Assembly (NCBI RefSeq): GCF_023115355.1
Contig: NZ_CP096019.1
Span: forward strand, 1,116,001-1,180,000
Source of the DNA: Halocatena salina
GTDB taxonomy: Archaea > Halobacteriota > Halobacteria > Halobacteriales > Haloarculaceae
Reading direction: 5' to 3'
Length of the DNA stretch: 64,000 bases
Of this stretch, positions 1-64,000 are shown one piece after another (the first letter of the stretch is position 1; each line of letters opens with the position of its first letter). The position numbers and the translations under genes were made by a program. The notes beneath the pieces were generated by a model, which saw only the letters and a program-made list of their open reading frames with translations, did no database searches and was not told the DNA's origin.

Positions 1-597
1 TGCGTCCGTCGTCCGCATGACCTCGTGAAACGGTCCCTGCCGAAATTTATCTCCGGTGGGACCGAGATACGGCCAGTGTGGCTGCATGTAGTGCACCATG
101 AGGCGTTTGTTCGGATACGTTTCTGCAGCCTCACGCGCAGCGTCTGATACCGTCTCCGGGTGTGAGGTACGCCCGTTCATGAGATCTCGGTCGGTGAAAT
201 CCAACGCGTGAACCTCCGCATCGATATCGTCTTTCGTCTTTGCGTACCAGTCGTTGGCAGTCACGTAGACGAGATCATGAAGCTGCTTGCCACCGAAATT
301 CCCTCGAACGAACTCCGGACTCGTACTTCCCCGAGAGATCCGGCTCTCCGTTTCTCCGGGAAGATCGGAGCAGCGAACGAATTCGTCGTATCGACACGCA
401 TCGAGAATGATGAGATTGTCCCAGTCCTCCTCGAACACGTCGATACCGTTCGGGTTGTACGGTTGTCCTGCACGCCAGTGGTTGTACTGCTGATTTATCT
501 CTGAAACGATGGAATGAGGATGTTTAATCCCGTGGATAACATCTTCTGTTCGATAGGGGAACCTGTTTGTAATCTTCTTAGTAACGTTAGCTATCAT
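1..597 (-). CDS. Sulfatase/alkaline-phosphatase-like protein, C-terminus beyond window
   Basis: The gene enters the window from the left and reads leftwards from an ATG at 597, so only the first 199 codons are visible. The protein resembles the complete gene at 3242-4189. Both share an N-terminal EEDWDNL-x-ILDACR segment (D66, C68 and R69 here), in which the Asp and the DACR turn resemble a metal site of the alkaline-phosphatase/sulfatase superfamily. Both also have a MQPHxPY/F segment in the middle. In haloarchaea such proteins are common in surface-glycan clusters, where they may act on sulfate or phosphate groups. The substrate is unknown. The second metal site would lie outside the window. 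Confidence 0.75.
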   Translation of the reverse strand, partial: MIANVTKKITNRFPYRTEDVIHGIKHPHSIVSEINQQYNHWRAGQPYNPNGIDVFEEDWDNLIILDACRYDEFVRCSDLPGETESRISRGSTSPEFVRGNFGGKQLHDLVYVTANDWYAKTKDDIDAEVHALDFTDRDLMNGRTSHPETVSDAAREAAETYPNKRLMVHYMQPHWPYLGPTGDKFRQGPFHEVMRTTDA

Positions 598-719
598 TGT
601 AATCCCTTAGTTACTTCGAGGGTTATTCCCCATAGATATAAAAATTACCGATCCATTTGTGTTATTATCCTCAATATTCTATCTTAGATATATTACGTCG
701 AAACGGACGCTGTGGGTGT

Positions 720-1844
720 TTATCGACGTGTGTCGGTAAGATCCCGATAGAGCGTTACGTACGATCGGGTGGTTTGACGGACATCGAACTGTTCCGATAC
801 GCGGCTGTATGCCCGGTCTCCAAACGGTTCATCCGTCGAAGCGACCCGTTTCATCGCATTAGATAGCTCGTTGGGCGACCGTGTCGGCACCAATACGCCC
901 GTCCGTTCGTGTTCAACCACTTCCTTCACACCAGATATGTCGGTTGCCACGATTGAAAGGTTAGCTGCCATCGCCTCCAAGATAGCGATCGGAAGTCCCT
1001 CTCGGACCGAAGAAGAGACGAACACATCAGCGAGACCGTAATATTCCGGGATGTCCTCGGATGGAACGCGACCGACTATCGTAACGGCATCCGAGAGATC
1101 GTGCTCTTTCACCGTCTTCCGGAGCGTAGATTCCATCTCTCCCCATCCCACAACCAGAAGATGGGCCTGTGGGAAGTCCTCTGTGAGATGATTCATGGCC
1201 AGAACGAGATCTTCTTGTGCTTTTGCCGGAACGTATCGCCCCACCGTGAGAAACAGCGGGTCACCGTGTATCCCTTTCCGAGCACGAAACTCGTCCGGAT
1301 CTGCTTGTTGAACTCGTTCGTGGAACTCCGTAACGTCGATCCCGTTGTAAATGGTACACCACTGTCCGTCCAACTGCCCCTCATACCGGTGAACCGTCCC
1401 TGTGAAGTCCCGTTCGATATCTCCCGCGACAGCGATGGTCGCGGCATCAAGCGGGCGCGTGATCCGTTCAAGCGTTCTCGTGATTGGATGTCGTTCGCTC
1501 GGAACGTTGTGTTGGGTCGTAATTATGTGGTCTACGTTCCCAAGGCGACCGAACACACGTCCGAGCGTTTGTGAATAGGGAAGATGAGCATGGACAATGT
1601 CGAACTTCTCATGGCGCAAAAAGCGAGCCAGTCGTGCGATGGCTCGTGGGTCGAATTTGAAGCCGGCATCGAAATCGACCACATCAGCCCCTGCCGCTTC
1701 GAACTCCGGTGCGAGCGTGTCTTCACCTTCGAGAAAACAGATCGTGTACGTGATATCCGAGGCGTCAGTGTTGCGAACGATATCAAGCAGCAGTGTCGGA
1801 GCACCTCCAGGAGCAAGTTGATTGATCAAGAAACAGACATTCAT
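720..1844 (-). CDS. Glycosyltransferase family 4 (GT-B fold)
   Basis: A 374-residue cytoplasmic glycosyltransferase. The N-terminal Rossmann domain opens with NQLAPGGAPTLLL, a donor/acceptor loop typical of GT4 enzymes, followed by VHAH at 84-87. The C-terminal nucleotide-sugar domain begins near residue 195 (FLTVGRY). It carries the E-x7-E motif (E282 and E290 in EGLPIAILE) that contacts the donor sugar. The length is normal for the family. It lies in a same-strand cluster with a GT2 enzyme and sulfatase-like genes, so assembly of a surface polysaccharide or S-layer N-glycan is the likely role. Donor and acceptor cannot be told from sequence. Confidence 0.9.
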   Translation of the reverse strand: MNVCFLINQLAPGGAPTLLLDIVRNTDASDITYTICFLEGEDTLAPEFEAAGADVVDFDAGFKFDPRAIARLARFLRHEKFDIVHAHLPYSQTLGRVFGRLGNVDHIITTQHNVPSERHPITRTLERITRPLDAATIAVAGDIERDFTGTVHRYEGQLDGQWCTIYNGIDVTEFHERVQQADPDEFRARKGIHGDPLFLTVGRYVPAKAQEDLVLAMNHLTEDFPQAHLLVVGWGEMESTLRKTVKEHDLSDAVTIVGRVPSEDIPEYYGLADVFVSSSVREGLPIAILEAMAANLSIVATDISGVKEVVEHERTGVLVPTRSPNELSNAMKRVASTDEPFGDRAYSRVSEQFDVRQTTRSYVTLYRDLTDTRR

Positions 1845-1998
1845 TTGCTCGGATACCTCATTTGAATCGGGTTTACGTAAGTATCGGAAAAAAAGTTAGC
1901 GCTTCGATGATGGGTATGAGATATTAGGGTTGTAGAAAGAAGTGTGTTCGATCTGGATGGTGTATGAAGAACGATAGCCGAACGAGAGGGTTCGACTG

Positions 1999-2979
1999 TC
2001 ACGCTAGGGTGGACCGGCATCGGTGATAGATGTTCGTAACGTCTCGTTTGAGGTGTTGGGCGAGTTTGTATCCCCGATCCCCGGTCATAGCGATGAACGC
2101 ATAGAGATAAAATTTCGGAACGAATGGCCATCGAACAAGTGCGGTAGCGAACGTGGTGCGGGCTTCGTCGTAATGTTCGTTGATCAAGGCAGCGTAGCCG
2201 AGATCGAACGTGAGATGAGCATACGACTTTTGTTTGAACAGCCATCCATACTCCGCGGCGATCGGCAGAAACGTGTCGATCACTTTCGGATAGGACGTTT
2301 CCTTTTTGACGGCGAAATTACCGCTCAGTTTGCTTCGTCCGTCTTCGCGTTGACTGACGACCAGCGGAGCGTCGATAGCTCCGAACTCACACTCCTGGGC
2401 CACTCGTAACAGCCATTCTCGATCGTTCCACGACGGTAACTCCTCGTCGAACGGGCCTGCAGCCGAAACGATCTCCTGTCGAACAGCGATCGAGGGAAAC
2501 GGAGGAGTGGACCCACACAAAAATTTCTTCGTCAGATCGCCTTCGTCTTTTGCGTCTCGAACAGCGATCGTAGACCCGCTCGGATCGAACATCTGTATAC
2601 CGGTGTATACGGCACCGACGTCGGGACCTTCGTTCTGTAAGACGTCGACTTGTCGTTCGATCTTGGTCGGTTTCCATTGCTCATCATCATCGAGAAACGC
2701 GAGTATTTCACCATCTGCGACCTCGATTCCGGTATTCCGCGCTGCGCTCGCCCCTTTGTTCTCCTCGTGACGGACGAAGACGATGTCACGCACCGATTCC
2801 TGAGAAGCGTCGTCGACGATATCTTGGGGTGACTCAGGTGAGTGGTCATCGACGACGACGAGTTCGATCTTCTCGTAGGTTTGATCGGTTACTGATTCGA
2901 TCGCTTCAGGTAAGTACTCCCGTCGGTCGTAAGTGGTGAGGATAACACTGACGAGGGGATCCGCGTTCGACGTGGGCAT
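1999..2979 (-). CDS. Glycosyltransferase family 2 (GT-A fold)
   Basis: A 326-residue GT2 enzyme. The N-terminal domain shows SVILTTYDRREYL, VVVDDHS (D44-D45, nucleotide binding), NKGASAARNTGI and the metal-binding LDDDEQW (D97-D99). A helical C-terminal part of about 100 residues contains no clear membrane segment. A TATA-like box about 25-33 bases upstream of the ATG supports the start. It is separated by about 150 bases from the GT4 gene and transcribed in the same direction. It probably adds one sugar of the glycan built by this cluster. Confidence 0.88.
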   Translation of the reverse strand: MPTSNADPLVSVILTTYDRREYLPEAIESVTDQTYEKIELVVVDDHSPESPQDIVDDASQESVRDIVFVRHEENKGASAARNTGIEVADGEILAFLDDDEQWKPTKIERQVDVLQNEGPDVGAVYTGIQMFDPSGSTIAVRDAKDEGDLTKKFLCGSTPPFPSIAVRQEIVSAAGPFDEELPSWNDREWLLRVAQECEFGAIDAPLVVSQREDGRSKLSGNFAVKKETSYPKVIDTFLPIAAEYGWLFKQKSYAHLTFDLGYAALINEHYDEARTTFATALVRWPFVPKFYLYAFIAMTGDRGYKLAQHLKRDVTNIYHRCRSTLA

Positions 2980-3004
2980 CGGTCTGTCTGTCGGATCATA
3001 CGTC

Positions 3005-3012
3005 TATAAAAA
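3005..3012 (-). promoter_or_regulatory. TATA box of the GT2 gene
   Basis: TTTTTATA on the minus strand is centred about 29 bases before the ATG at 2979. This is the spacing expected for a haloarchaeal promoter giving a leaderless or nearly leaderless transcript. Confidence 0.6.
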
Positions 3013-3241
3013 TGTCTATTACGATTCTGAAATAATTGTGATAATAATGGCGATGGTCGGACTCGAACGGACGAAGGGAGCCAATCGATGAACGATCGAA
3101 GACGAACGAGGCGTTCCACAGTCACTCACGGTGGATCAGCGTCGGTCACATCGATCGTTCGGCACACCGAAATTATCGCCGACGTACTAGCCGACATCAA
3201 TACGTAATACTTACCCTATTTGAATGAGTTCACCCGCTTAA

Positions 3242-4189
3242 ATGGGTGGCACATCAAGATACACATTTGATAATTTAGTCGATGCACTATACAACCCAGA
3301 ACGGTTCCTTGGAGAGATATATCGAATTTCTGTTGATATCAACGTTCGAGTTCACAGCTACCGAGACAACAGTGATGGTACTCGAGTCATCGAGGAGGAC
3401 TGGGACAATCTCGTCATCCTCGACGCCTGTAGGTTCGATATGTTCAATGAACAAAATATTTTGGACGGGCGTCTCGAACGGCGACGGTCACTCGGGAGTG
3501 AAAGCTGGGAGTTCCTCCAAGAGAACTTCGTCGGTGAAAGCCATCACGATGTCGTGTACGTGACGGCGAACCCCCACGCACCGAAGCTTCCGGCGGGAAC
3601 TTTCCACGAGGTAATCAACCTCCTTGAGAACGGCTGGGATCCGGAGCTACAGACCGTTCGTCCTGCGACAGTCGTGGATGCAGCCGTAGACGCTCACGAG
3701 ACGTATCCGAACAAACGCCTCATCATTCACTTCATGCAACCCCACTATCCGTTCATCGGCGAGCATGGACAGACGCTTACACACAGAGGGCTTCTCAACT
3801 CAACGGAGGATGAAGACGGTTCGAACCGTGAACGCCATCTTTGGGGCAGTCTTGGTCACGGCCGTCTCGACATCGATGCGGTCTGGCGTGCGTACAGAGA
3901 GAACCTCGATATTGCGCTCGAGGCAGTGAGCGGTCTGCTCGATACGCTTTCCGGCAAGTCGGTAGTGACATCAGATCACGGGAATCTCGTTGGCGAACGG
4001 ACTCGTCCACTCCCTGCTCGGGGATACGGTCATCCTCGTGGTTTGGATGTCCCTGAACTTCGGAACGTTCCCTGGCTCGTCGTGGAGGCGGACGAACGCC
4101 GATCGGTCGTCGCCGAGGAACCTGTAGAATCATCACAGCTCGGATCCGACGTGATCGACGACCGGTTGTCGGCCCTCGGCTACAAGTGA
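3242..4189 (+). CDS. Sulfatase/alkaline-phosphatase-like protein
   Basis: A 315-residue complete paralogue of the truncated gene at 1-597. Visible superfamily features are the N-terminal ILDACRFD (D61, C63, R64), the central HFMQPHYPF (163-171) and the C-terminal metal-site motif TSDHGN (D245, H246). There is no signal peptide or membrane segment, so it appears cytoplasmic. It faces away from the glycosyltransferases and converges with the O-antigen-ligase-like gene. It is shorter than classical sulfatases (about 450-500 residues) and lacks the CxPxR formylglycine motif, so 'sulfatase' describes the fold, not a proven reaction. Confidence 0.78.
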   Translation: MGGTSRYTFDNLVDALYNPERFLGEIYRISVDINVRVHSYRDNSDGTRVIEEDWDNLVILDACRFDMFNEQNILDGRLERRRSLGSESWEFLQENFVGESHHDVVYVTANPHAPKLPAGTFHEVINLLENGWDPELQTVRPATVVDAAVDAHETYPNKRLIIHFMQPHYPFIGEHGQTLTHRGLLNSTEDEDGSNRERHLWGSLGHGRLDIDAVWRAYRENLDIALEAVSGLLDTLSGKSVVTSDHGNLVGERTRPLPARGYGHPRGLDVPELRNVPWLVVEADERRSVVAEEPVESSQLGSDVIDDRLSALGYK

Positions 4190-4247
4190 ACCTGCGGAGT
4201 CCTTCGGTCACTCGGAAAAGCTCCGGGTCACAGCGATTTCTGAAGAT

Positions 4248-5939
4248 TCACTTCGAAATCGATCCCTGTCGGTCGCTTCGCCCTGACGGTGGAACTGACG
4301 ATCTACCCTGCATAGTTGCACCGACGACGAACCCAGCCACCGTCCAGAACACCATCAGCGCCACACTGCCAGATGCGTGGATCGCCGTCCAAAACGCGTA
4401 CGCGTAAAATCCCAAAAGTCCACACACTAACGCAGCCCACAACGTCTGAGATTCATCCGATGAAAGACCCTGTTTGGCAGCACACCCTAGTATCGCAATG
4501 AGACACATAACAAACGTGATCGCAGCGGGAACACCGCCACTCGCAAGCGTCATCAGATAGATGTTGTGGATCGATTTCGGTTCATGGATGCCATACGATT
4601 GGGCCATCCAGAGGAAGTTGTGTCCCCCGATCCCGAAGAGTGGATACTGCAAACCGAGATCGACTGCTCCGAGGTACTGTTTGACCCGTACCGAAACGTT
4701 TGCTGTGCTGACTAAGGGAACGTTCCCAATGAGTTCGATTATTTGTTCTTCATGCGATAATTGTCTCGTCCCAGAGCCGGATTCCCACGAGCCTCCTGGA
4801 ACGCCAGAGGGACCCGAATCGGAATCATCCTGGATCGTAGCACTTCGCATCGTGAACAAGACGACATTGAACGCGCCAGCCCCCATCGAACTAGCTACTC
4901 CGAGGACCGAATCCCGCACTGCTGTAACCCCTCCAGTGGACAGTTCTCGAACGGCTAGATAAACGCCAACGGCAGATATCGATCCGATCACGATCCCGAA
5001 CGCCCCGAATCCCGCATCTGTTCCACTGATACGAATGAGTAGTGCGCTACAGAAAAGAGCGATAGCGGACAAAACCTTCCATACCGAAGAGCGATTGATA
5101 ATGACCTCGACCAGCACTGGCGTCATCAATATGAGGATAGCCACGAGAATCCTCGATGTGCTCGTGAATCCTCCAGCGAATTGACCGGTCATGAATGACA
5201 CTGGACCGAGGTGAATGAGACCCTGTTTGGTGCCACTTCCCTCCCCGAGATAGCTCAGGCCAAACCAAACGCGGTTTAGCGTCTGCACGACCGCAAAGAG
5301 CAACTGAAAGGAGATAGCAATGAGCATCGAGTATATTGCAGTTGAAATTCCAGAAAAACGAACAATTATGATGGCTACAATAAAGAGTGAGAGATGTCGC
5401 AGTTGGGTGACAGCGAAGACCAACCCGGCGGCTCTCGAAGGACCGTTACCGACGATTCCTGCAAGAAACGACCAGAGCACGAAACCAGCGAGACTGAAAA
5501 CTGCCACGGCTTGTAACCGGGACAGCGACGAGAACGAAGGCCATTTCAAGCGGCCAGAAAGGGTCCACACACCGAGAAGCACCAGAAACGGCAGGAGAAC
5601 CATATCGACTAACATCACGTTAAGGACGACCGTCTTCCCCGAACCGACCGGTAGCTCATACAGCGGAACGTTTGCAGCAAACGTCGTGAGTACGATGATT
5701 GCACTACAGAGCCCTTCGAACACACTGTCGGTACCAACTAACACGAAAAGGTAGCAGAGACCACTGATCCCGACTAACAGGAGAACAGGTACACCAGTCG
5801 TGAGCGCGACGACCGGAACACCGACGACGAGCAAACCCGCAAGACAAAACGCAGTCAAGAAGAATTTATTTCTATCAACAGTTTGTGGAGGGGAAGAAAT
5901 AGCAGACAGGATTGGAACGTTAGTCATGCGGTATCTCAT
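4248..5939 (-). CDS. O-antigen ligase/polymerase-like membrane protein
   Basis: A 563-residue polytopic membrane protein with roughly 12 hydrophobic segments. A long hydrophilic, probably extracellular loop spans residues 366-457, followed by HNIYL at 458-462 and LASGGVPA. This loop-plus-HN[IV]YL arrangement is typical of the Wzy_C/O-antigen-ligase family, which polymerises or transfers lipid-linked glycans on the outer face of the membrane. Together with the flippase at 6309 it forms the export half of the glycan cluster. The start could instead be the ATG at 5927. Confidence 0.82.
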   Translation of the reverse strand: MRYRMTNVPILSAISSPPQTVDRNKFFLTAFCLAGLLVVGVPVVALTTGVPVLLLVGISGLCYLFVLVGTDSVFEGLCSAIIVLTTFAANVPLYELPVGSGKTVVLNVMLVDMVLLPFLVLLGVWTLSGRLKWPSFSSLSRLQAVAVFSLAGFVLWSFLAGIVGNGPSRAAGLVFAVTQLRHLSLFIVAIIIVRFSGISTAIYSMLIAISFQLLFAVVQTLNRVWFGLSYLGEGSGTKQGLIHLGPVSFMTGQFAGGFTSTSRILVAILILMTPVLVEVIINRSSVWKVLSAIALFCSALLIRISGTDAGFGAFGIVIGSISAVGVYLAVRELSTGGVTAVRDSVLGVASSMGAGAFNVVLFTMRSATIQDDSDSGPSGVPGGSWESGSGTRQLSHEEQIIELIGNVPLVSTANVSVRVKQYLGAVDLGLQYPLFGIGGHNFLWMAQSYGIHEPKSIHNIYLMTLASGGVPAAITFVMCLIAILGCAAKQGLSSDESQTLWAALVCGLLGFYAYAFWTAIHASGSVALMVFWTVAGFVVGATMQGRSSVPPSGRSDRQGSISK

Positions 5940-6308
5940 CTGGTGTAATGGTACTGCAGACGACCCTTTAGTGGTTACGTGATTATTTTTCTATAATTAC
6001 TATTTTAATTATTATATGTTAGTTTATTATATATTTTTATGGAATATACATATAAATAATTGATCTGGAGTGGCGTAGCATTGATGCTACGATCAATGTA
6101 TATTATCGATATGTTGATCCAAATTTCGATAACCACACAAAAACACAACATATACCTATTCACCATTGGTATGCCAGCACACGAGAATGACTCCAGTAGC
6201 GAACTCTGCTGTTATGAGCCGGGGTGAGCGATGTACTGTTTCTCACTCATTACTTAGTGGTTCCGGACGTCCGATCCACGAATTCGCTCACCGGACAGAC
6301 GTGGGGAC
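5940..6308. other. AT-rich spacer between divergent glycan-export genes
   Basis: About 370 bases without a gene. The part from 5985 to 6165 is very AT-rich, far below the surrounding base composition, and contains several possible TATA boxes for the divergent genes at 5939 and 6309. It also holds the palindrome at 6074-6091. No ORF here looks coding. Confidence 0.7.
6074..6091. repeat. Perfect inverted repeat in an AT-rich spacer
   Basis: CGTAGCAT-TG-ATGCTACG has two perfect 8-bp arms with a 2-base spacer. A weaker outer pair (ATTGATC at 6059 and GATCAAT at 6091) surrounds it. It may be an operator for the divergent export genes or a cruciform/terminator. No poly-T tract follows. Confidence 0.6.
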
Positions 6309-7820
6309 ATGAGCGAACAAACGACCTCCGAATCCACCGTCTCGCCTCTTCGATCGATCGTTGATGGAGCGTCGATCTTTCTGGTCGGTGAAATCTTGTA
6401 CAAGGCCTCCGGATTCGTCTTGAATTTCCTTCTAGCACGAACGCTCGGATCGACGCTTTACGGCATCTACACGTATGCCTACACGTATATCACCGTCTCT
6501 ACGATGTTCGCGAGCCTCGGCAGCGATCAGGCCGTTCTGCGGTATTTTCCGTCGTATTCGGACGACGAAGACGCCCAGAGCTGGATTGCTGGGATATCAG
6601 TACTCTCCTCGGTCATCGGTAGCTGCGTCGTTGCTGGCATGCTGTGGGTTCTGGCCCCGACGATTCGGTGGTATACGGGCAACAGCGAGCTGTTCGTCGA
6701 CGTGATGCGGATCATTGCGATCATGCTCCCGTTCGATACTCTCACGAAGATGTTGGCGAGCATGTTTCGGGGGCTTGAACATCCTACCGAGCAGATTTTC
6801 TTACAGAAGATCGTTCGTCCGGGAGCAAGAATCTGTGCCGTCGGAGTCGCCCTGCTGTTAGGATACACGCTCATTGATACGGTCGCCGCGCTCGTCGTGG
6901 CTAGCGTGCTTGCGTTCGTGATCGGAGTCGTGCTTTTGGTCCGTCGGACGTCTCTCCGACCATCGTTTTCGGGGATGTCCGGTACGGCATCGACGCCGGA
7001 GATCACCGCCTACTACAACTACTCGCTGCCGTTGATGCTTTCGAAGGCAGGGACCATCCTGTACAATCGCGTCGACGTTTTCATGGTCGGGCTACTCATC
7101 GGGATGAGTTCGACCGGCTATTACAACATCGCGTTTCTCATGTCGAGCGCGATCACGCTCCCACTGACGGGATGTAACCAACTGTTCGCCCCGATCGCAT
7201 CACGGCTGTACGACAACGGTGAGGTGGACGAACTCAACGAGATCTACGCCACTGTCACGCGCTGGGCGTTTACACTCGCGCTGTTCGCTGCCCTCGGTGC
7301 GATCGTCTACGCCCCGGACATCCTCTCGCTGATCGACGACGAATACACCGTTGCTGTGCCTGTCCTCTCACTATTCGCCGTGGGACAGCTGTTGAACGCG
7401 AGCGTCGGACCCAGCAACTACCTCCTCATGATGACCGACCACCAGTACGTTACGTTCGTCAATCATTGGGTGTTCGGCGTCGTCAACGTGGTGTTGAATT
7501 TCATTTTCATCCTCCAATTTGGTCTGATAGGGGCCGCACTCGCTACCGCAAGCATTCTTGGACTGTTAAACGTCGTTCGCTGGATCGAAATCAGATATCT
7601 CGAAGGCCTATCACCGTACTCACGTGCGTTCTACAAACCGCTCGTTGCAGGTGTCGGGGCCACGGGCGCATTGTATCTCCCAACACTGTGGCTCTCTGAG
7701 ATACCGCTTCTCGTGGTCGGGGGAAGTCTCGGAGCAGTCGTCTACGGCTTGATACTGTACGCCCTCGGCATAGAACAGTCCGATATTACGTTTGCTCGAC
7801 AGATGATTGAGTCACGTTGA
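6309..7820 (+). CDS. Wzx-type flippase (MOP superfamily)
   Basis: A 503-residue integral membrane protein with about 14 predicted hydrophobic segments. Early residues such as ASIFLVGEILYKASGFVLNF and LLARTLGSTLYGIY are typical of polysaccharide-biosynthesis/RfbX flippases, which move lipid-linked oligosaccharides across the cytoplasmic membrane. The length matches the family (about 450-510). The ATG at 6309 follows the AT-rich spacer. It probably exports the glycan made by the glycosyltransferases at 720-2979, for use by the ligase/polymerase encoded divergently. Confidence 0.85.
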   Translation: MSEQTTSESTVSPLRSIVDGASIFLVGEILYKASGFVLNFLLARTLGSTLYGIYTYAYTYITVSTMFASLGSDQAVLRYFPSYSDDEDAQSWIAGISVLSSVIGSCVVAGMLWVLAPTIRWYTGNSELFVDVMRIIAIMLPFDTLTKMLASMFRGLEHPTEQIFLQKIVRPGARICAVGVALLLGYTLIDTVAALVVASVLAFVIGVVLLVRRTSLRPSFSGMSGTASTPEITAYYNYSLPLMLSKAGTILYNRVDVFMVGLLIGMSSTGYYNIAFLMSSAITLPLTGCNQLFAPIASRLYDNGEVDELNEIYATVTRWAFTLALFAALGAIVYAPDILSLIDDEYTVAVPVLSLFAVGQLLNASVGPSNYLLMMTDHQYVTFVNHWVFGVVNVVLNFIFILQFGLIGAALATASILGLLNVVRWIEIRYLEGLSPYSRAFYKPLVAGVGATGALYLPTLWLSEIPLLVVGGSLGAVVYGLILYALGIEQSDITFARQMIESR

Positions 7821-7839
7821 TCGACACACTCACCGACGA

Positions 7840-8838
7840 TCAATCGCTGGCGTCTTCGAGATCGGGCGCGTTGTCATAGCCTGCTCGAAGGAGTTCGCGG
7901 TAGCGTTTACGGATCGTAACCGCGCTGACGTCGGCAACGTCGGAGATCTGCCGTTGGGTGAGATCTTCTTCCATGAGCAGTCCAGCAGCGTAGAGGGCAG
8001 CAGCGGCCAACCCCACTGGGTTTTTTCCGCTATGAACGCCTTCACGGCGTGCAGCATCGAGAAGATCACGCGCCCGTCGTTCAGTCTCATCACGCACGTG
8101 AAGGTCACTTGCAAACCGAGGAAGGTAGCTCATCGGCCGTGCCGGTGCAATTTCGAGTTCTAGTGCCTGCACTAGATGACGGTAGGCGCGTTTGAACCGG
8201 AGCGCTTTGACGCGGCTGACAGAGGCTACTTCATCGAGCGTTCGGGGCGTATTGGCCTGTCTCGCAGCGGCGTACAGGGCAGCAGTTGCAACGCCTTCGA
8301 TCGATCGGCCCTGAAGATGTCCCTCAGAAAGTGCGCGTCGGTAGATGACACTCGCGGTCTCACGAATCGTCTCGGGAAGACCGAGCGCCGACGCCATGCG
8401 CTCGATTTCCCCGAGCGCCTGTTTGAGGTTGCGCTCTTGGGCATCACCTGCCTGCACGCGCGCGTTCCACGTCCGAAGTCGTTGTACCTTCTGGCGCTGT
8501 CGAGACGACAAGGTGGTGCCGTAGGCGTCAGTGTCCTGCCAATCGATCGTGGTCGATAATCCCTTATCGTGTAACAGGTTCGTCGTTGGTGACCCAACTC
8601 GGGATTTCTCATCGCGCTCACTCGGCTCGAATGCACGCCATTCGGGGCCTCGATCGATCCCACCACTCTCGATGACGAGACCACAGTCCTGACAGACCAA
8701 CTCTCCGTGTTCGGAATCCTCGATGAGCGACCCGGTGCACTCCGGACACACTGTTGGGTCTGTTTGTGAGTGCTCACGCTCCGAGGTGGTGTCTGTTGTC
8801 GATACGTCGGTCCGCTCGTACGATGTTACGTTGGTCAC
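7840..8838 (-). CDS. tfb: Transcription initiation factor TFB
   Basis: A 332-residue archaeal homologue of TFIIB. An N-terminal zinc ribbon (C31, C34, C49, C52) binds RNA polymerase. A B-reader-like stretch GPEWRAFEPSERDEKSRVG follows. Two cyclin-like repeats cover roughly residues 120-320 and contact TBP and BRE DNA; they include LPETIRETASVIYRRALS and an arginine-rich C-terminal helix-turn-helix. The start is a GTG at 8838. Haloarchaea carry several TFB paralogues with different target promoters, and this may be one of those. It converges with the flippase and is divergent from a Bat-type regulator. Confidence 0.93.
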   Translation of the reverse strand: MTNVTSYERTDVSTTDTTSEREHSQTDPTVCPECTGSLIEDSEHGELVCQDCGLVIESGGIDRGPEWRAFEPSERDEKSRVGSPTTNLLHDKGLSTTIDWQDTDAYGTTLSSRQRQKVQRLRTWNARVQAGDAQERNLKQALGEIERMASALGLPETIRETASVIYRRALSEGHLQGRSIEGVATAALYAAARQANTPRTLDEVASVSRVKALRFKRAYRHLVQALELEIAPARPMSYLPRFASDLHVRDETERRARDLLDAARREGVHSGKNPVGLAAAALYAAGLLMEEDLTQRQISDVADVSAVTIRKRYRELLRAGYDNAPDLEDASD

Positions 8839-8929
8839 TGGCTATGAGATGAATAGGTCGTAGTTTCGTCGGCTCGCTACTCTCCTCGTAATCACCTACG
8901 ACTTGTGATCGCAACGTAATAGATATGCG

Positions 8930-8945
8930 TTCGGTTATGACCGAA
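8930..8945. promoter_or_regulatory. Inverted repeat in the TFB/Bat divergent promoter
   Basis: TTCGGT-TATG-ACCGAA lies between the divergent tfb and HTH_10 genes. With 6-bp arms and a 4-base spacer it could be an operator for one or both genes. The region 8839-9078 has no ORF. Confidence 0.4.
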
Positions 8946-9078
8946 TCAAGTAGAGCAGTGATCACAGCTTATCAAAAATTACGCTGTATCTCGCGCAATG
9001 CCGGAAAATAGGGCGTATTAATATTGCCTCGTTCGCCACGATCGACAGTTATTACTTCGGTATGAACCGATATTCTGT

Positions 9079-9798
9079 ATGCGGGAGTTCGTTATCACCC
9101 TCGAATACGATCCCGGCGTCGATCCGGTCGCAGACGTGTTCATCGAACACCCGGGATCGATTTCGAAGTCGGTGGCGTGTTCGGTCACTAGAAACGCCAT
9201 GTGGCGATTGGATCGTATTTCCGGGTCGGCGTCTGCTATCGATCGGTTGGAATATCTCCTCCTTGACACCGAACGATGCAACGAATGTCCGGATCGACCT
9301 GCCTGTCATTCCCACCGGGAGTACGAGTTGCTCTCGCAGGACGCGACGAGCTGTACGATTTATACGTACCGGTCGGGAATCGATCAGTGTCGAACGCTTC
9401 CGTCACTCGCTGTGGAGTACCTTGGTGATGGGTTGTTCTACGAGACCCAACGAAAATCCAACCAGTACGAATGGCGTATCCTCATGCGCAACGACGCGAA
9501 CGTCGGACGGTTGTACGACGCTCTCCAAGCGGAACTGTGCGATGGCATCACCGTTTCGTTGTCCCATCTCACCGACCCGACCCACTGGACTGATGAGGCG
9601 ATCTCGGCGACGACACTCTCCTATGAACAGCGCGAAGCTCTCAGACTGGCGGTCGAACACGGCTACTATCAAACGCCCCGTGAGACATCGCTGACCGATC
9701 TCGCGGAAAAAGTCGACGTGCCCCAGTCCACGCTGCAGTATCGTCTCCAACGCGCTGAATCGTGGCTCGCTAGCCATTTCGTCACCGAGTGCTTATAA
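9079..9798 (+). CDS. Bat-type helix-turn-helix regulator (HTH_10)
   Basis: A 239-residue transcriptional regulator. The C-terminal third (about 183-234) is the bacterio-opsin-activator HTH_10 domain: LSYEQREALRLAVEHGYY, then SLTDLAEKVDVPQSTLQYRL as the recognition helix region. The N-terminal part is a typical haloarchaeal sensor-like region with a Cys/His patch (C67, C70, C76, H77, H79) that could bind metal. A TTATTA box near 9048-9055 fits a leaderless start at 9079. The target genes are unknown; the divergent tfb is a natural candidate. Confidence 0.85.
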   Translation: MREFVITLEYDPGVDPVADVFIEHPGSISKSVACSVTRNAMWRLDRISGSASAIDRLEYLLLDTERCNECPDRPACHSHREYELLSQDATSCTIYTYRSGIDQCRTLPSLAVEYLGDGLFYETQRKSNQYEWRILMRNDANVGRLYDALQAELCDGITVSLSHLTDPTHWTDEAISATTLSYEQREALRLAVEHGYYQTPRETSLTDLAEKVDVPQSTLQYRLQRAESWLASHFVTECL

Positions 9799-9806
9799 CA
9801 CAGCGT

Positions 9807-10781
9807 TTACATCCAGTCGTCAAGCCCGGTTTGGGCGACGGAGTCCTCGATGCGTTCGAATCCGTTTTCGACGGTGCTGTCGGGGACTCCCCAGTCGTCG
9901 ACGTACTCCCGAGCAGCGTCGATGTCGGGGGATAGATCCGTATCGAGAGTGTACTCGTCGGTCACGTCGGGATTCAGAAACAGCTCTCGGAGAACTTCGG
10001 CGTGTTCGACGTACGCCCCTTGTGCTTCGAGTACCCCCCAGAGATCGCCATGCTCGTGAACCAGCTGTACTGCCGTCTTCGGTCCGATGCCGTCGACGCC
10101 GTCATTGAAATCCGTTCCACAGAGGATGGCGATGTCCACGAGTTGCTCCCACGTGAGATTATGTTTTTCCAACGTCGCCTCGAAATCCATCCGCTCTGGG
10201 TCGCCCGAGCTCGTCAACTGCCGTAGAGTGAACGGTGCACCCAACAACAGAGCATCGTAGTCCTCGCTGCCGACGAACTCCACCGCTCCGGTACGAGCCA
10301 TGTGCGCCGCCTGTGCTTCACCCTCTGCTGGGGCTTCGACGATCGGTACGTCGAGGTGGGTCAGTAGCTCCCGGGTCGTTTCGTGGATCACGTCCGTCAG
10401 GCGTTGAGTGCGCGATTCGAGTCGGGAGACGACCGCTGCATCCGCCTCCTCACGCGCAGTTTCGAGCTGTTCTTCGTAGCGTTCGCGCTGTTCTCGGCGC
10501 TGTTCGATCTCGTCGCTTTTGAGATCAGTGACACCGCCGTCGAAGACGAACACCGGCGTCAGATCGTGTTCGAAGAACTTCGGTAGCCCTTGGACGATCC
10601 CGATGAGGTTTGCGACCTCTGTTCCGTCCTCGGTTGTGTACGCGTCCTCGTTCGTGAATCTGACGGTCGTCGTGAGATACCGGTAGAGCCAGTTGTGGGC
10701 GTCCACTGCGACGACGCCACTGAGCGCATCGAACGACACCTCTTCAATGACTGCAAGCTCCCGGAGTGCGGCGTTACCCAT
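9807..10781 (-). CDS. fen: Flap endonuclease 1
   Basis: A 324-residue XPG/FEN-1 nuclease that removes 5' flaps during Okazaki-fragment maturation and base-excision repair. The N-domain shows [13 protein letters not shown] (D27) and FVFDGG (D81). The I-domain shows [11 protein letters not shown] (E154, E156) and [11 protein letters not shown] (D174, D176). An H3TH region, [16 protein letters not shown], follows. The C-terminus QTGLDDWM is a PCNA-interacting (PIP) box. All metal-binding acids appear to be present. The stop codon lies just 8 bases beyond that of the convergent HTH_10 gene. Confidence 0.96.
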
Positions 10782-10833
10782 TTGGTCGGTTCTACCCGTT
10801 GCCGGTAGTTAAAGGGACTGTCGACGGTCGGTT

Positions 10834-11358
10834 TCAGTCTGGTGGCTTCACGACCGACGGAGGGCCCGTGTTTTCTTTGACATCGAGAAACGACCGTTCC
10901 GCTTCTGAGAGATCTCGGTCACGGAAGACGGTCAGGCCCTCCCGGTAGCGTGTCCGGTTGCTGGGATGTTCGAGCACTAGCTCGGCGAGACCGGTTCGCT
11001 CGCCGGTGAACCCGAAGCCAGCTTTCGACAGTGCGTGGTAGGCAAAGGGGTTGTTGACCGCGATCACGATCCGCTCGTAGCCATAGTCGTGCGCCCGGGC
11101 TGTGGTGTACGCCGCGAGCCGCGCTCCGATTCCCTCGCCGCGACGGTCCTTCCGGACGGTGATGTACCGAATCCACACAGTGTCGGGGTCCGTGCGGTCC
11201 TCGTTGAACGCGATCGCCCCGAGGATCTCAGCGTTGGCATCACGGACGACCACCTTTCCGGTGTTCGACATGACGAACTTCCCGGCGTAGGCGAACTGTC
11301 GGTGGTCGAGCCGGAGCGTCGGTCCCTCCGACGGCCACCCCAACACCTCGTACTCCAT
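10834..11358 (-). CDS. GNAT-family N-acetyltransferase
   Basis: About 174 residues from an ATG at 11358 (MEYEVLGWPSEG). The frame is open further upstream to 11463, but that extension does not resemble the family and overlaps a gene remnant on the other strand. The acetyl-CoA-binding motif appears as ITVRKDRRGEGIGARLAAY (R/Q-x-x-G-x-G/A type), followed by YGYERIVIAVNNPFAYHALSKAGF, the usual beta5/helix region. The substrate is unknown. It lies alone between fen and the DtxR-type regulator. Confidence 0.85.
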   Translation of the reverse strand: MEYEVLGWPSEGPTLRLDHRQFAYAGKFVMSNTGKVVVRDANAEILGAIAFNEDRTDPDTVWIRYITVRKDRRGEGIGARLAAYTTARAHDYGYERIVIAVNNPFAYHALSKAGFGFTGERTGLAELVLEHPSNRTRYREGLTVFRDRDLSEAERSFLDVKENTGPPSVVKPPD

Positions 11359-11670
11359 GTCGTCGATATGACGAGGAGACGAATGTGTCCTCCGCTCTGA
11401 GGATGAACGATGATCGGCGTCGTGTATCGCTGTCATCCTGACCGATCCGGACGGATATTTCACAGAGCACGCCTCGGACCCACGATTGGTACGCCCGCCG
11501 CCGTCGTCATTCCGATGCTGATCGTGAACCTCGTCGGTCTCATGTGATCAGGCCAAAACCCACCAGAGGATCACCCCATCGAAATCGACTGTGTGCTGGG
11601 CGATACAGCGATGCGGAGACCGTCGGCGAGATAGGGAAACCTCTGGGCTGTCGCCCGCATCATCAAACAC
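11359..11670. other. Gene-free spacer with a possible gene remnant
   Basis: About 310 bases without an intact gene. The plus strand from 11438 to 11547 looks like a decayed N-terminus of a membrane protein (separate entry). Nothing recognisable lies between 11548 and 11670. Confidence 0.5.
11438..11547 (+). pseudogene. Possible remnant of a YIP1-like membrane protein
   Basis: Reading from 11438, one frame gives LTDPDGYFTEHASDPRLV and another continues with GTPAAVVIPMLIVNLVGLM before a TGA at 11545-11547. Joined, these resemble the N-terminus of haloarchaeal YIP1-type proteins (a DPDGFF-like segment followed by the first membrane helix). No start codon exists in the first frame and a frameshift separates the two parts. 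I read it as a truncated, frameshifted relic. The match comes from memory and is weak. Confidence 0.35.
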
Positions 11671-12120
11671 TCAATCGGCCATCTCCGAGTCGGGGGATTC
11701 GAGAGTGTCACACTCAAGCAGCTCACAAACGTCCGCTTCGGGACCGAAACAGGAGGGACACTGTGATTCGCGGTCGATAATGGTGTCGAGTCGGTCAGCG
11801 ACAGTGCTGTCGATCACCGTCTCAAGCGTTTTGGCTTCCTCTCTGAACCGTTCTACTTCGAGCACCTCGATGAGGAAGCGTTCGATGATACAGTACGTCT
11901 GGAGGGCTTCCCGAGCACGGACGATCCCCTCCTCGGTCAAGGAAACACCTTTGTACTTTTCGTGGTCGGCAAAGCCCCGTTCTTGAAGTTTGCCGATCAT
12001 TTCGTTGGCGCTTGCAGGGCTTACGTCCAGCATATCGGCAATGCGACCCGTTGAAGCGGGACCGTCCTCGACTTGCTGAACGAGATAGATCACTTTGAGA
12101 TACTGGTCGGACGTGTTCAT
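11671..12120 (-). CDS. DtxR/SirR-family metal-dependent transcription regulator
   Basis: A 149-residue DNA-binding regulator. The N-terminal winged helix includes TGRIADMLDVSPASANEMIGKLQERGF and the wing KYKGVSLTEEGI. The dimerisation/metal-binding helices follow (ALQTYCIIERFLIEVLEVE). A short cysteine cluster, CPSCFGPEADVCELLEC, near the C-terminus replaces a full SH3-like domain and may bind metal. Its ATG overlaps the stop of the upstream ferritin-like gene (ATGA), indicating coupled translation. Control of iron or manganese homeostasis is likely. Confidence 0.85.
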   Translation of the reverse strand: MNTSDQYLKVIYLVQQVEDGPASTGRIADMLDVSPASANEMIGKLQERGFADHEKYKGVSLTEEGIVRAREALQTYCIIERFLIEVLEVERFREEAKTLETVIDSTVADRLDTIIDRESQCPSCFGPEADVCELLECDTLESPDSEMAD

Positions 12121-12605
12121 TGTCGGGACTCCATCAGCGTAGTTACTTCTTCGACACCCTCTGCTTCCTCTTCGCGGATGCCACTGAGGACAGTCACGAG
12201 ACGGTGACGATCGATGCTAAACGACGTTTCTGACGCTTCGATGGCGGCGATAACGTCGTCGTAGAACTTATACGCGGTTTCTTCGTTACAGAGCTGATCG
12301 TACAGCACGCCATCGAAGTCCTCGGGCTTGGTCTTCCCGTATCGGGCCTCCACGAGCGACTCGATCTGGTCGAACGAAACCGGATCGGCTTCGAGTTCGT
12401 CGACCAACGACTCCAGTTTGGTACGGTGCTCGGCCGACTCCTCGGCCGCGTCTTCGAGCAACGCGAGAATCTCGGCTTCGAGTTCGGTTTCCATGGATTG
12501 GGCGTGTTTGTACGCCCGCGCCTCGACGACCTCTTCGAGCACCATCCCGATCTGTAAGAGCCGGGCGAGCTGGTGATCAGACCCGACAGCGTGTGTGACA
12601 CTCAT
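12117..12605 (-). CDS. Ferritin-like four-helix protein
   Basis: A 162-residue, all-helical acidic protein with the spacing of a ferritin-like bundle. Candidate metal carboxylates lie in VLEEVVEARAYKHA (E24, E25, E28), AEEHRTKLE-like helix 2 (E59, H60), NEETAYKFYDDV (E108, E109) and REEEAEG (E145-E147). The classical ExxH pairs are not clearly present, so metal oxidation or storage is not certain. It is translationally coupled to the DtxR-type regulator downstream, which suggests a shared role in iron handling or oxidative stress. Confidence 0.6.
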   Translation of the reverse strand: MSVTHAVGSDHQLARLLQIGMVLEEVVEARAYKHAQSMETELEAEILALLEDAAEESAEHRTKLESLVDELEADPVSFDQIESLVEARYGKTKPEDFDGVLYDQLCNEETAYKFYDDVIAAIEASETSFSIDRHRLVTVLSGIREEEAEGVEEVTTLMESRQ

Positions 12606-12947
12606 ATCAGATCACAGAATAGTGGTCAAGAACGATGCGTTCACGAACATACTCCGCTCTCAGAGGCGCTGAAAGTTAAGTCGTTCCCTCCGATCTCACC
12701 CGTGACTGGTTGTCCCCCTCGCTGTCTAGGAGACACACCAGACCGAGAGATCCATCCACTATCTCCCCAGACTGAAATACGAGTGGAACAGATGAAATAC
12801 ATAGAAGCTGTCACACCATGATTCATCGATCCGCTTTGTAATGAGGAATTCAGAAACTGTACCGTCTCAGCCAATTTTTCACATATTTTCTATTATGTTA
12901 TTCATTTCGCATCTCTTTTCAGTGTCAATCGACTCCATCCAAGCGAC
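12606..12947. other. Intergenic region between divergent genes
   Basis: About 340 bases between the ferritin-like gene and nadE. The right half (12880-12925) is AT-rich and probably holds the nadE promoter. I see no ORF, tRNA or clear repeat. Confidence 0.5.
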
Positions 12948-13799
12948 ATGGCGATCCTCTACGAGCAGATCCAAGAGGAGATCAAGCCGTTGGATCTTCG
13001 TTTCAGTAACGACGAGATCGAAGAACGAGTCGATCACCTCACCAGTTTCATCGAAAAGCAGGTTAGTTCGGGGGACTTCGACGGTGTACTCATAGCGCTC
13101 TCGGGAGGTATCGACAGCACGGTCACCGCATACCTTGCTGTCGAAGCGCTCGGTTCGGATGCGGTTCACGGTCTCATTCTTCCGAAAGAAGTCAACGAGG
13201 ACGAGAACATGTCAGACGCAGAATGTGTAGCCGAGATGCTCGATATCAGCTACGAGACGCTCGACATCGATGAAATCGTCAGCGAGTTCCTGGACGTCTA
13301 CGATGTAGATACCAGCGAATCCGACGACCGATGGGAGGGTCGCCACGTCGGCAATTTGAGTGCTCGCGTCCGAATGACGCTCAACTACTTGGTGGGTGGT
13401 TTCGAGAATAAACTGGTCCTCGGGACCGGGAATCGTGCGGAGTTGGCGACTGGCTACGTAACGAAGTTCGGCGACGGTGGTGTCGACTGCAATCCACTCG
13501 GAAACCTGTACAAACAACAAGTCCGGCAGATCGCCGCCCACTTCGGTGTCGATAAATCCCTCGTTCAGAAGACGCCGACAGGTGGCATGGTCGACTACGG
13601 TACGGATGAGGAGGAATTCGGCGTCGATTACGATACGCTCGATGCGATCCTCGCCCTTCACATCGACGGAGGCGTTCCTGCTGCTGCGACGGCTCGCCTC
13701 ACCGACACCTCTCGTGAGGTCGTCGCCCATATCAGACAGATGCACGAACAGAGTACACACAAACGAACGCCGCCAACGACACCAGAGCCGCTCATCTAG
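12948..13799 (+). CDS. nadE: NH3-dependent NAD+ synthetase
   Basis: A 283-residue N-type ATP pyrophosphatase that amidates deamido-NAD+ to NAD+ using ammonia. Visible motifs are the P-loop SGGIDST (52-58), the substrate loop NLSARVRMTLNYL, GTGNRAELATGYVTKFGDGG and KTPTGGMVDYGTDEEEFG. There is no glutaminase domain, so it is the ammonia-dependent form. The C-terminal tail HKRTPPTTPEP is typical of the haloarchaeal enzyme. It is a single gene that converges with sufD. Confidence 0.95.
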   Translation: MAILYEQIQEEIKPLDLRFSNDEIEERVDHLTSFIEKQVSSGDFDGVLIALSGGIDSTVTAYLAVEALGSDAVHGLILPKEVNEDENMSDAECVAEMLDISYETLDIDEIVSEFLDVYDVDTSESDDRWEGRHVGNLSARVRMTLNYLVGGFENKLVLGTGNRAELATGYVTKFGDGGVDCNPLGNLYKQQVRQIAAHFGVDKSLVQKTPTGGMVDYGTDEEEFGVDYDTLDAILALHIDGGVPAAATARLTDTSREVVAHIRQMHEQSTHKRTPPTTPEPLI

Positions 13800-13871
13800 T
13801 GGACGGAAACAGAGAAACCAGAGAAAGACAGAGAAAGTCAGAGAAGATAGGAGTCGTTCGATCGGAGCGAC

Positions 13872-15092
13872 TTACGAGCGTGCTTGGAGACGATCCTGAA
13901 CGCGGCCGTTCACGTCCTCTCGCAGCTCCTCGACTTCGATCTCGTCGAGGACGGGAACGAAGAAGCCGCTGACGAGCATGTTTTTCGCCAGATGTTCGCT
14001 CACGCCCCGCGAGGTCATGTAAAACAGATCGTTCGCGTCGACCTGCCCGACCGTCGCGGAGTGGCTCGCCTCGGTGTCGTGGTTGTTAATGATGAGCTTC
14101 GGCGAGGCGTCGGCTTCGCTCTCATCGGAGAGCATCAGCGTGTTCTCACGCTGGTAGGAGTTCGTGTTCCACGCCTCCGAGCCGACGTCCTGAACACCTT
14201 CGTACACCGAACGAGCGTCGTCGTCGATGACGCCCCGAGTGACGAGATCCGCGGTCGTGTGTTCGTTTTCGTGCCAAACGCGGGAATCCACGTCGAAGTG
14301 CTGGTCGTTGTGTCCGTAGAACGCACCGACGATCTTCGATTCCGATGCTTCCCCCGCAAGCGTCGTTTCGACGCTCGTTTTCGTCAGCCGAGAACCGATG
14401 TTGCAGTCGATCCAATCGGCGTTGGCGTACGTATCGGTGCTGGCGCGTTTTAGCTGGTAGTTGTACGTGTCTTCGGAAAGATCCTGCAAGGACCCGTACT
14501 GGACGTAGCTGTTCTCACCCGCGACGAGTTCGACGATCCCGCTGTAATACCGACTGTCACCGTCGGCGTCGGAACCCGTCTCTTGGCGTTCGAGGATCGT
14601 CACCGATGACGACTGCTCGACGACGACGAGGGTGTAGTTGAACAGCGATTGGCTGTCCATCGTCGTGCGGATCGTGATGGATTCGGCATCGACACCCTCG
14701 GGGACGTACACGACCGTACCGGTCGTGAACAGCGCCGTCTGTAGCGCCGTGAGGTAGTTCGTCTGTGGATCGACGACGCTCCCGAACTGCTCGCGGAGGA
14801 GATCCTCGTGATCCTCGACGGCCTGTGCAAACGACAGCACGTCGACCTCATCGGGGGCCTCTCGTTCTTTGTGGTCGCCTGTGGTGGACGGATCTACCAA
14901 CGCCTCGAAATCCAACTTCGAAAGATCGGTCCACGTTCGTCCCGGCGTCTGAATAACGTCGGGGAATGGGAGCGTCTCCAATGCTTCGAGCGCGTCGAGA
15001 CGAGTTTCGAGCAGCCAGTCAGGCTCTCCGAGTTCCTCGCTGATCGCCCGTACGTGCTGTTCCGTGAGTGTTGCGTGTACCTGTGTACTCAT
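13872..15092 (-). CDS. sufD: Fe-S cluster assembly protein SufD
   Basis: A 406-residue SufB/SufD-family protein, the last gene of a sufC-sufB-sufD operon. The central beta-helix region includes GNxxY-type strands such as GENSYVQYGSLQDLS. The C-terminal region has the family signature SEADASPKLIINNHDTEASHSA and ANDLFYMTSRGVSEHLAKN. SufD forms the scaffold complex with SufB and the ATPase SufC. The gap to sufB is about 33 bases, consistent with one transcript. Confidence 0.94.
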   Translation of the reverse strand: MSTQVHATLTEQHVRAISEELGEPDWLLETRLDALEALETLPFPDVIQTPGRTWTDLSKLDFEALVDPSTTGDHKEREAPDEVDVLSFAQAVEDHEDLLREQFGSVVDPQTNYLTALQTALFTTGTVVYVPEGVDAESITIRTTMDSQSLFNYTLVVVEQSSSVTILERQETGSDADGDSRYYSGIVELVAGENSYVQYGSLQDLSEDTYNYQLKRASTDTYANADWIDCNIGSRLTKTSVETTLAGEASESKIVGAFYGHNDQHFDVDSRVWHENEHTTADLVTRGVIDDDARSVYEGVQDVGSEAWNTNSYQRENTLMLSDESEADASPKLIINNHDTEASHSATVGQVDANDLFYMTSRGVSEHLAKNMLVSGFFVPVLDEIEVEELREDVNGRVQDRLQARS

Positions 15093-15125
15093 TATAATGA
15101 ATGTGTGTCTCGCCCGTTGCCTCGA

Positions 15126-16556
15126 TCAGCCGAGGCTGCCCTCCATTTCGAGTTCGATGAGACGGTTTAGCTCGACCGCGTACTCGATCGGCAGTTCCTC
15201 GGTGATCGGCTCGATGAATCCGGCGACGATCATCTGCTTTGCGTCGTCGTCGTCCAGTCCGCGCGACTGGAGATAGAACACGTCTTCGTCGCCAATCTTT
15301 CCGACGGTGGCCTCGTGGGCGACGTCGACTTTCGACTCCTCGATCTCCATGTACGGCATCGTGTCGGAGGTCGATTCGTTGTCGAACATCAGCGCGTCAC
15401 ACTCGACGCTGGTGCTCGAATCCTCGGCTCCATCGGCGATGTGGACCAGCCCACGGTAGTTCGTGCGTCCACCGTCCTTCGAGATGGATTTCGATTCGAT
15501 CGTCGACTTCGTGTTCGGCGCGTTGTGGTACACCTTCGCGCCTGTATCGATGTTCTGGCCCTCACCAGCAAAGGCGATCGTAATGTGGTTGTCAGTCGCG
15601 CCCGGACCCTTGAGGATGGTGCACGGATACAGCATGGTGGCTTTCGATCCCATGCTGCCCGAGACCCACTCCATCGTCGCGTCCTTCTCGGCGATCGCGC
15701 GCTTCGTGTTGAGGTTATACGTGTTCTTCGACCAGTTTTGCACGGTCGAATACTGCACGTGTGCGCCGTCCTTGACAAACACCTCGACACAACCGGAGTG
15801 GAGGTTGAACTGGCTGTACTGGGGCGCGGAACAACCCTCGATGTAGTGAACCTCGCTGTTCTCTTCTGCGACGATCAGCGTATGCTCGAACTGGCCCATG
15901 CCCTCCGAATTCATCCGGAAGTACGCTTGGACCGGCATCTCGACGGTCACATTCTCAGGGACATAGACGAACGAGCCACCGGACCAGACCGCACCGTGCA
16001 GCGCAGCGAACTTGTTGTCGCTGGGCGGCACACACTTCGTCATGAAGTACTCCTCGACGAGGTCGGGGTGCTCCTGGACGGCTTTGTCCATGTCACAGAA
16101 GATGACACCCTTCTCCTCCCACTGCTCTTGCATGTTCTGGTAGACGATCTCCGACTCGTACTGCGCACCGACACCCGAAAGCGCGTTTTTCTCCGCTTCG
16201 GGAATGCCCAGCTTGTCGAACGTGTCTTGGATCTCTTCGGGCAGTTCCTCCCAGTCGTCGACTCCGCCCCGAGTGTCGATGTCCGGGCGGATGTAGGGAA
16301 CGATCTCGTCGATGTCGACCTCGGTCAGATCGGGCTGGCCGGGCCAGTCCGTCGGCATCGGCATCTCGTGGAACTGTCGGAGCGCGCGGAGCCGTCGATC
16401 GCGCATCCAGTCGGGTTCGTCTTTGTCATCGCTAATGAGCCGGATGGTCTCCTCCGTCAGACCCTTCTCGGTCTCGAACGCGGAGTTCTGCTCTTTTTTG
16501 AACCCGAAACGAGCCTCCGTATCAGTTTCTTTGAGATGATCTTGTTCTGAACTCAT
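15126..16556 (-). CDS. sufB: Fe-S cluster assembly protein SufB
   Basis: A 476-residue scaffold subunit of the SUF system, starting at the ATG at 16556 (MSSEQDHLKE). The open frame extends to 16619, but that overlaps sufC. Family signatures are clear: PPSDNKFAALHGAVWSGGSF, EGCSAPQY (conserved Cys), SKNTYNLNTKRA and the C-terminal MPYMEIEESKVDVAHEA followed by VFYLQSRGL. Nascent [Fe-S] clusters are built on SufBCD. It lies between sufC (29-base gap) and sufD. Confidence 0.96.
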   Translation of the reverse strand: MSSEQDHLKETDTEARFGFKKEQNSAFETEKGLTEETIRLISDDKDEPDWMRDRRLRALRQFHEMPMPTDWPGQPDLTEVDIDEIVPYIRPDIDTRGGVDDWEELPEEIQDTFDKLGIPEAEKNALSGVGAQYESEIVYQNMQEQWEEKGVIFCDMDKAVQEHPDLVEEYFMTKCVPPSDNKFAALHGAVWSGGSFVYVPENVTVEMPVQAYFRMNSEGMGQFEHTLIVAEENSEVHYIEGCSAPQYSQFNLHSGCVEVFVKDGAHVQYSTVQNWSKNTYNLNTKRAIAEKDATMEWVSGSMGSKATMLYPCTILKGPGATDNHITIAFAGEGQNIDTGAKVYHNAPNTKSTIESKSISKDGGRTNYRGLVHIADGAEDSSTSVECDALMFDNESTSDTMPYMEIEESKVDVAHEATVGKIGDEDVFYLQSRGLDDDDAKQMIVAGFIEPITEELPIEYAVELNRLIELEMEGSLG

Positions 16557-16585
16557 AGTGTGTATGTGTTGGGACTCTACGCTTA

Positions 16586-17500
16586 TCAGGCTGTCTCGTA
16601 CACTTCCTCGCGGACCCAATCGTAGCCGTTCTCTTCGAGCTTCACGGCCAACTCGGAGTCACCGCTCATGGCGACCTTGCCATCGAGCATGATGTGGACG
16701 TGGTCGGGCTCGACGTAATCGAGAATGCGCTGGTAGTGAGTGATCTGGAGGATGCCAGCGTTCTGCTCGTCGCGCAGCGCATTGATCCCCGTCGAAACGT
16801 CTTGGAGACGGTCGATGTCGAGTCCCGAGTCGATCTCATCCAGCACCGCGATCGACGGTTCGAGGATCGCAGCCTGCAAAACCTCGTTTTGCTTCTTCTC
16901 ACCGCCCGAGAAGCCAGCGTTGAGATACCGCTGGGCGAACGTCTCATCCATTTCGAGCTGTTCCATCTTCTCTTTGAGGAGCTGTTGGAACTCGGCGACA
17001 CCGATTTCGCCTTCATCGGCCTCACCTTCCATCGGGCTGGTTTCGTACCCGGCGTCATCCTCTTCCGCTTCCGCTTCTGTCTCCTCGTCGTCTTCAAACA
17101 GCTCCTCACGCTCTTCGAGCTTGGCGTTCAGCGCCGTCCGAAGGAAGTTCACCATCGTGACACCTTCGATCTCGGCTGGGTACTGGAAGCCAAGGAACAC
17201 ACCCAGCGCCGCCCGCTCGTTTGGCTCCAGATCGAGGATATCCCACGTCTGATCGTCTTCGGTGATCTCGATGTCCTCGAACTCATCATCATCCAGATGG
17301 ATCAACACCTCACCATCGGTGACTTCGTACGCCGGATGTCCGGCGATCACCTTCGCTGTCGTCGACTTACCACTTCCGTTGGGACCCATCAGCGCGTGGA
17401 TCTCACCCGAAGCGACTTCGAGATCGACGCCGTTCAGAATCTTCTCGCCACCGTCTTCGTTTACCTTCGCGTGAAGGTTTTTGATTTCTAGCCGTGCCAT
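16586..17500 (-). CDS. sufC: Fe-S assembly ATPase SufC
   Basis: A 304-residue ABC-type ATPase of the SUF complex. It has Walker [10 protein letters not shown] (39-47), a Q-loop, the signature SGGEKKQNE and Walker [13 protein letters not shown]. It is longer than bacterial SufC (about 250 residues) because of a very acidic insertion (about residues 130-170) between the Q-loop and the signature, a common haloarchaeal feature. It is the first gene of the operon. A TATA-like TTATAC lies upstream near 17540. Confidence 0.96.
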
Positions 17501-17692
17501 AACACGAGTACCTTCTTGTTCTGTCTCGGATCGTCTCGCGTATAATGTTTTCGTATCGATCGTGATCGAGTTTGGATTTCAGAAACCAAAATTCATCAAC
17601 TACAAAATATTGCATCCCACAGAAGAAATCATTTATATTGTGCTGGGATACACTATACCGAACGTGGGCCGATAGTCGGTCGTTTCGAGAAC

Positions 17693-17700
17693 GCATATAC
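17693..17700 (+). promoter_or_regulatory. TATA box of nop5
   Basis: GCATATAC ends 22 bases before the ATG at 17723, which fits a leaderless transcript for the nop5-flpA operon. Confidence 0.55.
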
Positions 17701-17722
17701 GGACACCGGTTCTAGCCGAGAT

Positions 17723-18586
17723 ATGAACGAGGAGTCCGTGTCCGATTCGGGGTGGTTCAGGGGTGTTGATCCGGGCGACAGGACCGATGCTCGGGATGCC
17801 ATCGAGCACGGGACAGCTGCCGACCCAGCAGCGTGGCCCGATCGCGCGGTCGAGTCTGGATTCGTCGAGGATCGAGAGCGATATTATGAGGTGCTACACG
17901 ACGTGACGACGGCGATCGCGCGCACGCAAGTACGTGAACGCGAGGGCACGGACGTTCAACGGATCATTCACTGTGTTCGTGCGATGGACGATGTCGAACG
18001 GGTCGCAAACGAGCTTGCCGAGCGCGTTTCGGCGTGGGCAGGAACCAGCTTCGACGATCCGGGGACGGGCATCGAGTACGCACGGCAGATCGCCGACGAG
18101 ACGACAGCTGATTCAGAGGATCGTCGTGAAGTACTGGACGCACGGCTCGGTTCGCTCGCGGCGCGAGTTCGCGCGCTCGACGACGAAGGGCAAGCGTTGC
18201 GCGAGACCATCGAGCGCGTCACCCCCGAGGTTGCGCCCAACGTGTCGATGCTGGCCGGCCCGGTGTTGGCGGCGCGCCTCATCGCTCTGGCAGGTGGATT
18301 GGAGACGCTCGCAAAGAAACCCAGCGGAACTGTGCAGCTACTCGGGGCTGAGGATGCCCTGTTTGCGCATCTGAGCGGGCGTGCATCCGCTCCGAAACAC
18401 GGGATCATCTACGTCCATGAGTACGTTTCAGGCACCGTACCCGAACACCGTGGCACCGCGGCGCGCGCACTCGCCGGGAAGCTCACGATCGCGGCCCGGA
18501 TCGATCATTACTCGGGCGATCGACGCCCGGAGCTACAAACGGAACTCGACGAGCGCATCGCCCGTATCAGGGAGCGAGGGAGCTGA
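17723..18586 (+). CDS. nop5: NOP5/NOP56-58 family C/D box RNP protein
   Basis: A 287-residue core protein of the box C/D ribonucleoprotein that guides 2'-O-methylation of rRNA and tRNA. The Nop domain includes EVAPNVSMLAGPVLAARLIALAGG, LAKKPSGTVQLLGAEDALFAHL and PKHGIIYVHEYV, where L7Ae and RNA bind. The N-terminal fibrillarin-binding region is short, as in haloarchaea. One base separates its stop from the fibrillarin ATG, so the two subunits are co-translated. Confidence 0.95.
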   Translation: MNEESVSDSGWFRGVDPGDRTDARDAIEHGTAADPAAWPDRAVESGFVEDRERYYEVLHDVTTAIARTQVREREGTDVQRIIHCVRAMDDVERVANELAERVSAWAGTSFDDPGTGIEYARQIADETTADSEDRREVLDARLGSLAARVRALDDEGQALRETIERVTPEVAPNVSMLAGPVLAARLIALAGGLETLAKKPSGTVQLLGAEDALFAHLSGRASAPKHGIIYVHEYVSGTVPEHRGTAARALAGKLTIAARIDHYSGDRRPELQTELDERIARIRERGS

Positions 18587-18587
18587 G

Positions 18588-19220
18588 ATGACGGGAAGCC
18601 TTCCTGCTGGCGTGGAACGCCAGCAGTTCGACGGCGATGAGCGACTGGCAACGCGTGGACAGTCGGTCTACGGTGAACCGACTGACGGAGAGTGGCGCGC
18701 GTGGGATATCCGCCGCTCGAAGTTGGGTGCGATGCTCGACCGGAGGATGGAGACCGGCCTGACCGGCGGTGAGACGGTGTTGTATCTCGGTGCAGCGGCA
18801 GGGACGACGGTCAGTCACGTGGCCGATTTCGCTGGGCCGACGTACGCGGTGGAGTTCGCCGCCCGTCCGGTTCGGGATCTCCTCACGGTTGCCGACTCGC
18901 GGCCGAACCTCTTCGTGTTGCTCAAAGACGCTCGGAAACCGGAGACGTACGCCCACGTCGTCGAACCGGTCGATGTGATCGTTCAAGACGTTGCCACGCG
19001 CGGCCAAGCGCGGGTCGCCAACACGAACCGCCGGTTTCTCAAACCGAACGGTCGGCTACTCACGGTCGTCAAAGCCCGCAGTGAAGACGTAACGGCAGAT
19101 CCGACCGACGTGTTCGAGACGTTCCGGTCCCAGCTCGAAGGGTATGAGATACTCGATACCGAACGACTCGATCCGCTTCACGACGATCACCTCGCGGTCG
19201 TCGCGCGACCGACCCGGTGA
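18588..19220 (+). CDS. flpA: Fibrillarin-like rRNA/tRNA 2'-O-methyltransferase
   Basis: A 210-residue catalytic subunit of the box C/D RNP, starting at ATG 18588 (MTGSLPAGVERQQF). The SAM-binding motif is VLYLGAAAGTTVSHVADF, followed by VYAVEFA-like YAVEFAARP. Later motifs VDVIVQDVATRGQ and LTVVKARSEDV carry the catalytic K-D-K-type residues. It directly follows nop5. Confidence 0.96.
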   Translation: MTGSLPAGVERQQFDGDERLATRGQSVYGEPTDGEWRAWDIRRSKLGAMLDRRMETGLTGGETVLYLGAAAGTTVSHVADFAGPTYAVEFAARPVRDLLTVADSRPNLFVLLKDARKPETYAHVVEPVDVIVQDVATRGQARVANTNRRFLKPNGRLLTVVKARSEDVTADPTDVFETFRSQLEGYEILDTERLDPLHDDHLAVVARPTR

Positions 19221-19257
19221 TGAACCATCTTTTAGCATTCGCACCCATAGCACGGCT

Positions 19258-19713
19258 ATGAGTCTCGCAGTCGATCCTCCCGAACCACCCACACTCGAAG
19301 CACAGATCGATCCCGACGAGTACGAGGACAGCGAGGTGATGGGCGATGAGTACCGCCGTGAAGAGATACAGGAGTTCCTAGAGACCGGCGCGTGGAAGGA
19401 GGCGTTCGAGCAGTGGACCACGGAGACGCCGATGGACGAAACGGAGTTCGCCATCGTCGTCGACCTCGATCTGTTCTCCCGATTCGATTTCTTTTGGGAC
19501 GGTTTCGCCGATCGAGTAGGCTATCATGCACCGGGCCTTCCCGAGGATTGGCGCGAGCGTGACATCCACCCGGAACTCGACTCATGGGGGACGGTCTCGG
19601 CGATCAACGCAGGTCTCACTGAATTCGGACAGATCGTCTGTGACGTGCTCAAATCGGAGTACATCGACTGGGAATCCGACTACGAACCACCCGAGGATCT
19701 ACCGGATTTTTAA
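19258..19713 (+). CDS. Conserved acidic hypothetical protein
   Basis: A 151-residue, strongly acidic soluble protein from ATG 19258. The open frame extends upstream, but that part lies inside flpA. I recognise no domain. Visible features are aromatic-rich segments (FSRFDFFWDGFADRVGYH), the segment LPEDWRERDIHPEL, and an acidic C-terminus. The stop overlaps that of the convergent methyltransferase (shared TTAA). The even codon use and acidic bias make it a credible gene. The function is unknown. Confidence 0.6.
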   Translation: MSLAVDPPEPPTLEAQIDPDEYEDSEVMGDEYRREEIQEFLETGAWKEAFEQWTTETPMDETEFAIVVDLDLFSRFDFFWDGFADRVGYHAPGLPEDWRERDIHPELDSWGTVSAINAGLTEFGQIVCDVLKSEYIDWESDYEPPEDLPDF

Positions 19714-20267
19714 CTATCAGTCCGCTGCGCACCGAGAACGAACGTTTCGTACCGTTCGTCGGTGTACCCGATCGTGAATCCGTTCTCGGTGAACGCCTGT
19801 CGGGCATCGGCCAGTGAATACCGCTCGCTCGTAGGCGGTCCCTCGGTACCAGCGCCGTTACGGGACCAGTCGGCGATTCCAACGGTTCCACCGGGAGCGA
19901 CGACGCGGGCGAGTTCCGTGAGCGCTGCCTCGCTTACGAACTCGTGGAACGTCATCGTCGAGAACGCGCCGGTGAGCGCACCGTCCTCGAACGGAAGATC
20001 GTCGATCCCGGCGGTTACGAGATCGACGTTCTCGGAAACACCCTTCTGCCGGTACCGGTCGTGCATCGCTGGTTGGACATCAACGGCGTACACCGTCTCG
20101 GCGTGGGGGGCGATCTCGTCCGTGTAAAAGCCCGTGCCGCTGCCGAGATCCGCGATCGTTCCGTGGGGATCGAACAGTGAGAGCAGTTCCTCGACCGAAA
20201 GAAATCGGAATCGAGATGGATCGTCCAGTGCATCGGCATTCCCGACATCATAGGTATGGAAGCCCAT
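19710..20267 (-). CDS. Class I SAM-dependent methyltransferase
   Basis: A 185-residue protein with a complete Rossmann methyltransferase core: motif I IADLGSGTGFYTDEIA, an acidic residue after VYAVDVQ, IDDLPFEDGALTGAFSTMTFHE and ELARVVAPGGTVGIADW. It resembles the UbiE/type-11 group, whose substrates range from small molecules to arsenite. Specificity cannot be read here. It is transcribed in the same direction as the PAP2 gene, 34 bases downstream of it. Confidence 0.85.
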   Translation of the reverse strand: MGFHTYDVGNADALDDPSRFRFLSVEELLSLFDPHGTIADLGSGTGFYTDEIAPHAETVYAVDVQPAMHDRYRQKGVSENVDLVTAGIDDLPFEDGALTGAFSTMTFHEFVSEAALTELARVVAPGGTVGIADWSRNGAGTEGPPTSERYSLADARQAFTENGFTIGYTDERYETFVLGAQRTDS

Positions 20268-20301
20268 ACGGACAGTACTCGATCCACGGTGAAATACACG
20301 C

Positions 20302-21036
20302 TCACCGAAGCGGCTCGTCGCGATCTCGGCGGTTGGTTCCCCTGCGCTCCCACACCCCGATTCCGGTGAGCGATACGATGACGACGACGAGGGACGCCAC
20401 CTCGAACGACGCGCCGACAGCGAGCACGCCGAGCACTCCCATCACGGCGAACGACCGCCGGGGATCGGTTCTCGCGACCATCCAGAGGAGCCACAGAAAC
20501 ACCCCGCCGAGGCAGACACCGACGACCACGTCGACAACGTAATGGACGCCCAACGCGACCCGGGACAGCGCAACGGCGAGTACCACGCCTGTCGCACCGA
20601 AGATCCGGCGGCGTCGGGTGGACCACTGTCCGAGCACGAGTGCCCACCCACCGTAGACAGCTGTGGATTTCAATGCGTGCCCGCTCGGAAATCCGAAGCT
20701 GTCGGCGGTGACTAGCGATTCGTACACCGGTGTTCCGATCGGTGGGATCCACGCCGGAGGGACCACCGTCGTGGCCCCCGGCGGCCGGGGGAGTCCGAAC
20801 GTGTATTTCAACACGACTGTCAGCGCGTAGGACCCGAACGCCAACGCGATAAGAAAGCAGCTATCCCTGACCGGCGATCGTGTGAGTGATCGGTCACTCC
20901 GTGCCACCACGTAGAACACGCCGATCGTAACCAACACGAACCACATGTCTCCCAGTTGCGTGACGATTCCAGCGAAGAGAACGAACCAGTCGGGGAGCTG
21001 GTTTATGATGCCGATCTCGCCGATTCCACGTGACAT
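20302..21036 (-). CDS. PAP2-family membrane phosphatase
   Basis: A 244-residue integral membrane protein with about six hydrophobic segments. All three phosphatidic-acid-phosphatase motifs are present: K-x6-RP in KYTFGLPRP, PSGH in FPSGHALKSTA, and S-R-x5-H-x3-D in SRVALGVHYVVDVVVG. The catalytic site faces outside. In archaea such enzymes may recycle polyprenyl or archaetidyl phosphates, but the substrate is not known. The C-terminal tail is arginine-rich and cytoplasmic. Confidence 0.88.
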   Translation of the reverse strand: MSRGIGEIGIINQLPDWFVLFAGIVTQLGDMWFVLVTIGVFYVVARSDRSLTRSPVRDSCFLIALAFGSYALTVVLKYTFGLPRPPGATTVVPPAWIPPIGTPVYESLVTADSFGFPSGHALKSTAVYGGWALVLGQWSTRRRRIFGATGVVLAVALSRVALGVHYVVDVVVGVCLGGVFLWLLWMVARTDPRRSFAVMGVLGVLAVGASFEVASLVVVIVSLTGIGVWERRGTNRRDRDEPLR

Positions 21037-21191
21037 TTTCAGTCGCTCCCGTCGTGAGACGTTTCGCTCGGCCGTCGTTTCATCGTCTGTGGCATAGATA
21101 GTACGCCATTTATCGACCCATCACTACTTGAGTATCCCGCTATTTCACCGGTGATCGTGGCGGATTTGTACACTCCCTGCCAACATGGCGT

Positions 21192-22334
21192 ATGCAAAAC
21201 GTGGAGGCCGCCGGTCTCGGTATCGGCGACGACTATCCGCCGCGAATCATGGGAGTACTCAACGTCAGCGCGGAGTCGCCGTACAAGCCCAGCGTCTTCG
21301 ACGACCCGGGAGATGCGGCTGCCTACACCGATGAGCAGCTCATCGGGGAGGGAGCTGACATCGTGGATATCGGTCTCGAATCGGCAAACAAGCGCTTCGA
21401 GGTGCTGTCAGCCGACGAGGAGTTAGACCGACTCGACACGGCACTCGAAACGATCGAATCGGTGAGCGGTGACGCCGTGTTCTCGATCGAAACGCGCTAT
21501 CACGAGGTGGCGACAGCCGCGCTTGATGGGGGATTCGACATGGTAAACGACATCTGTGGCTTTGCCGATCCGGAGATGCCCCGCGTGTGTAGCCAGTACG
21601 ACGCTGCCGTCGTCAAAATGGCCAGCCCACCGGATCTCGAACGGCCGGGGGCAGTAGAGACCGTCGAGGAGATCTACGAAGCGCTATCGAGAAACGGGAT
21701 CACTGAAAAGACGATCATCGATCCCGCGTTTGGGGGCTGGTCGCCCGAAAAAACGCTCGCGGACGACCGGGAAACGTTCGAACGACTCCGGGAGTTCCGG
21801 GGATTCGATCGGCCGATCCTCGTTTCGATCAACCGGAAGAACTTCCTTCGGGAGCTTGCCGACCGCCCGACGGAGGATGCTCTGCCCGTGTCGCTCGCGG
21901 CGACGTCGATGGCGGTCGAACGCGGCGCACACGTCATTCGCACTCACGACGTGGCCGAGACGCGGGATGCTGCCATTATCGGCCGAGAGTTCGCCAGCGA
22001 GCGGCTCCGAGACGAAACCACGGGGGTCGAGGAACTCGATGTACAGACACCGAGTGAGCTTCGCCGTCACTTCGACCGGATCGGTGCGGAGACAGCGGAT
22101 CCCAAAGACGGTGTGACGCGAGCGTTCGAGCTGTCAGGGCTTACCCCTGAGGATCGAGACCACCTCTCGGCTGTCGCCGCGAAACACGGCGTGACGTTCA
22201 TCCACGGACAGCACGAAACAGGGGGTATCCTCGTCGGCCCCATCGCTGCGATGGTAGCGATCGCCAGAGTAGACGATCATCCACCGACGATCGCCCGACA
22301 GCTCGACGCGATCGCGGCCCACACGGAGGAGTGA
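21192..22334 (+). CDS. folP: Dihydropteroate synthase-like protein with C-terminal extension
   Basis: A 380-residue protein. Residues 1-270 form a TIM-barrel pterin-binding domain: IMGVLNVSAESPYKPSVF (DHPS signature), GADIVDIGLES, DMVNDICGFADPEM, ILVSINRKNFL and VIRTHDVAETRDA. The remaining about 100 residues form a separate haloarchaeal domain ending GGILVGPIAAMVAIARVDDHP. It should join a pterin diphosphate to p-aminobenzoate on the way to folate. The next gene, 4 bases away, makes that diphosphate, which supports the role. The NVSAESP loop departs from bacterial NVTPDSF. Confidence 0.85.
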   Translation: MQNVEAAGLGIGDDYPPRIMGVLNVSAESPYKPSVFDDPGDAAAYTDEQLIGEGADIVDIGLESANKRFEVLSADEELDRLDTALETIESVSGDAVFSIETRYHEVATAALDGGFDMVNDICGFADPEMPRVCSQYDAAVVKMASPPDLERPGAVETVEEIYEALSRNGITEKTIIDPAFGGWSPEKTLADDRETFERLREFRGFDRPILVSINRKNFLRELADRPTEDALPVSLAATSMAVERGAHVIRTHDVAETRDAAIIGREFASERLRDETTGVEELDVQTPSELRRHFDRIGAETADPKDGVTRAFELSGLTPEDRDHLSAVAAKHGVTFIHGQHETGGILVGPIAAMVAIARVDDHPPTIARQLDAIAAHTEE

Positions 22335-22338
22335 TACC

Positions 22339-23025
22339 GTGAACTTCTCGGAGTGGGAGCCACTGTACGCAGCGATCCTCGACGATCTGGGTATCGATCG
22401 CGGAGCCGACGAGCGTGCGCGGGATCGTCTCGCTGCTCTCACCACCCCGTTCGATCTCGATCGGCTCACGTTCGAAGGCGAAACGGTCGTGATCGTCGGT
22501 GGCGGGCCGATCGAGACGGACACCCCGATCGAGCAGGCCGACCGTGTGGTCGCTGCTGGTGGGGGCATCGAGCACTGTCAGCGGGCGGACGCGTCGATCG
22601 ATCTGGTGGTCACGGATCTCGACACCGATCCCGAAACGGTGGTGTCGTTGACCCACCACGGAACGCCGGTCGCGGTCGCAGCCCACGGAGACAACGTCCC
22701 AGCGATCGAGCGACACGTTCCCGCCATGGATCGAGACAACGTGCTCGCAACGACACAGGCAAAGCCCGTAGAGCACGTGGTGAACGCGGGCGGATTCACT
22801 GATGGCGACCGCGCCGCGTTCATCGCGGACCACTGTGGAGCGGACGCGTTAGTGTTTCTCGGATGGGTATTCGACGATTCTGATGTAGCTCCGATGAAAC
22901 ACCGGAAACTCCTGTGGGCGAAGCGACTCCTTTGGGTGCTCGAACAGCGCCGACACGAGCGGCTTTCGGTGCTCGATGGACACCGATCGGCGATCGACAC
23001 CGACGATCTCGGGGATCACGGCTGA
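22339..23025 (+). CDS. mptE: 6-hydroxymethyl-7,8-dihydropterin pyrophosphokinase MptE
   Basis: A 228-residue DUF115-family enzyme, the archaeal replacement for FolK. It starts at a GTG 4 bases after the DHPS stop codon. The Rossmann-like core shows VVIVGGGPIETDTPIEQADRV, an alternate-base loop with GGGIEHC, and DLVVTDLDTDPETV. It is followed by AAHGDNVPAIERHV and a C-terminal HRKLLWAKRLLWVLE helix. It transfers diphosphate from ATP to 6-hydroxymethyl-dihydropterin. The operon with DHPS indicates a folate-type C1 carrier pathway. Confidence 0.92.
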   Translation: MNFSEWEPLYAAILDDLGIDRGADERARDRLAALTTPFDLDRLTFEGETVVIVGGGPIETDTPIEQADRVVAAGGGIEHCQRADASIDLVVTDLDTDPETVVSLTHHGTPVAVAAHGDNVPAIERHVPAMDRDNVLATTQAKPVEHVVNAGGFTDGDRAAFIADHCGADALVFLGWVFDDSDVAPMKHRKLLWAKRLLWVLEQRRHERLSVLDGHRSAIDTDDLGDHG

Positions 23026-23116
23026 TCGTCCGCTCGGAGCTAGATTCCGATACGGTGCTGCCGTCAGAAGATGCGTACGAGAAACGAAATCGGTGTACTG
23101 TTGCTTTCGATCGCCG

Positions 23117-23515
23117 TTACCGTTCGCGCTCGGCCAGATTGAGAAAGGCGAGCGCCCCGCCGATGAGTCCGAGGTTTTTGGTGAACTGAATCAGTTCCAT
23201 TTCTTTCTGTTCCTCATCGACGGCCCAGAAATCATGCATCACTGGCGTAACGCCGACGAGAAACGTCAGCACCGCCAGCGCCGCGAGCTTCGGCCGCCGC
23301 CAGAACGCGATCCCGATGCTTCCAGCGAGGAGCGATCCGCTCGCGGTTGGAACAGTCACTTCGGGCGCTGGCGCGTCATTGGCCTTCGCGTATTCGATCA
23401 TGCCATCGAGATCGCGCAGATTGTCGATGGCTGAATACGCGAGAACACCCCCGAACAACAGCCGAGCCACCCGAAGGCTTAGACCGTGAGATCGTTCTGT
23501 GGTCTCTTCAGTCAT
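23117..23515 (-). CDS. DoxX-family membrane protein
   Basis: A 132-residue membrane protein with four hydrophobic segments: LLFGGVLAYSAIDNLRDLDG, ASGSLLAGSIGIAFW, LAALAVLTFLVGVTPVMHDF and LGLIGGALAFLNL. The pattern fits DoxX/DoxD-like proteins, some of which interact with thiol or quinone redox partners. No catalytic residues are evident. It is divergent from the Lhr helicase. Confidence 0.75.
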   Translation of the reverse strand: MTEETTERSHGLSLRVARLLFGGVLAYSAIDNLRDLDGMIEYAKANDAPAPEVTVPTASGSLLAGSIGIAFWRRPKLAALAVLTFLVGVTPVMHDFWAVDEEQKEMELIQFTKNLGLIGGALAFLNLAERER

Positions 23516-23651
23516 ATCTCCTCACCGTCCGGATCATACCACGGGATATTCGCTCGATGGACTTACTTTTGTAGCCTTCGTCTCAGCCAGCACGCGGACT
23601 GTTCCCAAAGAACCCGTGAACCTTAATCGATTCCCGCGAATAGAAACACTG

Positions 23652-26474
23652 ATGGAGAGCAACGCTGGTGGTGTCGATGCGTTCACGGCGCTGGACGCAC
23701 CCGTCCGGTCGGTGCTTTCCAAGCGAGGATTCACGACTCCCACGGAGCCACAGCGCCGGGCGCTTCCGGTGTTGGCCACCGGATCGAACGCGCTCATCGT
23801 TGCCCCCACTGGGACCGGAAAAACCGAAACCGCGATGCTCCCGGTGTTCGATGCCTTGGTCGGCACCGACAGACACGGAATATCGGCGCTGTACGTCACG
23901 CCACTGCGCGCTCTGAACCGGGATATGCAAGACCGGTTGGAGTGGTGGGGTGGGCAGTTGGATCTCGAGATCGACGTTCGCCACGGCGATACGACCCAGT
24001 ACCAGCGCACCAAACAGGCCGACGACCCTCCCGACGTACTCGTAACGACGCCGGAAACGCTCCAAGCGATGCTCACCGGCTCGAAGCTCAGACGGGCACT
24101 GTCGGACATTGAGCACGTCGTCGTCGATGAAGTCCACGAGCTTGCTGGATCGAAACGCGGCGCACAACTCACGCTCGCACTCGAACGGCTTCGAGCGTTG
24201 GCTGGATCGTTCCAGCGCATCGGCTTGTCCGCGACCGTCGGTGATCCGGACACTGTCGGACGCTTTCTCACCGGCAATCGAGCGTGTGAGACCGTAACGA
24301 TCAACGCGGGGAGTGCGCTCGACGTTCGCGTCCGTACGCCCGAAATCACGGCTGAAGACGAACAGTTGGCCGGACAACTGCTCACCGAGGCGGACATCGC
24401 CAGCCACGTCCGCGTGATGCGTGAGATCATCGACGAACACGAATCGACGCTGCTGTTCGTTAATACAAGACAGACAGCAGAAGCACTCGGTTCCCGGTTC
24501 AAAGCGGTCGGTGCGAGCGTCGGCGTTCACCACGGCTCGCTCTCGAAAACGGCCCGAATCGACGTCGAAGACCGGTTCAAAGACGGCGAACTCGACGCGC
24601 TGTTGTGCACCTCGTCGATGGAGTTGGGCATCGATGTCGGGCACATTGATCACGTCATCCAGTACTCTAGCCCCCGTCAGGTTTCCCGGCTCCTCCAGCG
24701 CGTCGGGCGAGCCGGCCACCGACGGAACGATCGATCGACAGGAACGATCATCACGACGCGGCCCGACGACACCTTCGAAGCGCTCGCCATCGCCGACCGA
24801 GCGACCGACGGCGCGGTCGAACCGACGACCGTTCACGAAGGCAGCCTCGACACCGTTGCAAACCAGATCGTCGGGCTGTTGATGGGCCACGGCGAGATCG
24901 GTGCTCGTCGCGCCTACGAGATCACGACGCGCGCGTTCCCGTTTCGGGATCTCACAGCGGATACGTTCCGTGAAATCATCCGGGAGCTGTCATCGAACCG
25001 GCTACTCTGGCTCGATGAGGATGCGGATCGTCTCGAAAAGTCCGGTGGAACGTGGAAATATTTCTACGATAATCTGTCGATGATACCGGACGAGACGACG
25101 TACGGCGTTGAGGACGTTGCGAGCGGACACCAGATCGGGACGTTGGACGAGCGGTTTGTCGTGAACTTCGCCGAGCCGGGAGAGGTGTTCATCCAACGCG
25201 GTGAGATGTGGCGAATCGTGGAGATCGACGAGGAAGAGGGATCGGTTACGGTCTCTCCGATCGAGGATCCGGGTGGGGAAGTGCCGTCGTGGACCGGCCA
25301 AGAGATCCCGGTGCCGTACGCGGTGGCACAGGACGTCGGGTCGCTGCGAGCGAGTGCCCGGCAGACGTTCGATGCGGGGAACTCCCGCGAAACAGTTGCT
25401 CGGTGGCTGTGTGAGCGGTATCCGACTGACGAGCATACGGCGAGCGAGGCGCTCGCTCAGATCGAGCGCCACACCGAGGCGATGCCCGACGCGGACCGGA
25501 TCGTGGTCGAGTCTCATGGACGAGAAGTCGTCCTCAACGCGCCGTTCGGACACAAGATCAACGACACGCTCGGGCGGGTCATCTCCGCGCTCATCGGGCA
25601 ACGAACGGGATCGTCAGTCGGGTTGGAAACTGATCCCTACCGGATCGAATTGGAAGTGCCTCGTGGGATCTCTCAGGGTGACATCGTGGACGTGCTGGAA
25701 ACCACGACCCCCGAACACGTGGCGGGCGTCATCGAGTTGGGGCTGAAACGCTCGGACGTGCTGAAGTTCACGCTCGCGCAGGTCGCCGCCAAATTCGGCG
25801 CGCTCAAACGCTGGCGCGGTTCGTCGTCGTTCGGGCGGTCACGGATGCTCGATGCGCTCGCCGATACGCCGGTGTACGAGGAAGCGCTTCGAGAGGTCCA
25901 ATACGAGGAGCTTGCGGTTTCGGAGACGATCGACCTTCTTCGTCGAGTACAGGACGGCGACGTGGCGATCTCGACGGTGTCGGGACGAACGCCGATCGGC
26001 ACCGGCGGGCGCTCCTCGGGTCGGGAGCTGCTCACGCCGGAGAACGCAGACGCGAGCGTCGTCCAGACCGTCAAAGAGCGCATTCAGGACGACCGGATGC
26101 TGTTGGTTTGCCTGCACTGTCTCGACTGGAAGCGCACCCAACAGGTAAAGCGCGTTCCCGACCAGCCACAGTGTCCGAACTGCGATTCGACCCAGATCGC
26201 TGCACTCAACCCGTGGGCCGATGAGGTGGTCGACGCGGTCAACGCTACCGAGAAAGACGATGAGCAGGAGAAAATGACAGAACGTGCCTACCGAGCGGCG
26301 AATCTCGTCCAAAGCCACGGCAAACAGGCCGTGATCGCGCTCGCCGCCCGCGGCGTCGGTCCCCACAACGCCGCGCGGATCATTGCGAAACTCAGAGAGA
26401 ACGAAGCGGACTTCTACCGGGACATCCTCTCACAGGAACAGCAGTACGCCCGGACGAAAGCGTTCTGGGACTGA
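23652..26474 (+). CDS. Large helicase-related protein Lhr
   Basis: A 940-residue superfamily 2 helicase. The ATG at 23652 is preferred; the frame is open to 23499 but overlaps the divergent DoxX gene. Motifs are APTGTGKTE (51-59), TPLRALNRDM, DEVHELAGSKRG (159-170), SATVGD, LFVNTRQTAE, SSMELGIDVG and QRVGRAGHR. The central winged-helix and Lhr-specific domains follow. Near residue 819 a four-cysteine zinc finger (CLHC...CPNC) marks the archaeal subgroup. Lhr-type proteins unwind RNA:DNA or DNA forks in repair. It stands alone. Confidence 0.92.
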   Translation: MESNAGGVDAFTALDAPVRSVLSKRGFTTPTEPQRRALPVLATGSNALIVAPTGTGKTETAMLPVFDALVGTDRHGISALYVTPLRALNRDMQDRLEWWGGQLDLEIDVRHGDTTQYQRTKQADDPPDVLVTTPETLQAMLTGSKLRRALSDIEHVVVDEVHELAGSKRGAQLTLALERLRALAGSFQRIGLSATVGDPDTVGRFLTGNRACETVTINAGSALDVRVRTPEITAEDEQLAGQLLTEADIASHVRVMREIIDEHESTLLFVNTRQTAEALGSRFKAVGASVGVHHGSLSKTARIDVEDRFKDGELDALLCTSSMELGIDVGHIDHVIQYSSPRQVSRLLQRVGRAGHRRNDRSTGTIITTRPDDTFEALAIADRATDGAVEPTTVHEGSLDTVANQIVGLLMGHGEIGARRAYEITTRAFPFRDLTADTFREIIRELSSNRLLWLDEDADRLEKSGGTWKYFYDNLSMIPDETTYGVEDVASGHQIGTLDERFVVNFAEPGEVFIQRGEMWRIVEIDEEEGSVTVSPIEDPGGEVPSWTGQEIPVPYAVAQDVGSLRASARQTFDAGNSRETVARWLCERYPTDEHTASEALAQIERHTEAMPDADRIVVESHGREVVLNAPFGHKINDTLGRVISALIGQRTGSSVGLETDPYRIELEVPRGISQGDIVDVLETTTPEHVAGVIELGLKRSDVLKFTLAQVAAKFGALKRWRGSSSFGRSRMLDALADTPVYEEALREVQYEELAVSETIDLLRRVQDGDVAISTVSGRTPIGTGGRSSGRELLTPENADASVVQTVKERIQDDRMLLVCLHCLDWKRTQQVKRVPDQPQCPNCDSTQIAALNPWADEVVDAVNATEKDDEQEKMTERAYRAANLVQSHGKQAVIALAARGVGPHNAARIIAKLRENEADFYRDILSQEQQYARTKAFWD

Positions 26475-26583
26475 GCGTCGTCGGTAGAGCGGTGGGATCT
26501 CTCAGCCGACAGATGTCTGAGACGCTCTGTGTAGAAACAAGTAGTGAATTTTATTATAATATTTTGTATACTTAATACCATTA

Positions 26584-26599
26584 TTTACAATATTGTAAA
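26584..26599. repeat. Perfect 16-bp palindrome
   Basis: TTTACAATATTGTAAA is a perfect dyad inside a very AT-rich stretch (26540-26606). It lies just before the small ORF at 26614. Its position suggests an operator overlapping a promoter. Confidence 0.65.
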
Positions 26600-26613
26600 A
26601 TATAATCAGAGGT

Positions 26614-26766
26614 ATGAAGTGGGGATTGGTTCCAAATTCTCATCGGCGAAACGGGATTGCCCTTCAAGACAGCCACCCCATCACGGCGTTGAGAACCGGC
26701 ACCGAGGCTTGTTCTGCGGTGAACTGGAGCCGATCCGGCGACACGAGAGGTGAGGAAAGTCACTGA
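26614..26766 (+). CDS. Small hypothetical protein, coupled to next ORF
   Basis: A 50-codon ORF beginning MKWGLVPNSHRRNG and ending SRSGDTRGEESH. Its TGA overlaps the ATG of the next ORF (TGATG at 26764-26768), a typical sign of translational coupling. It is preceded by the AT-rich palindrome region. I recognise no domain. It is basic and rich in Ser/Arg/Gly, unlike most proteins in this window, so it may have been acquired or may not be translated. Confidence 0.4.
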   Translation: MKWGLVPNSHRRNGIALQDSHPITALRTGTEACSAVNWSRSGDTRGEESH

Positions 26767-27442
26767 TGCCCGGTGCACCGCCGCCAACGCCGGTGTGTGG
26801 AGACTGTGGGTCACCAAAAACGACGAGGACCGAAGAGATAACGTACAGCTCAACGCAGAAAGATTCGGAGACGAAAAGCAACAAGGGAACCGCTGACCTG
26901 TCGAGTCTCGTCGGGGAACGCAACCGTAAAGATACGGAAACAACGGGGAACACAACGGAGAGAAAGTCAGTAAAGACGACTTCGATCTGTCCGACACCCG
27001 GTGTCCCCAACGGAAGCGGGATCGGTGGGAGTTGCGACGGTGGAAATTGGACGCCGATCAGACGCTTACTGACACGCCCGAAATTAGAGAATGGGAGATA
27101 CAGAAGATTGTGAAGGACGAGCGACGGTATGTGAAAGAAATTGAGACTCTCCTGTCCGCTCAGCCGCCTCGCAGGGATCGGGACGGGACTGCAGAATCGA
27201 GGCGCGACCACGATGAGAAGGGACAACACCGTCGGAACGGCCATCAGAAACGGCGAGAATCCACTCAATCGAACACGGAGAAGAAGAGATCCGGCAGTGA
27301 GGAGTCACCACCTGTTGGATCCCACTCCACCGATCCAGACACGTCGACGACAGGAGATGACATCCCTACAGATACGATTCCGTGGGGGTATCGACGTGAC
27401 AGCACTGCAAACGATGCGACGGAATCCACTCCGTCAGAATAA
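26766..27442 (+). pseudogene. Probable frameshifted gene, Zn-finger N-terminus
   Basis: Two plus-strand frames seem to belong to one gene. The first opens at ATG 26766, about 12 bases after a strong GAGGTGA ribosome-binding site, with VCGDCGSPKTT (a CxxC pair) and runs to 27113. The second is open from 26930 to 27442 and gives DFDLSDTRCPQRKRDRWELR, then a helical acidic/basic stretch (EIREWEIQKIVKDERRYVKE) and a polar tail. The switch would lie near 26930-26990. The second frame has a TTG at 27032 if translated alone. The function is unknown. It could also be two overlapping small genes. Confidence 0.45.
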
Positions 27443-27458
27443 CACACTACGAGAACAC

Positions 27459-27533
27459 TGCTCGGTGGGGGATTCGAACCCCCGTCGCAGGCTCGAAAGG
27501 CCCGCATGATTGGCCGGGCTACACCAACCGAGC
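27459..27533 (-). tRNA. tRNA-Glu (anticodon UUC)
   Basis: The minus strand folds as a cloverleaf: acceptor GCTCGGT pairs with ACCGAGC, the T-arm is CGGGGGTTCGAATCCCCC-like, and the anticodon loop CTTTCGA carries UUC. The discriminator base is A and CCA is not encoded. There is no intron. It lies at the right edge of a small irregular locus (26475-27442), next to that locus on its 3' side. Confidence 0.93.
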
Positions 27534-27581
27534 GTGCAACTGTACGTGTGTACCGGTCATTAATAAGCGCTGTCTTTCGCA

Positions 27582-27680
27582 CCCACTTTTTTTGCGTTCG
27601 GGTGCGCTTCGCGCACCGCTCACGCAAAAAACCTGGACTAAAAAACGCCGCTCGCTGCGCTCCGCTTCTCTCGCGGTGAC
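27582..27680 (+). repeat. Bipartite palindromic repeat, copy A
   Basis: The first part is a long hairpin at 27587-27631: a TTTTTTGCGT arm and GGGTGCGC, a short loop, then GCGCACC and ACGCAAAAAA. The second part, after a short linker, is AAAAAACGCCGCTCGCTGCG. Copies of the same two-part design occur at 28404, 49831 and 52916. This copy lies between the 3' end of the gene at 27793 and the 5' end of tRNA-Glu. Confidence 0.7.
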
Positions 27681-27697
27681 TACACCTGCGTCCTCCA

Positions 27698-27767
27698 CTC
27701 CGCGACCGCCTCCGCGACCGCTTCCGCTCCGCTACCACCTCCGCGACCGTTACCGCCTCCGCGACCG
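27698..27767. repeat. Short tandem repeats CTCCGCGACCG
   Basis: Four exact copies of CTCCGCGACCG start at 27698, 27710, 27739 and 27757, with related CCGCTCCGC units between them. They directly follow repeat copy A and are non-coding. Similar strings (CCGCGACCGCTCCGC) follow copies D and E. Confidence 0.65.
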
Positions 27768-27792
27768 CTCCGCCCCCGCTGCCTTGTTGTTT

Positions 27793-28344
27793 TCAGTCGT
27801 CGGCGTGGACGACTGGGGCTTTGTCCACGACACGAGCCACATCGGGGTAACAGGCCCGTAGTCCATCGAGATCGCCGCGCTGACGATAGTGGCAGTACTC
27901 CGCCAGCGTTGCGACCAACGCGGCGGGTGCACTCGTTGCGTCAGGTTGTTCGGTTATCGCAGTCGGATCCTGCTCGTCCTCGGGCGTGTACACCGACTGG
28001 ACGACCGTTCCGTCGCGCTGTTCGTGATACCGCACGCGCCCACCGTTCTCGAACCACCCCGTAACGACCAGCTCTTTTGCCGCGTTGTAGCGCGTGATGT
28101 TCGCAATCCCGGGTAAATCATCGTACTCCATTTGTGACCGACCAAGCCCGGCCGTCGCCAGTATCTCCTCGATCTGGGTGGCGTGCGCACAGCCCGTACT
28201 TCGACAGGGCCGACACCACGTCCCTGTCCCCACGTCCACGATGTGGTACAGCTCCGCTTTCGAGATTGTCGATCGATCATCGAGGGTCGAAAGGTTCACC
28301 GACTCGCCCAACCGATCCCAGAACTGAAACACTGGTAACGTCAT
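27793..28344 (-). CDS. Hypothetical protein with Cys motif
   Basis: About 183 residues from ATG 28344 (MTLPVFQFWDRLGE). The frame remains open to 28470, but that part is made of the 15-bp repeats and repeat copy B, so it is unlikely to be coding. Visible features are WCRPCRSTGCAHATQIEE (three cysteines, possible metal site), a central beta-rich part (AAKELVVTGWFENGGRVRYH) and an acidic C-terminus. I do not recognise the family. Codon use is like its neighbours. Confidence 0.6.
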   Translation of the reverse strand: MTLPVFQFWDRLGESVNLSTLDDRSTISKAELYHIVDVGTGTWCRPCRSTGCAHATQIEEILATAGLGRSQMEYDDLPGIANITRYNAAKELVVTGWFENGGRVRYHEQRDGTVVQSVYTPEDEQDPTAITEQPDATSAPAALVATLAEYCHYRQRGDLDGLRACYPDVARVVDKAPVVHADD

Positions 28345-28358
28345 CTTCCCCCCACGAA

Positions 28359-28403
28359 CGCAGTTCCCGCGAGCGCAGTTCCCGCGAGCGCAGTTCCCGC
28401 GAG
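28359..28403. repeat. Three perfect 15-bp tandem repeats
   Basis: CGCAGTTCCCGCGAG is repeated three times without mismatch, head to tail, immediately upstream of the gene starting at 28344 and next to palindromic copy B. The period is a multiple of three, so the minus-strand frame stays open through it (ARGNC repeated), but the context points to non-coding DNA. Confidence 0.8.
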
Positions 28404-28475
28404 CGTAGCGAGCGGCCTTTTTTCGCCCACGTTTTTTGCGTGAGGGTGCGCTCCGCGCACCCGAACGCAAAAAAG
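28404..28475 (-). repeat. Bipartite palindromic repeat, copy B (inverted)
   Basis: The same two-part element as copy A, in the opposite orientation. The short part GCGTAGCGAGCGGCCTTTTT comes first, then the hairpin GTTTTTTGCGT/GGGTGCGC and CGCGCACCC/ACGCAAAAAA at 28431-28474. The arms match copies A and E closely. Confidence 0.7.
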
Positions 28476-28808
28476 GTGGAGGGTCATCGCCACCACCGCC
28501 CTAACGGGCAGCCGATCCGATGATCGAGCCGTGTCCGAATCGGACGGCCACATTTCCGACAGCGCTGTCTCTGGTCGTGTTTCTGATACGATTCGACACC
28601 GTTACATGTCTCTGCTTCGTTCCCAATCATGGGTTTCTCGTCCGGTTGAGAACCCTGCGTCGGGTGCTCTTACCACCCGGCGCGTTCAACACGAACGCAC
28701 ACGCCCCATGGCGCACGCAAGCGTTCTCATTTACTCTTCGTTATCCCATCACACATAAAGGTACTGATGGAATGAAAATGTTATGTCAGCAAAACAACTT
28801 CTATATCA

Positions 28809-29264
28809 CTACTCCCGAGTACCGCGTACGACCGTTCCGGCCGGTACGTCCTCGGTGACAGTGACGTTCGCGCCAATCACGGCGTTCTCTCCGATATGTA
28901 TATCAGGCAACACGACTGCGCTGGCACCGACGAACGCGCCGGGTTCGATTACGATCTCCTCGAACACGTCGTTACGGTGTTCCATGTCCTCCTCTGTGAG
29001 ATCGTGGGTGACGCCGACGACCGAGGCGTTGGGACCGATCTGAACGCGATCGCCGACTTGAGCGTTCTCGACGTACGTGTTGGCGTTGATGTCCACGGAC
29101 TCACCGATATCGGACTTCTTGATCGAAACGCGCTCGTAGATGCGTGAATCCGAGCCGATGGACGAATCGTGAACGGTAACGTACTCGCGGATCTCGACAG
29201 CGGGAGACGAAGATCCGTGGGCGAGTGTGATGTTTTCGAGTTCGGCCGTTTCGTGAATGCCCAT
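28809..29264 (-). CDS. Left-handed beta-helix (hexapeptide) acyltransferase-like protein
   Basis: A 151-residue protein built of hexapeptide repeats ([LIV]-G-x4): IGSDSRIYERVSIKKSDIGE, VGDRVQIGPNASVVG, PGAFVGASAVVLPDIHIGENAVIG and VPAGTVVRG. This is the LbH fold of sugar O-/N-acetyltransferases and serine acetyltransferases. The catalytic His is probably in VVGVTHDLTEED. The substrate is unknown. It lies downstream of, and on the same strand as, the fatty-acid oxidation fusion gene. Confidence 0.85.
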   Translation of the reverse strand: MGIHETAELENITLAHGSSSPAVEIREYVTVHDSSIGSDSRIYERVSIKKSDIGESVDINANTYVENAQVGDRVQIGPNASVVGVTHDLTEEDMEHRNDVFEEIVIEPGAFVGASAVVLPDIHIGENAVIGANVTVTEDVPAGTVVRGTRE

Positions 29265-29303
29265 ACACCACTGTCACAGGACGGGGGAGGTAACCTTATC
29301 CGA

Positions 29304-31274
29304 TTACTTGCCTTCGAACTCGGGTTCACCGTCGCCCATGAACGCCGTGATGCCCTCCATGAGATCGTCAGTGCCGATGAGATGACCGAACGCTTGGGCT
29401 TCGATCTCGAGACCGGCGTCGGTGTCCTCCCAGCCACGCAGCATCGCCTTTTTGGTGAACCGTGTCGCAACTGGTGGGCCAGCGGCGAGATCGGCGGCGA
29501 GTTCGAACGCCCGGTCTTCGAGGTCCTCGTTCGGGACGACCTCGTTCACGAAGCCGTACCCTTCCATCGTTTCGGCTTCGTACTGCTCGGCAGTGAGGAT
29601 GATCTCTTTGGCTCGGCCCTCACCGACGATGTGCTGGAGGCGCTGAGTGCCACCCCACCCCGGCAACAGCCCGAGATCGAGTTCGGGCTGACCGAATTCG
29701 GACCGCTCGGAGGCGACACGCATGTCGGCGCACATCGACATCTCCATCCCACCACCGAGACAGTAGCCGTCGATGCCGGCGACGACCGGCAGCGAGCTGG
29801 ATTGGAGTTTTCCGAACGCCTGTTGGCCCGTGCGTGAAAGCTCGATCGCTTGGAGCGGTTCGGCGCTCGCAGCCATCGACTGGACGTCCGCACCGGCGGA
29901 AAAGGCCTTGTCGCCCTCGCCAGTGATGAGGATCGCGCGCACGTCGTCGTCGGCTTCGAACGTTTCGACCGCCTGCTCGAGCTCCTCCAACAGCTCGATG
30001 TTGACGGTGTTCATCCGGTGTGGGCGGTCGAGCACGACGTGACCGACCATCTCGCCGGGATACTCGACGCGGATCATCTCGTAGCTCACGGCGTCGTCGT
30101 CCTCCTCTTGATCGTAAAAGCCGCCCTCATCGGCGTGGGTTCGCAGGCCATCGGAGACACCGTACCGGTCGGCGCCAGTTTCCTCGTGCAACTCGTCGAG
30201 CGTGTCAACGAGCGTGTCGAGTCCGGCGTCGTCGGCGAGCTTCGCGGGACCTTCGGGGTAGCCGGCACCGAGCATCACGGCCTCGTCGATGTCCTCGGCG
30301 GGAGCCACGTCGTCGCCGACGAGGTTGCCGACTTCGTTGGCCATCACGGCGAGCAAGCGGTGTTCGATCGCCTCGCGTCCGGCGTCGGTCGGGATCTGGG
30401 CCCCATCACCGTCTTCGTACTCATAAAATCCAACGCCGCTCTTTTTGCCGTAACGCTCCTCCTCGACGACCGTCTCCAGCAGCGGGGCTGGTTCGTAGGC
30501 GTCCCCGAGCACGTCGTGCATGTATTCGAGGACGTGGTAGGTTACGTCGTTGCCGACCTGATCGCCGAGTTCGAACGCACCCATCGGCAGCCCGATGTCG
30601 AATTTCACCGTGCTGTCGATTTCGGCTTTGGTTGCGACGTCTTCGGACACCATCCAACACGCCTCGTTCATCAACGGTACGAGAATGCGGTTGACGATGA
30701 ACCCGGGCGTGTCCTTTCGCACGCGGACGGGCGTTTTGTCGAACGATTCTGCGAGTTCCTCGACGACCGACAGCGTCTCGGTGTCGGTGTGCTCGCCGGA
30801 GATGACTTCTACGAGTTGCATCCGTACCGGCGGGTTGAAAAAGTGCATCCCACAGAACTGCTCGGGACGCTCGGTTACCTCCGAGAGATCAGTGATCGAA
30901 AGCGAGGAAGTGTTGGTCGCAAAGATCGCTTCTTCGGGGGCGTACTCCTCGACTTCCCCGTACACGTCCTGTTTGATCTCCATCTGCTCGGGCACCGCCT
31001 CGATGACGACGTCCGCGTCGGCGACGGCTTCCTCGACGTCGACCAACGGCGTGATCCGGTCGAGCGCGGCGTCCGATTCCTCCTCGCTGATTCGGTCGTT
31101 TTCGGCGAGTTTACCCAGACTCCATTCGATCTGCTCGTAGCCGTTCTGGACGAACTCCTCTTTGATATCCCGAAGCGCTACCGTATACCCCGAAAGTGCG
31201 GCGACTTCGGCGATACCGTGGCCCATGTTCCCGGCACCGAGCACTGCGACCGTCTCGATATCATCTACGTCCAT
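29304..31274 (-). CDS. 3-hydroxyacyl-CoA dehydrogenase/enoyl-CoA hydratase fusion
   Basis: About 656 residues from ATG 31274 (MDVDDIETVAVLGAG); upstream in-frame starts are less likely. Residues 1-300 are an NAD-binding 3-hydroxyacyl-CoA dehydrogenase (VLGAGNMGHGIAEVAAL, HFFNPPVRMQLVEVI, TPGFIVNRIL). A second helical domain follows. The C-terminal 250 residues are a crotonase-fold hydratase (GEGDKAFSAGADVQ, GYCLGGGMEMSMCADM, ELDLGLLPGWGGTQRL). It performs two successive beta-oxidation steps. The order is dehydrogenase then hydratase, the reverse of bacterial FadB. It is divergent from an acyl-CoA dehydrogenase. Confidence 0.94.
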   Translation of the reverse strand: MDVDDIETVAVLGAGNMGHGIAEVAALSGYTVALRDIKEEFVQNGYEQIEWSLGKLAENDRISEEESDAALDRITPLVDVEEAVADADVVIEAVPEQMEIKQDVYGEVEEYAPEEAIFATNTSSLSITDLSEVTERPEQFCGMHFFNPPVRMQLVEVISGEHTDTETLSVVEELAESFDKTPVRVRKDTPGFIVNRILVPLMNEACWMVSEDVATKAEIDSTVKFDIGLPMGAFELGDQVGNDVTYHVLEYMHDVLGDAYEPAPLLETVVEEERYGKKSGVGFYEYEDGDGAQIPTDAGREAIEHRLLAVMANEVGNLVGDDVAPAEDIDEAVMLGAGYPEGPAKLADDAGLDTLVDTLDELHEETGADRYGVSDGLRTHADEGGFYDQEEDDDAVSYEMIRVEYPGEMVGHVVLDRPHRMNTVNIELLEELEQAVETFEADDDVRAILITGEGDKAFSAGADVQSMAASAEPLQAIELSRTGQQAFGKLQSSSLPVVAGIDGYCLGGGMEMSMCADMRVASERSEFGQPELDLGLLPGWGGTQRLQHIVGEGRAKEIILTAEQYEAETMEGYGFVNEVVPNEDLEDRAFELAADLAAGPPVATRFTKKAMLRGWEDTDAGLEIEAQAFGHLIGTDDLMEGITAFMGDGEPEFEGK

Positions 31275-31392
31275 GACGGTTAGTGAGTCCATGGCTGAGG
31301 TGTTCAACGTTTCCCATTGGCCTTGTAACAACCGTTTATGGGTTTATCGCCTGCGCAAAATTGTTATGTTTTAACCACTGCGAGGTGGGGGC

Positions 31393-32547
31393 ATGGACTT
31401 CGAGTTATCCGACGAACAAGAGCAGATCAGAGAGGAGGTCAGTCGGTTCGCTGAAAACGAGGTCAAACCCGTCGCCCAAGAGTACGACGTAGAGGAGAAG
31501 TTCCCCTTCGACGTTCTCGAAGCGGCCACGGAGATGGGCCTCAACGGTGCGAACATCCCAGTGGAGTACGGTGGTGCTGGCTACAGCGCACTCGATACGG
31601 CGATCATCATCGAGGAGCTGTTCGCCGCCGATCCCGGGATCGCCCTGTCTATCACGGCTACAACCTTCGGCAGTGACGCACTCATCGAATACGGAACCGA
31701 AGACCAAAAAGAGCGGTTCCTCGAACCGATCGCCACCGGAGAGGCTATCATGGGTGCTGCAATCTCCGAACCCGACACCGGATCGGACGTCTCTTCGGTG
31801 TCGACACAGGCCGAAAAGGACGGCGACGAATGGGTGATCAACGGCAACAAGATGTGGATCACCAACGGTTCGGTGGGCGATTTCTTCGTCGTCATGTGTG
31901 AAACCGATCCGGAGGCGGAGGGGCGGTACAATGGCTTCTCCCAGATCGTCGTCGAATCCGATCGTGACGGCTTTACGAGCGAGAAGATCACCGGTAAGCT
32001 CGGGATCCGTGCGAGCGACACGGCCGAACTCATCTTCGACGACGTACGCGTTCCCGAGGAGAACCTCGTCGGAACGCGCGGGATGGGCTTTCTCCAGCTC
32101 ATGCAGTTTTTCGACATCACCCGAACGATGGTCGCCGCCCAAGCCATCGGCATCGCAAAAGGAGCCTGCGAACGGGCGCTCGATTACGCACAGGAACGCG
32201 AACAGTTCGGGCGTGAGATCGGGGATTTCCAAGCGATCCAGCACAAACTCGCAGACATGCACACCCGCACTGAAGCCGCCCGCCAGCTCACGTACAAGTC
32301 CGCGTGGAGCGTCGAGAACTCCGACGAACAGCTCACGACGCTCGCCTCGATGGCCAAGGAGTTCGCCTCTCGCGTCGCCGTCGACGCTGCGAACGAAGCC
32401 GTCCAGATCCACGGTGGCTCCGGCTACGTCAATGACTTCGACGTCGAACGCCTCTACCGCGACGCCAAGATCACCCAGATCTACGAAGGAACCTCCGAGA
32501 TCCAGAAGAACATCATCGCGCGTGAGCTGATGGACAAGGGCTTTTAA
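31393..32547 (+). CDS. Acyl-CoA dehydrogenase
   Basis: A 384-residue FAD enzyme for the first step of beta-oxidation. A GAGGTG ribosome-binding site lies 5 bases before the ATG. Motifs are the FAD/substrate segment MGAAISEPDTGSDVSSV, KMWITNGSVGDFFVV, and the C-terminal QIHGGSGYVNDFDVERLYRD followed by IYEGTSEIQKNI, which carries the catalytic glutamate region. The divergent fusion gene continues the pathway, so the two promoters between 31275 and 31392 are probably co-regulated. The electron acceptor (ETF) genes are not in the window. Confidence 0.95.
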   Translation: MDFELSDEQEQIREEVSRFAENEVKPVAQEYDVEEKFPFDVLEAATEMGLNGANIPVEYGGAGYSALDTAIIIEELFAADPGIALSITATTFGSDALIEYGTEDQKERFLEPIATGEAIMGAAISEPDTGSDVSSVSTQAEKDGDEWVINGNKMWITNGSVGDFFVVMCETDPEAEGRYNGFSQIVVESDRDGFTSEKITGKLGIRASDTAELIFDDVRVPEENLVGTRGMGFLQLMQFFDITRTMVAAQAIGIAKGACERALDYAQEREQFGREIGDFQAIQHKLADMHTRTEAARQLTYKSAWSVENSDEQLTTLASMAKEFASRVAVDAANEAVQIHGGSGYVNDFDVERLYRDAKITQIYEGTSEIQKNIIARELMDKGF

Positions 32548-32650
32548 AGCGCTCGATCAGTACTACATTTCTCCTCCGACTTCCACCCGCCAGCGGCGAA
32601 CCGTTCTCCCGACGTAGCGAGCGATCATGAACCTCTCGACACCGCGGTTC

Positions 32651-32660
32651 TTAATATATA
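32651..32660 (+). promoter_or_regulatory. TATA box of the MgtC-like gene
   Basis: TTAATATATA ends 19 bases before the ATG at 32680, giving a leaderless or nearly leaderless transcript. Confidence 0.6.
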
Positions 32661-32679
32661 ACACTATGTATGGTATTGT

Positions 32680-33936
32680 ATGGCACCCAATATAGCGATC
32701 CCGGATCCGGAACTCGTCCGACTGGTGTTAGCGGGTGCACTCGGGCTGTTTCTCGGACTCGAACGGGAATGGTCCCATCGATCGGCAGGTATCCGGACGT
32801 TTTCGCTCATTTCCCTGTTAGGCGCGGTGTTTACGGTGCTCGATCGATCGTGGTTGCTAGTGCTCGGTGGCGTCTTGATCGTCGTGCAGGGCAGCGTGCT
32901 CGCCGTACAAGGGTTACTCAGTACGGAAGATGGGTTCTCGCTCACGACGGCGGTATCGATGTTGGTGGCCTACGGCGTCGGTGTGCTCGTCGGTTCGGGG
33001 ATGTTGTTGGCGGGCGTGACTGTTGCGATCCTATCGTCGCTGGTACTCGTGTTAAAACGGGAGCTGCACGATTTCGCGTGGGGACTCACCAAAGCGGAGC
33101 TGCGCTCGGCGGTGGAGTTCGGCGTGTTGGCGTTCGTCATCTATCCGGTCCTGCCAGCAGGGGAAATGACAGTGGATCTCGCCGGGTTAGCGATTCAGGT
33201 CGAACCGCGCGTGGTGTGGCTGCTCGTCGTGAGCGTCGCGGCGATCGGCATCGCTAACTACGCCATCGTCAGATCCTATGGCGGACGGGGAATCGTCGTC
33301 ACCGGCTTTTTCGGCGGATTGGTCTCTTCAACCGCGGTCGTCGGGGCGATGATCGATCACGTCCGCCAACACCGACACGCCGTTTCCTACGCCGTCGCGG
33401 CGATTCTACTGGCGAACGCGGCGATGGCGCTGCGAAATCTGGCGATCGTGATGGTGTTCGCTGACGATCGGTCACCGGTGTTCGGTCTTGTGATCCCGCT
33501 GGGGATCGTTATTCTCGGTAGTATCGCTGTCGCCGGGCTCACGGCAGATTGGACCCAGCGGATCGATCTCGACCTCGACAGCCCGTTTTCACTCCGAAAC
33601 GCGCTGGGATTCGGTGCGCTGTTCGCGGTGGTGTTGGTTGGCAGTGCGATCGCCAAAGCGCTGTTCGGTGATGCTGGGTTCCTGATCGCGGCCCTGCTCG
33701 GAAGTCTCGTATCGAGTGCTGGAGCCACCACATCCGCGGTCGTGCTGTACAACGGCACTGTGATCGGGGCGAACACGGCGATTCTCGCCGTATTGGGGGC
33801 CACCCTCGTGAGCATCCTCGTGAAAGCCGCGCTTGCGCTCGTCGGTCCTACTCGGACGTTCGGCTATCGGGTGGCGGCGTGGAGCGCCGCGCTCGCGGTG
33901 CTCGGCGTCGGGATCGGTCTCCTGTTCGTCAGGTAG
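32680..33936 (+). CDS. MgtC/SapB-family membrane protein with DUF4010 domain
   Basis: A 418-residue membrane protein with about 12 hydrophobic segments. The N-terminal MgtC-like motif is GLFLGLEREWSHRSAGIRTF, followed by SLLGAVFTVL. The C-terminal two thirds match the DUF4010 pattern (GGLVSSTAVVGAM, SLVSSAGATTSAVVL). MgtC proteins are linked to survival at low Mg2+ or phosphate in bacteria; the role in haloarchaea is unknown. It is monocistronic with a clear TATA box. Confidence 0.85.
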   Translation: MAPNIAIPDPELVRLVLAGALGLFLGLEREWSHRSAGIRTFSLISLLGAVFTVLDRSWLLVLGGVLIVVQGSVLAVQGLLSTEDGFSLTTAVSMLVAYGVGVLVGSGMLLAGVTVAILSSLVLVLKRELHDFAWGLTKAELRSAVEFGVLAFVIYPVLPAGEMTVDLAGLAIQVEPRVVWLLVVSVAAIGIANYAIVRSYGGRGIVVTGFFGGLVSSTAVVGAMIDHVRQHRHAVSYAVAAILLANAAMALRNLAIVMVFADDRSPVFGLVIPLGIVILGSIAVAGLTADWTQRIDLDLDSPFSLRNALGFGALFAVVLVGSAIAKALFGDAGFLIAALLGSLVSSAGATTSAVVLYNGTVIGANTAILAVLGATLVSILVKAALALVGPTRTFGYRVAAWSAALAVLGVGIGLLFVR

Positions 33937-34077
33937 TCGTCTCGATCGTCTGATAACCAAGCGAAACCGAACAGCAGAACATCCTCGCTGTGAGAGAGCA
34001 TCACTGCCAAGACACGCTGTCGCAAATACTGCTTGAAACCCAATCCATTATTTACCCGTGGGAAACCAACGCCGAGC

Positions 34078-35415
34078 ATGAACCGAGAGACGGCGACCCC
34101 GACGGTTCGATCGATGCCGGGAGAACGCGCACGCGAGTGGGCACAGCGCCACCACGTCCACGCGGCACCGAGCACGTACGTGTACGATTTCGTGTGGGAT
34201 CCCGAGGCGGAGGCAGTCGGTCCGTTTTGCACCGACATCGACGGCAACGTACTCATGGATTTCACGAGTCACGTCGGTGCGGCACCGCTGGGATACAACA
34301 ATCCCGAGATCGTCGAGCGGCTACGAGAGTTCGATCTTGTTGATCCATTAACAATTGCTGGACAGGACTTCTACATCAGTGGTGAGAACGTCGGCAGGGG
34401 GCTTCCCGGCCCAACCGAGCTGATGGAGCATCTGACAGAACACACTTCCCACTACGGGCTGGATACGGTGTTTCTCTCGAATTCGGGGGCAGAGGCGGTA
34501 GAGAATGCGATCAAGATCTCGTACGACCACACGCGGGGTGAGTATGGAATCACGTTCGAAGGGGCATTCCACGGCCGAACGCTCGGGGCGCTGTCGCTCA
34601 ACCGCTCGAAGGCCGTCCACCGACGACACTATCCGGAGATTTCGGGGATTCACGACCTGCCGTTCTGTACGGATACCGATGTCGACGGCGAAAGTGGGTG
34701 TAACTGTGGCTTTTTCACCGAGGACGGGTCGAAGCTCCGGGCGCTCCTTGATCCCGAGCAGGGACATGTCCCTGCCGAGGAGGTGGCCTACCTCATCGTG
34801 GAACCCGTTCAGGGCGAGGGAGGGTATCGAATCCCGGGCGAGGCGTTCATGTCGGAGATCGCAGCGGTTTGTGCGGAGCACGATCTCCTACTGGTTGCCG
34901 ACGAGATTCAGGCCGGGATCGGTCGTACCGGCGAGATGTGGGGTTCGGATCACTTCCCCATCGAACCGGACGTCATTGCAAGCGCGAAGGCGCTCCGGGT
35001 CGGGGCGACGATCTCCCGATCGGAGGTGTTCCCCGACGAGCAAGCCCGTATCTCCTCAACGTGGGGTGCGGGCGACATCCTCTCGGCTGCGCAGGGCGTG
35101 TTTACGCTCGAAGCGATCGAGGAGCGAAATCTGCTCACGAACGCGACAGAACGCGGAAGACAAGCGAAAGAACGACTTAGAGACGCCGACATCGACGGTG
35201 TCGTGGACGTTCGCGGAATCGGGCTGATGCTCGCCGTGGAGTTCGAGACGAAACAACGTCGCGAGAAGGTCATCGAGGAAGCACTCAAACGCGGACTACT
35301 CACCCTTGGTTGTGGTCACAAAACGCTCCGATTGCTCCCCCCACTCGACGTCACCGAACGGGAGATCGATCTCGCGTGTGATCTCCTCGTCGACGCCGCG
35401 AGCGGGAGTACATAA
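34078..35415 (+). CDS. Class III (PLP-dependent) aminotransferase
   Basis: About 445 residues from ATG 34078 (MNRETATPTVRSMPG). A TTG at 34033 extends the frame, but a TATTTA box near 34050 suggests the ATG. Fold-type-I aminotransferase motifs are FLSNSGAEAVENAIK, FEGAFHGRTLGAL, EPVQGEGGY, LLVADEIQAGIGRTG and the Schiff-base lysine K304 in SAKALRVGA. STWGAGDILSAAQG follows. The loop after K304 lacks the usual GGG and recalls lysine 6-aminotransferases, so the substrate (4-aminobutyrate, ornithine or lysine) is uncertain. Confidence 0.85.
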   Translation: MNRETATPTVRSMPGERAREWAQRHHVHAAPSTYVYDFVWDPEAEAVGPFCTDIDGNVLMDFTSHVGAAPLGYNNPEIVERLREFDLVDPLTIAGQDFYISGENVGRGLPGPTELMEHLTEHTSHYGLDTVFLSNSGAEAVENAIKISYDHTRGEYGITFEGAFHGRTLGALSLNRSKAVHRRHYPEISGIHDLPFCTDTDVDGESGCNCGFFTEDGSKLRALLDPEQGHVPAEEVAYLIVEPVQGEGGYRIPGEAFMSEIAAVCAEHDLLLVADEIQAGIGRTGEMWGSDHFPIEPDVIASAKALRVGATISRSEVFPDEQARISSTWGAGDILSAAQGVFTLEAIEERNLLTNATERGRQAKERLRDADIDGVVDVRGIGLMLAVEFETKQRREKVIEEALKRGLLTLGCGHKTLRLLPPLDVTEREIDLACDLLVDAASGST

Positions 35416-35438
35416 CTTCTCACGGAACGATACAGCGT

Positions 35439-35711
35439 TCACTCTCCACCGCCACCGCCACCACCGTCACCACCGCCGCCGAATCCGCCGCCACCGAATC
35501 CACCGCCACCATCACCGCCGAAGAACCCACCACCACTATCTCCACCACCATCGCCACCACTGTCGCCATCGTCCCCTCCATAGGCCGTGTTCGTCCCTCG
35601 AGATTTCGATCGACGCTTCGTCGACCGACGCTTCGATCTGAACCGATCCACTAGCATGCTTAATAATATAAAACAAATAATTATTCCGAACCATATTACT
35701 ATAAATTCCAT
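35439..35711 (-). CDS. Small membrane protein with glycine-rich tail
   Basis: A 90-residue protein in three blocks: a membrane anchor (about 3-20, IVIWFGIIICFILLSMLV), an arginine/lysine block (23-38), and a tail of about 45 residues that is mostly Gly with Asp and Phe (GGGFFGGDGG-like). A TATA-like ATATTA lies about 20-30 bases upstream of 35711. A similar anchor plus Gly-rich tail occurs in some TPM/YgcG-type envelope proteins, but the TPM domain is absent. The opposite strand shows a long His-rich frame that is only its shadow. Confidence 0.55.
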   Translation of the reverse strand: MEFIVIWFGIIICFILLSMLVDRFRSKRRSTKRRSKSRGTNTAYGGDDGDSGGDGGGDSGGGFFGGDGGGGFGGGGFGGGGDGGGGGGGE

Positions 35712-35804
35712 ACACTAACTTCACATTTGTCTGTAATATGTCTTTTGGGGATGGGTGAACGATGGGCAATCACAATCAGGATCAGATGCGGAACGTCCTC
35801 GTCG

Positions 35805-36140
35805 TCAAAACTGGTATCGTCGCCCGTCGTTGTCGGGTGGTTGTGGCGCGCCGGTCATCTCTTCGAACGTCATTCCCGAGAGATACTCGTCGTAAGTGAC
35901 GTCGTAACCACGCCGGAGGTGGAAGTCCATCGATCCGGTGTCAACGGTGGTCTGAAACAGCATGTGGATCGCCCGTCGGACGAGTTCATCGGAGTCGTCT
36001 GGATCGAGCACGGTTTGTAAGACGGCGAGTTCGTTGCGCGTTTCTCGGTCGAGAGAAACCGAGAGTTCCGAATCGAAATCGGAATAGGCGGATTCGATGT
36101 CCTCCGAAAGTTCGTCGAGGGTCATACGATCGGAATTCAT
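35805..36140 (-). CDS. Acidic hypothetical protein
   Basis: A 111-residue, acidic, mostly helical protein. The start may be ATG 36140 or 36125 (MTLDELSEDIES). The middle, SVSLDRETRNELAVLQTVLD followed by DDSDELVRRAIHMLFQTT, resembles a ribbon-helix-helix or related dimerisation unit. The C-terminus YDEYLSGMTFEEMTG has no known match. It lies divergent from the ferredoxin gene and may be a regulator, but this is a guess. Confidence 0.6.
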   Translation of the reverse strand: MNSDRMTLDELSEDIESAYSDFDSELSVSLDRETRNELAVLQTVLDPDDSDELVRRAIHMLFQTTVDTGSMDFHLRRGYDVTYDEYLSGMTFEEMTGAPQPPDNDGRRYQF

Positions 36141-36224
36141 GGCGCCGTTCGGGATACGGCTTACGAGACGCTAGTCCCAAAAGCACCCGACAATCCTTTG
36201 CCTGCCGTTCTCCAACCGTGACAC

Positions 36225-36470
36225 ATGAAGATCGAATACGATCGAGACACCTGCATCGGAATGTTTCAGTGTGTCGCGGAGTGGGACGGATTCGAGAAGG
36301 ACGAAACGGCGGGGAAGGCCGTTCTCGTGGATGGCGAAGAGGAGCAACCTGACACGTTCGTCCAGACAGTGCCCGCAGACGCCGAACTCGACGCGAAGTT
36401 CGCTGCCCGCGTTTGCCCTGTCGACGCCATCACCGTGTACGACGACGACGGCGAACAGCTCGTTCCCTGA
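36225..36470 (+). CDS. Ferredoxin with three cysteines (probably 3Fe-4S)
   Basis: An 81-residue acidic ferredoxin. It has C10-x5-C16 (CIGMFQC) and a distal VCPVDAI. The usual third cysteine of CxxCxxC is Met13, so a [3Fe-4S] cluster, as in P450-type ferredoxins, is likely. A TFVQTVPADAELDAKFAARV insert separates the two parts. It may donate electrons to a monooxygenase, but no partner is encoded nearby. It converges with the rhodopsin gene. Confidence 0.8.
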   Translation: MKIEYDRDTCIGMFQCVAEWDGFEKDETAGKAVLVDGEEEQPDTFVQTVPADAELDAKFAARVCPVDAITVYDDDGEQLVP

Positions 36471-36499
36471 CGTAGCGGCTGGTGGTCCGAGCGATCACG

Positions 36500-37261
36500 T
36501 CATCCCCCGAGCGTCCGGGGTTTCGTGTTCGTCGGTTCGTCGATCGGACCGTCCGCTTGGAGGAGAGCGATTCCGATCCCGACTTTTACGAGGAGATCGA
36601 GGAGGAGATACGCGAGCAACAAACCGGTCGTCGGGAGGACATCGAGAACGTGACCGAGCAGCCACACGACTGGATACAGTCCGAAGAGTACGATAACGAG
36701 GTTCCGGACCATGCTGAACAGCATTGCTACTTCCGTCGACCGTTCGGCAGCAGCACGCGAGAGCGGACGGACCAACAGTACGAAGACGCTGAGATAAGCG
36801 AGAACACTCGCTCCTAACAGCGCGAGCCGAAACGTTTCCGCGTCTAGTCCCCCCATTCCCCGGTTGGTGAGCACCGTTGCGAGACCGAGCACCATCATCG
36901 ACGCGTCGAAGCCGACGAGTGCGGCTGCTGTCCGGCGCGTCCCGGCCGCGAGTAGTACGAGCGCGAGTAGTATCAGTGGTGTAGTGAGGAGCCAGTCCAC
37001 GAAATGGAGCCAATACACTGTGTGTAGTTCGCTGCCGTACCGTACTGTCATCGTGCCGTAACCGAGCGTCAACAGTAGGTACGTGAGACCACCGATAGCG
37101 GCGACCGCGACGGTGAGTACCGACAGTTTGCGTTTCGTCGGGTCCGTTTCCCCCCATCCGGTCTTGAGGAAGTAGCCGGTTGCGAGCACCAATGCGATCG
37201 TTCCAAGGAGTAACCAGATCCGACCGCTATCGATGGCCTCAGCCTGTAGCAACACTGCCAT
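36500..37261 (-). CDS. Type 1 (microbial) rhodopsin, atypical
   Basis: A 253-residue seven-helix retinal protein from ATG 37261; a TATATTT-like box about 30 bases upstream supports a leaderless start, although the frame is open to 37435. Helix G has DLLVK with Schiff-base Lys226 and counter-ion Asp222. Helix C reads YWLHFVDWLLTTPL. By alignment with bacteriorhodopsin, D85 is kept (D89), R82 is His86, D96 is Ala100, D115 is kept (D119) and W182 is Phe193. Loss of the proton-donor Asp argues against efficient pumping and suggests a sensor or another activity. No transducer gene is adjacent. Confidence 0.88.
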   Translation of the reverse strand: MAVLLQAEAIDSGRIWLLLGTIALVLATGYFLKTGWGETDPTKRKLSVLTVAVAAIGGLTYLLLTLGYGTMTVRYGSELHTVYWLHFVDWLLTTPLILLALVLLAAGTRRTAAALVGFDASMMVLGLATVLTNRGMGGLDAETFRLALLGASVLAYLSVFVLLVRPLSRAAAERSTEVAMLFSMVRNLVIVLFGLYPVVWLLGHVLDVLPTTGLLLAYLLLDLLVKVGIGIALLQADGPIDEPTNTKPRTLGG

Positions 37262-37287
37262 CGAACTGGCTATCGAGAGTGTCTGAC

Positions 37288-37297
37288 TTATATTTGA
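37288..37297 (-). promoter_or_regulatory. TATA box of the rhodopsin gene
   Basis: The minus strand reads TCAAATATAA here, 27-36 bases upstream of the ATG at 37261. This spacing favours that start over upstream ones. Confidence 0.55.
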
Positions 37298-37406
37298 CTT
37301 TTCGACGCAGCCACCAGTAATGTGTGCATCCCGTGAATACATCACACGGCTGTAGGATGGCAGCTGCTGCGAATCGGATTCACAGCGCGTGTAGTTGCGG
37401 CGCTCG

Positions 37407-38318
37407 TCATTGGCGGAGCTGGGCAGTGGTCTCACCGTCGTGCTCGTCCGTTTCGACGAGACCGTCGGCTTCGAGATCGGAAAGCAGCTCTCGGAGCCAC
37501 GCCCGGCCGTATTCGCCGTCGGGGCTATAATCGACCCGGACGCGCGGTCCGAGAGTGTCTAGTGGGAGTTCGTCGTACTCTTTGAGGACCGAGATCACGC
37601 GGCCTCGCATCTGTCGCCGGCTGCCCTCGAATTCGGGCTGGGTCGGGACGTCCGGCGCGGTGAAATCGCCCGTCTGGTAGGCGTGACACCACTCGCGCCA
37701 CGGACAGCCGGCGGCGTCACACCGAGGCGTCTTCTGACACGCAACGCCGCCGAGTTCCATGATGGCGTTGTTCCACACCCGGGACGCCCCCTCGGGCATC
37801 AACTCCGCAGCGGTGTCCTCGAACGCCGCGTCTGAATCCGGAACGTCGAACGCCCGGTACAGTACGCGTTTGACGTTGGTGTCGACGACGGCATTGCCCT
37901 CGTTGAACGCGAAACTGGCGACCGCGTTGGCCGTGTAGGGACCGACGCCCTGAAGCGATCGTAACGCCGTGGGCGAGGTGGGGAACTCGCCGTCGTGCTC
38001 GTCAAGTACCTGCTGTGCTGCGGTGTGAAGATATTTCGCTCGGTTGTTGTAGCCCAGTCGGTGGTCGGACCAGAACGACACTACGGCACCTCGCTCCGCA
38101 GCGGCGAGATCGGCCACCGTAGGCCATCGATCGAGAAACGCCGTCCACGCTTTTTCGACCCGTTCCAGCTGTGTCTGTTGGCTCATCACTTCCGACACAA
38201 GGATCGCATACGGATCGGTGGTCCGTCGCCACGGGAAATCACGATGGTCGGACTCGTACCATTCGATGAGCACCGCGCGAACGTCGCCAGTGTCCTCGGG
38301 AAGGGAGGCTGCTTCGGT
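37407..38318 (-). CDS. mutY: A/G-specific adenine glycosylase MutY
   Basis: A 303-residue base-excision-repair glycosylase that removes adenine opposite 8-oxoguanine. The start is ATG 38318 (MTEAASLPEDTG). Motifs are the catalytic-Glu segment LVSEVMSQQTQLERV, the helix-hairpin-helix LQGVGPYTANAVASFAF with catalytic Asp in VVDTNVKRVL, and an iron-sulfur loop CQKTPRCDAAGCPWREWC whose spacing (5-4-5) differs from the bacterial 6-2-5. The C-terminal part is a winged-helix-like domain rather than a MutT-like domain. It lies upstream of the rhodopsin on the same strand with a 145-base gap. Confidence 0.93.
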   Translation of the reverse strand, partial: TEAASLPEDTGDVRAVLIEWYESDHRDFPWRRTTDPYAILVSEVMSQQTQLERVEKAWTAFLDRWPTVADLAAAERGAVVSFWSDHRLGYNNRAKYLHTAAQQVLDEHDGEFPTSPTALRSLQGVGPYTANAVASFAFNEGNAVVDTNVKRVLYRAFDVPDSDAAFEDTAAELMPEGASRVWNNAIMELGGVACQKTPRCDAAGCPWREWCHAYQTGDFTAPDVPTQPEFEGSRRQMRGRVISVLKEYDELPLDTLGPRVRVDYSPDGEYGRAWLRELLSDLEADGLVETDEHDGETTAQLRQ

Positions 38319-38452
38319 CATTGACCCCACGTAGAAACTCCAGCCCGTAAACGATCTCGACACCGACTGGACCGGTCACTCCAACACTGCTGTCTCCCGC
38401 TTTTCGGGCAGGTACCCCGAAAGAAGAGCGAACGCGGTGTGTGTCGTAACGA

Positions 38453-38460
38453 TTTATACG
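38453..38460 (+). promoter_or_regulatory. TATA box of the TRAM-domain gene
   Basis: TTTATACG ends 20 bases before the ATG at 38481. Confidence 0.5.
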
Positions 38461-38480
38461 CTAGCCCCGTTGGTATCTGT

Positions 38481-38912
38481 ATGTCGGATTGTCCACTCGC
38501 GGACGAGTGTCCCCACTACACCGAGCGGATCGAGGGTATGGGGTGCCAACACTACAGCGAGCGCGGGGGGGCGGAGTGGTGTACCCACTACGAACAGCCC
38601 ATCCGTGAACTCAAGTCCCAACCAGTCAAACCCGGCGAGGAAATTGTCGTAGATGTGACGGACATTCACGAAAGCGGAGCTGGTGTGGGTCGAACCGAAG
38701 AGGGGTTCATCGTTCTCGTCGATGGCGTGCTACCCGAAGCGCGGGCACGGGTGCGTATTACTACCGTCCGATCGAATCACGCCCGCGCGGAGGAACTCGA
38801 ACGGCTCTCGATACCGGACGAAGAAGAGACCGAAACCGAAACGGAGTCCGACGACGAGCGGCCTCTCAACCGCCAACGCCTCGGTAGCCGGGACAACTTC
38901 TGGGGATCGTAG
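38481..38912 (+). CDS. TRAM-domain protein with N-terminal cysteine cluster
   Basis: A 143-residue protein from ATG 38481. The N-terminal 45 residues hold a cysteine/histidine cluster (SDCPLADECPHY, MGCQHY, WCTHYEQP), likely zinc-binding. Residues about 55-110 form a TRAM domain (VVDVTDIHESGAGVGRTEEG, FIVLVDGVLPEARARVRI), a beta-barrel that binds tRNA/RNA. The tail is acidic and ends DNFWGS. TRAM-only proteins in archaea act as RNA chaperones. The leaderless promoter is clear. Confidence 0.8.
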   Translation: MSDCPLADECPHYTERIEGMGCQHYSERGGAEWCTHYEQPIRELKSQPVKPGEEIVVDVTDIHESGAGVGRTEEGFIVLVDGVLPEARARVRITTVRSNHARAEELERLSIPDEEETETETESDDERPLNRQRLGSRDNFWGS

Positions 38913-38972
38913 TCCACTCGCCCGTGTCGTGCACCCGATCGGTCGGGATTGGGACTACAGTGGACACTCCGC

Positions 38973-39965
38973 TCACCGTTCGTCGCGTTCGTCGACGACG
39001 TCTCGGACGCGTTGTGCGTGGGCAGTCGGCACGACGAGCACGCGTCCGTCGTAGGCCGCGATAGTGAGATCCGAAACACCGACAGCGCTGATGTGATTTC
39101 CGTCGCCGGCAGCGATGACACAGTCCTCGGCGTCGATCGTGAGCACGTCTCCGAGCGTGACAGTTCCGTTTTCGTCGGTGTCCAGCACCCGTCTGAGGGC
39201 GTCCCACGATCCGAGATCATCCCACGCCATGTCCGTTGGCACCATCCTGAGTCCGTCGGTCGATTCCAACACGGCGTGGTCGATACTCACCGGAGCGACC
39301 GCGTCGAACCCAGCCTGTTCGTTCCCAGCCTGTAGCGCCTCGACGAGAGGTCCAAGTTCGGTGTTTCGGGCAGCGGTGAGGAGTGCCTCGGGCGTCCAAG
39401 CGAACACGCCCGCATTCCAGTAGAAATCGTTGTAGATGTACCGAGACGCGGCTCCCGGATCGGGCTTTTCGTAAAAGCCGTCGACGATGAAGTGGTCGCC
39501 ACGGTTCTCACCGGGATTGATGTAGCCGTACTCCGTGGCCGCTCGCGTCGGTTCGATGCCGAGAGTTACAAGCTGGTTCGTCTCATGAGCGACGGTCATC
39601 GCGTGCTGTGCGGCCGATGCGAACGAGCGACCGACGTAGTGGTCGCTGGGAACGCACAACAACACCGGATCGCTCGCTACATCGCGCAAGCGGTGAGCGG
39701 CGTACACGAGCGCCGGGCCGGTGTCTTTTCCCTGCGGTTCAGTTATGACCGTCGCGTCGGGTGCGTGCTCGGGTATCCGGTCGGCGTATTCGGGACGAGT
39801 GAGCACGTACACCGCGTCGACAACTCTCTCGACGCGCTGAACCGTCCGAGACAGCAACGACGACCCGTTCTCGTCGAACGAAAGGAACTGTTTCGGATGA
39901 GCGTCCGAACTGGCGGGATACAAGCGTGTTCCAACACCTCCAGCCAGTACGACTGCGATCTGCAT
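38973..39965 (-). CDS. Mannose-1-phosphate guanylyltransferase-like sugar nucleotidyltransferase
   Basis: A 330-residue nucleotidyltransferase from ATG 39965 (MQIAVVLAGGVGTRLYP). The pyrophosphorylase signature GGVGTRLYPxSxDAHPKQF is that of ManC-type enzymes, followed by LCVPSDHYV, FYEKPDP and NAGVFAWTPEALL. It makes GDP-mannose (or a related NDP-sugar) for glycosylation of S-layer proteins and could feed the glycan cluster at 1-7.8 kb. The C-terminal cupin isomerase domain of bacterial ManC is absent. Confidence 0.88.
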   Translation of the reverse strand: MQIAVVLAGGVGTRLYPASSDAHPKQFLSFDENGSSLLSRTVQRVERVVDAVYVLTRPEYADRIPEHAPDATVITEPQGKDTGPALVYAAHRLRDVASDPVLLCVPSDHYVGRSFASAAQHAMTVAHETNQLVTLGIEPTRAATEYGYINPGENRGDHFIVDGFYEKPDPGAASRYIYNDFYWNAGVFAWTPEALLTAARNTELGPLVEALQAGNEQAGFDAVAPVSIDHAVLESTDGLRMVPTDMAWDDLGSWDALRRVLDTDENGTVTLGDVLTIDAEDCVIAAGDGNHISAVGVSDLTIAAYDGRVLVVPTAHAQRVRDVVDERDER

Positions 39966-40029
39966 GGCTGGCAGTTTTAGGGGAGCAAACAAATCACCTC
40001 GGAACCATCACAATGGAACACCTGTTCGG

Positions 40030-40314
40030 TCACCACGTCTCGATCAGTCCGTCTTCGATATCCTCGACACAGCCACGGCAGTCCTGATGGTCGGGATCGA
40101 AACACGGTGGGCGACCCTCCTCGTCGAGCGGGACCGCCCGCCGCTCGACGTGGCGTCGACAGACGATGTGTGCGTTTCCGTCATCGTCAGTTGGAACGTC
40201 AAACGACGCCGCGTTTTTGGAGGAGTTGTACGCCTGTCTCGCTTTCGCCCACTGAGAACCAGCCGATCGAAACGTCGAGCGCAACAGCAGTTCGAGTCGC
40301 CGACGAGAGGACAT
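40030..40314 (-). CDS. Hypothetical protein with C-terminal Cys/His motif
   Basis: A 94-residue protein. The N-terminus is basic (MSSRRRLELLLRSTFRSAG). The C-terminal part holds HIVCRRHVERR and CFDPDHQDCRGCVEDIEDG, which could form a zinc site. The family is not recognised. It lies divergent from the RPA operon, across repeat copy C. Confidence 0.6.
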   Translation of the reverse strand: MSSRRRLELLLRSTFRSAGSQWAKARQAYNSSKNAASFDVPTDDDGNAHIVCRRHVERRAVPLDEEGRPPCFDPDHQDCRGCVEDIEDGLIETW

Positions 40315-40349
40315 GGGTGGGCGTTGGTACGGAGATCATAAAAACCGTC

Positions 40350-40402
40350 CCACCACTTTTTGCGTGAGAGTATACTCTGCACACCCTCACTGGCTCTCAG
40401 CC
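40350..40402 (+). repeat. Degenerate palindromic repeat, copy C
   Basis: CACCACTTTTTGCGTGAGAG, then a loop, then ACACCCTCAC resembles one arm pair of copies A, B, D and E, but the closing ACGCAAAAA arm is lost. It lies in the divergent promoter region upstream of rpa. Confidence 0.4.
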
Positions 40403-40525
40403 GAGAAGACCGTCCCGTTCGCTCAAGCACAATTTTTCACTTTCACCCCACTCACGACAGTTTTTATGGTATCGAGAACCAACCAACATACGTCTCCCAT
40501 CGAAAACACGCGGAGACGGAGCACT

Positions 40526-41452
40526 ATGACGGAACTACGCCAGTTAGCGGAATCGGTACACGCGCAGTTTTCCGACCACCTCGACGTGGATGTCGACGAG
40601 ATCGAAGAACGTCTCGAAACGCTCGTCTCGGAGTACAAGGTGCCACCAGAGGAAGCCCGCCGGAGTCTCGTGAACAATTACCTCTCGGAGACGGAGATGG
40701 ACCGAGAACAGCTGTCAGACGGCACCACGGATCTGACACCACTGTCTGAAATCGATACCGACGAGGAGTGGATCGACGTTCAAGCGAAAGTCCTCGAACT
40801 GTGGGAGCCTCGCAACGACGCGATCTCCCAAGTAGGACTACTGGGCGATGAGTCCGGACGAATCAAGTTCGTCTCCTTTACGACAAGCGACCTACCGCTA
40901 CTCGAAGAAGATACGGTCTACCAGCTCAGTAACGTCGTCACAGACGAGTACGACGGACGATTCTCGGTGAAGCTCAACCGGACGACGAGCATCCAACAGC
41001 TCGATACGGATATCGAGGTCGGTGACGACACGACCGAAATCAAGGGCGCGCTCGTGGACATCCAACGCGGGAGCGGTCTCATCAAACGGTGTCCACAGGA
41101 GGACTGTACGCGGGTGTTACAGAACGGTCGCTGTTCGGAGCACGGGGAGGTCGAAGGCGAGTTCGATCTCCGCATCAAAGGCGTGCTTGACGACGGTTCG
41201 ACGGTCCAAGAGCTCGTGTTCGATCGAGAAGCGACCGAGGAGCTGACCGACATCACGCTGGACCGGGCCAAGGAGATGGCGATGGACGCGCTTGATACGA
41301 GCGTCGTGACCGACGAAATGAAAGCGGCGACGCTCGGTCAGTACTACCGGGTTCGCGGTCCGATGCTCGGCCGATATCTGCTCGTCAACGAGTTCGAACG
41401 GCTCGGGTCGGTAGATACGAACGAAGCTCTCACCAAAGTGAGGTCGATCTGA
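40526..41452 (+). CDS. rpa3: Single-stranded DNA-binding protein RPA (replication factor A)
   Basis: A 308-residue protein from ATG 40526 (MTELRQLAESVH). One or two OB folds cover about 75-190 and include DVQAKVLELWEPRNDAISQVG. A zinc finger near residue 189 (CPQEDCTRVLQNGRCSEHG) is typical of archaeal RPA. Length and pairing with an RPA-associated gene match the rpa3-rpap3 operon of Haloferax rather than rpa1 (longer). It coats ssDNA in replication and repair. Confidence 0.88.
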   Translation: MTELRQLAESVHAQFSDHLDVDVDEIEERLETLVSEYKVPPEEARRSLVNNYLSETEMDREQLSDGTTDLTPLSEIDTDEEWIDVQAKVLELWEPRNDAISQVGLLGDESGRIKFVSFTTSDLPLLEEDTVYQLSNVVTDEYDGRFSVKLNRTTSIQQLDTDIEVGDDTTEIKGALVDIQRGSGLIKRCPQEDCTRVLQNGRCSEHGEVEGEFDLRIKGVLDDGSTVQELVFDREATEELTDITLDRAKEMAMDALDTSVVTDEMKAATLGQYYRVRGPMLGRYLLVNEFERLGSVDTNEALTKVRSI

Positions 41453-41453
41453 A

Positions 41454-42185
41454 ATGAGTGACGAACGATCCAACGACGATATCGACTATTCGGGAAGCAA
41501 CGCTGACTCCGACAGCACCGGAACCGACGAGACCGAGTCCAACGCCCGACAGGGCAGTCCTGACACGACGAACACCGACAACAGCGACACCGGTGGACAA
41601 CGGCGACAGGTCGCCCGTCGGGTGTTCGCAAGCGAGTTCAACGACGCGACGTACACGTTCAAAGAATCCAACGAGGATCGCGCGCCCGTCTATGCGCTCC
41701 TTCCGACGGGTGAGCGTGCAAACCGCGTGTTCATCGCCGGAACGCTCACCGAAACCCAGGATGTCGGCTCGGAAAGCGAATACTGGCAAGGCCGGGTCGT
41801 CGATCCGTCGGGAACGTTCTTCGTGTACGCCGGACAGTACCAGCCCGAGGCAGCCACCGTACTGCGCGAGGCCGAGCCACCGGTGTACGTCTCGATCGTC
41901 GGGAAACCCCGAACGTACGAGACGGACGACGGCGCTGTGAACGTCTCCCTCCGGCCCGAATCGATCTCGATTACCGACGCCGAGACCCGTGACCGCTGGG
42001 TCGTCGAAACTGCGCTCCGAACCGTCGAGCGGGCGGCTGATACCGAGACGGACCCGACCGAGTACGATCAGATGGCTGCCGAACGATACGAACGATCGCC
42101 CGAACAGTACAAGCAGGACGCGATCGGCGTTCTCGAAGAACTCGACGCCGACACGGAAACCCAGACAGCCGACCCGACACCGTAA
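41454..42185 (+). CDS. rpap3: RPA-associated protein
   Basis: A 243-residue protein (COG3390-type) whose ATG is 1 base after the rpa stop. The N-terminal 50 residues are a Ser/Asp/Thr-rich linker. The core (RRVFASEFNDATYTFKESNE, RVFIAGTLTETQDVG, FFVYAGQYQPEAATVL) is an OB-like domain. The acidic C-terminus includes PEQYKQDAIGVLEEL. In Haloferax, RPA and its RPAP partner form a complex. The tight spacing supports co-expression. Confidence 0.85.
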   Translation: MSDERSNDDIDYSGSNADSDSTGTDETESNARQGSPDTTNTDNSDTGGQRRQVARRVFASEFNDATYTFKESNEDRAPVYALLPTGERANRVFIAGTLTETQDVGSESEYWQGRVVDPSGTFFVYAGQYQPEAATVLREAEPPVYVSIVGKPRTYETDDGAVNVSLRPESISITDAETRDRWVVETALRTVERAADTETDPTEYDQMAAERYERSPEQYKQDAIGVLEELDADTETQTADPTP

Positions 42186-42277
42186 CGGCGCTCGAACCTT
42201 TTTACTCACATAGACGTACTATTTCATTGTGGTGTCTGACGAACGGTTAAGTGGATGGAGAGAGTATGCGGCCAACG

Positions 42278-42685
42278 ATGGGCAACAAGAACAAGACGAT
42301 CTCGTTCCGTGTCAATGAAGACGTCTTCGAGGTGTTACGCGACATCGCCGAGGAACGAGACATTTCCTTATCAGCTGTGTTCCGAGATTACGTGGACCAG
42401 CTCGTTGCCCACGACGGACAGGTTCGGATCGTCCCCGAACACGAGATCAACGACGACACGCCCGAACAGGAGACGTTCCCGCCGAAAGTAGAGGTCCCGA
42501 AAAGCTTCGTCCGCGAGCACGAGCGGCTCGAACTCGAAGCCGAACATCTCCGCGAGCAACTCGATGAGTACAAACGGTACGTGACCGAACTGACGCAACA
42601 GCTCGATGAGTACAACGACGAGGATATCATCGTTCTCGATGATCTCGACGATTCCGACGGCGACGACACATACCGGCTTGGATGA
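42278..42685 (+). CDS. Ribbon-helix-helix protein with coiled coil
   Basis: About 135 residues. The start is probably ATG 42278 (MGNKNKTISFRVNE), although GTG 42251 and ATG 42266 are in frame. The N-terminal TISFRVNEDVFEVLRDIAEE is a ribbon-helix-helix (CopG/MetJ-like) dimerisation and DNA-binding unit. It is followed by a charged coiled coil (ERLELEAEHLREQLDEYKRY) and an acidic tail. A DNA-binding or structural role is likely. The targets are unknown. Confidence 0.75.
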   Translation: MGNKNKTISFRVNEDVFEVLRDIAEERDISLSAVFRDYVDQLVAHDGQVRIVPEHEINDDTPEQETFPPKVEVPKSFVREHERLELEAEHLREQLDEYKRYVTELTQQLDEYNDEDIIVLDDLDDSDGDDTYRLG

Positions 42686-43302
42686 CGAGTGACACCGTCT
42701 GAACGTCTCGTTCGTTCGCACATCCCATACACTATCTATCTCTATCACTTTCGTATACCCAACGCGGTGGGAAAACGATCGCTCGCTCGATCACCAGTCG
42801 TAGCGATGATGCGCCGTCGAAATGCGATTACTAAACCCACCCCTACCGGACACTGTCCTCTGGCTGCCGAGGTCGAGCCGGTCGAGTCGCCCAGTTTGCA
42901 GACGACGCTGGCCCGTGGCGGTTCAACGAACTGGAAACACGACTCAGCATTCCACCGAATACGCTGACCTGGCGACTGAAAGAATTCGAAGCATTCGAGT
43001 TGCTCACCCGGGAGACACGGGAAACGGTACCACCGCACGTTGTGTATACTGCGACGCCGAAAGCGATCGAACTCCAGGCAGTGCTCCAGTATCTCACTCT
43101 CTGGTCGATGAGATCGAAAAATCAGCCAGCTGCCTCAAAGACCAAAGACACGAACGAGCAGAAAAGCGGAAAGGCAGCTGTGAGTGAGGTCAGTTCGTCG
43201 AGCGATCATACGAGGTTACCCGACACGGACTAGCAGAATCCGGACAGTAGCGTACGTTGGACACGCGCCGTATTCTTCCGATCGTGCGGTTACAAGAGAC
43301 GC
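42686..43302. other. Region without an intact gene
   Basis: About 620 bases between the ribbon-helix-helix gene and the minus-strand gene ending at 43303. It contains only the broken HxlR-like sequence described separately; 43234-43302 shows nothing. Confidence 0.5.
42806..43233 (+). pseudogene. Broken HxlR-type transcription regulator
   Basis: From about 42860 one frame reads VAQFADDAGPWRFNELETRL, then SIPPNTLTWRLKEFEAFELL, then PPHVVYTATPKAIELQAVLQ. This is the winged-helix core of HxlR-family regulators. That frame has no start: a TAA precedes it at about 42835. An ATG at 42806 in another frame begins MMRRRNAITKPTPTGHCPLA, whose GHCPL resembles the HxlR N-terminal cysteine motif, and then goes off frame. 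A frameshift and probable loss of the first helices are inferred. Confidence 0.55.
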
Positions 43303-43755
43303 TCACGTGAGTTCGTCGATCCGGTCGCTGACGCGGGTTGCGTGGGCGTCGTTGCCTTCGACGCGTGCGAGATCCTCGACCGCTTCGAGAGTCCGAACGG
43401 AGTCGTCGAGAAACGAAAGCACGTCTCCGGGATAGGCGTACACCATGTAGTCATCGCCCATCACGTCGACGATCGCGTCGGGACCGAGACCTTGCTCGCG
43501 CAACGAGAGGAGATACCGGATGAACTGCCGTTCTGGGTAGCCGGTGTACAGTTCGGCCTCGGTTTCACAGTCGAGGAAGTCGTTGGCGAAATCGAGGAGG
43601 CGGTCTTGGGTCGCCGTATCGAGGTTCGACAGTCCCTCCCCGGAGTAGAGCACGTCCATCGTTGCGCCCGCGAACGCGCTTTTCGGGATGGAGGTGTCGA
43701 GCTGGGAGACGATCTGGCGATGGTTTTTCAGATAGATCTTGTCCGTGATAGCCAC
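43303..43755 (-). CDS. Conserved haloarchaeal protein, divergent from XPB
   Basis: About 150 residues from a GTG at 43755 (VAITDKIYLKNHRQIVSQLD); the frame extends to 43815 without family-like sequence. A helical, acidic protein with GYPERQFIRYLLSLREQGLG and VDVMGDDYMVYAYPGDVLSF. I recall close relatives in many haloarchaea (possibly DUF5814-type) but no established function. It is divergent from the XPB-Bax1 genes with about 110 bases between the starts. Confidence 0.7.
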   Translation of the reverse strand: MAITDKIYLKNHRQIVSQLDTSIPKSAFAGATMDVLYSGEGLSNLDTATQDRLLDFANDFLDCETEAELYTGYPERQFIRYLLSLREQGLGPDAIVDVMGDDYMVYAYPGDVLSFLDDSVRTLEAVEDLARVEGNDAHATRVSDRIDELT

Positions 43756-43866
43756 ACCCTGTTGAGGCCACCAAGAATGATAAATGAACTGGCTCGAGTG
43801 GGTTCGACGGTCCACTCGGACACGCCGAAGGGAGGAGTTTTAGCTGGCGAGCACCCACGGCCGGCT

Positions 43867-45195
43867 GTGGCGGTGCTTTCGTTCGAGGACGGAACGATCC
43901 GGATCGAGGGGATGGATTCGGAGCTTTCAGGCGTCGAATACGATCCCCGGTCTCGGACCCACCGGGTGCCGGCGTATCGATACCGACAGCTCCGCGAGAC
44001 GCTTTCGGAGCGCGATATCGACTACGAAGATCGGGTGCTCGACGTACCAGCGTTGGAGTTCGACTCGGCGTACGAGCTCCGGTCCTACCAACAGAACGCG
44101 CTCGAAGCGTGGCGCGACAACGACGAGCAGGGCGTGATCGAGCTACCGACCGGGAGCGGCAAGACGGTCATCGGGATCAAAGCGATCGAGACGTGTTCGT
44201 CGCCCGCGCTCGTCGTCGTCCCTACGATCGATCTCCTCGAACAGTGGCACCGGGAGCTCCGAACGGAGTTTCCGACGCCGGTGGGACGACTCGGTGGTGG
44301 AACCCAAGAGATCGAACAGCTCACCGTTTCGACGTACGATTCGGCGTATCTCAGAGCGGACGAACTCGGCGACCGGTTCGGGCTGGTGGTGTTCGATGAG
44401 GTTCACCATCTCGGGGGAGAGGGATACCGGGACATCGCCAGGTTGCTCGCCGCGCCAGCACGGCTCGGTCTCACGGCCACGTTCGAGCGTCCCGATGGGG
44501 AACACGAGACGGTCGCAGCGCTGATCGGTGAGTGTGTCTACCGGCTCGACGCGGACGATCTCGCGGGTGAACACCTCGCGTCGTATGATATCAAGCGGTT
44601 GCGTGTCTCGCTCACGCCCGACGAACGAGACCGGTATGAGGAGGCACAGGGAACGTTCACCGACTACCTCCGGCGTTCGAACCTCACCCTCCGGGACGGA
44701 AGCGATTACCAGAAGTTGGTGATGCGTTCGGGCACCGACCCACAGGCACGGGAAGCACTGCTCGCCAAACAACGCGCACGGGACATCATGCTGCACGCCG
44801 ACCAAAAGGTCACGACGCTCGAACGCCTGCTCGATCGGCACCGTGACGATCGCATCATCGTGTTCGCAGTGGCGACCGATTTCGTCTACCGGCTGTCCGA
44901 GCGGTTTCTCATCCCGGCGATCACTCACCACACCCCTGTGGGCGAGCGCCGCGATATCTTAGACCGGTTCCGAGACGGGCGCTACTCACGGATCGTCACC
45001 GCGAACGTACTCGATGAAGGTGTCGACGTTCCCGACGCAACTGTCGGCGTCGTGCTTGCCGGAAGCGGGAGCGAACGGGAGTTCACCCAACGGCTCGGTC
45101 GGCTCCTCAGACCCGGTGAAAGCGAGCGAGCGCTGTTGTACGAGGTCGTGACCGAGAACACCACAGAAACGAACATCGCCCAGCGGCGTCGATAA
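43867..45195 (+). CDS. xpb: DNA repair helicase XPB (Rad25)
   Basis: About 442 residues from GTG 43867 (VAVLSFEDGTIRIEG). An ATG at 43777 is a possible alternative, giving 30 more residues. It has an N-terminal damage-recognition-like domain, then two RecA lobes with IELPTGSGKTVIG, DEVHHLGGEGY, GLTATFER, IIVFAVATDFVYRL, VTANVLDEGVDVPD and QRLGRLLRPG. Archaeal XPB is a 3'-5' translocase in nucleotide-excision repair. The next gene encodes its nuclease partner Bax1, 3 bases away. Confidence 0.92.
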   Translation: MAVLSFEDGTIRIEGMDSELSGVEYDPRSRTHRVPAYRYRQLRETLSERDIDYEDRVLDVPALEFDSAYELRSYQQNALEAWRDNDEQGVIELPTGSGKTVIGIKAIETCSSPALVVVPTIDLLEQWHRELRTEFPTPVGRLGGGTQEIEQLTVSTYDSAYLRADELGDRFGLVVFDEVHHLGGEGYRDIARLLAAPARLGLTATFERPDGEHETVAALIGECVYRLDADDLAGEHLASYDIKRLRVSLTPDERDRYEEAQGTFTDYLRRSNLTLRDGSDYQKLVMRSGTDPQAREALLAKQRARDIMLHADQKVTTLERLLDRHRDDRIIVFAVATDFVYRLSERFLIPAITHHTPVGERRDILDRFRDGRYSRIVTANVLDEGVDVPDATVGVVLAGSGSEREFTQRLGRLLRPGESERALLYEVVTENTTETNIAQRRR

Positions 45196-45198
45196 GCC

Positions 45199-46719
45199 AT
45201 GCTCACGAAAGACCTCCTGCGGGTGTCCCGGGCTGGCGGCGGATATTACCCCCAATTCCTCCAAACGACGGATACGGAGGGGTATCGTTCGCTTGCAGCC
45301 CGCCTCATCGGCACCTATCAGGGACATATCGACGAGCCCAGAGAACGGCTCACGGAGGCGTTAACCACCACCGAACGCGAATCGGAGTTTGATTTCAAGC
45401 TGGTTCGGGGACTGGCGAAACTGCTCGAACGAGACGCGACGTTCGAAACCGAGGCGCCTATCGAACCACAACGGGCCCGTCGGACGGTGTTCGAGGCTGC
45501 CGAGTCGATCGGCGTCGTCACCGAAACCGAACGCACCACCGCGCTCGAACGGGCCGCAGACCACCTTTCGGTCTCGTTTGATCGACTTCAGGCCACCCTG
45601 TACAACGATCTCGAATCGCGACAGATTATGACCGAGTTCGACTCCCGGTGGACTCCCGAGGAACTGCTCACACAGTATGACCTGTCGCTCGCCCAAACGG
45701 CGTTGTTCGATGCCATTGCGGTCAGCATCCGGTGTTCTGATCCGAAAACTCTCGTGTCGACTGTCAAACGCTTGGGACTCCTCTATGAGATCCGGACCAC
45801 GCCAGCGGGTCGAACCGTCGACATCACCGGACCCGACGCGCTGTTTCGCCGTTCGCGCCGGTACGGAACGCGCTTTGCGCGACTCCTGCGAACGGTAGCA
45901 AGCACGACCGAGTGGCACCTCGAAGCGACGATCGACGACGACGGCACCGAGCGCACCCTCAAACTCACTCACGAGGACATCGCAGTTCCCGGAACCGAAC
46001 CCATCACTGAAATGACCTTCGACAGCGGCGTCGAAGCCGAATTCGCCACTCGATTTCGAGGGTTGGAGCTGGATTGGACGCTCGTTCGAGAACCGGAGCC
46101 ACTGGCAGCGGACGAACACGTCGTGATTCCTGATTTCGCGTTCGACTGGCACCCCGACAGCGTCGACTGTCGCGTGTTCTTCGAGATCATGGGCTTTTGG
46201 ACGCCCGAGTACGTCGAGAAAAAGCTCTCCCGACTCGCCGTCCTCGAAGACGTGGAGTTGCTGGTCGCCGTCGACGAATCGCTGGGTGTCGGTGAACAGA
46301 TCGAATCGTTCGACCATCGCGTGATTCCCTACACCGGCTCCGTTCGCGTGAAAGACGTCCGAGACGCGCTTAGACGCTACGAATCCGACCTCCTGAAGCA
46401 GAGCGCTGGTGCCCTCCCGGAACAACTCACGCCACAAGCAGACGTAGTAACGATCGCCGAGCTCGCTGCACACCACGGCGTCAGCGAAGCAGTTATCGAA
46501 AACAAATCGCTCCCTTCCCACGACCGTGTCGGGCGAACGTTCGTCCGGCCCGCGGTTCTCGAACGGATCGACGAGCGGATCGACCCCGGCCAATCGCTCG
46601 CTACCGTCGAATCCGTGCTCGAAACGTACGGAATCGACGACGCCAGCGCCGTCCTCTCACATCTCGGCTACCGAGTGGTGTGGGAGGGACTGAGCGGAGG
46701 CACGATTACCACTAAATGA
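45199..46719 (+). CDS. bax1: Bax1 nuclease (DUF790)
   Basis: A 506-residue DUF790 protein that starts 3 bases after xpb. The N-terminal helical region (MLTKDLLRVSRAGGGYYPQF) is typical. A PD-(D/E)xK-like nuclease core is visible in the middle: VVIPDFAFDWHP (Asp), CRVFFEIMGFWTPEYVEKKL (Glu and Lys), then VELLVAVDESL. The C-terminus holds helix-turn-helix-like segments. Bax1 is known in archaea to bind XPB and cut DNA bubbles, so this pair probably does damage excision. Confidence 0.92.
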   Translation: MLTKDLLRVSRAGGGYYPQFLQTTDTEGYRSLAARLIGTYQGHIDEPRERLTEALTTTERESEFDFKLVRGLAKLLERDATFETEAPIEPQRARRTVFEAAESIGVVTETERTTALERAADHLSVSFDRLQATLYNDLESRQIMTEFDSRWTPEELLTQYDLSLAQTALFDAIAVSIRCSDPKTLVSTVKRLGLLYEIRTTPAGRTVDITGPDALFRRSRRYGTRFARLLRTVASTTEWHLEATIDDDGTERTLKLTHEDIAVPGTEPITEMTFDSGVEAEFATRFRGLELDWTLVREPEPLAADEHVVIPDFAFDWHPDSVDCRVFFEIMGFWTPEYVEKKLSRLAVLEDVELLVAVDESLGVGEQIESFDHRVIPYTGSVRVKDVRDALRRYESDLLKQSAGALPEQLTPQADVVTIAELAAHHGVSEAVIENKSLPSHDRVGRTFVRPAVLERIDERIDPGQSLATVESVLETYGIDDASAVLSHLGYRVVWEGLSGGTITTK

Positions 46720-46799
46720 TTGTCCGTCGTCGTTGTAGTACATAATACACCGAATATGATTGGGAAAGAAAATACAGTGCGACCAGCTAATACGTTCTC

Positions 46800-48386
46800 A
46801 TGTCCCACGGCAACAGTTATGATGTCCCACACAGGGCGTGGACGCGACGGACGTTTCTCACGGTGGTAGGGGGGACGGCGTTGGCGGCTGCTGGCGGCAC
46901 GGCCGCGGCCGGCGGTGACGATTTTACGACAACCGATATCACGATTGATTCGTTCGATGGGACAGAGATCGCATCGACGCTGTACGAACCGGGGGACGGC
47001 TCGAACGACCATCCCGCGATGTTGCTGACGCACGGCTACGGAGGGAATCGGGAGACAGTTCGATCACGGGCGGAGATGTACGCCCGAAACGGCTATGTGA
47101 CGCTGGCCTACGACTCGCGTGGATTCGGTGAGTCAGGTGGTTGGGTCGGCGTGAACGGACCGAAGGAGGTCAAAGACGCCCAAACGCTCATCACGTGGCT
47201 GGCAAACCGGAAGAACGTCCGCACAGACGGGCCGGACGATCCACGGATCGGGATAGACGGAACGTCGTATGGAGGCGGGATTCAGTTGAACACCGCTGTG
47301 GCGGAAGCACTGGGCGATGGCGTTGCCGAAAGCGACGATCGACTCGACGCGCTCGTTCCCCGATGGGCGTGGCACGATCTCACCCATTCGTTGGCACCAA
47401 ACGGGGTGATCAAGCGCAACTGGGCGCTGTTGTTGACCCTCGCGGGCGCTGGTGGCTCGCATCTCACCGGCAACGATGCGCTTGATTTCATCGAAGGCCA
47501 GTCCCCGAAACTGTACGAGATCCTCATCGAGGGATTGGTCGAAAACGAGCTATCAGCCGACGCAACAGCGTACTTCGACGCCAGATCTCCGAGCGGCGAT
47601 CTCGGGACGATCACCGCCCCCACGCTGTTCATCCACGGGTGGCACGACACCCTCTTCACGCCGACGGAACTGGTCCGGAACGCAGACGGGCTAGAGACGA
47701 ACCATCGGCTCGTTCTGACCGACGGTGGTCACTCTCTCGAAGCGGTAACTGAAGCCGATCAAGAGCGGTTTCTGAACGCGATGGCCCGTGAGTGGATCGA
47801 CACCCACCTCCGTGGAGACGGACAGAGCGATCTCCCACCAGTGACGTTCTACGAACGACAGAGCGGAACGTGGCAAACAGCCGACGGCGTGCCACCATCA
47901 CACGCAGCCATACGAACCCTGTCGGTGACGGCTGCCACGGACGAGAAAACGACGTGGGTGACGAACAGCGTTCTACCGACGTCAACGAGTCAGCTCGTTC
48001 CGGCGAATACGGATGCGCCGGGAACGTCGGCTGCTTTCGATTTTTCGATCACCGAATCGGTCGAACTCATGGGGGCGCCGACCCTCCAGCTGGCGGTTGA
48101 ACCTGCTGGTCCGGAAACGCGGCTGTTCGCCAAACTGTATCACATCGATGAGGACGAACAGCTCATCGACAACCAAGTGACGCCGTTGCTCGTCGAAGAG
48201 GCGGGGATCACGACGACGGAGATCGAGATGGTGCCGTTCCAGCGACGGCTCGAACCGGGTGACACTCTCCGACTCACCGTTTCGACGACCGACGCAGCCT
48301 TTCAATCCTCCCGTATCTCGGTCGGAGCGACGATCCACCACTCCGAGCGGTATCCCTCAACGCTCGACGTTCCAGTGATCGATTAG
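46800..48386 (+). CDS. Secreted CocE/X-Pro dipeptidyl-peptidase-type hydrolase
   Basis: A 528-residue alpha/beta hydrolase with a Tat signal peptide (TRRTFLTVVGGTALAAAGG; R16-R17), as expected for haloarchaeal export in the folded state. The catalytic serine lies in IGIDGTSYGGGIQ. The acid and His are probably in HGWHDTLFTP and TDGGHSLE. The C-terminal jelly-roll domain ends in TLRLTVSTTDAAF. Family members cleave X-Pro peptides, cocaine-like esters or antibiotics. The natural substrate is unknown. A TATA-like AAAATACA lies about 22 bases upstream of the ATG. Confidence 0.87.
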   Translation: MSHGNSYDVPHRAWTRRTFLTVVGGTALAAAGGTAAAGGDDFTTTDITIDSFDGTEIASTLYEPGDGSNDHPAMLLTHGYGGNRETVRSRAEMYARNGYVTLAYDSRGFGESGGWVGVNGPKEVKDAQTLITWLANRKNVRTDGPDDPRIGIDGTSYGGGIQLNTAVAEALGDGVAESDDRLDALVPRWAWHDLTHSLAPNGVIKRNWALLLTLAGAGGSHLTGNDALDFIEGQSPKLYEILIEGLVENELSADATAYFDARSPSGDLGTITAPTLFIHGWHDTLFTPTELVRNADGLETNHRLVLTDGGHSLEAVTEADQERFLNAMAREWIDTHLRGDGQSDLPPVTFYERQSGTWQTADGVPPSHAAIRTLSVTAATDEKTTWVTNSVLPTSTSQLVPANTDAPGTSAAFDFSITESVELMGAPTLQLAVEPAGPETRLFAKLYHIDEDEQLIDNQVTPLLVEEAGITTTEIEMVPFQRRLEPGDTLRLTVSTTDAAFQSSRISVGATIHHSERYPSTLDVPVID

Positions 48387-48889
48387 TCGATATCCCGGCG
48401 TCGACCTTTGGGGATCTGTGATCTGAGTTCTCCGTGCAGATACAGCCCGACGCCGAGGGGTTCGGTGTCGTCCACGGTGGAGCGGGTGACGATCAGATAA
48501 CCCCAGTCGCCGTCCCACGCCAGCTGTTGGTCTTCACCAGCGATGAAGGTGCGAGCTTCCGGATCGGCGAGTTCGATGACGTTTCTCGTGGCGTGGTGTC
48601 CAAAGCGCTGGACAGCGTCCGTCGTGGGTTTCCAGTGTTCCTGACGAACGCGGAGCGCGGTAAGACCCAGTGCTTCGACCGTGATCGGGTCGGGCACGTC
48701 ACCGGCGAACGCCCAGAGCTTTCCCGCGCCTTTCTCCCAGAAGCTGTAGCCGTCGAACACTGCCGGGTCGATGCCAAATCGCTCGTCCCACCATTCGAGG
48801 ACGTCCTGCCGGCTCGGTCGGCCGGAAACGACGCAGTCCGCTGACGTCGGCGGAAGCCGATCGAACCGGTGGCTGACGTTGTCTGTCAT
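48383..48889 (-). CDS. PUA-like C-terminal partner of the RNA methyltransferase
   Basis: A 168-residue protein from ATG 48889 (MTDNVSHRFDRLPPT). Its start overlaps the stop of the RsmB/NOP-type gene (ATGA). VSGRPSRQDVLEWWDERFGI and GKLWAFAGDVPDPITVEALG resemble the RNA-binding PUA-like tail that follows the methyltransferase core in bacterial RsmF/eukaryotic NOL1-type proteins. Here that tail is a separate polypeptide. It probably works with the neighbouring enzyme. Confidence 0.7.
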   Translation of the reverse strand: MTDNVSHRFDRLPPTSADCVVSGRPSRQDVLEWWDERFGIDPAVFDGYSFWEKGAGKLWAFAGDVPDPITVEALGLTALRVRQEHWKPTTDAVQRFGHHATRNVIELADPEARTFIAGEDQQLAWDGDWGYLIVTRSTVDDTEPLGVGLYLHGELRSQIPKGRRRDID

Positions 48890-49794
48890 CAAGATCCCAC
48901 CTCTAGCTTCGCACAGAAAAACCCGCCCGTATCGTTTAGATGGGGATAGATCCGTTTCGCGCGCCCGACACTGGGGTCGTACTGTTCGCCGTTCCACTCG
49001 GTGATGCCGGGACGGGTGGTGAGCGGTGTGTCGAATTCGATGAGTCGACACGATTCGGTTCCGAGCACGTGATCGAGCACGGCCTCGTTCTCCTCGGGGG
49101 CGAACGTACACGTCGAATAAACGACCGTTCCCCCAGCTCGGGTCATCTGGACGGCTCGTTCTAAGATTCCGCGCTGGACGCCGGAAATCCCCGTGACACG
49201 ATCAAGACTCCACTCATCGAGCGCCGTGGGATTTTTTCGGATCGTCCCTTCACACGAACAGGGTACATCGACGAGAGCGCGATCGAACGGTTCGTCGTCG
49301 AAGGGGCCCAACGAGAACGTCTGGGCATCCTTCGAGGTGACGACGCAGTTGGTCACACCACAGCGCTCTGCGTTCGACCGCAGCGCGGACAGCCGACCGA
49401 GGTTGACGTCGTTTGCTACGAGCGTTCCTGTGTCAGCCATCAGCGCTGCCAGCTGCGTGGTTTTACTTCCCGGAGCGGCACACGCGTCGAACACACGATC
49501 GTCTGGTTGTGGATCAAGCACGAGCGCTGGCAGCGCCGACACCTCCTCCTGACCGTAGATCCACCCGTGAACGTACGGCCAGGAGTTGCCGGGATGATCG
49601 GTTTCCAGTCGGAGGAGTTCGGGATGCCATTCACAGGATTCGTAGGCGTATCCATCGGCGTCGAGCGCCTCCCGGACCTGGTCGACGCTCGCCTTGAGGG
49701 TGTTCACCCGAACCACCGACGGAAGCGGCCGCTCACACGCCGCGAGAAACGCCTCGAACTCCTCGATGAGCGGCCGATAACGCTCAAGAACCAT
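48889..49794 (-). CDS. RsmB/NOP2-family RNA (cytosine-5) methyltransferase
   Basis: About 301 residues from ATG 49794 (MVLERYRPLIEEFEAFL). The SAM-binding motif I is VFDACAAPGSKTTQLAALM. The two cysteines of the m5C mechanism are both present: VDVPCSCEG (motif IV) and VYSTCTFAPEENE (motif VI). RVNTLKASVDQVREAL is the N-terminal RNA-contact region. It methylates cytosine in tRNA or rRNA; the site is unknown. It lacks the C-terminal PUA-like domain, which follows as a coupled gene. Confidence 0.92.
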   Translation of the reverse strand: MVLERYRPLIEEFEAFLAACERPLPSVVRVNTLKASVDQVREALDADGYAYESCEWHPELLRLETDHPGNSWPYVHGWIYGQEEVSALPALVLDPQPDDRVFDACAAPGSKTTQLAALMADTGTLVANDVNLGRLSALRSNAERCGVTNCVVTSKDAQTFSLGPFDDEPFDRALVDVPCSCEGTIRKNPTALDEWSLDRVTGISGVQRGILERAVQMTRAGGTVVYSTCTFAPEENEAVLDHVLGTESCRLIEFDTPLTTRPGITEWNGEQYDPSVGRAKRIYPHLNDTGGFFCAKLEVGS

Positions 49795-49830
49795 ACCACG
49801 GGTTTGCCCGCGGGGGGTTTTGAGTCTTAC

Positions 49831-49945
49831 CACCCACCTTTCTTGCGTGAAGGTGGCTCTGCTACCCTCACGCAAGAAAACGCGGGTGAAAAAAGCCGCT
49901 CGCTACTGCTCGCGGTGCGTGACCTGTCCGCTTCCGCGACCGCTC
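49831..49945 (+). repeat. Bipartite palindromic repeat, copy D
   Basis: The hairpin is at 49840-49876: TTCTTGCGTGAAGGT, a short loop, then ACCCTCACGCAAGAA. The linker GTGAAAAAAGCCGCTCGCTAC and CGCGACCGCTCCGC strings follow, as in copies A and E. It lies between the start of the RNA methyltransferase gene and the 3' end of the tiny zinc-ribbon ORF at 49987. Confidence 0.75.
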
Positions 49946-49986
49946 CGCTTACTGGGTGACTGAGGAAATTCAGACGGGAACGGAGG

Positions 49987-50082
49987 TCATGGCTCCGTTG
50001 CGTGGCCACAATCCAGGCACAAGATGATGTTTCCTTTCCCGCGTTTCGTGTTCGTGCTACCACATTCTTCGCATCTGTCCAT
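49987..50082 (-). CDS. Very small zinc-ribbon protein (31 residues)
   Basis: A 31-codon ORF: MDRCEECGSTNTKRG, then a turn, then ILCLDCGHATEP. Two CxxC pairs (C4-C7, C22-C25) make a complete zinc-ribbon knuckle. It starts 2 bases after the stop of the 70-codon ORF at 50085-50297, so it looks like the second gene of a tiny operon. Such minimal zinc-finger proteins are frequent in haloarchaea, and most are uncharacterised. Confidence 0.65.
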   Translation of the reverse strand: MDRCEECGSTNTKRGKGNIILCLDCGHATEP

Positions 50083-50084
50083 GG

Positions 50085-50297
50085 TCACTTTCGCTTATCT
50101 GTTCCTGTTCTAACTCGTTTCGGTCCCTCCAAGATCGTTTTCCGAATATTATCGATATCATTTTCATTTACTTCCACTAAAGTCGTCATCTTGGGCGCGT
50201 CGATGTGGAGATACGTTCTCCCGTCATCGCCTTTCACAAAGTCGATATCTGTGAGCGATTTCTCTGTCTCTGGTTCATTATCATCCGATCCAGGCAT
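50085..50297 (-). CDS. Small acidic hypothetical protein
   Basis: 70 residues: an acidic N-terminus (GSDDNEPETEKSLTDID), a beta-hairpin-like middle (GRTYLHIDAPKMTTLVEVNE) and a basic C-terminus (ILEGPKRVRTGTDKRK). It is first in a two-gene unit with the 31-residue zinc ribbon. The family is not recognised. Confidence 0.55.
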   Translation of the reverse strand: MPGSDDNEPETEKSLTDIDFVKGDDGRTYLHIDAPKMTTLVEVNENDIDNIRKTILEGPKRVRTGTDKRK

Positions 50298-50338
50298 GTT
50301 TGAATGACACTATAACGTTTGATGTATCAAAAACGTTC

Positions 50339-50452
50339 CTATAGAAATCCATCAACTACGGCAATCCCTTCGTTTCGAGCACGAACACGAGCAAATCGTC
50401 GTTGTGAGCCGCATACGCCACAGAAATATGTGAACTCCCGACACACAGTCAC
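50339..50452 (-). CDS. Possible 37-residue zinc-finger-like ORF
   Basis: A GTG-initiated 37-codon ORF: VTVCREFTYFCGVCGSQRRF, then an Arg/Ala-rich helix and GIAVVDGFL. CGVCG plus an upstream Cys resembles half a zinc ribbon. It is too short to be certain and may be chance. It lies upstream of the two other tiny ORFs on the same strand. Confidence 0.3.
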   Translation of the reverse strand: MTVCREFTYFCGVCGSQRRFARVRARNEGIAVVDGFL

Positions 50453-50490
50453 AACGTTCACGAGCCATCCGCGTGTTCGATCCAGCATCG

Positions 50491-50907
50491 ATGGCGATCA
50501 GGGAACTCCGGACCGAAGCAGAGTACACGCAGGCGGTCGAACTCCTTCGGCAGTTGTGGACCGACACCGAGGATGACGTCATCCGAGGCTGGGCCGACGA
50601 AGAGGACTATCGGCTGTTCGGATTGTACGAAGACGAGACGCTCCTCGCCGTGGCCGGCTGTTCGATCCAGCGCGTGCTCCACCACCGGCGACACGCGTGG
50701 ATCCACGATCTCGTGGTCGATAACGCCCACCGATCGGCGGGATACGGAACGCGATTGCTTTCGTTCGTGGAACAGTGGGCACGAGAACACGACTGTGCGT
50801 ACGTGGCGCTGGCCGGCATCCTCGACAACGAGGCGGCGCATCAGTTCTACGAATCGAACGGGATGAACCGGTGGGGATACGTCTTCGAACGCGAAATTGA
50901 CACGTGA
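50491..50907 (+). CDS. GNAT-family N-acetyltransferase
   Basis: About 138 residues from ATG 50491 (MAIRELRTEAEYTQAVELL). The GNAT core shows IHDLVVDNAHRSAGYGTRLL, in which R/H-R-S-A-G-Y-G is the acetyl-CoA pyrophosphate loop, followed by YVALAGILDNEAAHQFYESN. The substrate is unknown. It is monocistronic. Confidence 0.88.
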   Translation: MAIRELRTEAEYTQAVELLRQLWTDTEDDVIRGWADEEDYRLFGLYEDETLLAVAGCSIQRVLHHRRHAWIHDLVVDNAHRSAGYGTRLLSFVEQWAREHDCAYVALAGILDNEAAHQFYESNGMNRWGYVFEREIDT

Positions 50908-50960
50908 CTGACAATCCTACATACTATCACTGTAGGAATGCAGAAAACAGTAACACGCGA

Positions 50961-51248
50961 TCAGGGAACGGTGAGAGAATTCGTTTCGGGTGAGAGTTGG
51001 CGTTTGCACAGTATCCAAACCACCACCGCACCCAAAAGTCCGATCAAGCTTATCCACAGTGATAGCCCGGCGCGATCGATGAGATACGTCGGTATCGATC
51101 CTATGATCACCGTCATGAGCCGACCAGCGTGGTACTGTTGGAGTGATTCAGCCTGACCGAGAGCGTGGCTGACGCCGACGATCACTGCCCACGCGATGCC
51201 GCTGACGACTGCGAGCAGGGGAGAGCTAGAAAGGGCTATCGGACCCAT
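50961..51248 (-). CDS. Small hypothetical membrane protein
   Basis: 95 residues with three hydrophobic segments (LLAVVSGIAWAVIVGVSHAL, MTVIIGSIPTYLI, LWISLIGLLGAVVVWILC) and a short positively charged C-terminus. The family is not recognised. It stands alone near the convergent GNAT gene and downstream of the leuA-type gene. Confidence 0.6.
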   Translation of the reverse strand: MGPIALSSSPLLAVVSGIAWAVIVGVSHALGQAESLQQYHAGRLMTVIIGSIPTYLIDRAGLSLWISLIGLLGAVVVWILCKRQLSPETNSLTVP

Positions 51249-51316
51249 TATATCACATATTCGTACTTTCGTGAAAACGATTACGACGCAGAAATCACGC
51301 TACGGGGCGATCCCGT

Positions 51317-52846
51317 TCAGTCGTTTGCGAGGGGAACAGGCGTGGTGGCCGAGAGCAGTCGATCGAACGCGTCGACCATAGCGACAACGCTGGCACGGGT
51401 GATGTCGGCGTCGCTCGCCGTGACCGTCACCGACCGGTCGTTGTGAGACACCTCGACCTCGACGGTGACGAGCGCATCGGTGCCACCGGTGATCGCGTCC
51501 ACGCGGTAGGATTCGAGCGTGGCGTCGATGGCGAGCGCCTCTCGCACCGCGCTCACCGCAGCGTCGACGGGACCGCTGCCGACGCCGCTTGCGACGCGTT
51601 CCTCACCGTCGACAGCGAGGCGTGCGCTCGCGGTGGGTGTCGGGCCGCCGCTGGCTGCGGTGAGGTCGAGCAACTCGACGCGTCGGTCGCGGTCGCGTCC
51701 TTGGACCTCCTCGGCGATGGTGAGCAGATCCGCGTCAGTGACCCGTCTGCCCCGGTCACCGATCGTTTTTACCCGATCGACGATCGTGCTCAGTTCCTCG
51801 TCGGTCACGTCGATGCCGTGCTCGTCGAGTCCCGCTCGGACGCCAGCACGCCCGGCGTGCTTTCCGAGGACGAGCCTGCGCTCGCGTCCCACCAACGCCG
51901 GGGGATACGGCTCGTACATCGCCTCGTCTTTGAGGGTACCGTCGGTGTGGATGCCCGACTCGTGGGTGAAGGCGTTCTCACCCACCACGGCTTTGTTCGG
52001 CGCGAGCGGCACGTCCGTCGATCCCGCTACCGTCTGTGCGAGATCGTACAGCGCGGCCGTGTCGATCGTCTCGACATCGTAGCCGTGTTCGAGCGCGATA
52101 GCGACCTCCTCTAACGCGACGTTACCAGCCCGCTCACCGATCCCGTTGATGGTGGCGTGGACGAGATCCGCACCCGCGGCGACGCTCACCAGCGCGTTCG
52201 TCACCGCCAATCCGAGATCGTCGTGGGTGTGCGTGCTCGTCGGCCCGAGCGCTGTCAGCCGGGAAACGACCGACAGTGTTCGGTCAGGAGTCGCGTGCCC
52301 GACCGTGTCACAGTAACAGCTGCGATCAGCCCCGGCCTCGAACGCGCGTCGCATCAGCCGCTCGAGAAAGTCCAGATCCGCCCGCGAGCCGTCCTCGCCG
52401 AGCACCTCGACCCAGAGACCGTGATCGGTCGCGTACTCCGTGAGTTCGACTGCCGTCTCGATTACCGACTCGCGGGTCGTCTCGACTTTATCCTCGATGT
52501 GGCGATCGCTCGCCGGTACCACGAGGTTGACACCGTCGACATCGCAGTCGAGCGCGAGATCGATGTCGCGTTTGACGCCACGAGCGAAGCTCGTCACCGT
52601 CGCGTCGAGACCGAGGCTCGTCACCCTATCGATGGTTTCACGCTCGCCCGCACCGGTGCAAGCGCTACCAGCCTCGATGACACCCACGCCAGCGCTATCG
52701 AGTTTCGTGGCGATCTCTGCTTTCTCCGTCGGCGTGAGTGACACGCCGGGGGCTTGTTCGCCGTCCCGCAACGTCGTGTCTAGAAACTGTACTTCAGAGT
52801 CTGAGAGAGTGGTTGTTTCGGGGTGTCCCCCGAATAAATCGGTCAC
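51317..52846 (-). CDS. leuA: 2-isopropylmalate/(R)-citramalate synthase
   Basis: A 509-residue DRE-TIM metallolyase. The N-terminal FLDTTLRDGEQAPGVSLT is the catalytic signature, HTHDDLGLAVTNAL provides the HxH metal ligands, and TINGIGERAGNVALEE follows. The C-terminal about 120 residues form the LeuA regulatory domain (VELLDLTAASGGP, ITGGTDALVTVEVEV), the site of leucine or isoleucine feedback. It condenses acetyl-CoA with 2-oxoisovalerate or pyruvate; which one cannot be decided here. It is monocistronic and next to repeat copy E. Confidence 0.9.
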   Translation of the reverse strand: MTDLFGGHPETTTLSDSEVQFLDTTLRDGEQAPGVSLTPTEKAEIATKLDSAGVGVIEAGSACTGAGERETIDRVTSLGLDATVTSFARGVKRDIDLALDCDVDGVNLVVPASDRHIEDKVETTRESVIETAVELTEYATDHGLWVEVLGEDGSRADLDFLERLMRRAFEAGADRSCYCDTVGHATPDRTLSVVSRLTALGPTSTHTHDDLGLAVTNALVSVAAGADLVHATINGIGERAGNVALEEVAIALEHGYDVETIDTAALYDLAQTVAGSTDVPLAPNKAVVGENAFTHESGIHTDGTLKDEAMYEPYPPALVGRERRLVLGKHAGRAGVRAGLDEHGIDVTDEELSTIVDRVKTIGDRGRRVTDADLLTIAEEVQGRDRDRRVELLDLTAASGGPTPTASARLAVDGEERVASGVGSGPVDAAVSAVREALAIDATLESYRVDAITGGTDALVTVEVEVSHNDRSVTVTASDADITRASVVAMVDAFDRLLSATTPVPLAND

Positions 52847-52915
52847 CGGTCATACTAGCCATCTATGGGTGTGAGGGGGACGTATATAGTTCGGGTGAGT
52901 CCGACAGATATTGCA

Positions 52916-53040
52916 CACCCACCTTTTTTCCGTGAGGGTGAGCCCTGCTCACCCGAACGCAAAAAGAGGGAAAAAAGCCGCGAGCAAAGCTCGCGGTGCT
53001 GCGTCCTGTCCGCTCCGCCACCGCACCGCGACCGCTGTAC
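52916..53040 (+). repeat. Bipartite palindromic repeat, copy E
   Basis: The hairpin is at 52923-52966: CACCTTTTTTCCGTGAGGGT, a loop, then GCTCACCCGAACGCAAAAAG. A second palindrome at 52971-53001 (AAAAAAGCCGCGAGC / GCTCGCGG) and CGCACCGCGACCGCTG strings follow. It lies between the starts/ends of leuA and the DUF192 gene. Confidence 0.75.
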
Positions 53041-53064
53041 CGCTCACACGAATTATCCGCCGAC

Positions 53065-53421
53065 TCAGACAGGGGTCCGCAGCTCGATCCGATCGTCTGT
53101 GGTGACGCCGTTGTCATCGAGCGTTCCCGCGGGGAATTCGAGCACCGTATCGGCAACAGCACTCCCGTGACCGACTAACGGTCGAAGCGTGGTCATCGCC
53201 TCGACGATCCCATCACAGACCCAACAAACATCGAGCGACATGAAGACCAGGGGCGTACGAACGGTCCGTGGCTGTTGGTCGTCGAACCGAACCGCAAGCG
53301 CGTACGCTTCAGGAATCGAGCGCCGACCCATCACTGATGGGTGCTGTCCGAAGATCGATGTTCGATCGGCGACCTCAACGTCCCTTGCAAGCACCTGACC
53401 CGACTCGTGGACGATTCGCAT
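53065..53421 (-). CDS. DUF192 family protein
   Basis: A 118-residue protein of the DUF192 family (small beta-barrel). VMGRRSIPEAYALAVRFDD, VFMSLDVCWVCDGIVE and VLEFPAGTLDDNGV match the family pattern of a short barrel with a late EFPAG motif. No biochemical role is established. No signal peptide is seen. It is divergent from the HNH-like gene. Confidence 0.82.
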   Translation of the reverse strand: MRIVHESGQVLARDVEVADRTSIFGQHPSVMGRRSIPEAYALAVRFDDQQPRTVRTPLVFMSLDVCWVCDGIVEAMTTLRPLVGHGSAVADTVLEFPAGTLDDNGVTTDDRIELRTPV

Positions 53422-53507
53422 GCGGGTTCCTCGATGGGGACCGTGATAGATGTTCGGTGCCCGTCACTCGTCGAACCATTCACTGTCCCGGAGGACCAGT
53501 GTCCAGT

Positions 53508-54038
53508 ATGGAAACGACGCCGTCTGGCACCTCCGTCGGGGTTGACGATCCCTACGAGCACGTCGAGCGGTGTGATCACCTCACCGACGACGGCCGGTGT
53601 CACTTCGCGGTCGAACACCGGGAACGTGATCCCGCATTCGCCCGCGAGCGTGAAACCGACGCGTTTCGTTGTCCTGTCGGTTCCGAGGACTGGGAGTGGT
53701 GTGACTGTCCGCACTTTCGCGCCTGTAACACCCATCGGGCGTGCGTCCGGTGTGGTCTCGAAGCGGCCCGAATGGCTCACTCAGCGGAGCGCCCACTGCT
53801 CGAGACGCATCACCTCTCGTATGCCAACCGTGAGACGGAAGAAGACGCTCAGCCGCCTGCCCACGAGATCACAGTTACCCTCTGTCGCTGGTGTCACGCC
53901 CGCGTTCACGATTCGTGGGCGCGCATCGACGACGACGCATCACCCCCCAAAGCGGCGATCGCGGCCCGCGAAGCCCGCCGAACGCGCGAACGAGCGGAAT
54001 TCGAATTCCGATCAGCGGCGGAGCGTCGGCGGGAATAA
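53508..54038 (+). CDS. HNH-like zinc-binding protein
   Basis: About 176 residues from ATG 53508 (METTPSGTSVGVDDP). The N-terminal half is Cys-rich (RCDHLTDDGRCHF, CPVGSEDWEWCDCPHF, RACVRCGLE). The C-terminal half has LLETHHLSYAN and LCRWCHARVHDSW, the ETHHLxY...CRxCHxRVH pattern of HNH nucleases. The tail is a charged coiled coil (AAREARRTRERAEFEF). It may be a haloarchaeal DNA endonuclease or a structural zinc protein; a nuclease role is not proven. Confidence 0.7.
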   Translation: METTPSGTSVGVDDPYEHVERCDHLTDDGRCHFAVEHRERDPAFARERETDAFRCPVGSEDWEWCDCPHFRACNTHRACVRCGLEAARMAHSAERPLLETHHLSYANRETEEDAQPPAHEITVTLCRWCHARVHDSWARIDDDASPPKAAIAAREARRTRERAEFEFRSAAERRRE

Positions 54039-54067
54039 CCGGTCTGCTCGGCGCGACGTTTCAGGGA

Positions 54068-54075
54068 GTATATAC
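54068..54075 (+). promoter_or_regulatory. TATA box of guaAa
   Basis: GTATATAC ends 23 bases before the ATG at 54099. Confidence 0.55.
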
Positions 54076-54098
54076 GCATCGATGAACTACCGCGCCTA

Positions 54099-54647
54099 AT
54101 GGTTCGTATCGACGTGGTCGACAACCACGGACAGTTCACCCATTTGGAGCATCGTGCGCTCCGTGATCTCGGTGTGAACACTACTCTTCTGGAGAACACG
54201 ACACCACCGGCGGAGATCGAGGCCGATGGACTCGTGCTTTCCGGCGGCCCTGACATGGACGACACCGGAAACTGTGCGGCGTATCTCGATCTCGATATCC
54301 CCGTGCTCGGGATCTGCCTCGGGATGCAACTGATAGCGAAATCGCTCGGCGGAACGGTCGGGACGGGCGAGTACGGCGGCTACGCGGATGTCACCGTCGA
54401 GGTGGTAGATGAGGACGATCCGATCCTCGGTTCGCTCGCACCTGAAACCCGCGTGTGGGCCAGCCACGCTGATGAGGTAACCGAGTTGCCCCCCGGCTTC
54501 TCGCTCGCTGGACGGAGCGACGTGTGTGCCATCGAGGCGATGAGCGATCCGAAGCGCGATCTGTACGGCGTGCAATGGCATCCGGAGGTCGCACACACCG
54601 AGGCAGGAACGGAGCTGTTCGAGAATTTCCGACGTCGTTGTGAGTAG
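54099..54647 (+). CDS. guaAa: GMP synthase glutaminase subunit
   Basis: A 182-residue class I glutamine amidotransferase that supplies ammonia for XMP-to-GMP conversion. The oxyanion segment is VLSGGPDM, the nucleophile Cys lies in ICLGMQLIAKSLGG, and the His/Glu pair in VQWHPEVAHTEAG. The archaeal GMP synthase is split into A and B subunits; the ATP-pyrophosphatase subunit is not in this window. It is leaderless. The DUF2070 gene follows 17 bases after. Confidence 0.92.
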   Translation: MVRIDVVDNHGQFTHLEHRALRDLGVNTTLLENTTPPAEIEADGLVLSGGPDMDDTGNCAAYLDLDIPVLGICLGMQLIAKSLGGTVGTGEYGGYADVTVEVVDEDDPILGSLAPETRVWASHADEVTELPPGFSLAGRSDVCAIEAMSDPKRDLYGVQWHPEVAHTEAGTELFENFRRRCE

Positions 54648-54664
54648 TCCGTGGTGGCCCATGT

Positions 54665-56584
54665 ATGACGAGAACGCAGGGTGATCTCGCCGAACTCTCG
54701 CGGTTTATCTTCCGTGCACCGAGTTGGTATGCAAGCGTCGCGTTCTCGCTAGTTATCGCCGCGCTCATGGGAATCGCGGCGTTCGACACCCAGTATCTCC
54801 TCGGCGATGCGTGGCAAGGGATCTTCTTTGTAGGGGTGCCGACTGTGCTTGCGAGTGTTCTCACGCCGTACGTGGACCAACGCGTTGGTGGGCAGCTCAC
54901 CCCCAACCGTGCATCGTTGCTCGCTCTGTTTTGTGAACTCGTCGTGGTCGTCATCCTGACGTCGGCGGGTGCGCTATCAGCGCTCACCACGTTCGATCAA
55001 CGGTTCATCTTCGACACGCTCATCGCTTCGCTCGCAAGCGTGTTCGCGATCCGGCTGCTCGTCGTGATGGCGATCTCGCGTAAATCGCTGCTCATTGCTG
55101 CCATCCCTGCAAGCATCCAGACCGTCGCTGGAGGGGTGTTGCTGTTCGTGTACAGCGGAACGCTCACGTACCTCGAAATCGGTGGACCGATCGTTAGCTC
55201 GTTTTTCGCCCGGTCAGATCACGCCCCCGAAGGGTTTTCGGAGATCGCGCCGAGCGATTTCGTCTTATTGGCCGGGATCTGCGTCGTGTATGCTGTCGCT
55301 GTGTGGCTGTTTCTCCTCGTAATCGATCGTCCGTGGCAGAACAGTCTCGGTGTGAGCGTGCTCGATTTCATTCGGGGCTTCGTTGGGCACATCGCCGAAG
55401 GGACCCGCGAACTTGAGGACTTCTTCGAACAGTTGGGAGAGCAGGCGATCGTTCCCGTTACGGTCCTTTCGTTCCGACGGAAGCGAGATCACACCGAAAA
55501 GGCTCGGTTCGTGCTGCCGATGATCCATCCCGGACCGATGGGAGAGATCGGTGGGGGAAACCTTCCCAAACGCGTCGCTCAAAACACGGACGGCCTCGGA
55601 TTCCCACCCCATGCGACCGCTGGCCACGACTTCAACCTCGTCACCGAGCGGGAGGTCGACACGGTCATCGACGCCGCGGACCGGGCCTACGAATCGATCG
55701 AATACGATTCGAATGCATCACCGAGCGTACAGGCGACGGCGGGTGAAGCATCGATCATCGGACAGTCGTTCAGCGGTGGAGCGTTGCTGGTCGGGAGCTA
55801 TTCGCCAGCGTTCGTAGACGACATTGCGTACGCAGTCGGTCTGTCCGCGGCCGCACACGCCCAGCGCGACAGCCTCGATTCGATCATGCTCGTCGACGCC
55901 CACAACTGTAACAACGGTCTGTCAGGTCTCGATCCCGGTCACGTCACGCCGGGAAGCCGTCGGTCGCTTTCGCTGATCGACGCAGCGAACACGGCCGGAG
56001 CGAAGCTCGTGGATGCTAGAACCCATTCGCTGTGGCTCGGCGTCGCGTGGGATCGCACCGAGTGGCGACCGCAAGACGGGATCGGTCCGCTCGGCGTCCG
56101 GGTTGCCGTCGTCGAGGTTGCCGAGCAGCGAACGGCGTACGTCCTCATCGATGGCAACAACATGGATCCCGGGCTTCGTGATCGCATCGTGGGGACGATC
56201 ACCGGACAGACCCAACGCGTCGCGTTCGCTGCCGACGGTGGCGACGGCCGATCAATCGACGCAGCGATCGATACGGCAGAAGTGATGACCACCGATACAC
56301 ACGTCGTCAACACTGTCAAAGCCGAGAATCAGGTCGGATCGGAGATCCCCCACGACGCGCTCGTGAATCTCATCGTTCGGCTGACCGAAGCGGCTGTCGA
56401 CGATCTCGAACCCGTTGAGGCCGGGATGAACACCGAACACGCGACGGTCACCGTGTTCGGCAACGACCGCACCGAAACGCTCGCCAGCCACGCGAACGCC
56501 ATGACCTCTATGGGTAGTGCGCTCGCTGGCACGTTCATTCTCGCTGTGATCGCTGTGAGTGCCTTGATCTTCTTCTTTGCGTGA
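54665..56584 (+). CDS. DUF2070 family membrane protein
   Basis: A 639-residue protein. The N-terminal 220 residues hold about seven membrane segments (AFSLVIAALMGIAAF, FVGVPTVLASVLTPYV). A large cytoplasmic domain follows, with PMIHPGPMGEIGGGNLPKRV, ATAGHDFNLVTEREVD and MLVDAHNCNNGLSGL, the hallmark motifs of the archaeal DUF2070 family. The C-terminus is a final hydrophobic helix. His/Asp/Asn-rich motifs suggest a metal hydrolase, but the function is unknown. It sits downstream of guaAa. Confidence 0.9.
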   Translation: MTRTQGDLAELSRFIFRAPSWYASVAFSLVIAALMGIAAFDTQYLLGDAWQGIFFVGVPTVLASVLTPYVDQRVGGQLTPNRASLLALFCELVVVVILTSAGALSALTTFDQRFIFDTLIASLASVFAIRLLVVMAISRKSLLIAAIPASIQTVAGGVLLFVYSGTLTYLEIGGPIVSSFFARSDHAPEGFSEIAPSDFVLLAGICVVYAVAVWLFLLVIDRPWQNSLGVSVLDFIRGFVGHIAEGTRELEDFFEQLGEQAIVPVTVLSFRRKRDHTEKARFVLPMIHPGPMGEIGGGNLPKRVAQNTDGLGFPPHATAGHDFNLVTEREVDTVIDAADRAYESIEYDSNASPSVQATAGEASIIGQSFSGGALLVGSYSPAFVDDIAYAVGLSAAAHAQRDSLDSIMLVDAHNCNNGLSGLDPGHVTPGSRRSLSLIDAANTAGAKLVDARTHSLWLGVAWDRTEWRPQDGIGPLGVRVAVVEVAEQRTAYVLIDGNNMDPGLRDRIVGTITGQTQRVAFAADGGDGRSIDAAIDTAEVMTTDTHVVNTVKAENQVGSEIPHDALVNLIVRLTEAAVDDLEPVEAGMNTEHATVTVFGNDRTETLASHANAMTSMGSALAGTFILAVIAVSALIFFFA

Positions 56585-56617
56585 CGTACGAGCGGTGTTC
56601 CAGTGAACTGCTCGCGG

Positions 56618-56860
56618 CTACTCGGACGCAAACAGCTCGTCGACGGCAGCATGGGCAGCAGCCACAGCGTCGTCGGTAACCCGTTCAGGATCGGCGTCAG
56701 GATCGTCAGGTGGGTTCAAATAGATGTCGAGATCAAGGATCCCGTCTTCGAACGAGACGGTCACGTCGACGTCTTTTACCCGTGACTGTTTGTACTCGGC
56801 GTAGATTACGCCCTCTGCTGCGTCAGCGGCCGTCTGCACGACCTCCGTATCAGTTGGCAT
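56618..56860 (-). CDS. DUF3194 family protein
   Basis: 80 residues, acidic: DTEVVQTAADAAEGVIYAEY, VTVSFEDGILDLDIYLNPPD and DDAVAAAHAAVDELFASE. It matches the small archaeal DUF3194 family, often encoded next to prefoldin beta, as here (9 bases after pfdB). The function is unknown. Confidence 0.85.
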   Translation of the reverse strand: MPTDTEVVQTAADAAEGVIYAEYKQSRVKDVDVTVSFEDGILDLDIYLNPPDDPDADPERVTDDAVAAAHAAVDELFASE

Positions 56861-56869
56861 ACGAACGAA

Positions 56870-57283
56870 TCAGTCGCCGCCCGGACCGCCCATTCCGGGA
56901 CCACCGGGACCCTGTGGTCCTTGAGGACCGCCGACGCCCGTGCCGCTCAGCAGTTGTTGAAGCTCCTGTTGAAGCTCCTCGAATTTCTCCTCGACGCGGC
57001 TCTCCTGTTTTTCGAGCGTTTCGACGCGGATTTCGAGGCTGTCTTTTTTCTCTTCGAGTTCCGTCTCGGCCTCGTCGTACTCCGTTTCGACGAGCAGTTC
57101 ACCGACCTCCTGATACATGTCGGTATCCTCGTCGATCTCTTCGAGCTGGTCAAGCGCCGTTTCCGTCTCGTTCAGCGTGTTTTCGGCTTGCTGTTTCTGA
57201 ACGGCAACCTGCTGGGCAGTCTCTTGGAGGTCCTGTAGCTCCTCGATCTTCTCTTCTGCTTCTGGTGGAAGATTTCCCTGCAT
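56870..57283 (-). CDS. pfdB: Prefoldin beta subunit
   Basis: 137 residues from ATG 57283 ([17 protein letters not shown]). Two long coiled-coil helices flank a short beta-hairpin ([20 protein letters not shown]). The hexameric prefoldin holds unfolded proteins and hands them to the thermosome. The C-terminal tail is a Gly/Pro/Gln-rich low-complexity stretch. It lies 61 bases after pcc1 in the ribosomal/RpoP operon. Confidence 0.93.
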
Positions 57284-57344
57284 ACGTACCCTGTCGGACC
57301 GCAACGCAAAAAGGCACGTGTTCTGTTCCGTTCGATCGGCCCGA

Positions 57345-57587
57345 TCAGCGCTTCGAACACCGTTCGGCAACGTCGAGAAGGGTACACCACGTGTTCAGTC
57401 CGGCCCGGAGAGCGACGAGGTCATCGGCTTCGATGAACAGTTCGACGGTTGCGTTGTCCCGTTCGATCGTCGTACGGCTCCGACCTCCATCGATTTCACC
57501 GACCTCTTGGCGGACGCTGCGCTCGATGAGCGCCGCCCGTTCCACATCAGTGTACTCGAACGCGAGCTGTACGGTCGATGGAAGCAC
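57345..57587 (-). CDS. pcc1: KEOPS complex subunit Pcc1
   Basis: 80 residues from GTG 57587. The alpha/beta fold of the KEOPS dimerisation subunit is visible in [39 protein letters not shown] and [25 protein letters not shown] makes t6A37 in tRNAs. The Cgi121 subunit is encoded at 61928 in the same window. It lies between rpoP (12-base gap) and pfdB. Confidence 0.85.
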
Positions 57588-57599
57588 GTGTGTCGGGAA

Positions 57600-57734
57600 C
57601 TACTCGACGTTGATCTCTTTCACATCGCGGCTGCGCTCTTTGAGAAGGACGCGATGCCCGCAGTACGGACAGCGGACGCCCCCGTATTCGTCGAGTTCGA
57701 CGTCTCGTTTACACCGAGAGCACTTGTAACTCAT
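57600..57734 (-). CDS. rpoP: DNA-directed RNA polymerase subunit P
   Basis: 44 residues from ATG 57734: [19 protein letters not shown], then [19 protein letters not shown], ending EINVE. The two CxxC pairs form the zinc ribbon of Rpb12/RpoP, a small subunit that stabilises the polymerase. It is too short for most automatic calls. It lies 30 bases downstream of rpl37ae and 12 bases upstream of pcc1. Confidence 0.95.
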
Positions 57735-57764
57735 ACGTTGATCCAGTAGATAGCGACGTATATG

Positions 57765-58031
57765 CTATTCGTCGTCTTCAGAGAGCGCGGCACGGATCGA
57801 TCGCTGGACGGTCTTTCCGCCGGGCGTCTCGGGCCGGTAGGCACCACCAGCGAACTTCTCTCCGGTTTCTTCGTTCACCCAGATCCCGGTTTCGATCCGA
57901 GTGACTGAATCGCCGTCGACGGTTGCGTTTTCCATTTCGGATTCGATCTCGTTGACGCGGCGGCGAGCAACACGACCATAGCGCGCGCCGAATCGGCCTG
58001 CGCTCCCGATTTGTCCCTGATTGTCGGCCAT
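57765..58031 (-). CDS. rpl37ae: Ribosomal protein L37Ae without zinc-ribbon cysteines
   Basis: 88 residues from ATG 58031 ([19 protein letters not shown]). The N-terminal basic helix [19 protein letters not shown] and C-terminal [20 protein letters not shown] are those of L37Ae (large subunit). In typical relatives four cysteines (CxxC ... CxxC) hold zinc; here the same positions read [16 protein letters not shown] and VNEETGEKF, with no cysteine. The ribosome may fold this part without zinc. It is first in the operon with rpoP and pcc1. Confidence 0.92.
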
Positions 58032-58080
58032 ACGGTCTCTAATCCGATCACAGGTATAAATCCGTTGAGTTCGGCTCGAT

Positions 58081-58482
58081 TCAGTCGGTGAACGCCTCGT
58101 GGATCGGCTCACTCACATCCAGTTCGGAAAGTTCCGCGTCGATATCGACCGTGTCCGACACTGGGCGTCGTCCTTGCGTTCGGAGCACAGTTAGGTGATA
58201 CAAATACGAAAGCCGCAGGAGCCAGATCGCTCCAGCCACGTCTTCTTCCGAACGGACGTGAGAGGAGACCCATCCAGAATCCGGAACGACGTGGTGTTTC
58301 TCGGCCCGTTCTTCATCGATGAGAACGTCCCGAATGCGCTTTGTGAACGGGATGTCGACGAGCCGTTCTCCATGAACATGACCGAATTCCCGGCCATCGA
58401 GCGTGAATTCGGTACCACCACGGTCATGCGGTCCAATTTCGACGCCGGACCACTCGCTGACCGTGGATTCGACAGCGTTCAT
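58081..58482 (-). CDS. DUF5519 (luciferase-like) family protein
   Basis: 133 residues. [20 protein letters not shown], then [16 protein letters not shown] and [15 protein letters not shown] follow the DUF5519 pattern of a short HxH-rich domain found in bacteria and haloarchaea. The function is unknown. It lies 49 bases upstream of rpl37ae on the same strand. Confidence 0.7.
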
Positions 58483-58646
58483 AGGCGAGCCTCCAAAACG
58501 GTGCGATTCGAGGGACTACATCGGTCCGTGACTTCGATTCGTTCTGGGAACACGACGTATGAACGGAGGCGCGACTCGACCGTGATACTTCGCGTGAATA
58601 TGTTCACTCGGTTTGCTCTCGAGGACTCGATTCACCCTCGGCAGTC

Positions 58647-59366
58647 TCACTCCTTAAGAGTCGCCTCCTGAAGCGCCTCGTTCAGATCTTCGCGCACCCG
58701 CTCGCCAGTGTCGCGGTCGTAGGCGGTCGTGACGATCCGGTTTTCTTGCACGCTAGATCCGTCTCGGACGAGCAATCGGACGTTACCGTTATCGTCGGCC
58801 CGCGTTGCCTTCGCGCGCACGCCCGAACGTGATCCCCCGCCGCTCGCGTCGATCGGCCCGGGAACGAGCTTTTTCACGTGGGGATGTCCGGCAACCGTCT
58901 CGACCGCCTCCCGTCCGGAGCGACCGCCGATGAGTGTCGTGTGGGATCCGCCGAGTTTCTCGGAGAGCGGTGCGGTGACCACCTCAAGCGCTGGTTTTCC
59001 ACGACGCTCGATGACCGCTTCGACGGCGCCCTCGCCCCGTATTCGGTACAACGAGTAGTGAAGCTGTGCTCTGACAGCAGTCAACACCGATCGATCACCG
59101 GTCGCGTACACCTCTTCGGGGCGCTTTCGGCGCACGTCGTCGGCGATCAATCCGGCGAAGTTGCGCAGTTCGACCGTCTCATCTTCCCCCGACTCCGGCG
59201 TCGTCGTGATTTCACGAGCGGCCACGACCTCCTCGGCCAACAACGCCGTCACGCGGGCGCGTTCCCGAGCGAGTTCGAGCACGACGGTGTCAGCGTTCGG
59301 CGTGTGACACACCAGACAGTAATCGCCCGGTCGATCGAGCGACGACGCACACTGCCGACACACCAT
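58647..59366 (-). CDS. DUF2103 family zinc-ribbon protein
   Basis: About 239 residues from ATG 59366 (MVCRQCASSLDRPGDYC). The N-terminus is a zinc ribbon (CRQC ... CLVC). The rest includes RNFAGLIADDVRRKRPEEVY, KLGGSHTTLIGGRSGREAV and VKKLVPGPIDASGGGSRSGV, as in archaeal DUF2103 proteins. It may bind nucleic acid or metal; the function is unknown. It lies downstream of tRNA-Pro on the same strand. Confidence 0.85.
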   Translation of the reverse strand: MVCRQCASSLDRPGDYCLVCHTPNADTVVLELARERARVTALLAEEVVAAREITTTPESGEDETVELRNFAGLIADDVRRKRPEEVYATGDRSVLTAVRAQLHYSLYRIRGEGAVEAVIERRGKPALEVVTAPLSEKLGGSHTTLIGGRSGREAVETVAGHPHVKKLVPGPIDASGGGSRSGVRAKATRADDNGNVRLLVRDGSSVQENRIVTTAYDRDTGERVREDLNEALQEATLKE

Positions 59367-59447
59367 ATCGATCGTACCTGTGGCCGACGGATAAACGAGG
59401 CGATCGTCCACAACCACCACTGTCTCATACGGACCGAGAAAACGGAA

Positions 59448-59520
59448 TGGGGCTGCTCGGATTTGAACCGAGGTCAACGGCACCCAAGGCCGCAAGTATA
59501 CCAGGCTAACCCACAGCCCC
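59448..59520 (-). tRNA. tRNA-Pro (anticodon UGG)
   Basis: The minus strand folds as a cloverleaf: acceptor GGGGCTG/CAGCCCC, T-arm CTCGGTTCAAATCCGAG, anticodon loop CTTGGGT with UGG (reads CCN/CCA). The discriminator is A, CCA is not encoded, and no intron is seen. Confidence 0.93.
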
Positions 59521-59663
59521 GTGGAGGTTCTTTGCGGACTACCGACGTAACAGTTTCGTTTTTTGATCGAGCTGTCCGCTGTGATCGTGTCCGTCGTTCC
59601 TGTCGAACGACACGGCGGCCTGCACCGCAGGGTTAAACCGGAAAACAGAGCTACCAGGGGATA

Positions 59664-61928
59664 ATGGATGTCGAATCGGTGCCGGGGGTGCCGTCGTGGC
59701 TACCTGGGCATCTCCGTGATGGTGGTATCGAGAAGCTGTATCCGCCACAGGCCGACGCCGTCGAAGCGGGCGTGACGGAGGGAGAGAGCGTGGTTGCGAG
59801 CGTGCCGACCGCGAGCGGGAAAACGCTCATCTCGGAGCTGGCGATGCTTTCGAGCGTCGAGCGAGGTGGAAAAGCGCTGTACATCGTTCCGTTGCGCGCG
59901 CTCGCCAGCGAGAAACACCGAGAGTTCGAGCAGTACGAAGAGTACGGCGTGTCGGTGGGCGTCTCGACGGGGAACTACGAATCCAGCGGTGAGTGGCTGG
60001 CGTCCTCGGACATCGTCGTGGCCACGAGCGAGAAGGTCGATTCGCTCGTTCGCAACGGCGCGCCGTGGATCTCGGAGCTGTCGTGTGTCGTCGCTGATGA
60101 GGTGCATCTCGTCGACGATCCGAACCGAGGACCGACGCTCGAAGTGACGCTGGCGAAACTGCGACGACGCAATCCGAACGTCCAGACGGTGGCGCTCTCT
60201 GCGACCGTCGGCAACGCCGAGGAGGTCGCCGAGTGGCTCGATGCGGCGCTTGTCGATTCTCAGTGGCGACCGATCGACCTGCAGACCGGCGTCCACTACG
60301 GGCAAGCGCTGCAGTTCGATGATGGCTCACAAACGGAGCTACCGGTCGGTTCGGGAGAGAAACCGACGGCTGCAATCGTGCGGGACACGCTCACGGAAGG
60401 CGGTTCGACGCTCGTGTTCGTCAACTCCCGACGGAACGCCTCGGGAGCCGCCAAACGCCTCGGGAGCGTCACCGACGAACGACTCACTGCGGAAGAACGC
60501 GACCAACTAGCCGCGGTCGCTGCAGAGATCCGGGACGCAAGCGATACGGAGACGAACGCGGAACTGGCCCGCGCCGTCGAACGCGGTGCGGCGTTTCATC
60601 ACGCCGGATTGTCCCGGAAAAGCCGAACGCTCATCGAAGACGCGTTCCGTGACCGCCTCATCAAGGTCGTAGCGGCAACGCCGACGCTCGCTGCCGGCGT
60701 CAACACCCCATCACGGCGCGTGGTCGTCCGGGACTGGCGGCGGTACGACGGCTCCGCTGGTGGAATGGTCCCGTTATCGGTGCTCGAAGTTCACCAGATG
60801 TTCGGACGCGCGGGACGACCCGGACGCGATCCGTACGGCGAGGCGCTGCTGTTGGCGAACAGTCACGACGAGCTGGACGAACTGTTCGAAAAATACGTGT
60901 GGGCCGATCCCGAGCCGGTTCGCTCGAAGCTCGCCGCCGAACCCGCGTTACGCACGCACATCCTCGCAACCGTCGCCTCGGGGGTTGCAAACTCCCGTGA
61001 GGGGTTGCTCACCTTCCTTGACCAAACCCTGTACGCCACCCAAACGAGCGACAGCGATGAGTTACAGCGGGTAACCGACGACTGCATCGACTACCTACTC
61101 GTGAACGAGTTCCTCGAATCCGACCGGGAGGACGGAACCCAGTCGCTCGACGCGACGAGCCTCGGACACACCGTATCACGGCTGTATCTCGATCCGATGA
61201 GCGCAGCCGAAATCATCGATGGACTTCGTGGGGCGAGCGACGTAACGCCCCTCGGCCTGTATCAGCTCGTCTGCCGGACGCCGGACATGTACGAACTGTA
61301 TCTCCGATCGGGCGAGGAAGAAACGTACACGACGACGGCCTACGAACGCGAGACGGAGTTTTTGGGGGCGATGCCGAGCGAGTTCGAGCAAGCCCGCTTC
61401 GAGGAGTGGCTGTCGGCGTTGAAAACGGCGCGCCTGCTCGAAGATTGGGCGCGAGAATTCGATGAAGACGAGATCACCGACCGCTACGGCGTCGGACCGG
61501 GTGACATCCGTGGAAAGGTCGACACCGCCGAATGGTTGCTCGGCGCGACCGAACGGCTCGCCGGCGAGTTAGAGTTGGAGATCGCACCGGCGATCCACAC
61601 CGCCAGAAAGCGTGTCGAACACGGGGTGAGCGAGGACCTCATCGATCTCACCGATGTGCGTCACGTCGGACGAAAGCGTGCCCGGCGGCTGTTCGAAGCG
61701 GGCATCGAAACGCGGGCAGACCTTCGAAATGCCGATAAGAGCGTCGTACTCGGCGCGCTCCGGGGGAGGCAGAAAACAGCAGAACGCATCCTCGAACAGG
61801 TCGGGCACACCGATCCCGATATGACGAACGTGACTGCAAGCGAGCGCAGCCGTTCCGACGTGGAAACAACCGATGCCACGAACGCACAGGCGGCGGACGC
61901 CGACCAATCCCAGCTCGGTGATTTCTGA
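59664..61928 (+). CDS. hel308: Hel308 Ski2-like DNA helicase
   Basis: A 754-residue helicase that remodels stalled forks. Motifs are YPPQADAV (Q motif), [14 protein letters not shown] (Walker A), [46 protein letters not shown] and [12 protein letters not shown]. The winged helix and ratchet follow, and near the C-terminus the helix-hairpin-helix [20 protein letters not shown]. The polar tail ends QSQLGDF, a possible PCNA-binding motif (QxxLxxF). The cgi121 ATG overlaps its stop (TGATG). Confidence 0.95.
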
Positions 61929-62416
61929 TGGAACTGGTCGAAGGGATAGCCCACATCGAGACGGTTGAGGAGTTCGTCACGCACCTGAACGCGATCGAGA
62001 CGGAATACGAAACCACCGTCCAAGCGTTCGATGCCAGATACGTGGTCGACCGAACCCACCTCCGACGGGCGCTCTCGCTCGCAGACCGCGCCATCGAACG
62101 CGAGGAGAACGTCGCCCGGCAGCGATCGGTCGAAACGCTGTTGTACGCGGCGGGCCGCCGGCAGATCGATCAAGCGCTCGAAATCGGCGTCGGAACGGGA
62201 GCGACACCGACCGTCGTGCTCGTCGACGGCGGCAAGGAACACGCGGCCGCGGACGCGGTTCGTGAACTACTCGACCCTGAACCAACCCTCGGCAACTACG
62301 ACGAGGCCCGTGTTCGGTCGTACTTCGACATCACGGATCGAGAACTGGCGGCGACCGACGCAACGATCCCCGAACTCGTCCGCGAGCGAACGGTGCTACT
62401 CGCCGTCGAGAAGTAG
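61928..62416 (+). CDS. cgi121: KEOPS complex subunit Cgi121
   Basis: 162 residues, overlapping the hel308 stop by one base. The fold markers are VQAFDARYVVDRTHLRRALS, the helix NVARQRSVETLLYAAGRRQI and VLVDGGKEHAAADAVRELL. Cgi121 binds tRNA and recruits it to KEOPS for t6A synthesis. The pairing with a fork helicase is a recurring archaeal neighbourhood; the reason is not known. Confidence 0.9.
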   Translation: MELVEGIAHIETVEEFVTHLNAIETEYETTVQAFDARYVVDRTHLRRALSLADRAIEREENVARQRSVETLLYAAGRRQIDQALEIGVGTGATPTVVLVDGGKEHAAADAVRELLDPEPTLGNYDEARVRSYFDITDRELAATDATIPELVRERTVLLAVEK

Positions 62417-62425
62417 AAAAGCCCC

Positions 62426-63025
62426 TCAATCGTTCGAATCATCGACTAGTATCGTCGCCTCGCCGTCGATGGCGATCTCACCGTTCGCATCGAGCAACTG
62501 CGTTCGAAGCCGGTAGCGATCGTCATCGAACGCTTCGAGGAGTTCCACGGCGGCAGTAGCACGGTCGCCCACGGAAACCGGCCGTAGAAACTCCGTTTCC
62601 TGTGATAAATAAATTATATCGCCGGGGAGGTGAGCGAGAGCCGCGCTGATCAATCCCGACAGCAACGCTCCATGAACGATACGTCCACCGAATCGCGTCT
62701 GTGCGGCCTGTTTTTCGTCGAGGTGGATCGGATTGGTGTCACCGCTGGCAACCGCGAACCGATCGACATCGTCCGCCGAAAGTGGCTTCGAAAATCGGAC
62801 GGAATCACCGACTGAAAGGGATCCCGCCTCTTGTAACGACCGCTCGACCTCCCACTCTTCGAGAACGCTGTCGGGCGCGATCCGTTCCTCATCGGACGTC
62901 GATCGGGCAGTCGGAACCCCGAGCGTAGCAACAGCGGCCCGGTTCGCCTCGATCATACTGTTGAACAACAGAGAAGACGACCGCGTCCACGCACGGAGTA
63001 TAGACGGGGATGACCCGGAACTCAT
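62426..63025 (-). CDS. MaoC-family (R)-enoyl-CoA hydratase, PHA-associated
   Basis: About 199 residues from ATG 63025 (MSSGSSPSILRAWTRSS). The C-terminal part is a hot-dog hydratase: hydratase-2 motif FAVASGDTNPIHLDEKQAAQ and RFGGRIVHGALLSGLI carry the catalytic Asp/His. The N-terminal about 80 residues form an extension with RAWTRSSSLLFNSMIEANRA, an amphipathic helix. Together with the divergent phaR-phaP genes it probably supplies (R)-3-hydroxyacyl-CoA (PhaJ role) for polyhydroxyalkanoate. It could also serve fatty-acid metabolism. Confidence 0.85.
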   Translation of the reverse strand: MSSGSSPSILRAWTRSSSLLFNSMIEANRAAVATLGVPTARSTSDEERIAPDSVLEEWEVERSLQEAGSLSVGDSVRFSKPLSADDVDRFAVASGDTNPIHLDEKQAAQTRFGGRIVHGALLSGLISAALAHLPGDIIYLSQETEFLRPVSVGDRATAAVELLEAFDDDRYRLRTQLLDANGEIAIDGEATILVDDSND

Positions 63026-63100
63026 GAACGGTGGTACTTGGCGGTCGGAGGTTAAAAACCATCGGATCCTCACGCAATATTGACATATGTTATGGCATTG

Positions 63101-63170
63101 AATGGTATCAAGTGGTACCAAATGGTTTTCAACGAAGTTCTTAAGGTTTTGGCGGTGTTTGATGGTATCA
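63101..63170. promoter_or_regulatory. Phased decamer repeats upstream of phaR
   Basis: Three near-repeats of 10 bases run head to tail at 63101, 63111 and 63121 (AATGGTATCA, AGTGGTACCA, AATGGTTTTC). A fourth GATGGTATCA stands at 63161, 5 bases before the ATG. The 10-base period places them on one DNA face. A TTCTTAAGG-like TATA element near 63138-63148 separates the sets. A likely operator, possibly for PhaR itself. Confidence 0.5.
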
Positions 63171-63174
63171 GGCG

Positions 63175-63498
63175 ATGACAGACGAGAACGATGGACCCAT
63201 GTGGCCGCCAGCGCTGTTCACTCGAGGCATGCAGCAGGCCAGCGAGCAAGCGATGGACAACCAGCAGAAGTTGCTCAGTCAACTGCTCGAAATGTCTGAT
63301 CCGTCGAGGATCAATTTCGGCTCCCAGCTGGGCGCGTTGAGCCAAACTGCGACGTTCAAAACCCGAGTGCAAAGCGGTGGCCGACTCAGTATTCCGGATG
63401 CCGAGCGAGAGGCGCTCGACATCGAGGAGGGAGACATCGTTCAGACCATCGTCATCCCAATCAAACGAAACCGAGACACAGGTGAGACCAATGAGTGA
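63175..63498 (+). CDS. phaR: PHA granule regulator PhaR (AbrB-like)
   Basis: 107 residues. The C-terminal half is an AbrB/SpoVT-type swapped-hairpin DNA-binding domain: TRVQSGGRLSIPDAEREALD and EEGDIVQTIVIPIKRN. The N-terminal half (MWPPALFTRGMQQASEQAMD, then QQKLLSQLLEM) is amphipathic and may attach to PHA granules or PhaP. In Haloferax mediterranei PhaR represses phaRP, and this gene is likewise followed by phaP with an 8-base overlap. It is probably leaderless. Confidence 0.88.
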   Translation: MTDENDGPMWPPALFTRGMQQASEQAMDNQQKLLSQLLEMSDPSRINFGSQLGALSQTATFKTRVQSGGRLSIPDAEREALDIEEGDIVQTIVIPIKRNRDTGETNE

Positions 63499-64000
63499 GT
63501 ACACAACCCCAATAGCCACGGCGTTCAAGCTTCAACGCACCACGTTCGAGCACAGCAAGCAGCTGTTCGAGCGATCGATCGACCTGCACCGAAACATGAA
63601 TCGAGCGTTCATCGAGAGCCTCGACACACAGGAGGACGCCCAGCGTCGCGGCGTCGAGCTGTCGCGCAAGTCGTTTCATACGTACCTCGACACCGTGGAA
63701 TCAACCGTGCCCGGCCTTACGAAGTCGGTCGAAGAGATCCGCCGGACCGTCGACGAACAGTACGATGCGTTGCTCGAAATTCACGCAGAATCGTTCGAAA
63801 CCGCGGAAGAAGAGCTAGAAAACGGTACAGAAACGTACGACGAAGTGATCGAGGAGTATCTGGAGATGCTCGCGTCGCAGATCGAGATTCTACTCGATGC
63901 CCACGAGGACATCGAACTCCAGACGACCGACGTGTTCGAACAGGTTGGCGAGCAGATGGAAGAGCTGCAATCGGAGATGGAAGAGCAGGCCGAGCAGTTC
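63491..64000 (+). CDS. phaP: PHA granule-associated phasin PhaP, partial
   Basis: The first 170 codons; the gene runs off the window. The ATG at 63491 overlaps the phaR stop. Nearly all helix: TAFKLQRTTFEHSKQLFERS, then long amphipathic heptads rich in Glu, Gln and Ala (EEYLEMLASQIEILLDAHED, QVGEQMEELQSEMEEQAEQF). This is the haloarchaeal phasin that coats PHA granules. phaE and phaC would be expected just beyond the window. Confidence 0.88.
   Translation, partial: MSEYTTPIATAFKLQRTTFEHSKQLFERSIDLHRNMNRAFIESLDTQEDAQRRGVELSRKSFHTYLDTVESTVPGLTKSVEEIRRTVDEQYDALLEIHAESFETAEEELENGTETYDEVIEEYLEMLASQIEILLDAHEDIELQTTDVFEQVGEQMEELQSEMEEQAEQF

Follow-up and report, generated by a model that had tools for sequence, protein, structure and literature searches.

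The window, by which we mean the whole stretch of 64,000 nucleotides of the Halocatena salina genome that was analysed, encodes a microbial rhodopsin at 36500-37261, coordinates that were given correctly in a preliminary description made from the DNA alone. The minus strand carries the gene: across this interval the plus strand is interrupted by stops, and the open frame runs from 37261 to 36500. Its encoded N-terminus, MAVLLQ, is identical in all six orthologs compared, and its C-terminal tail, TKPRTLGG, is conserved as well. The protein matches the full-length Pfam domain Bac_rhodopsin (PF01036) over residues 14-235 (1.1e-37) and solved bacteriorhodopsins in the PDB at 3.4e-39, with bacteriorhodopsin (BR), cruxrhodopsin and deltarhodopsin as its nearest solved relatives by sequence; this whole-domain homology, along with the alignment of Lys226 to BR-K216, identifies it as a type 1 (microbial) rhodopsin. 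An AlphaFold run with four sequences gave a pLDDT of 46, which is too low to support a search by fold. The features of the locus are as follows.

36500..37261, minus strand: coding sequence of the His82-type opsin, 253 amino acids (ATG 37261-37259, stop 36502-36500), from the translation, PF01036 and the start common to orthologs
37262..37305, minus strand: conserved core promoter and start region, near-identical in six genomes
37004..37006, minus strand: His86, codon CAT, at the BR-Arg82 position, from gap-free alignment to BR and cruxrhodopsin
36995..36997, minus strand: Asp89, the primary counter-ion BR-D85, retained (alignments)
36962..36964, minus strand: Ala100, replacing the proton donor BR-D96 (alignments; Ala in all six compared orthologs)
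36815..36817, minus strand: Leu149, replacing the pocket tryptophan BR-W138 (alignments)
36683..36685, minus strand: Phe193, replacing the pocket tryptophan BR-W182 (alignments)
36596..36598, minus strand: Asp222, the second counter-ion BR-D212, retained (alignments)
36584..36586, minus strand: Lys226, the Schiff-base lysine BR-K216, retained (alignments)
36225..36470, plus strand: convergent 4Fe-4S ferredoxin (Pfam Fer4_15, 3e-21)

Helix C of the opsin aligns without gaps to that of solved bacteriorhodopsin (YWLHFVDWLLTTPL versus YWARYTDWLFTTPL), and the gap-free register against solved bacteriorhodopsins extends through helices A to C. His86 therefore corresponds to R82, Asp89 to D85 and Ala100 to D96. 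The preliminary description had allowed that another register might conceal an Arg at BR-82; with helix C aligned in this way that is ruled out, and its reading of R82 as His86, of D96 as Ala100, of W182 as Phe193, and of the counter-ions (D89, D222) and Lys226 as intact is borne out by the alignment to BR. Absent from that description are the wider changes of the pocket and the loss of the release glutamates, E194 being replaced by His and E204 by Leu, so that the proton-release group has gone too. Chance or sequencing error is excluded because the same His recurs in YIM A00010, H. pleomorpha and H. marina and in another two Halocatena, in proteins with identities down to 49%. All six compared orthologs have His at 82 and Ala at 96 and lack both E194 and E204; Arg occupies position 82 in BR and in all 28 of the nearest haloarchaeal rhodopsins compared.

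Intact orthologs with His at BR-82 are present in all seven Halocatena genomes searched, two of which are H. marina assemblies, and in five of the seven, that of the window among them, the His opsin is the sole rhodopsin. Identity to the window protein is 90% in H. pleomorpha, 84% in YIM A00010, 63% in H. marina and ~49-50% in the two further genomes. Within the searches made, close orthologs were confined to the genus; the six His proteins form a single clade with full support (100/100) in the rhodopsin tree, and beyond Halocatena the closest rhodopsin of the Arg type, in genome G238, is 42% identical. The preliminary description had also proposed a wider search for His at the R82 position. 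Searching the DNA of 391 genomes of the class for the motif YWxHxxDW, which would overlook His proteins deviating at other motif residues, returned the four sampled Halocatena genomes and five outside the genus; the matched loci in those five encode no rhodopsin. A viral collection yielded no relative of the His opsin.

The opsin resembles the proton pumps bacteriorhodopsin, cruxrhodopsin and deltarhodopsin in its gap-free helix C and in having the same Schiff-base site, but it differs from them by R82H, D96A, the loss of E194 and E204 and a remodelled pocket: of the relay residues D85 alone is kept, with H, A, H and L at positions 82, 96, 194 and 204. Replacement of Arg82 is reported to weaken or abolish proton release by BR (PMC9601134). 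Nor is the protein a halorhodopsin, since Asp rather than Thr stands at position 85 in all six compared orthologs (DTA motif). The earlier view that these residues match neither a proton nor a chloride pump is supported on both counts, by the absence of R82, D96, E194 and E204 and by the Asp at 85, and judged from its residues the opsin should not pump either ion.

This has a bearing on the related hyphal strain YIM 93972, for which proteomic evidence of a ‘halorhodopsin’ has been reported (PMC10067837). That protein is probably the product of the same gene as the His opsin, because the strain's relative YIM A00010 has the His opsin as its single opsin. If so, the halorhodopsin label looks wrong, given that chloride pumps have Thr at 85 and the tested orthologs Asp, and what was published as a ‘halorhodopsin’ of hyphal haloarchaea is possibly no ion pump.

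With His at BR-82 and the helix-G Lys kept, the protein is an H-type Alt-rhodopsin as defined in the relevant part of Bulzu et al. 2022 (PMC9601134), and like that class it combines the change of Arg82 to His with seven helices and the retained lysine; xenorhodopsins, by the definition given in the same part, have Trp or Phe at 82, and with His there the protein is not one of them. The text there reports 214 H-type sequences, counts three Halobacteriota among Alt-rhodopsins and draws attention to an H-type clade from giant viruses; Halocatena may already be among those listed. His at 82 is therefore rare, yet it was known before and is not new as such. What the Halocatena opsin adds to the H-type pattern is that D96, E194 and E204 have gone as well and that, except in H. 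marina, the pocket is altered and retinal genes are lacking. The literature consulted did not show a lost relay combined with pocket alterations that go hand in hand with the retinal genes and with a lysine kept under selection.

Without Arg82 the extracellular half channel might stay open, which would make the protein a light-gated passive proton conductance or a weak, leaky pump. The experiments on which such a view can draw are those described in the relevant part of PMC4657025, where the Coccomyxa rhodopsin pump carrying R83Q becomes for the most part a passive proton channel and BR-R82Q is leaky too. However, the substitution tested there was Gln, not His, and the published mutants kept pocket and donor, whereas the Halocatena opsin lacks D96 and has a changed pocket, and its retinal supply is doubtful. 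We regard this explanation as improbable.

The residues around the chromophore fall into two groups that have fared differently. Among 23 positions that we take, from knowledge of the BR structure, to form the retinal pocket, the window protein is changed at 11, including W138L, W182F, A53G and A215V, a position counting as changed where its residue was never seen in 29 Arg rhodopsins. Across the five genomes without brp the number is 11-13 of 23, as against 4 of 23 in H. marina; H. marina keeps M20, A53, W138, W182 and A215, every one of which is replaced in each of the five other orthologs. The Schiff-base-site residues K216, D85, D212, T89, Y57, W86, Y185 and W189 are completely conserved, K216, D85 and D212 being invariant even in the most diverged Halocatena members. 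In the five brp-less genomes eight of nine positions of the Schiff-base site are kept versus 19-26 of 44 other invariant positions (Fisher p 0.014-0.09). This conservation argues that something is still bound at the site, and counts against a retinal-independent reading. The remodelled pocket and the kept Schiff-base site point in opposite directions, which is a real puzzle. No single pocket change is decisive, since BR tolerates W182F on its own (PMC9364214).

The distribution of genes for retinal synthesis parallels that of the pocket changes. A search of the window's genome, which is 98% complete, found no brp/blh (BCD), no RPE65-family oxygenase and no two-domain lycopene cyclase, the sole match being a short protein that carries one CarR domain, although such searches can overlook diverged genes. 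The check for brp/blh elsewhere in the genome that the preliminary description had suggested is included here. Its statement that the opsin should bind retinal is not supported as it stood, both because W182, W138, A53, A215 and M20 are lost and because none of these three types of gene was detected; a functional retinal protein, binding retinal and absorbing visible light, is nevertheless possible. Outside the genus, brp/blh is present in 183 of 187 genomes of the class with a strong rhodopsin match, and its absence from three of four sampled Halocatena compares with 4/187 elsewhere (Fisher p 1e-4, indicative only, as related genomes of the same genus are not independent). Across the seven Halocatena genomes it occurs only in the two H. 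marina assemblies. H. marina is the only member that keeps the pocket, and the only one with brp and with a lycopene cyclase beside the His opsin.

In the H. marina assembly G277 a two-domain lycopene cyclase is divergent from the His82 opsin (L003 5089-5811) and is missing at the His-opsin locus of other genus members; its closest match among compared loci is the cyclase beside the G238 rhodopsin (48.5%). A second H. marina locus has two tandem Arg-type rhodopsin genes followed by lycopene cyclase and brp/blh (L071 3132-7615); no other canonical retinal cluster was seen in Halocatena. As opsin, lycopene cyclase and BCD are clustered in that order in G238, the retinal genes probably adjoined the opsin in the ancestor, and the simplest reading would be that the His opsin arose from a G238-like cluster and that the retinal genes were lost later. 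The rhodopsin tree places H. marina outside the other members (AU p 0.056), while Hel308 and malate dehydrogenase leave one versus two losses undecided, and pocket and brp may have been lost once or twice.

Several minor observations concern retinal supply. The lone CarR-domain protein (105-122 aa; L070 4139-4456, own genome C1 ~186.1-186.5 kb) is shared with H. pleomorpha and YIM A00010 and is half the normal size of a lycopene cyclase. An RPE65-family carotenoid oxygenase, not seen in the window's genome, is encoded in G183 and G393 (L058, L059) and in H. marina (L056), where it is a possible alternative source of retinoid. Four genomes, G076, G082, G191 and G205 (L075-L078), have a strong rhodopsin match and no brp/blh match, possibly owing to assembly gaps or to another route to retinal. 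A membrane protein of ~220-250 aa (L075 5775-6536, L076 ~6997-7650 on the minus strand, L077 8076-8852) adjoins many haloarchaeal rhodopsin genes and has no Pfam or NCBIfam match; as a brp substitute in G076, G082 and G191 it is uninformative, since it also adjoins ordinary rhodopsins.

An altered pocket together with missing retinal genes recalls the haloarchaeal ORPs (retinal-free opsins), which have altered pockets and occur as the only opsins in genomes without crtY and brp (Becker et al. 2016, PMC4915679). The window's protein, likewise the sole opsin of its genome, shares the degenerate pocket and the absence of crtY and brp. ORPs, however, lack K216, group with sensory opsins and often lie beside HAMP/MCP genes (PMC4915679), whereas the Halocatena opsin is BR-like, keeps both counter-ions as well as the lysine (Lys in all six compared orthologs) and has no MCP.

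The preliminary description noted that no Htr transducer lies beside the opsin, and this holds: the neighbouring genes in the window are mutY and the ferredoxin, with no signalling gene next door. It had also considered an unpaired htr gene elsewhere, but the MCP-signal domain PF00015 has no match anywhere in the window's genome, paired or unpaired, whereas a positive control in Haloferax was matched; four of the seven Halocatena genomes have MCPs, one each. Lacking a cognate Htr (MCP) transducer, the protein is not a sensory rhodopsin I or II, and with no MCP-signal domain found an Htr-type phototaxis sensor is very unlikely in this genome. The proposed role as a sensor is possible in itself, but no Htr/MCP partner was found in this genome. 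The missing MCPs fit the published lack of motility in the morphogenetic clade (PMC10067837).

A photoreceptor of another kind can be envisaged, a true one with a slow photocycle, which would obtain retinal from neighbours or by another pathway and in which light would alter the contact with a non-Htr partner. Sensory rhodopsins usually lack the proton donor and release groups, which counts for this view, as does the full conservation of the Schiff-base site from K216 to W189. Moreover, Aurantimicrobium makes retinal without known genes and a rhodopsin can function in this way (PMC7734400), and hence a missing brp is no proof of missing retinal. On the other hand, the five pocket residues from M20 to A215 are replaced only in lineages without brp, and there is neither an MCP in the genome nor a signalling gene adjoining the opsin. 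We consider a photoreceptor of this kind possible but doubtful.

Whatever its role, the gene is maintained. Between the window gene and its orthologs the dN/dS ratio is 0.13 for H. pleomorpha and 0.15 for YIM A00010; for G183 with G393, as a pair the most distant members, it is 0.26, and across closer ortholog pairs it covers 0.13-0.27. Such purifying selection argues that the gene is no relic. A promoter block of ~44 bases ends at the ATG and is near-identical in six genomes though the sequence further upstream differs. It contains a TATA-like AAATATAA at 37288-37295, ~26 nt before the ATG; the transcript is probably leaderless, and the 14-base core of the block occurs once in the 64-kb window. 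The changes within the block are for the most part other than synonymous, and it is thus probably regulatory rather than coding. As upstream neighbour the window and H. pleomorpha have mutY, whereas YIM A00010, G393 and G183 have malate dehydrogenase and H. marina has lycopene cyclase; the block has therefore been preserved despite relocation of the opsin gene. A decaying gene without function, left over from a phototrophic cluster that was lost, could account for the loss of pump residues, retinal genes and neighbouring lycopene cyclase alike, but the gene is intact in all seven genus genomes, its promoter survived the move and its active site is invariant. That explanation is largely refuted, and we give it very little credence.

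Taken together, we favour the reading, to which we assign a probability of about one half, that a former BR-type proton pump has become a non-pumping regulatory opsin that is independent of self-made retinal in the lineage of the window. According to this model, the ancestor of the genus had its proton relay dismantled by R82H, D96A and the disappearance of E194 and E204, but kept the Schiff-base site; the residue losses are seen in the sequence, and from them we infer the loss of pumping. In the lineage of the window, the genome search and the comparison with H. marina show a remodelled pocket and no retinal-making genes. The protein would now sit in the membrane as an opsin for regulation or signalling with no need of self-made retinal, its output in this organism passing through something other than an Htr/MCP transducer. 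It might work in either of two modes, retinal-free like the ORPs or with another aldehyde on Lys226; retinal-free working, retinal scavenging and the holding of another aldehyde are all possible. More tentatively, the lineage may stand between a light pump and a non-light protein: relay, pocket and retinal genes lost, lysine and counter-ions selected, and Lys226 holding a different aldehyde or serving a retinal-free proton or signalling switch. The genus contains both stages, H. marina with a near-intact pocket and retinal genes and its relatives with a changed pocket and none, so that whether and how microbial opsins work without retinal, or lose it, is directly testable in culturable species.

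The surroundings of the opsin also vary within the genus. The ferredoxin is linked to it at every genus locus examined (L001, L002, L003, L068, L069). The order malate dehydrogenase, opsin, ferredoxin, Hel308 is found in YIM A00010 and G393 (and in G183 as far as checked), and in H. marina the lycopene cyclase stands between malate dehydrogenase and opsin in that order. In the window and in H. pleomorpha the opsin-ferredoxin pair lies beside mutY (window 36225-38363), Hel308 being ~22 kb away in the window (59664-61925). Positions 1-8000 of the window have a G+C content of ~0.53, as against ~0.60 for most of it, and are possibly a recent insertion or mobile region.
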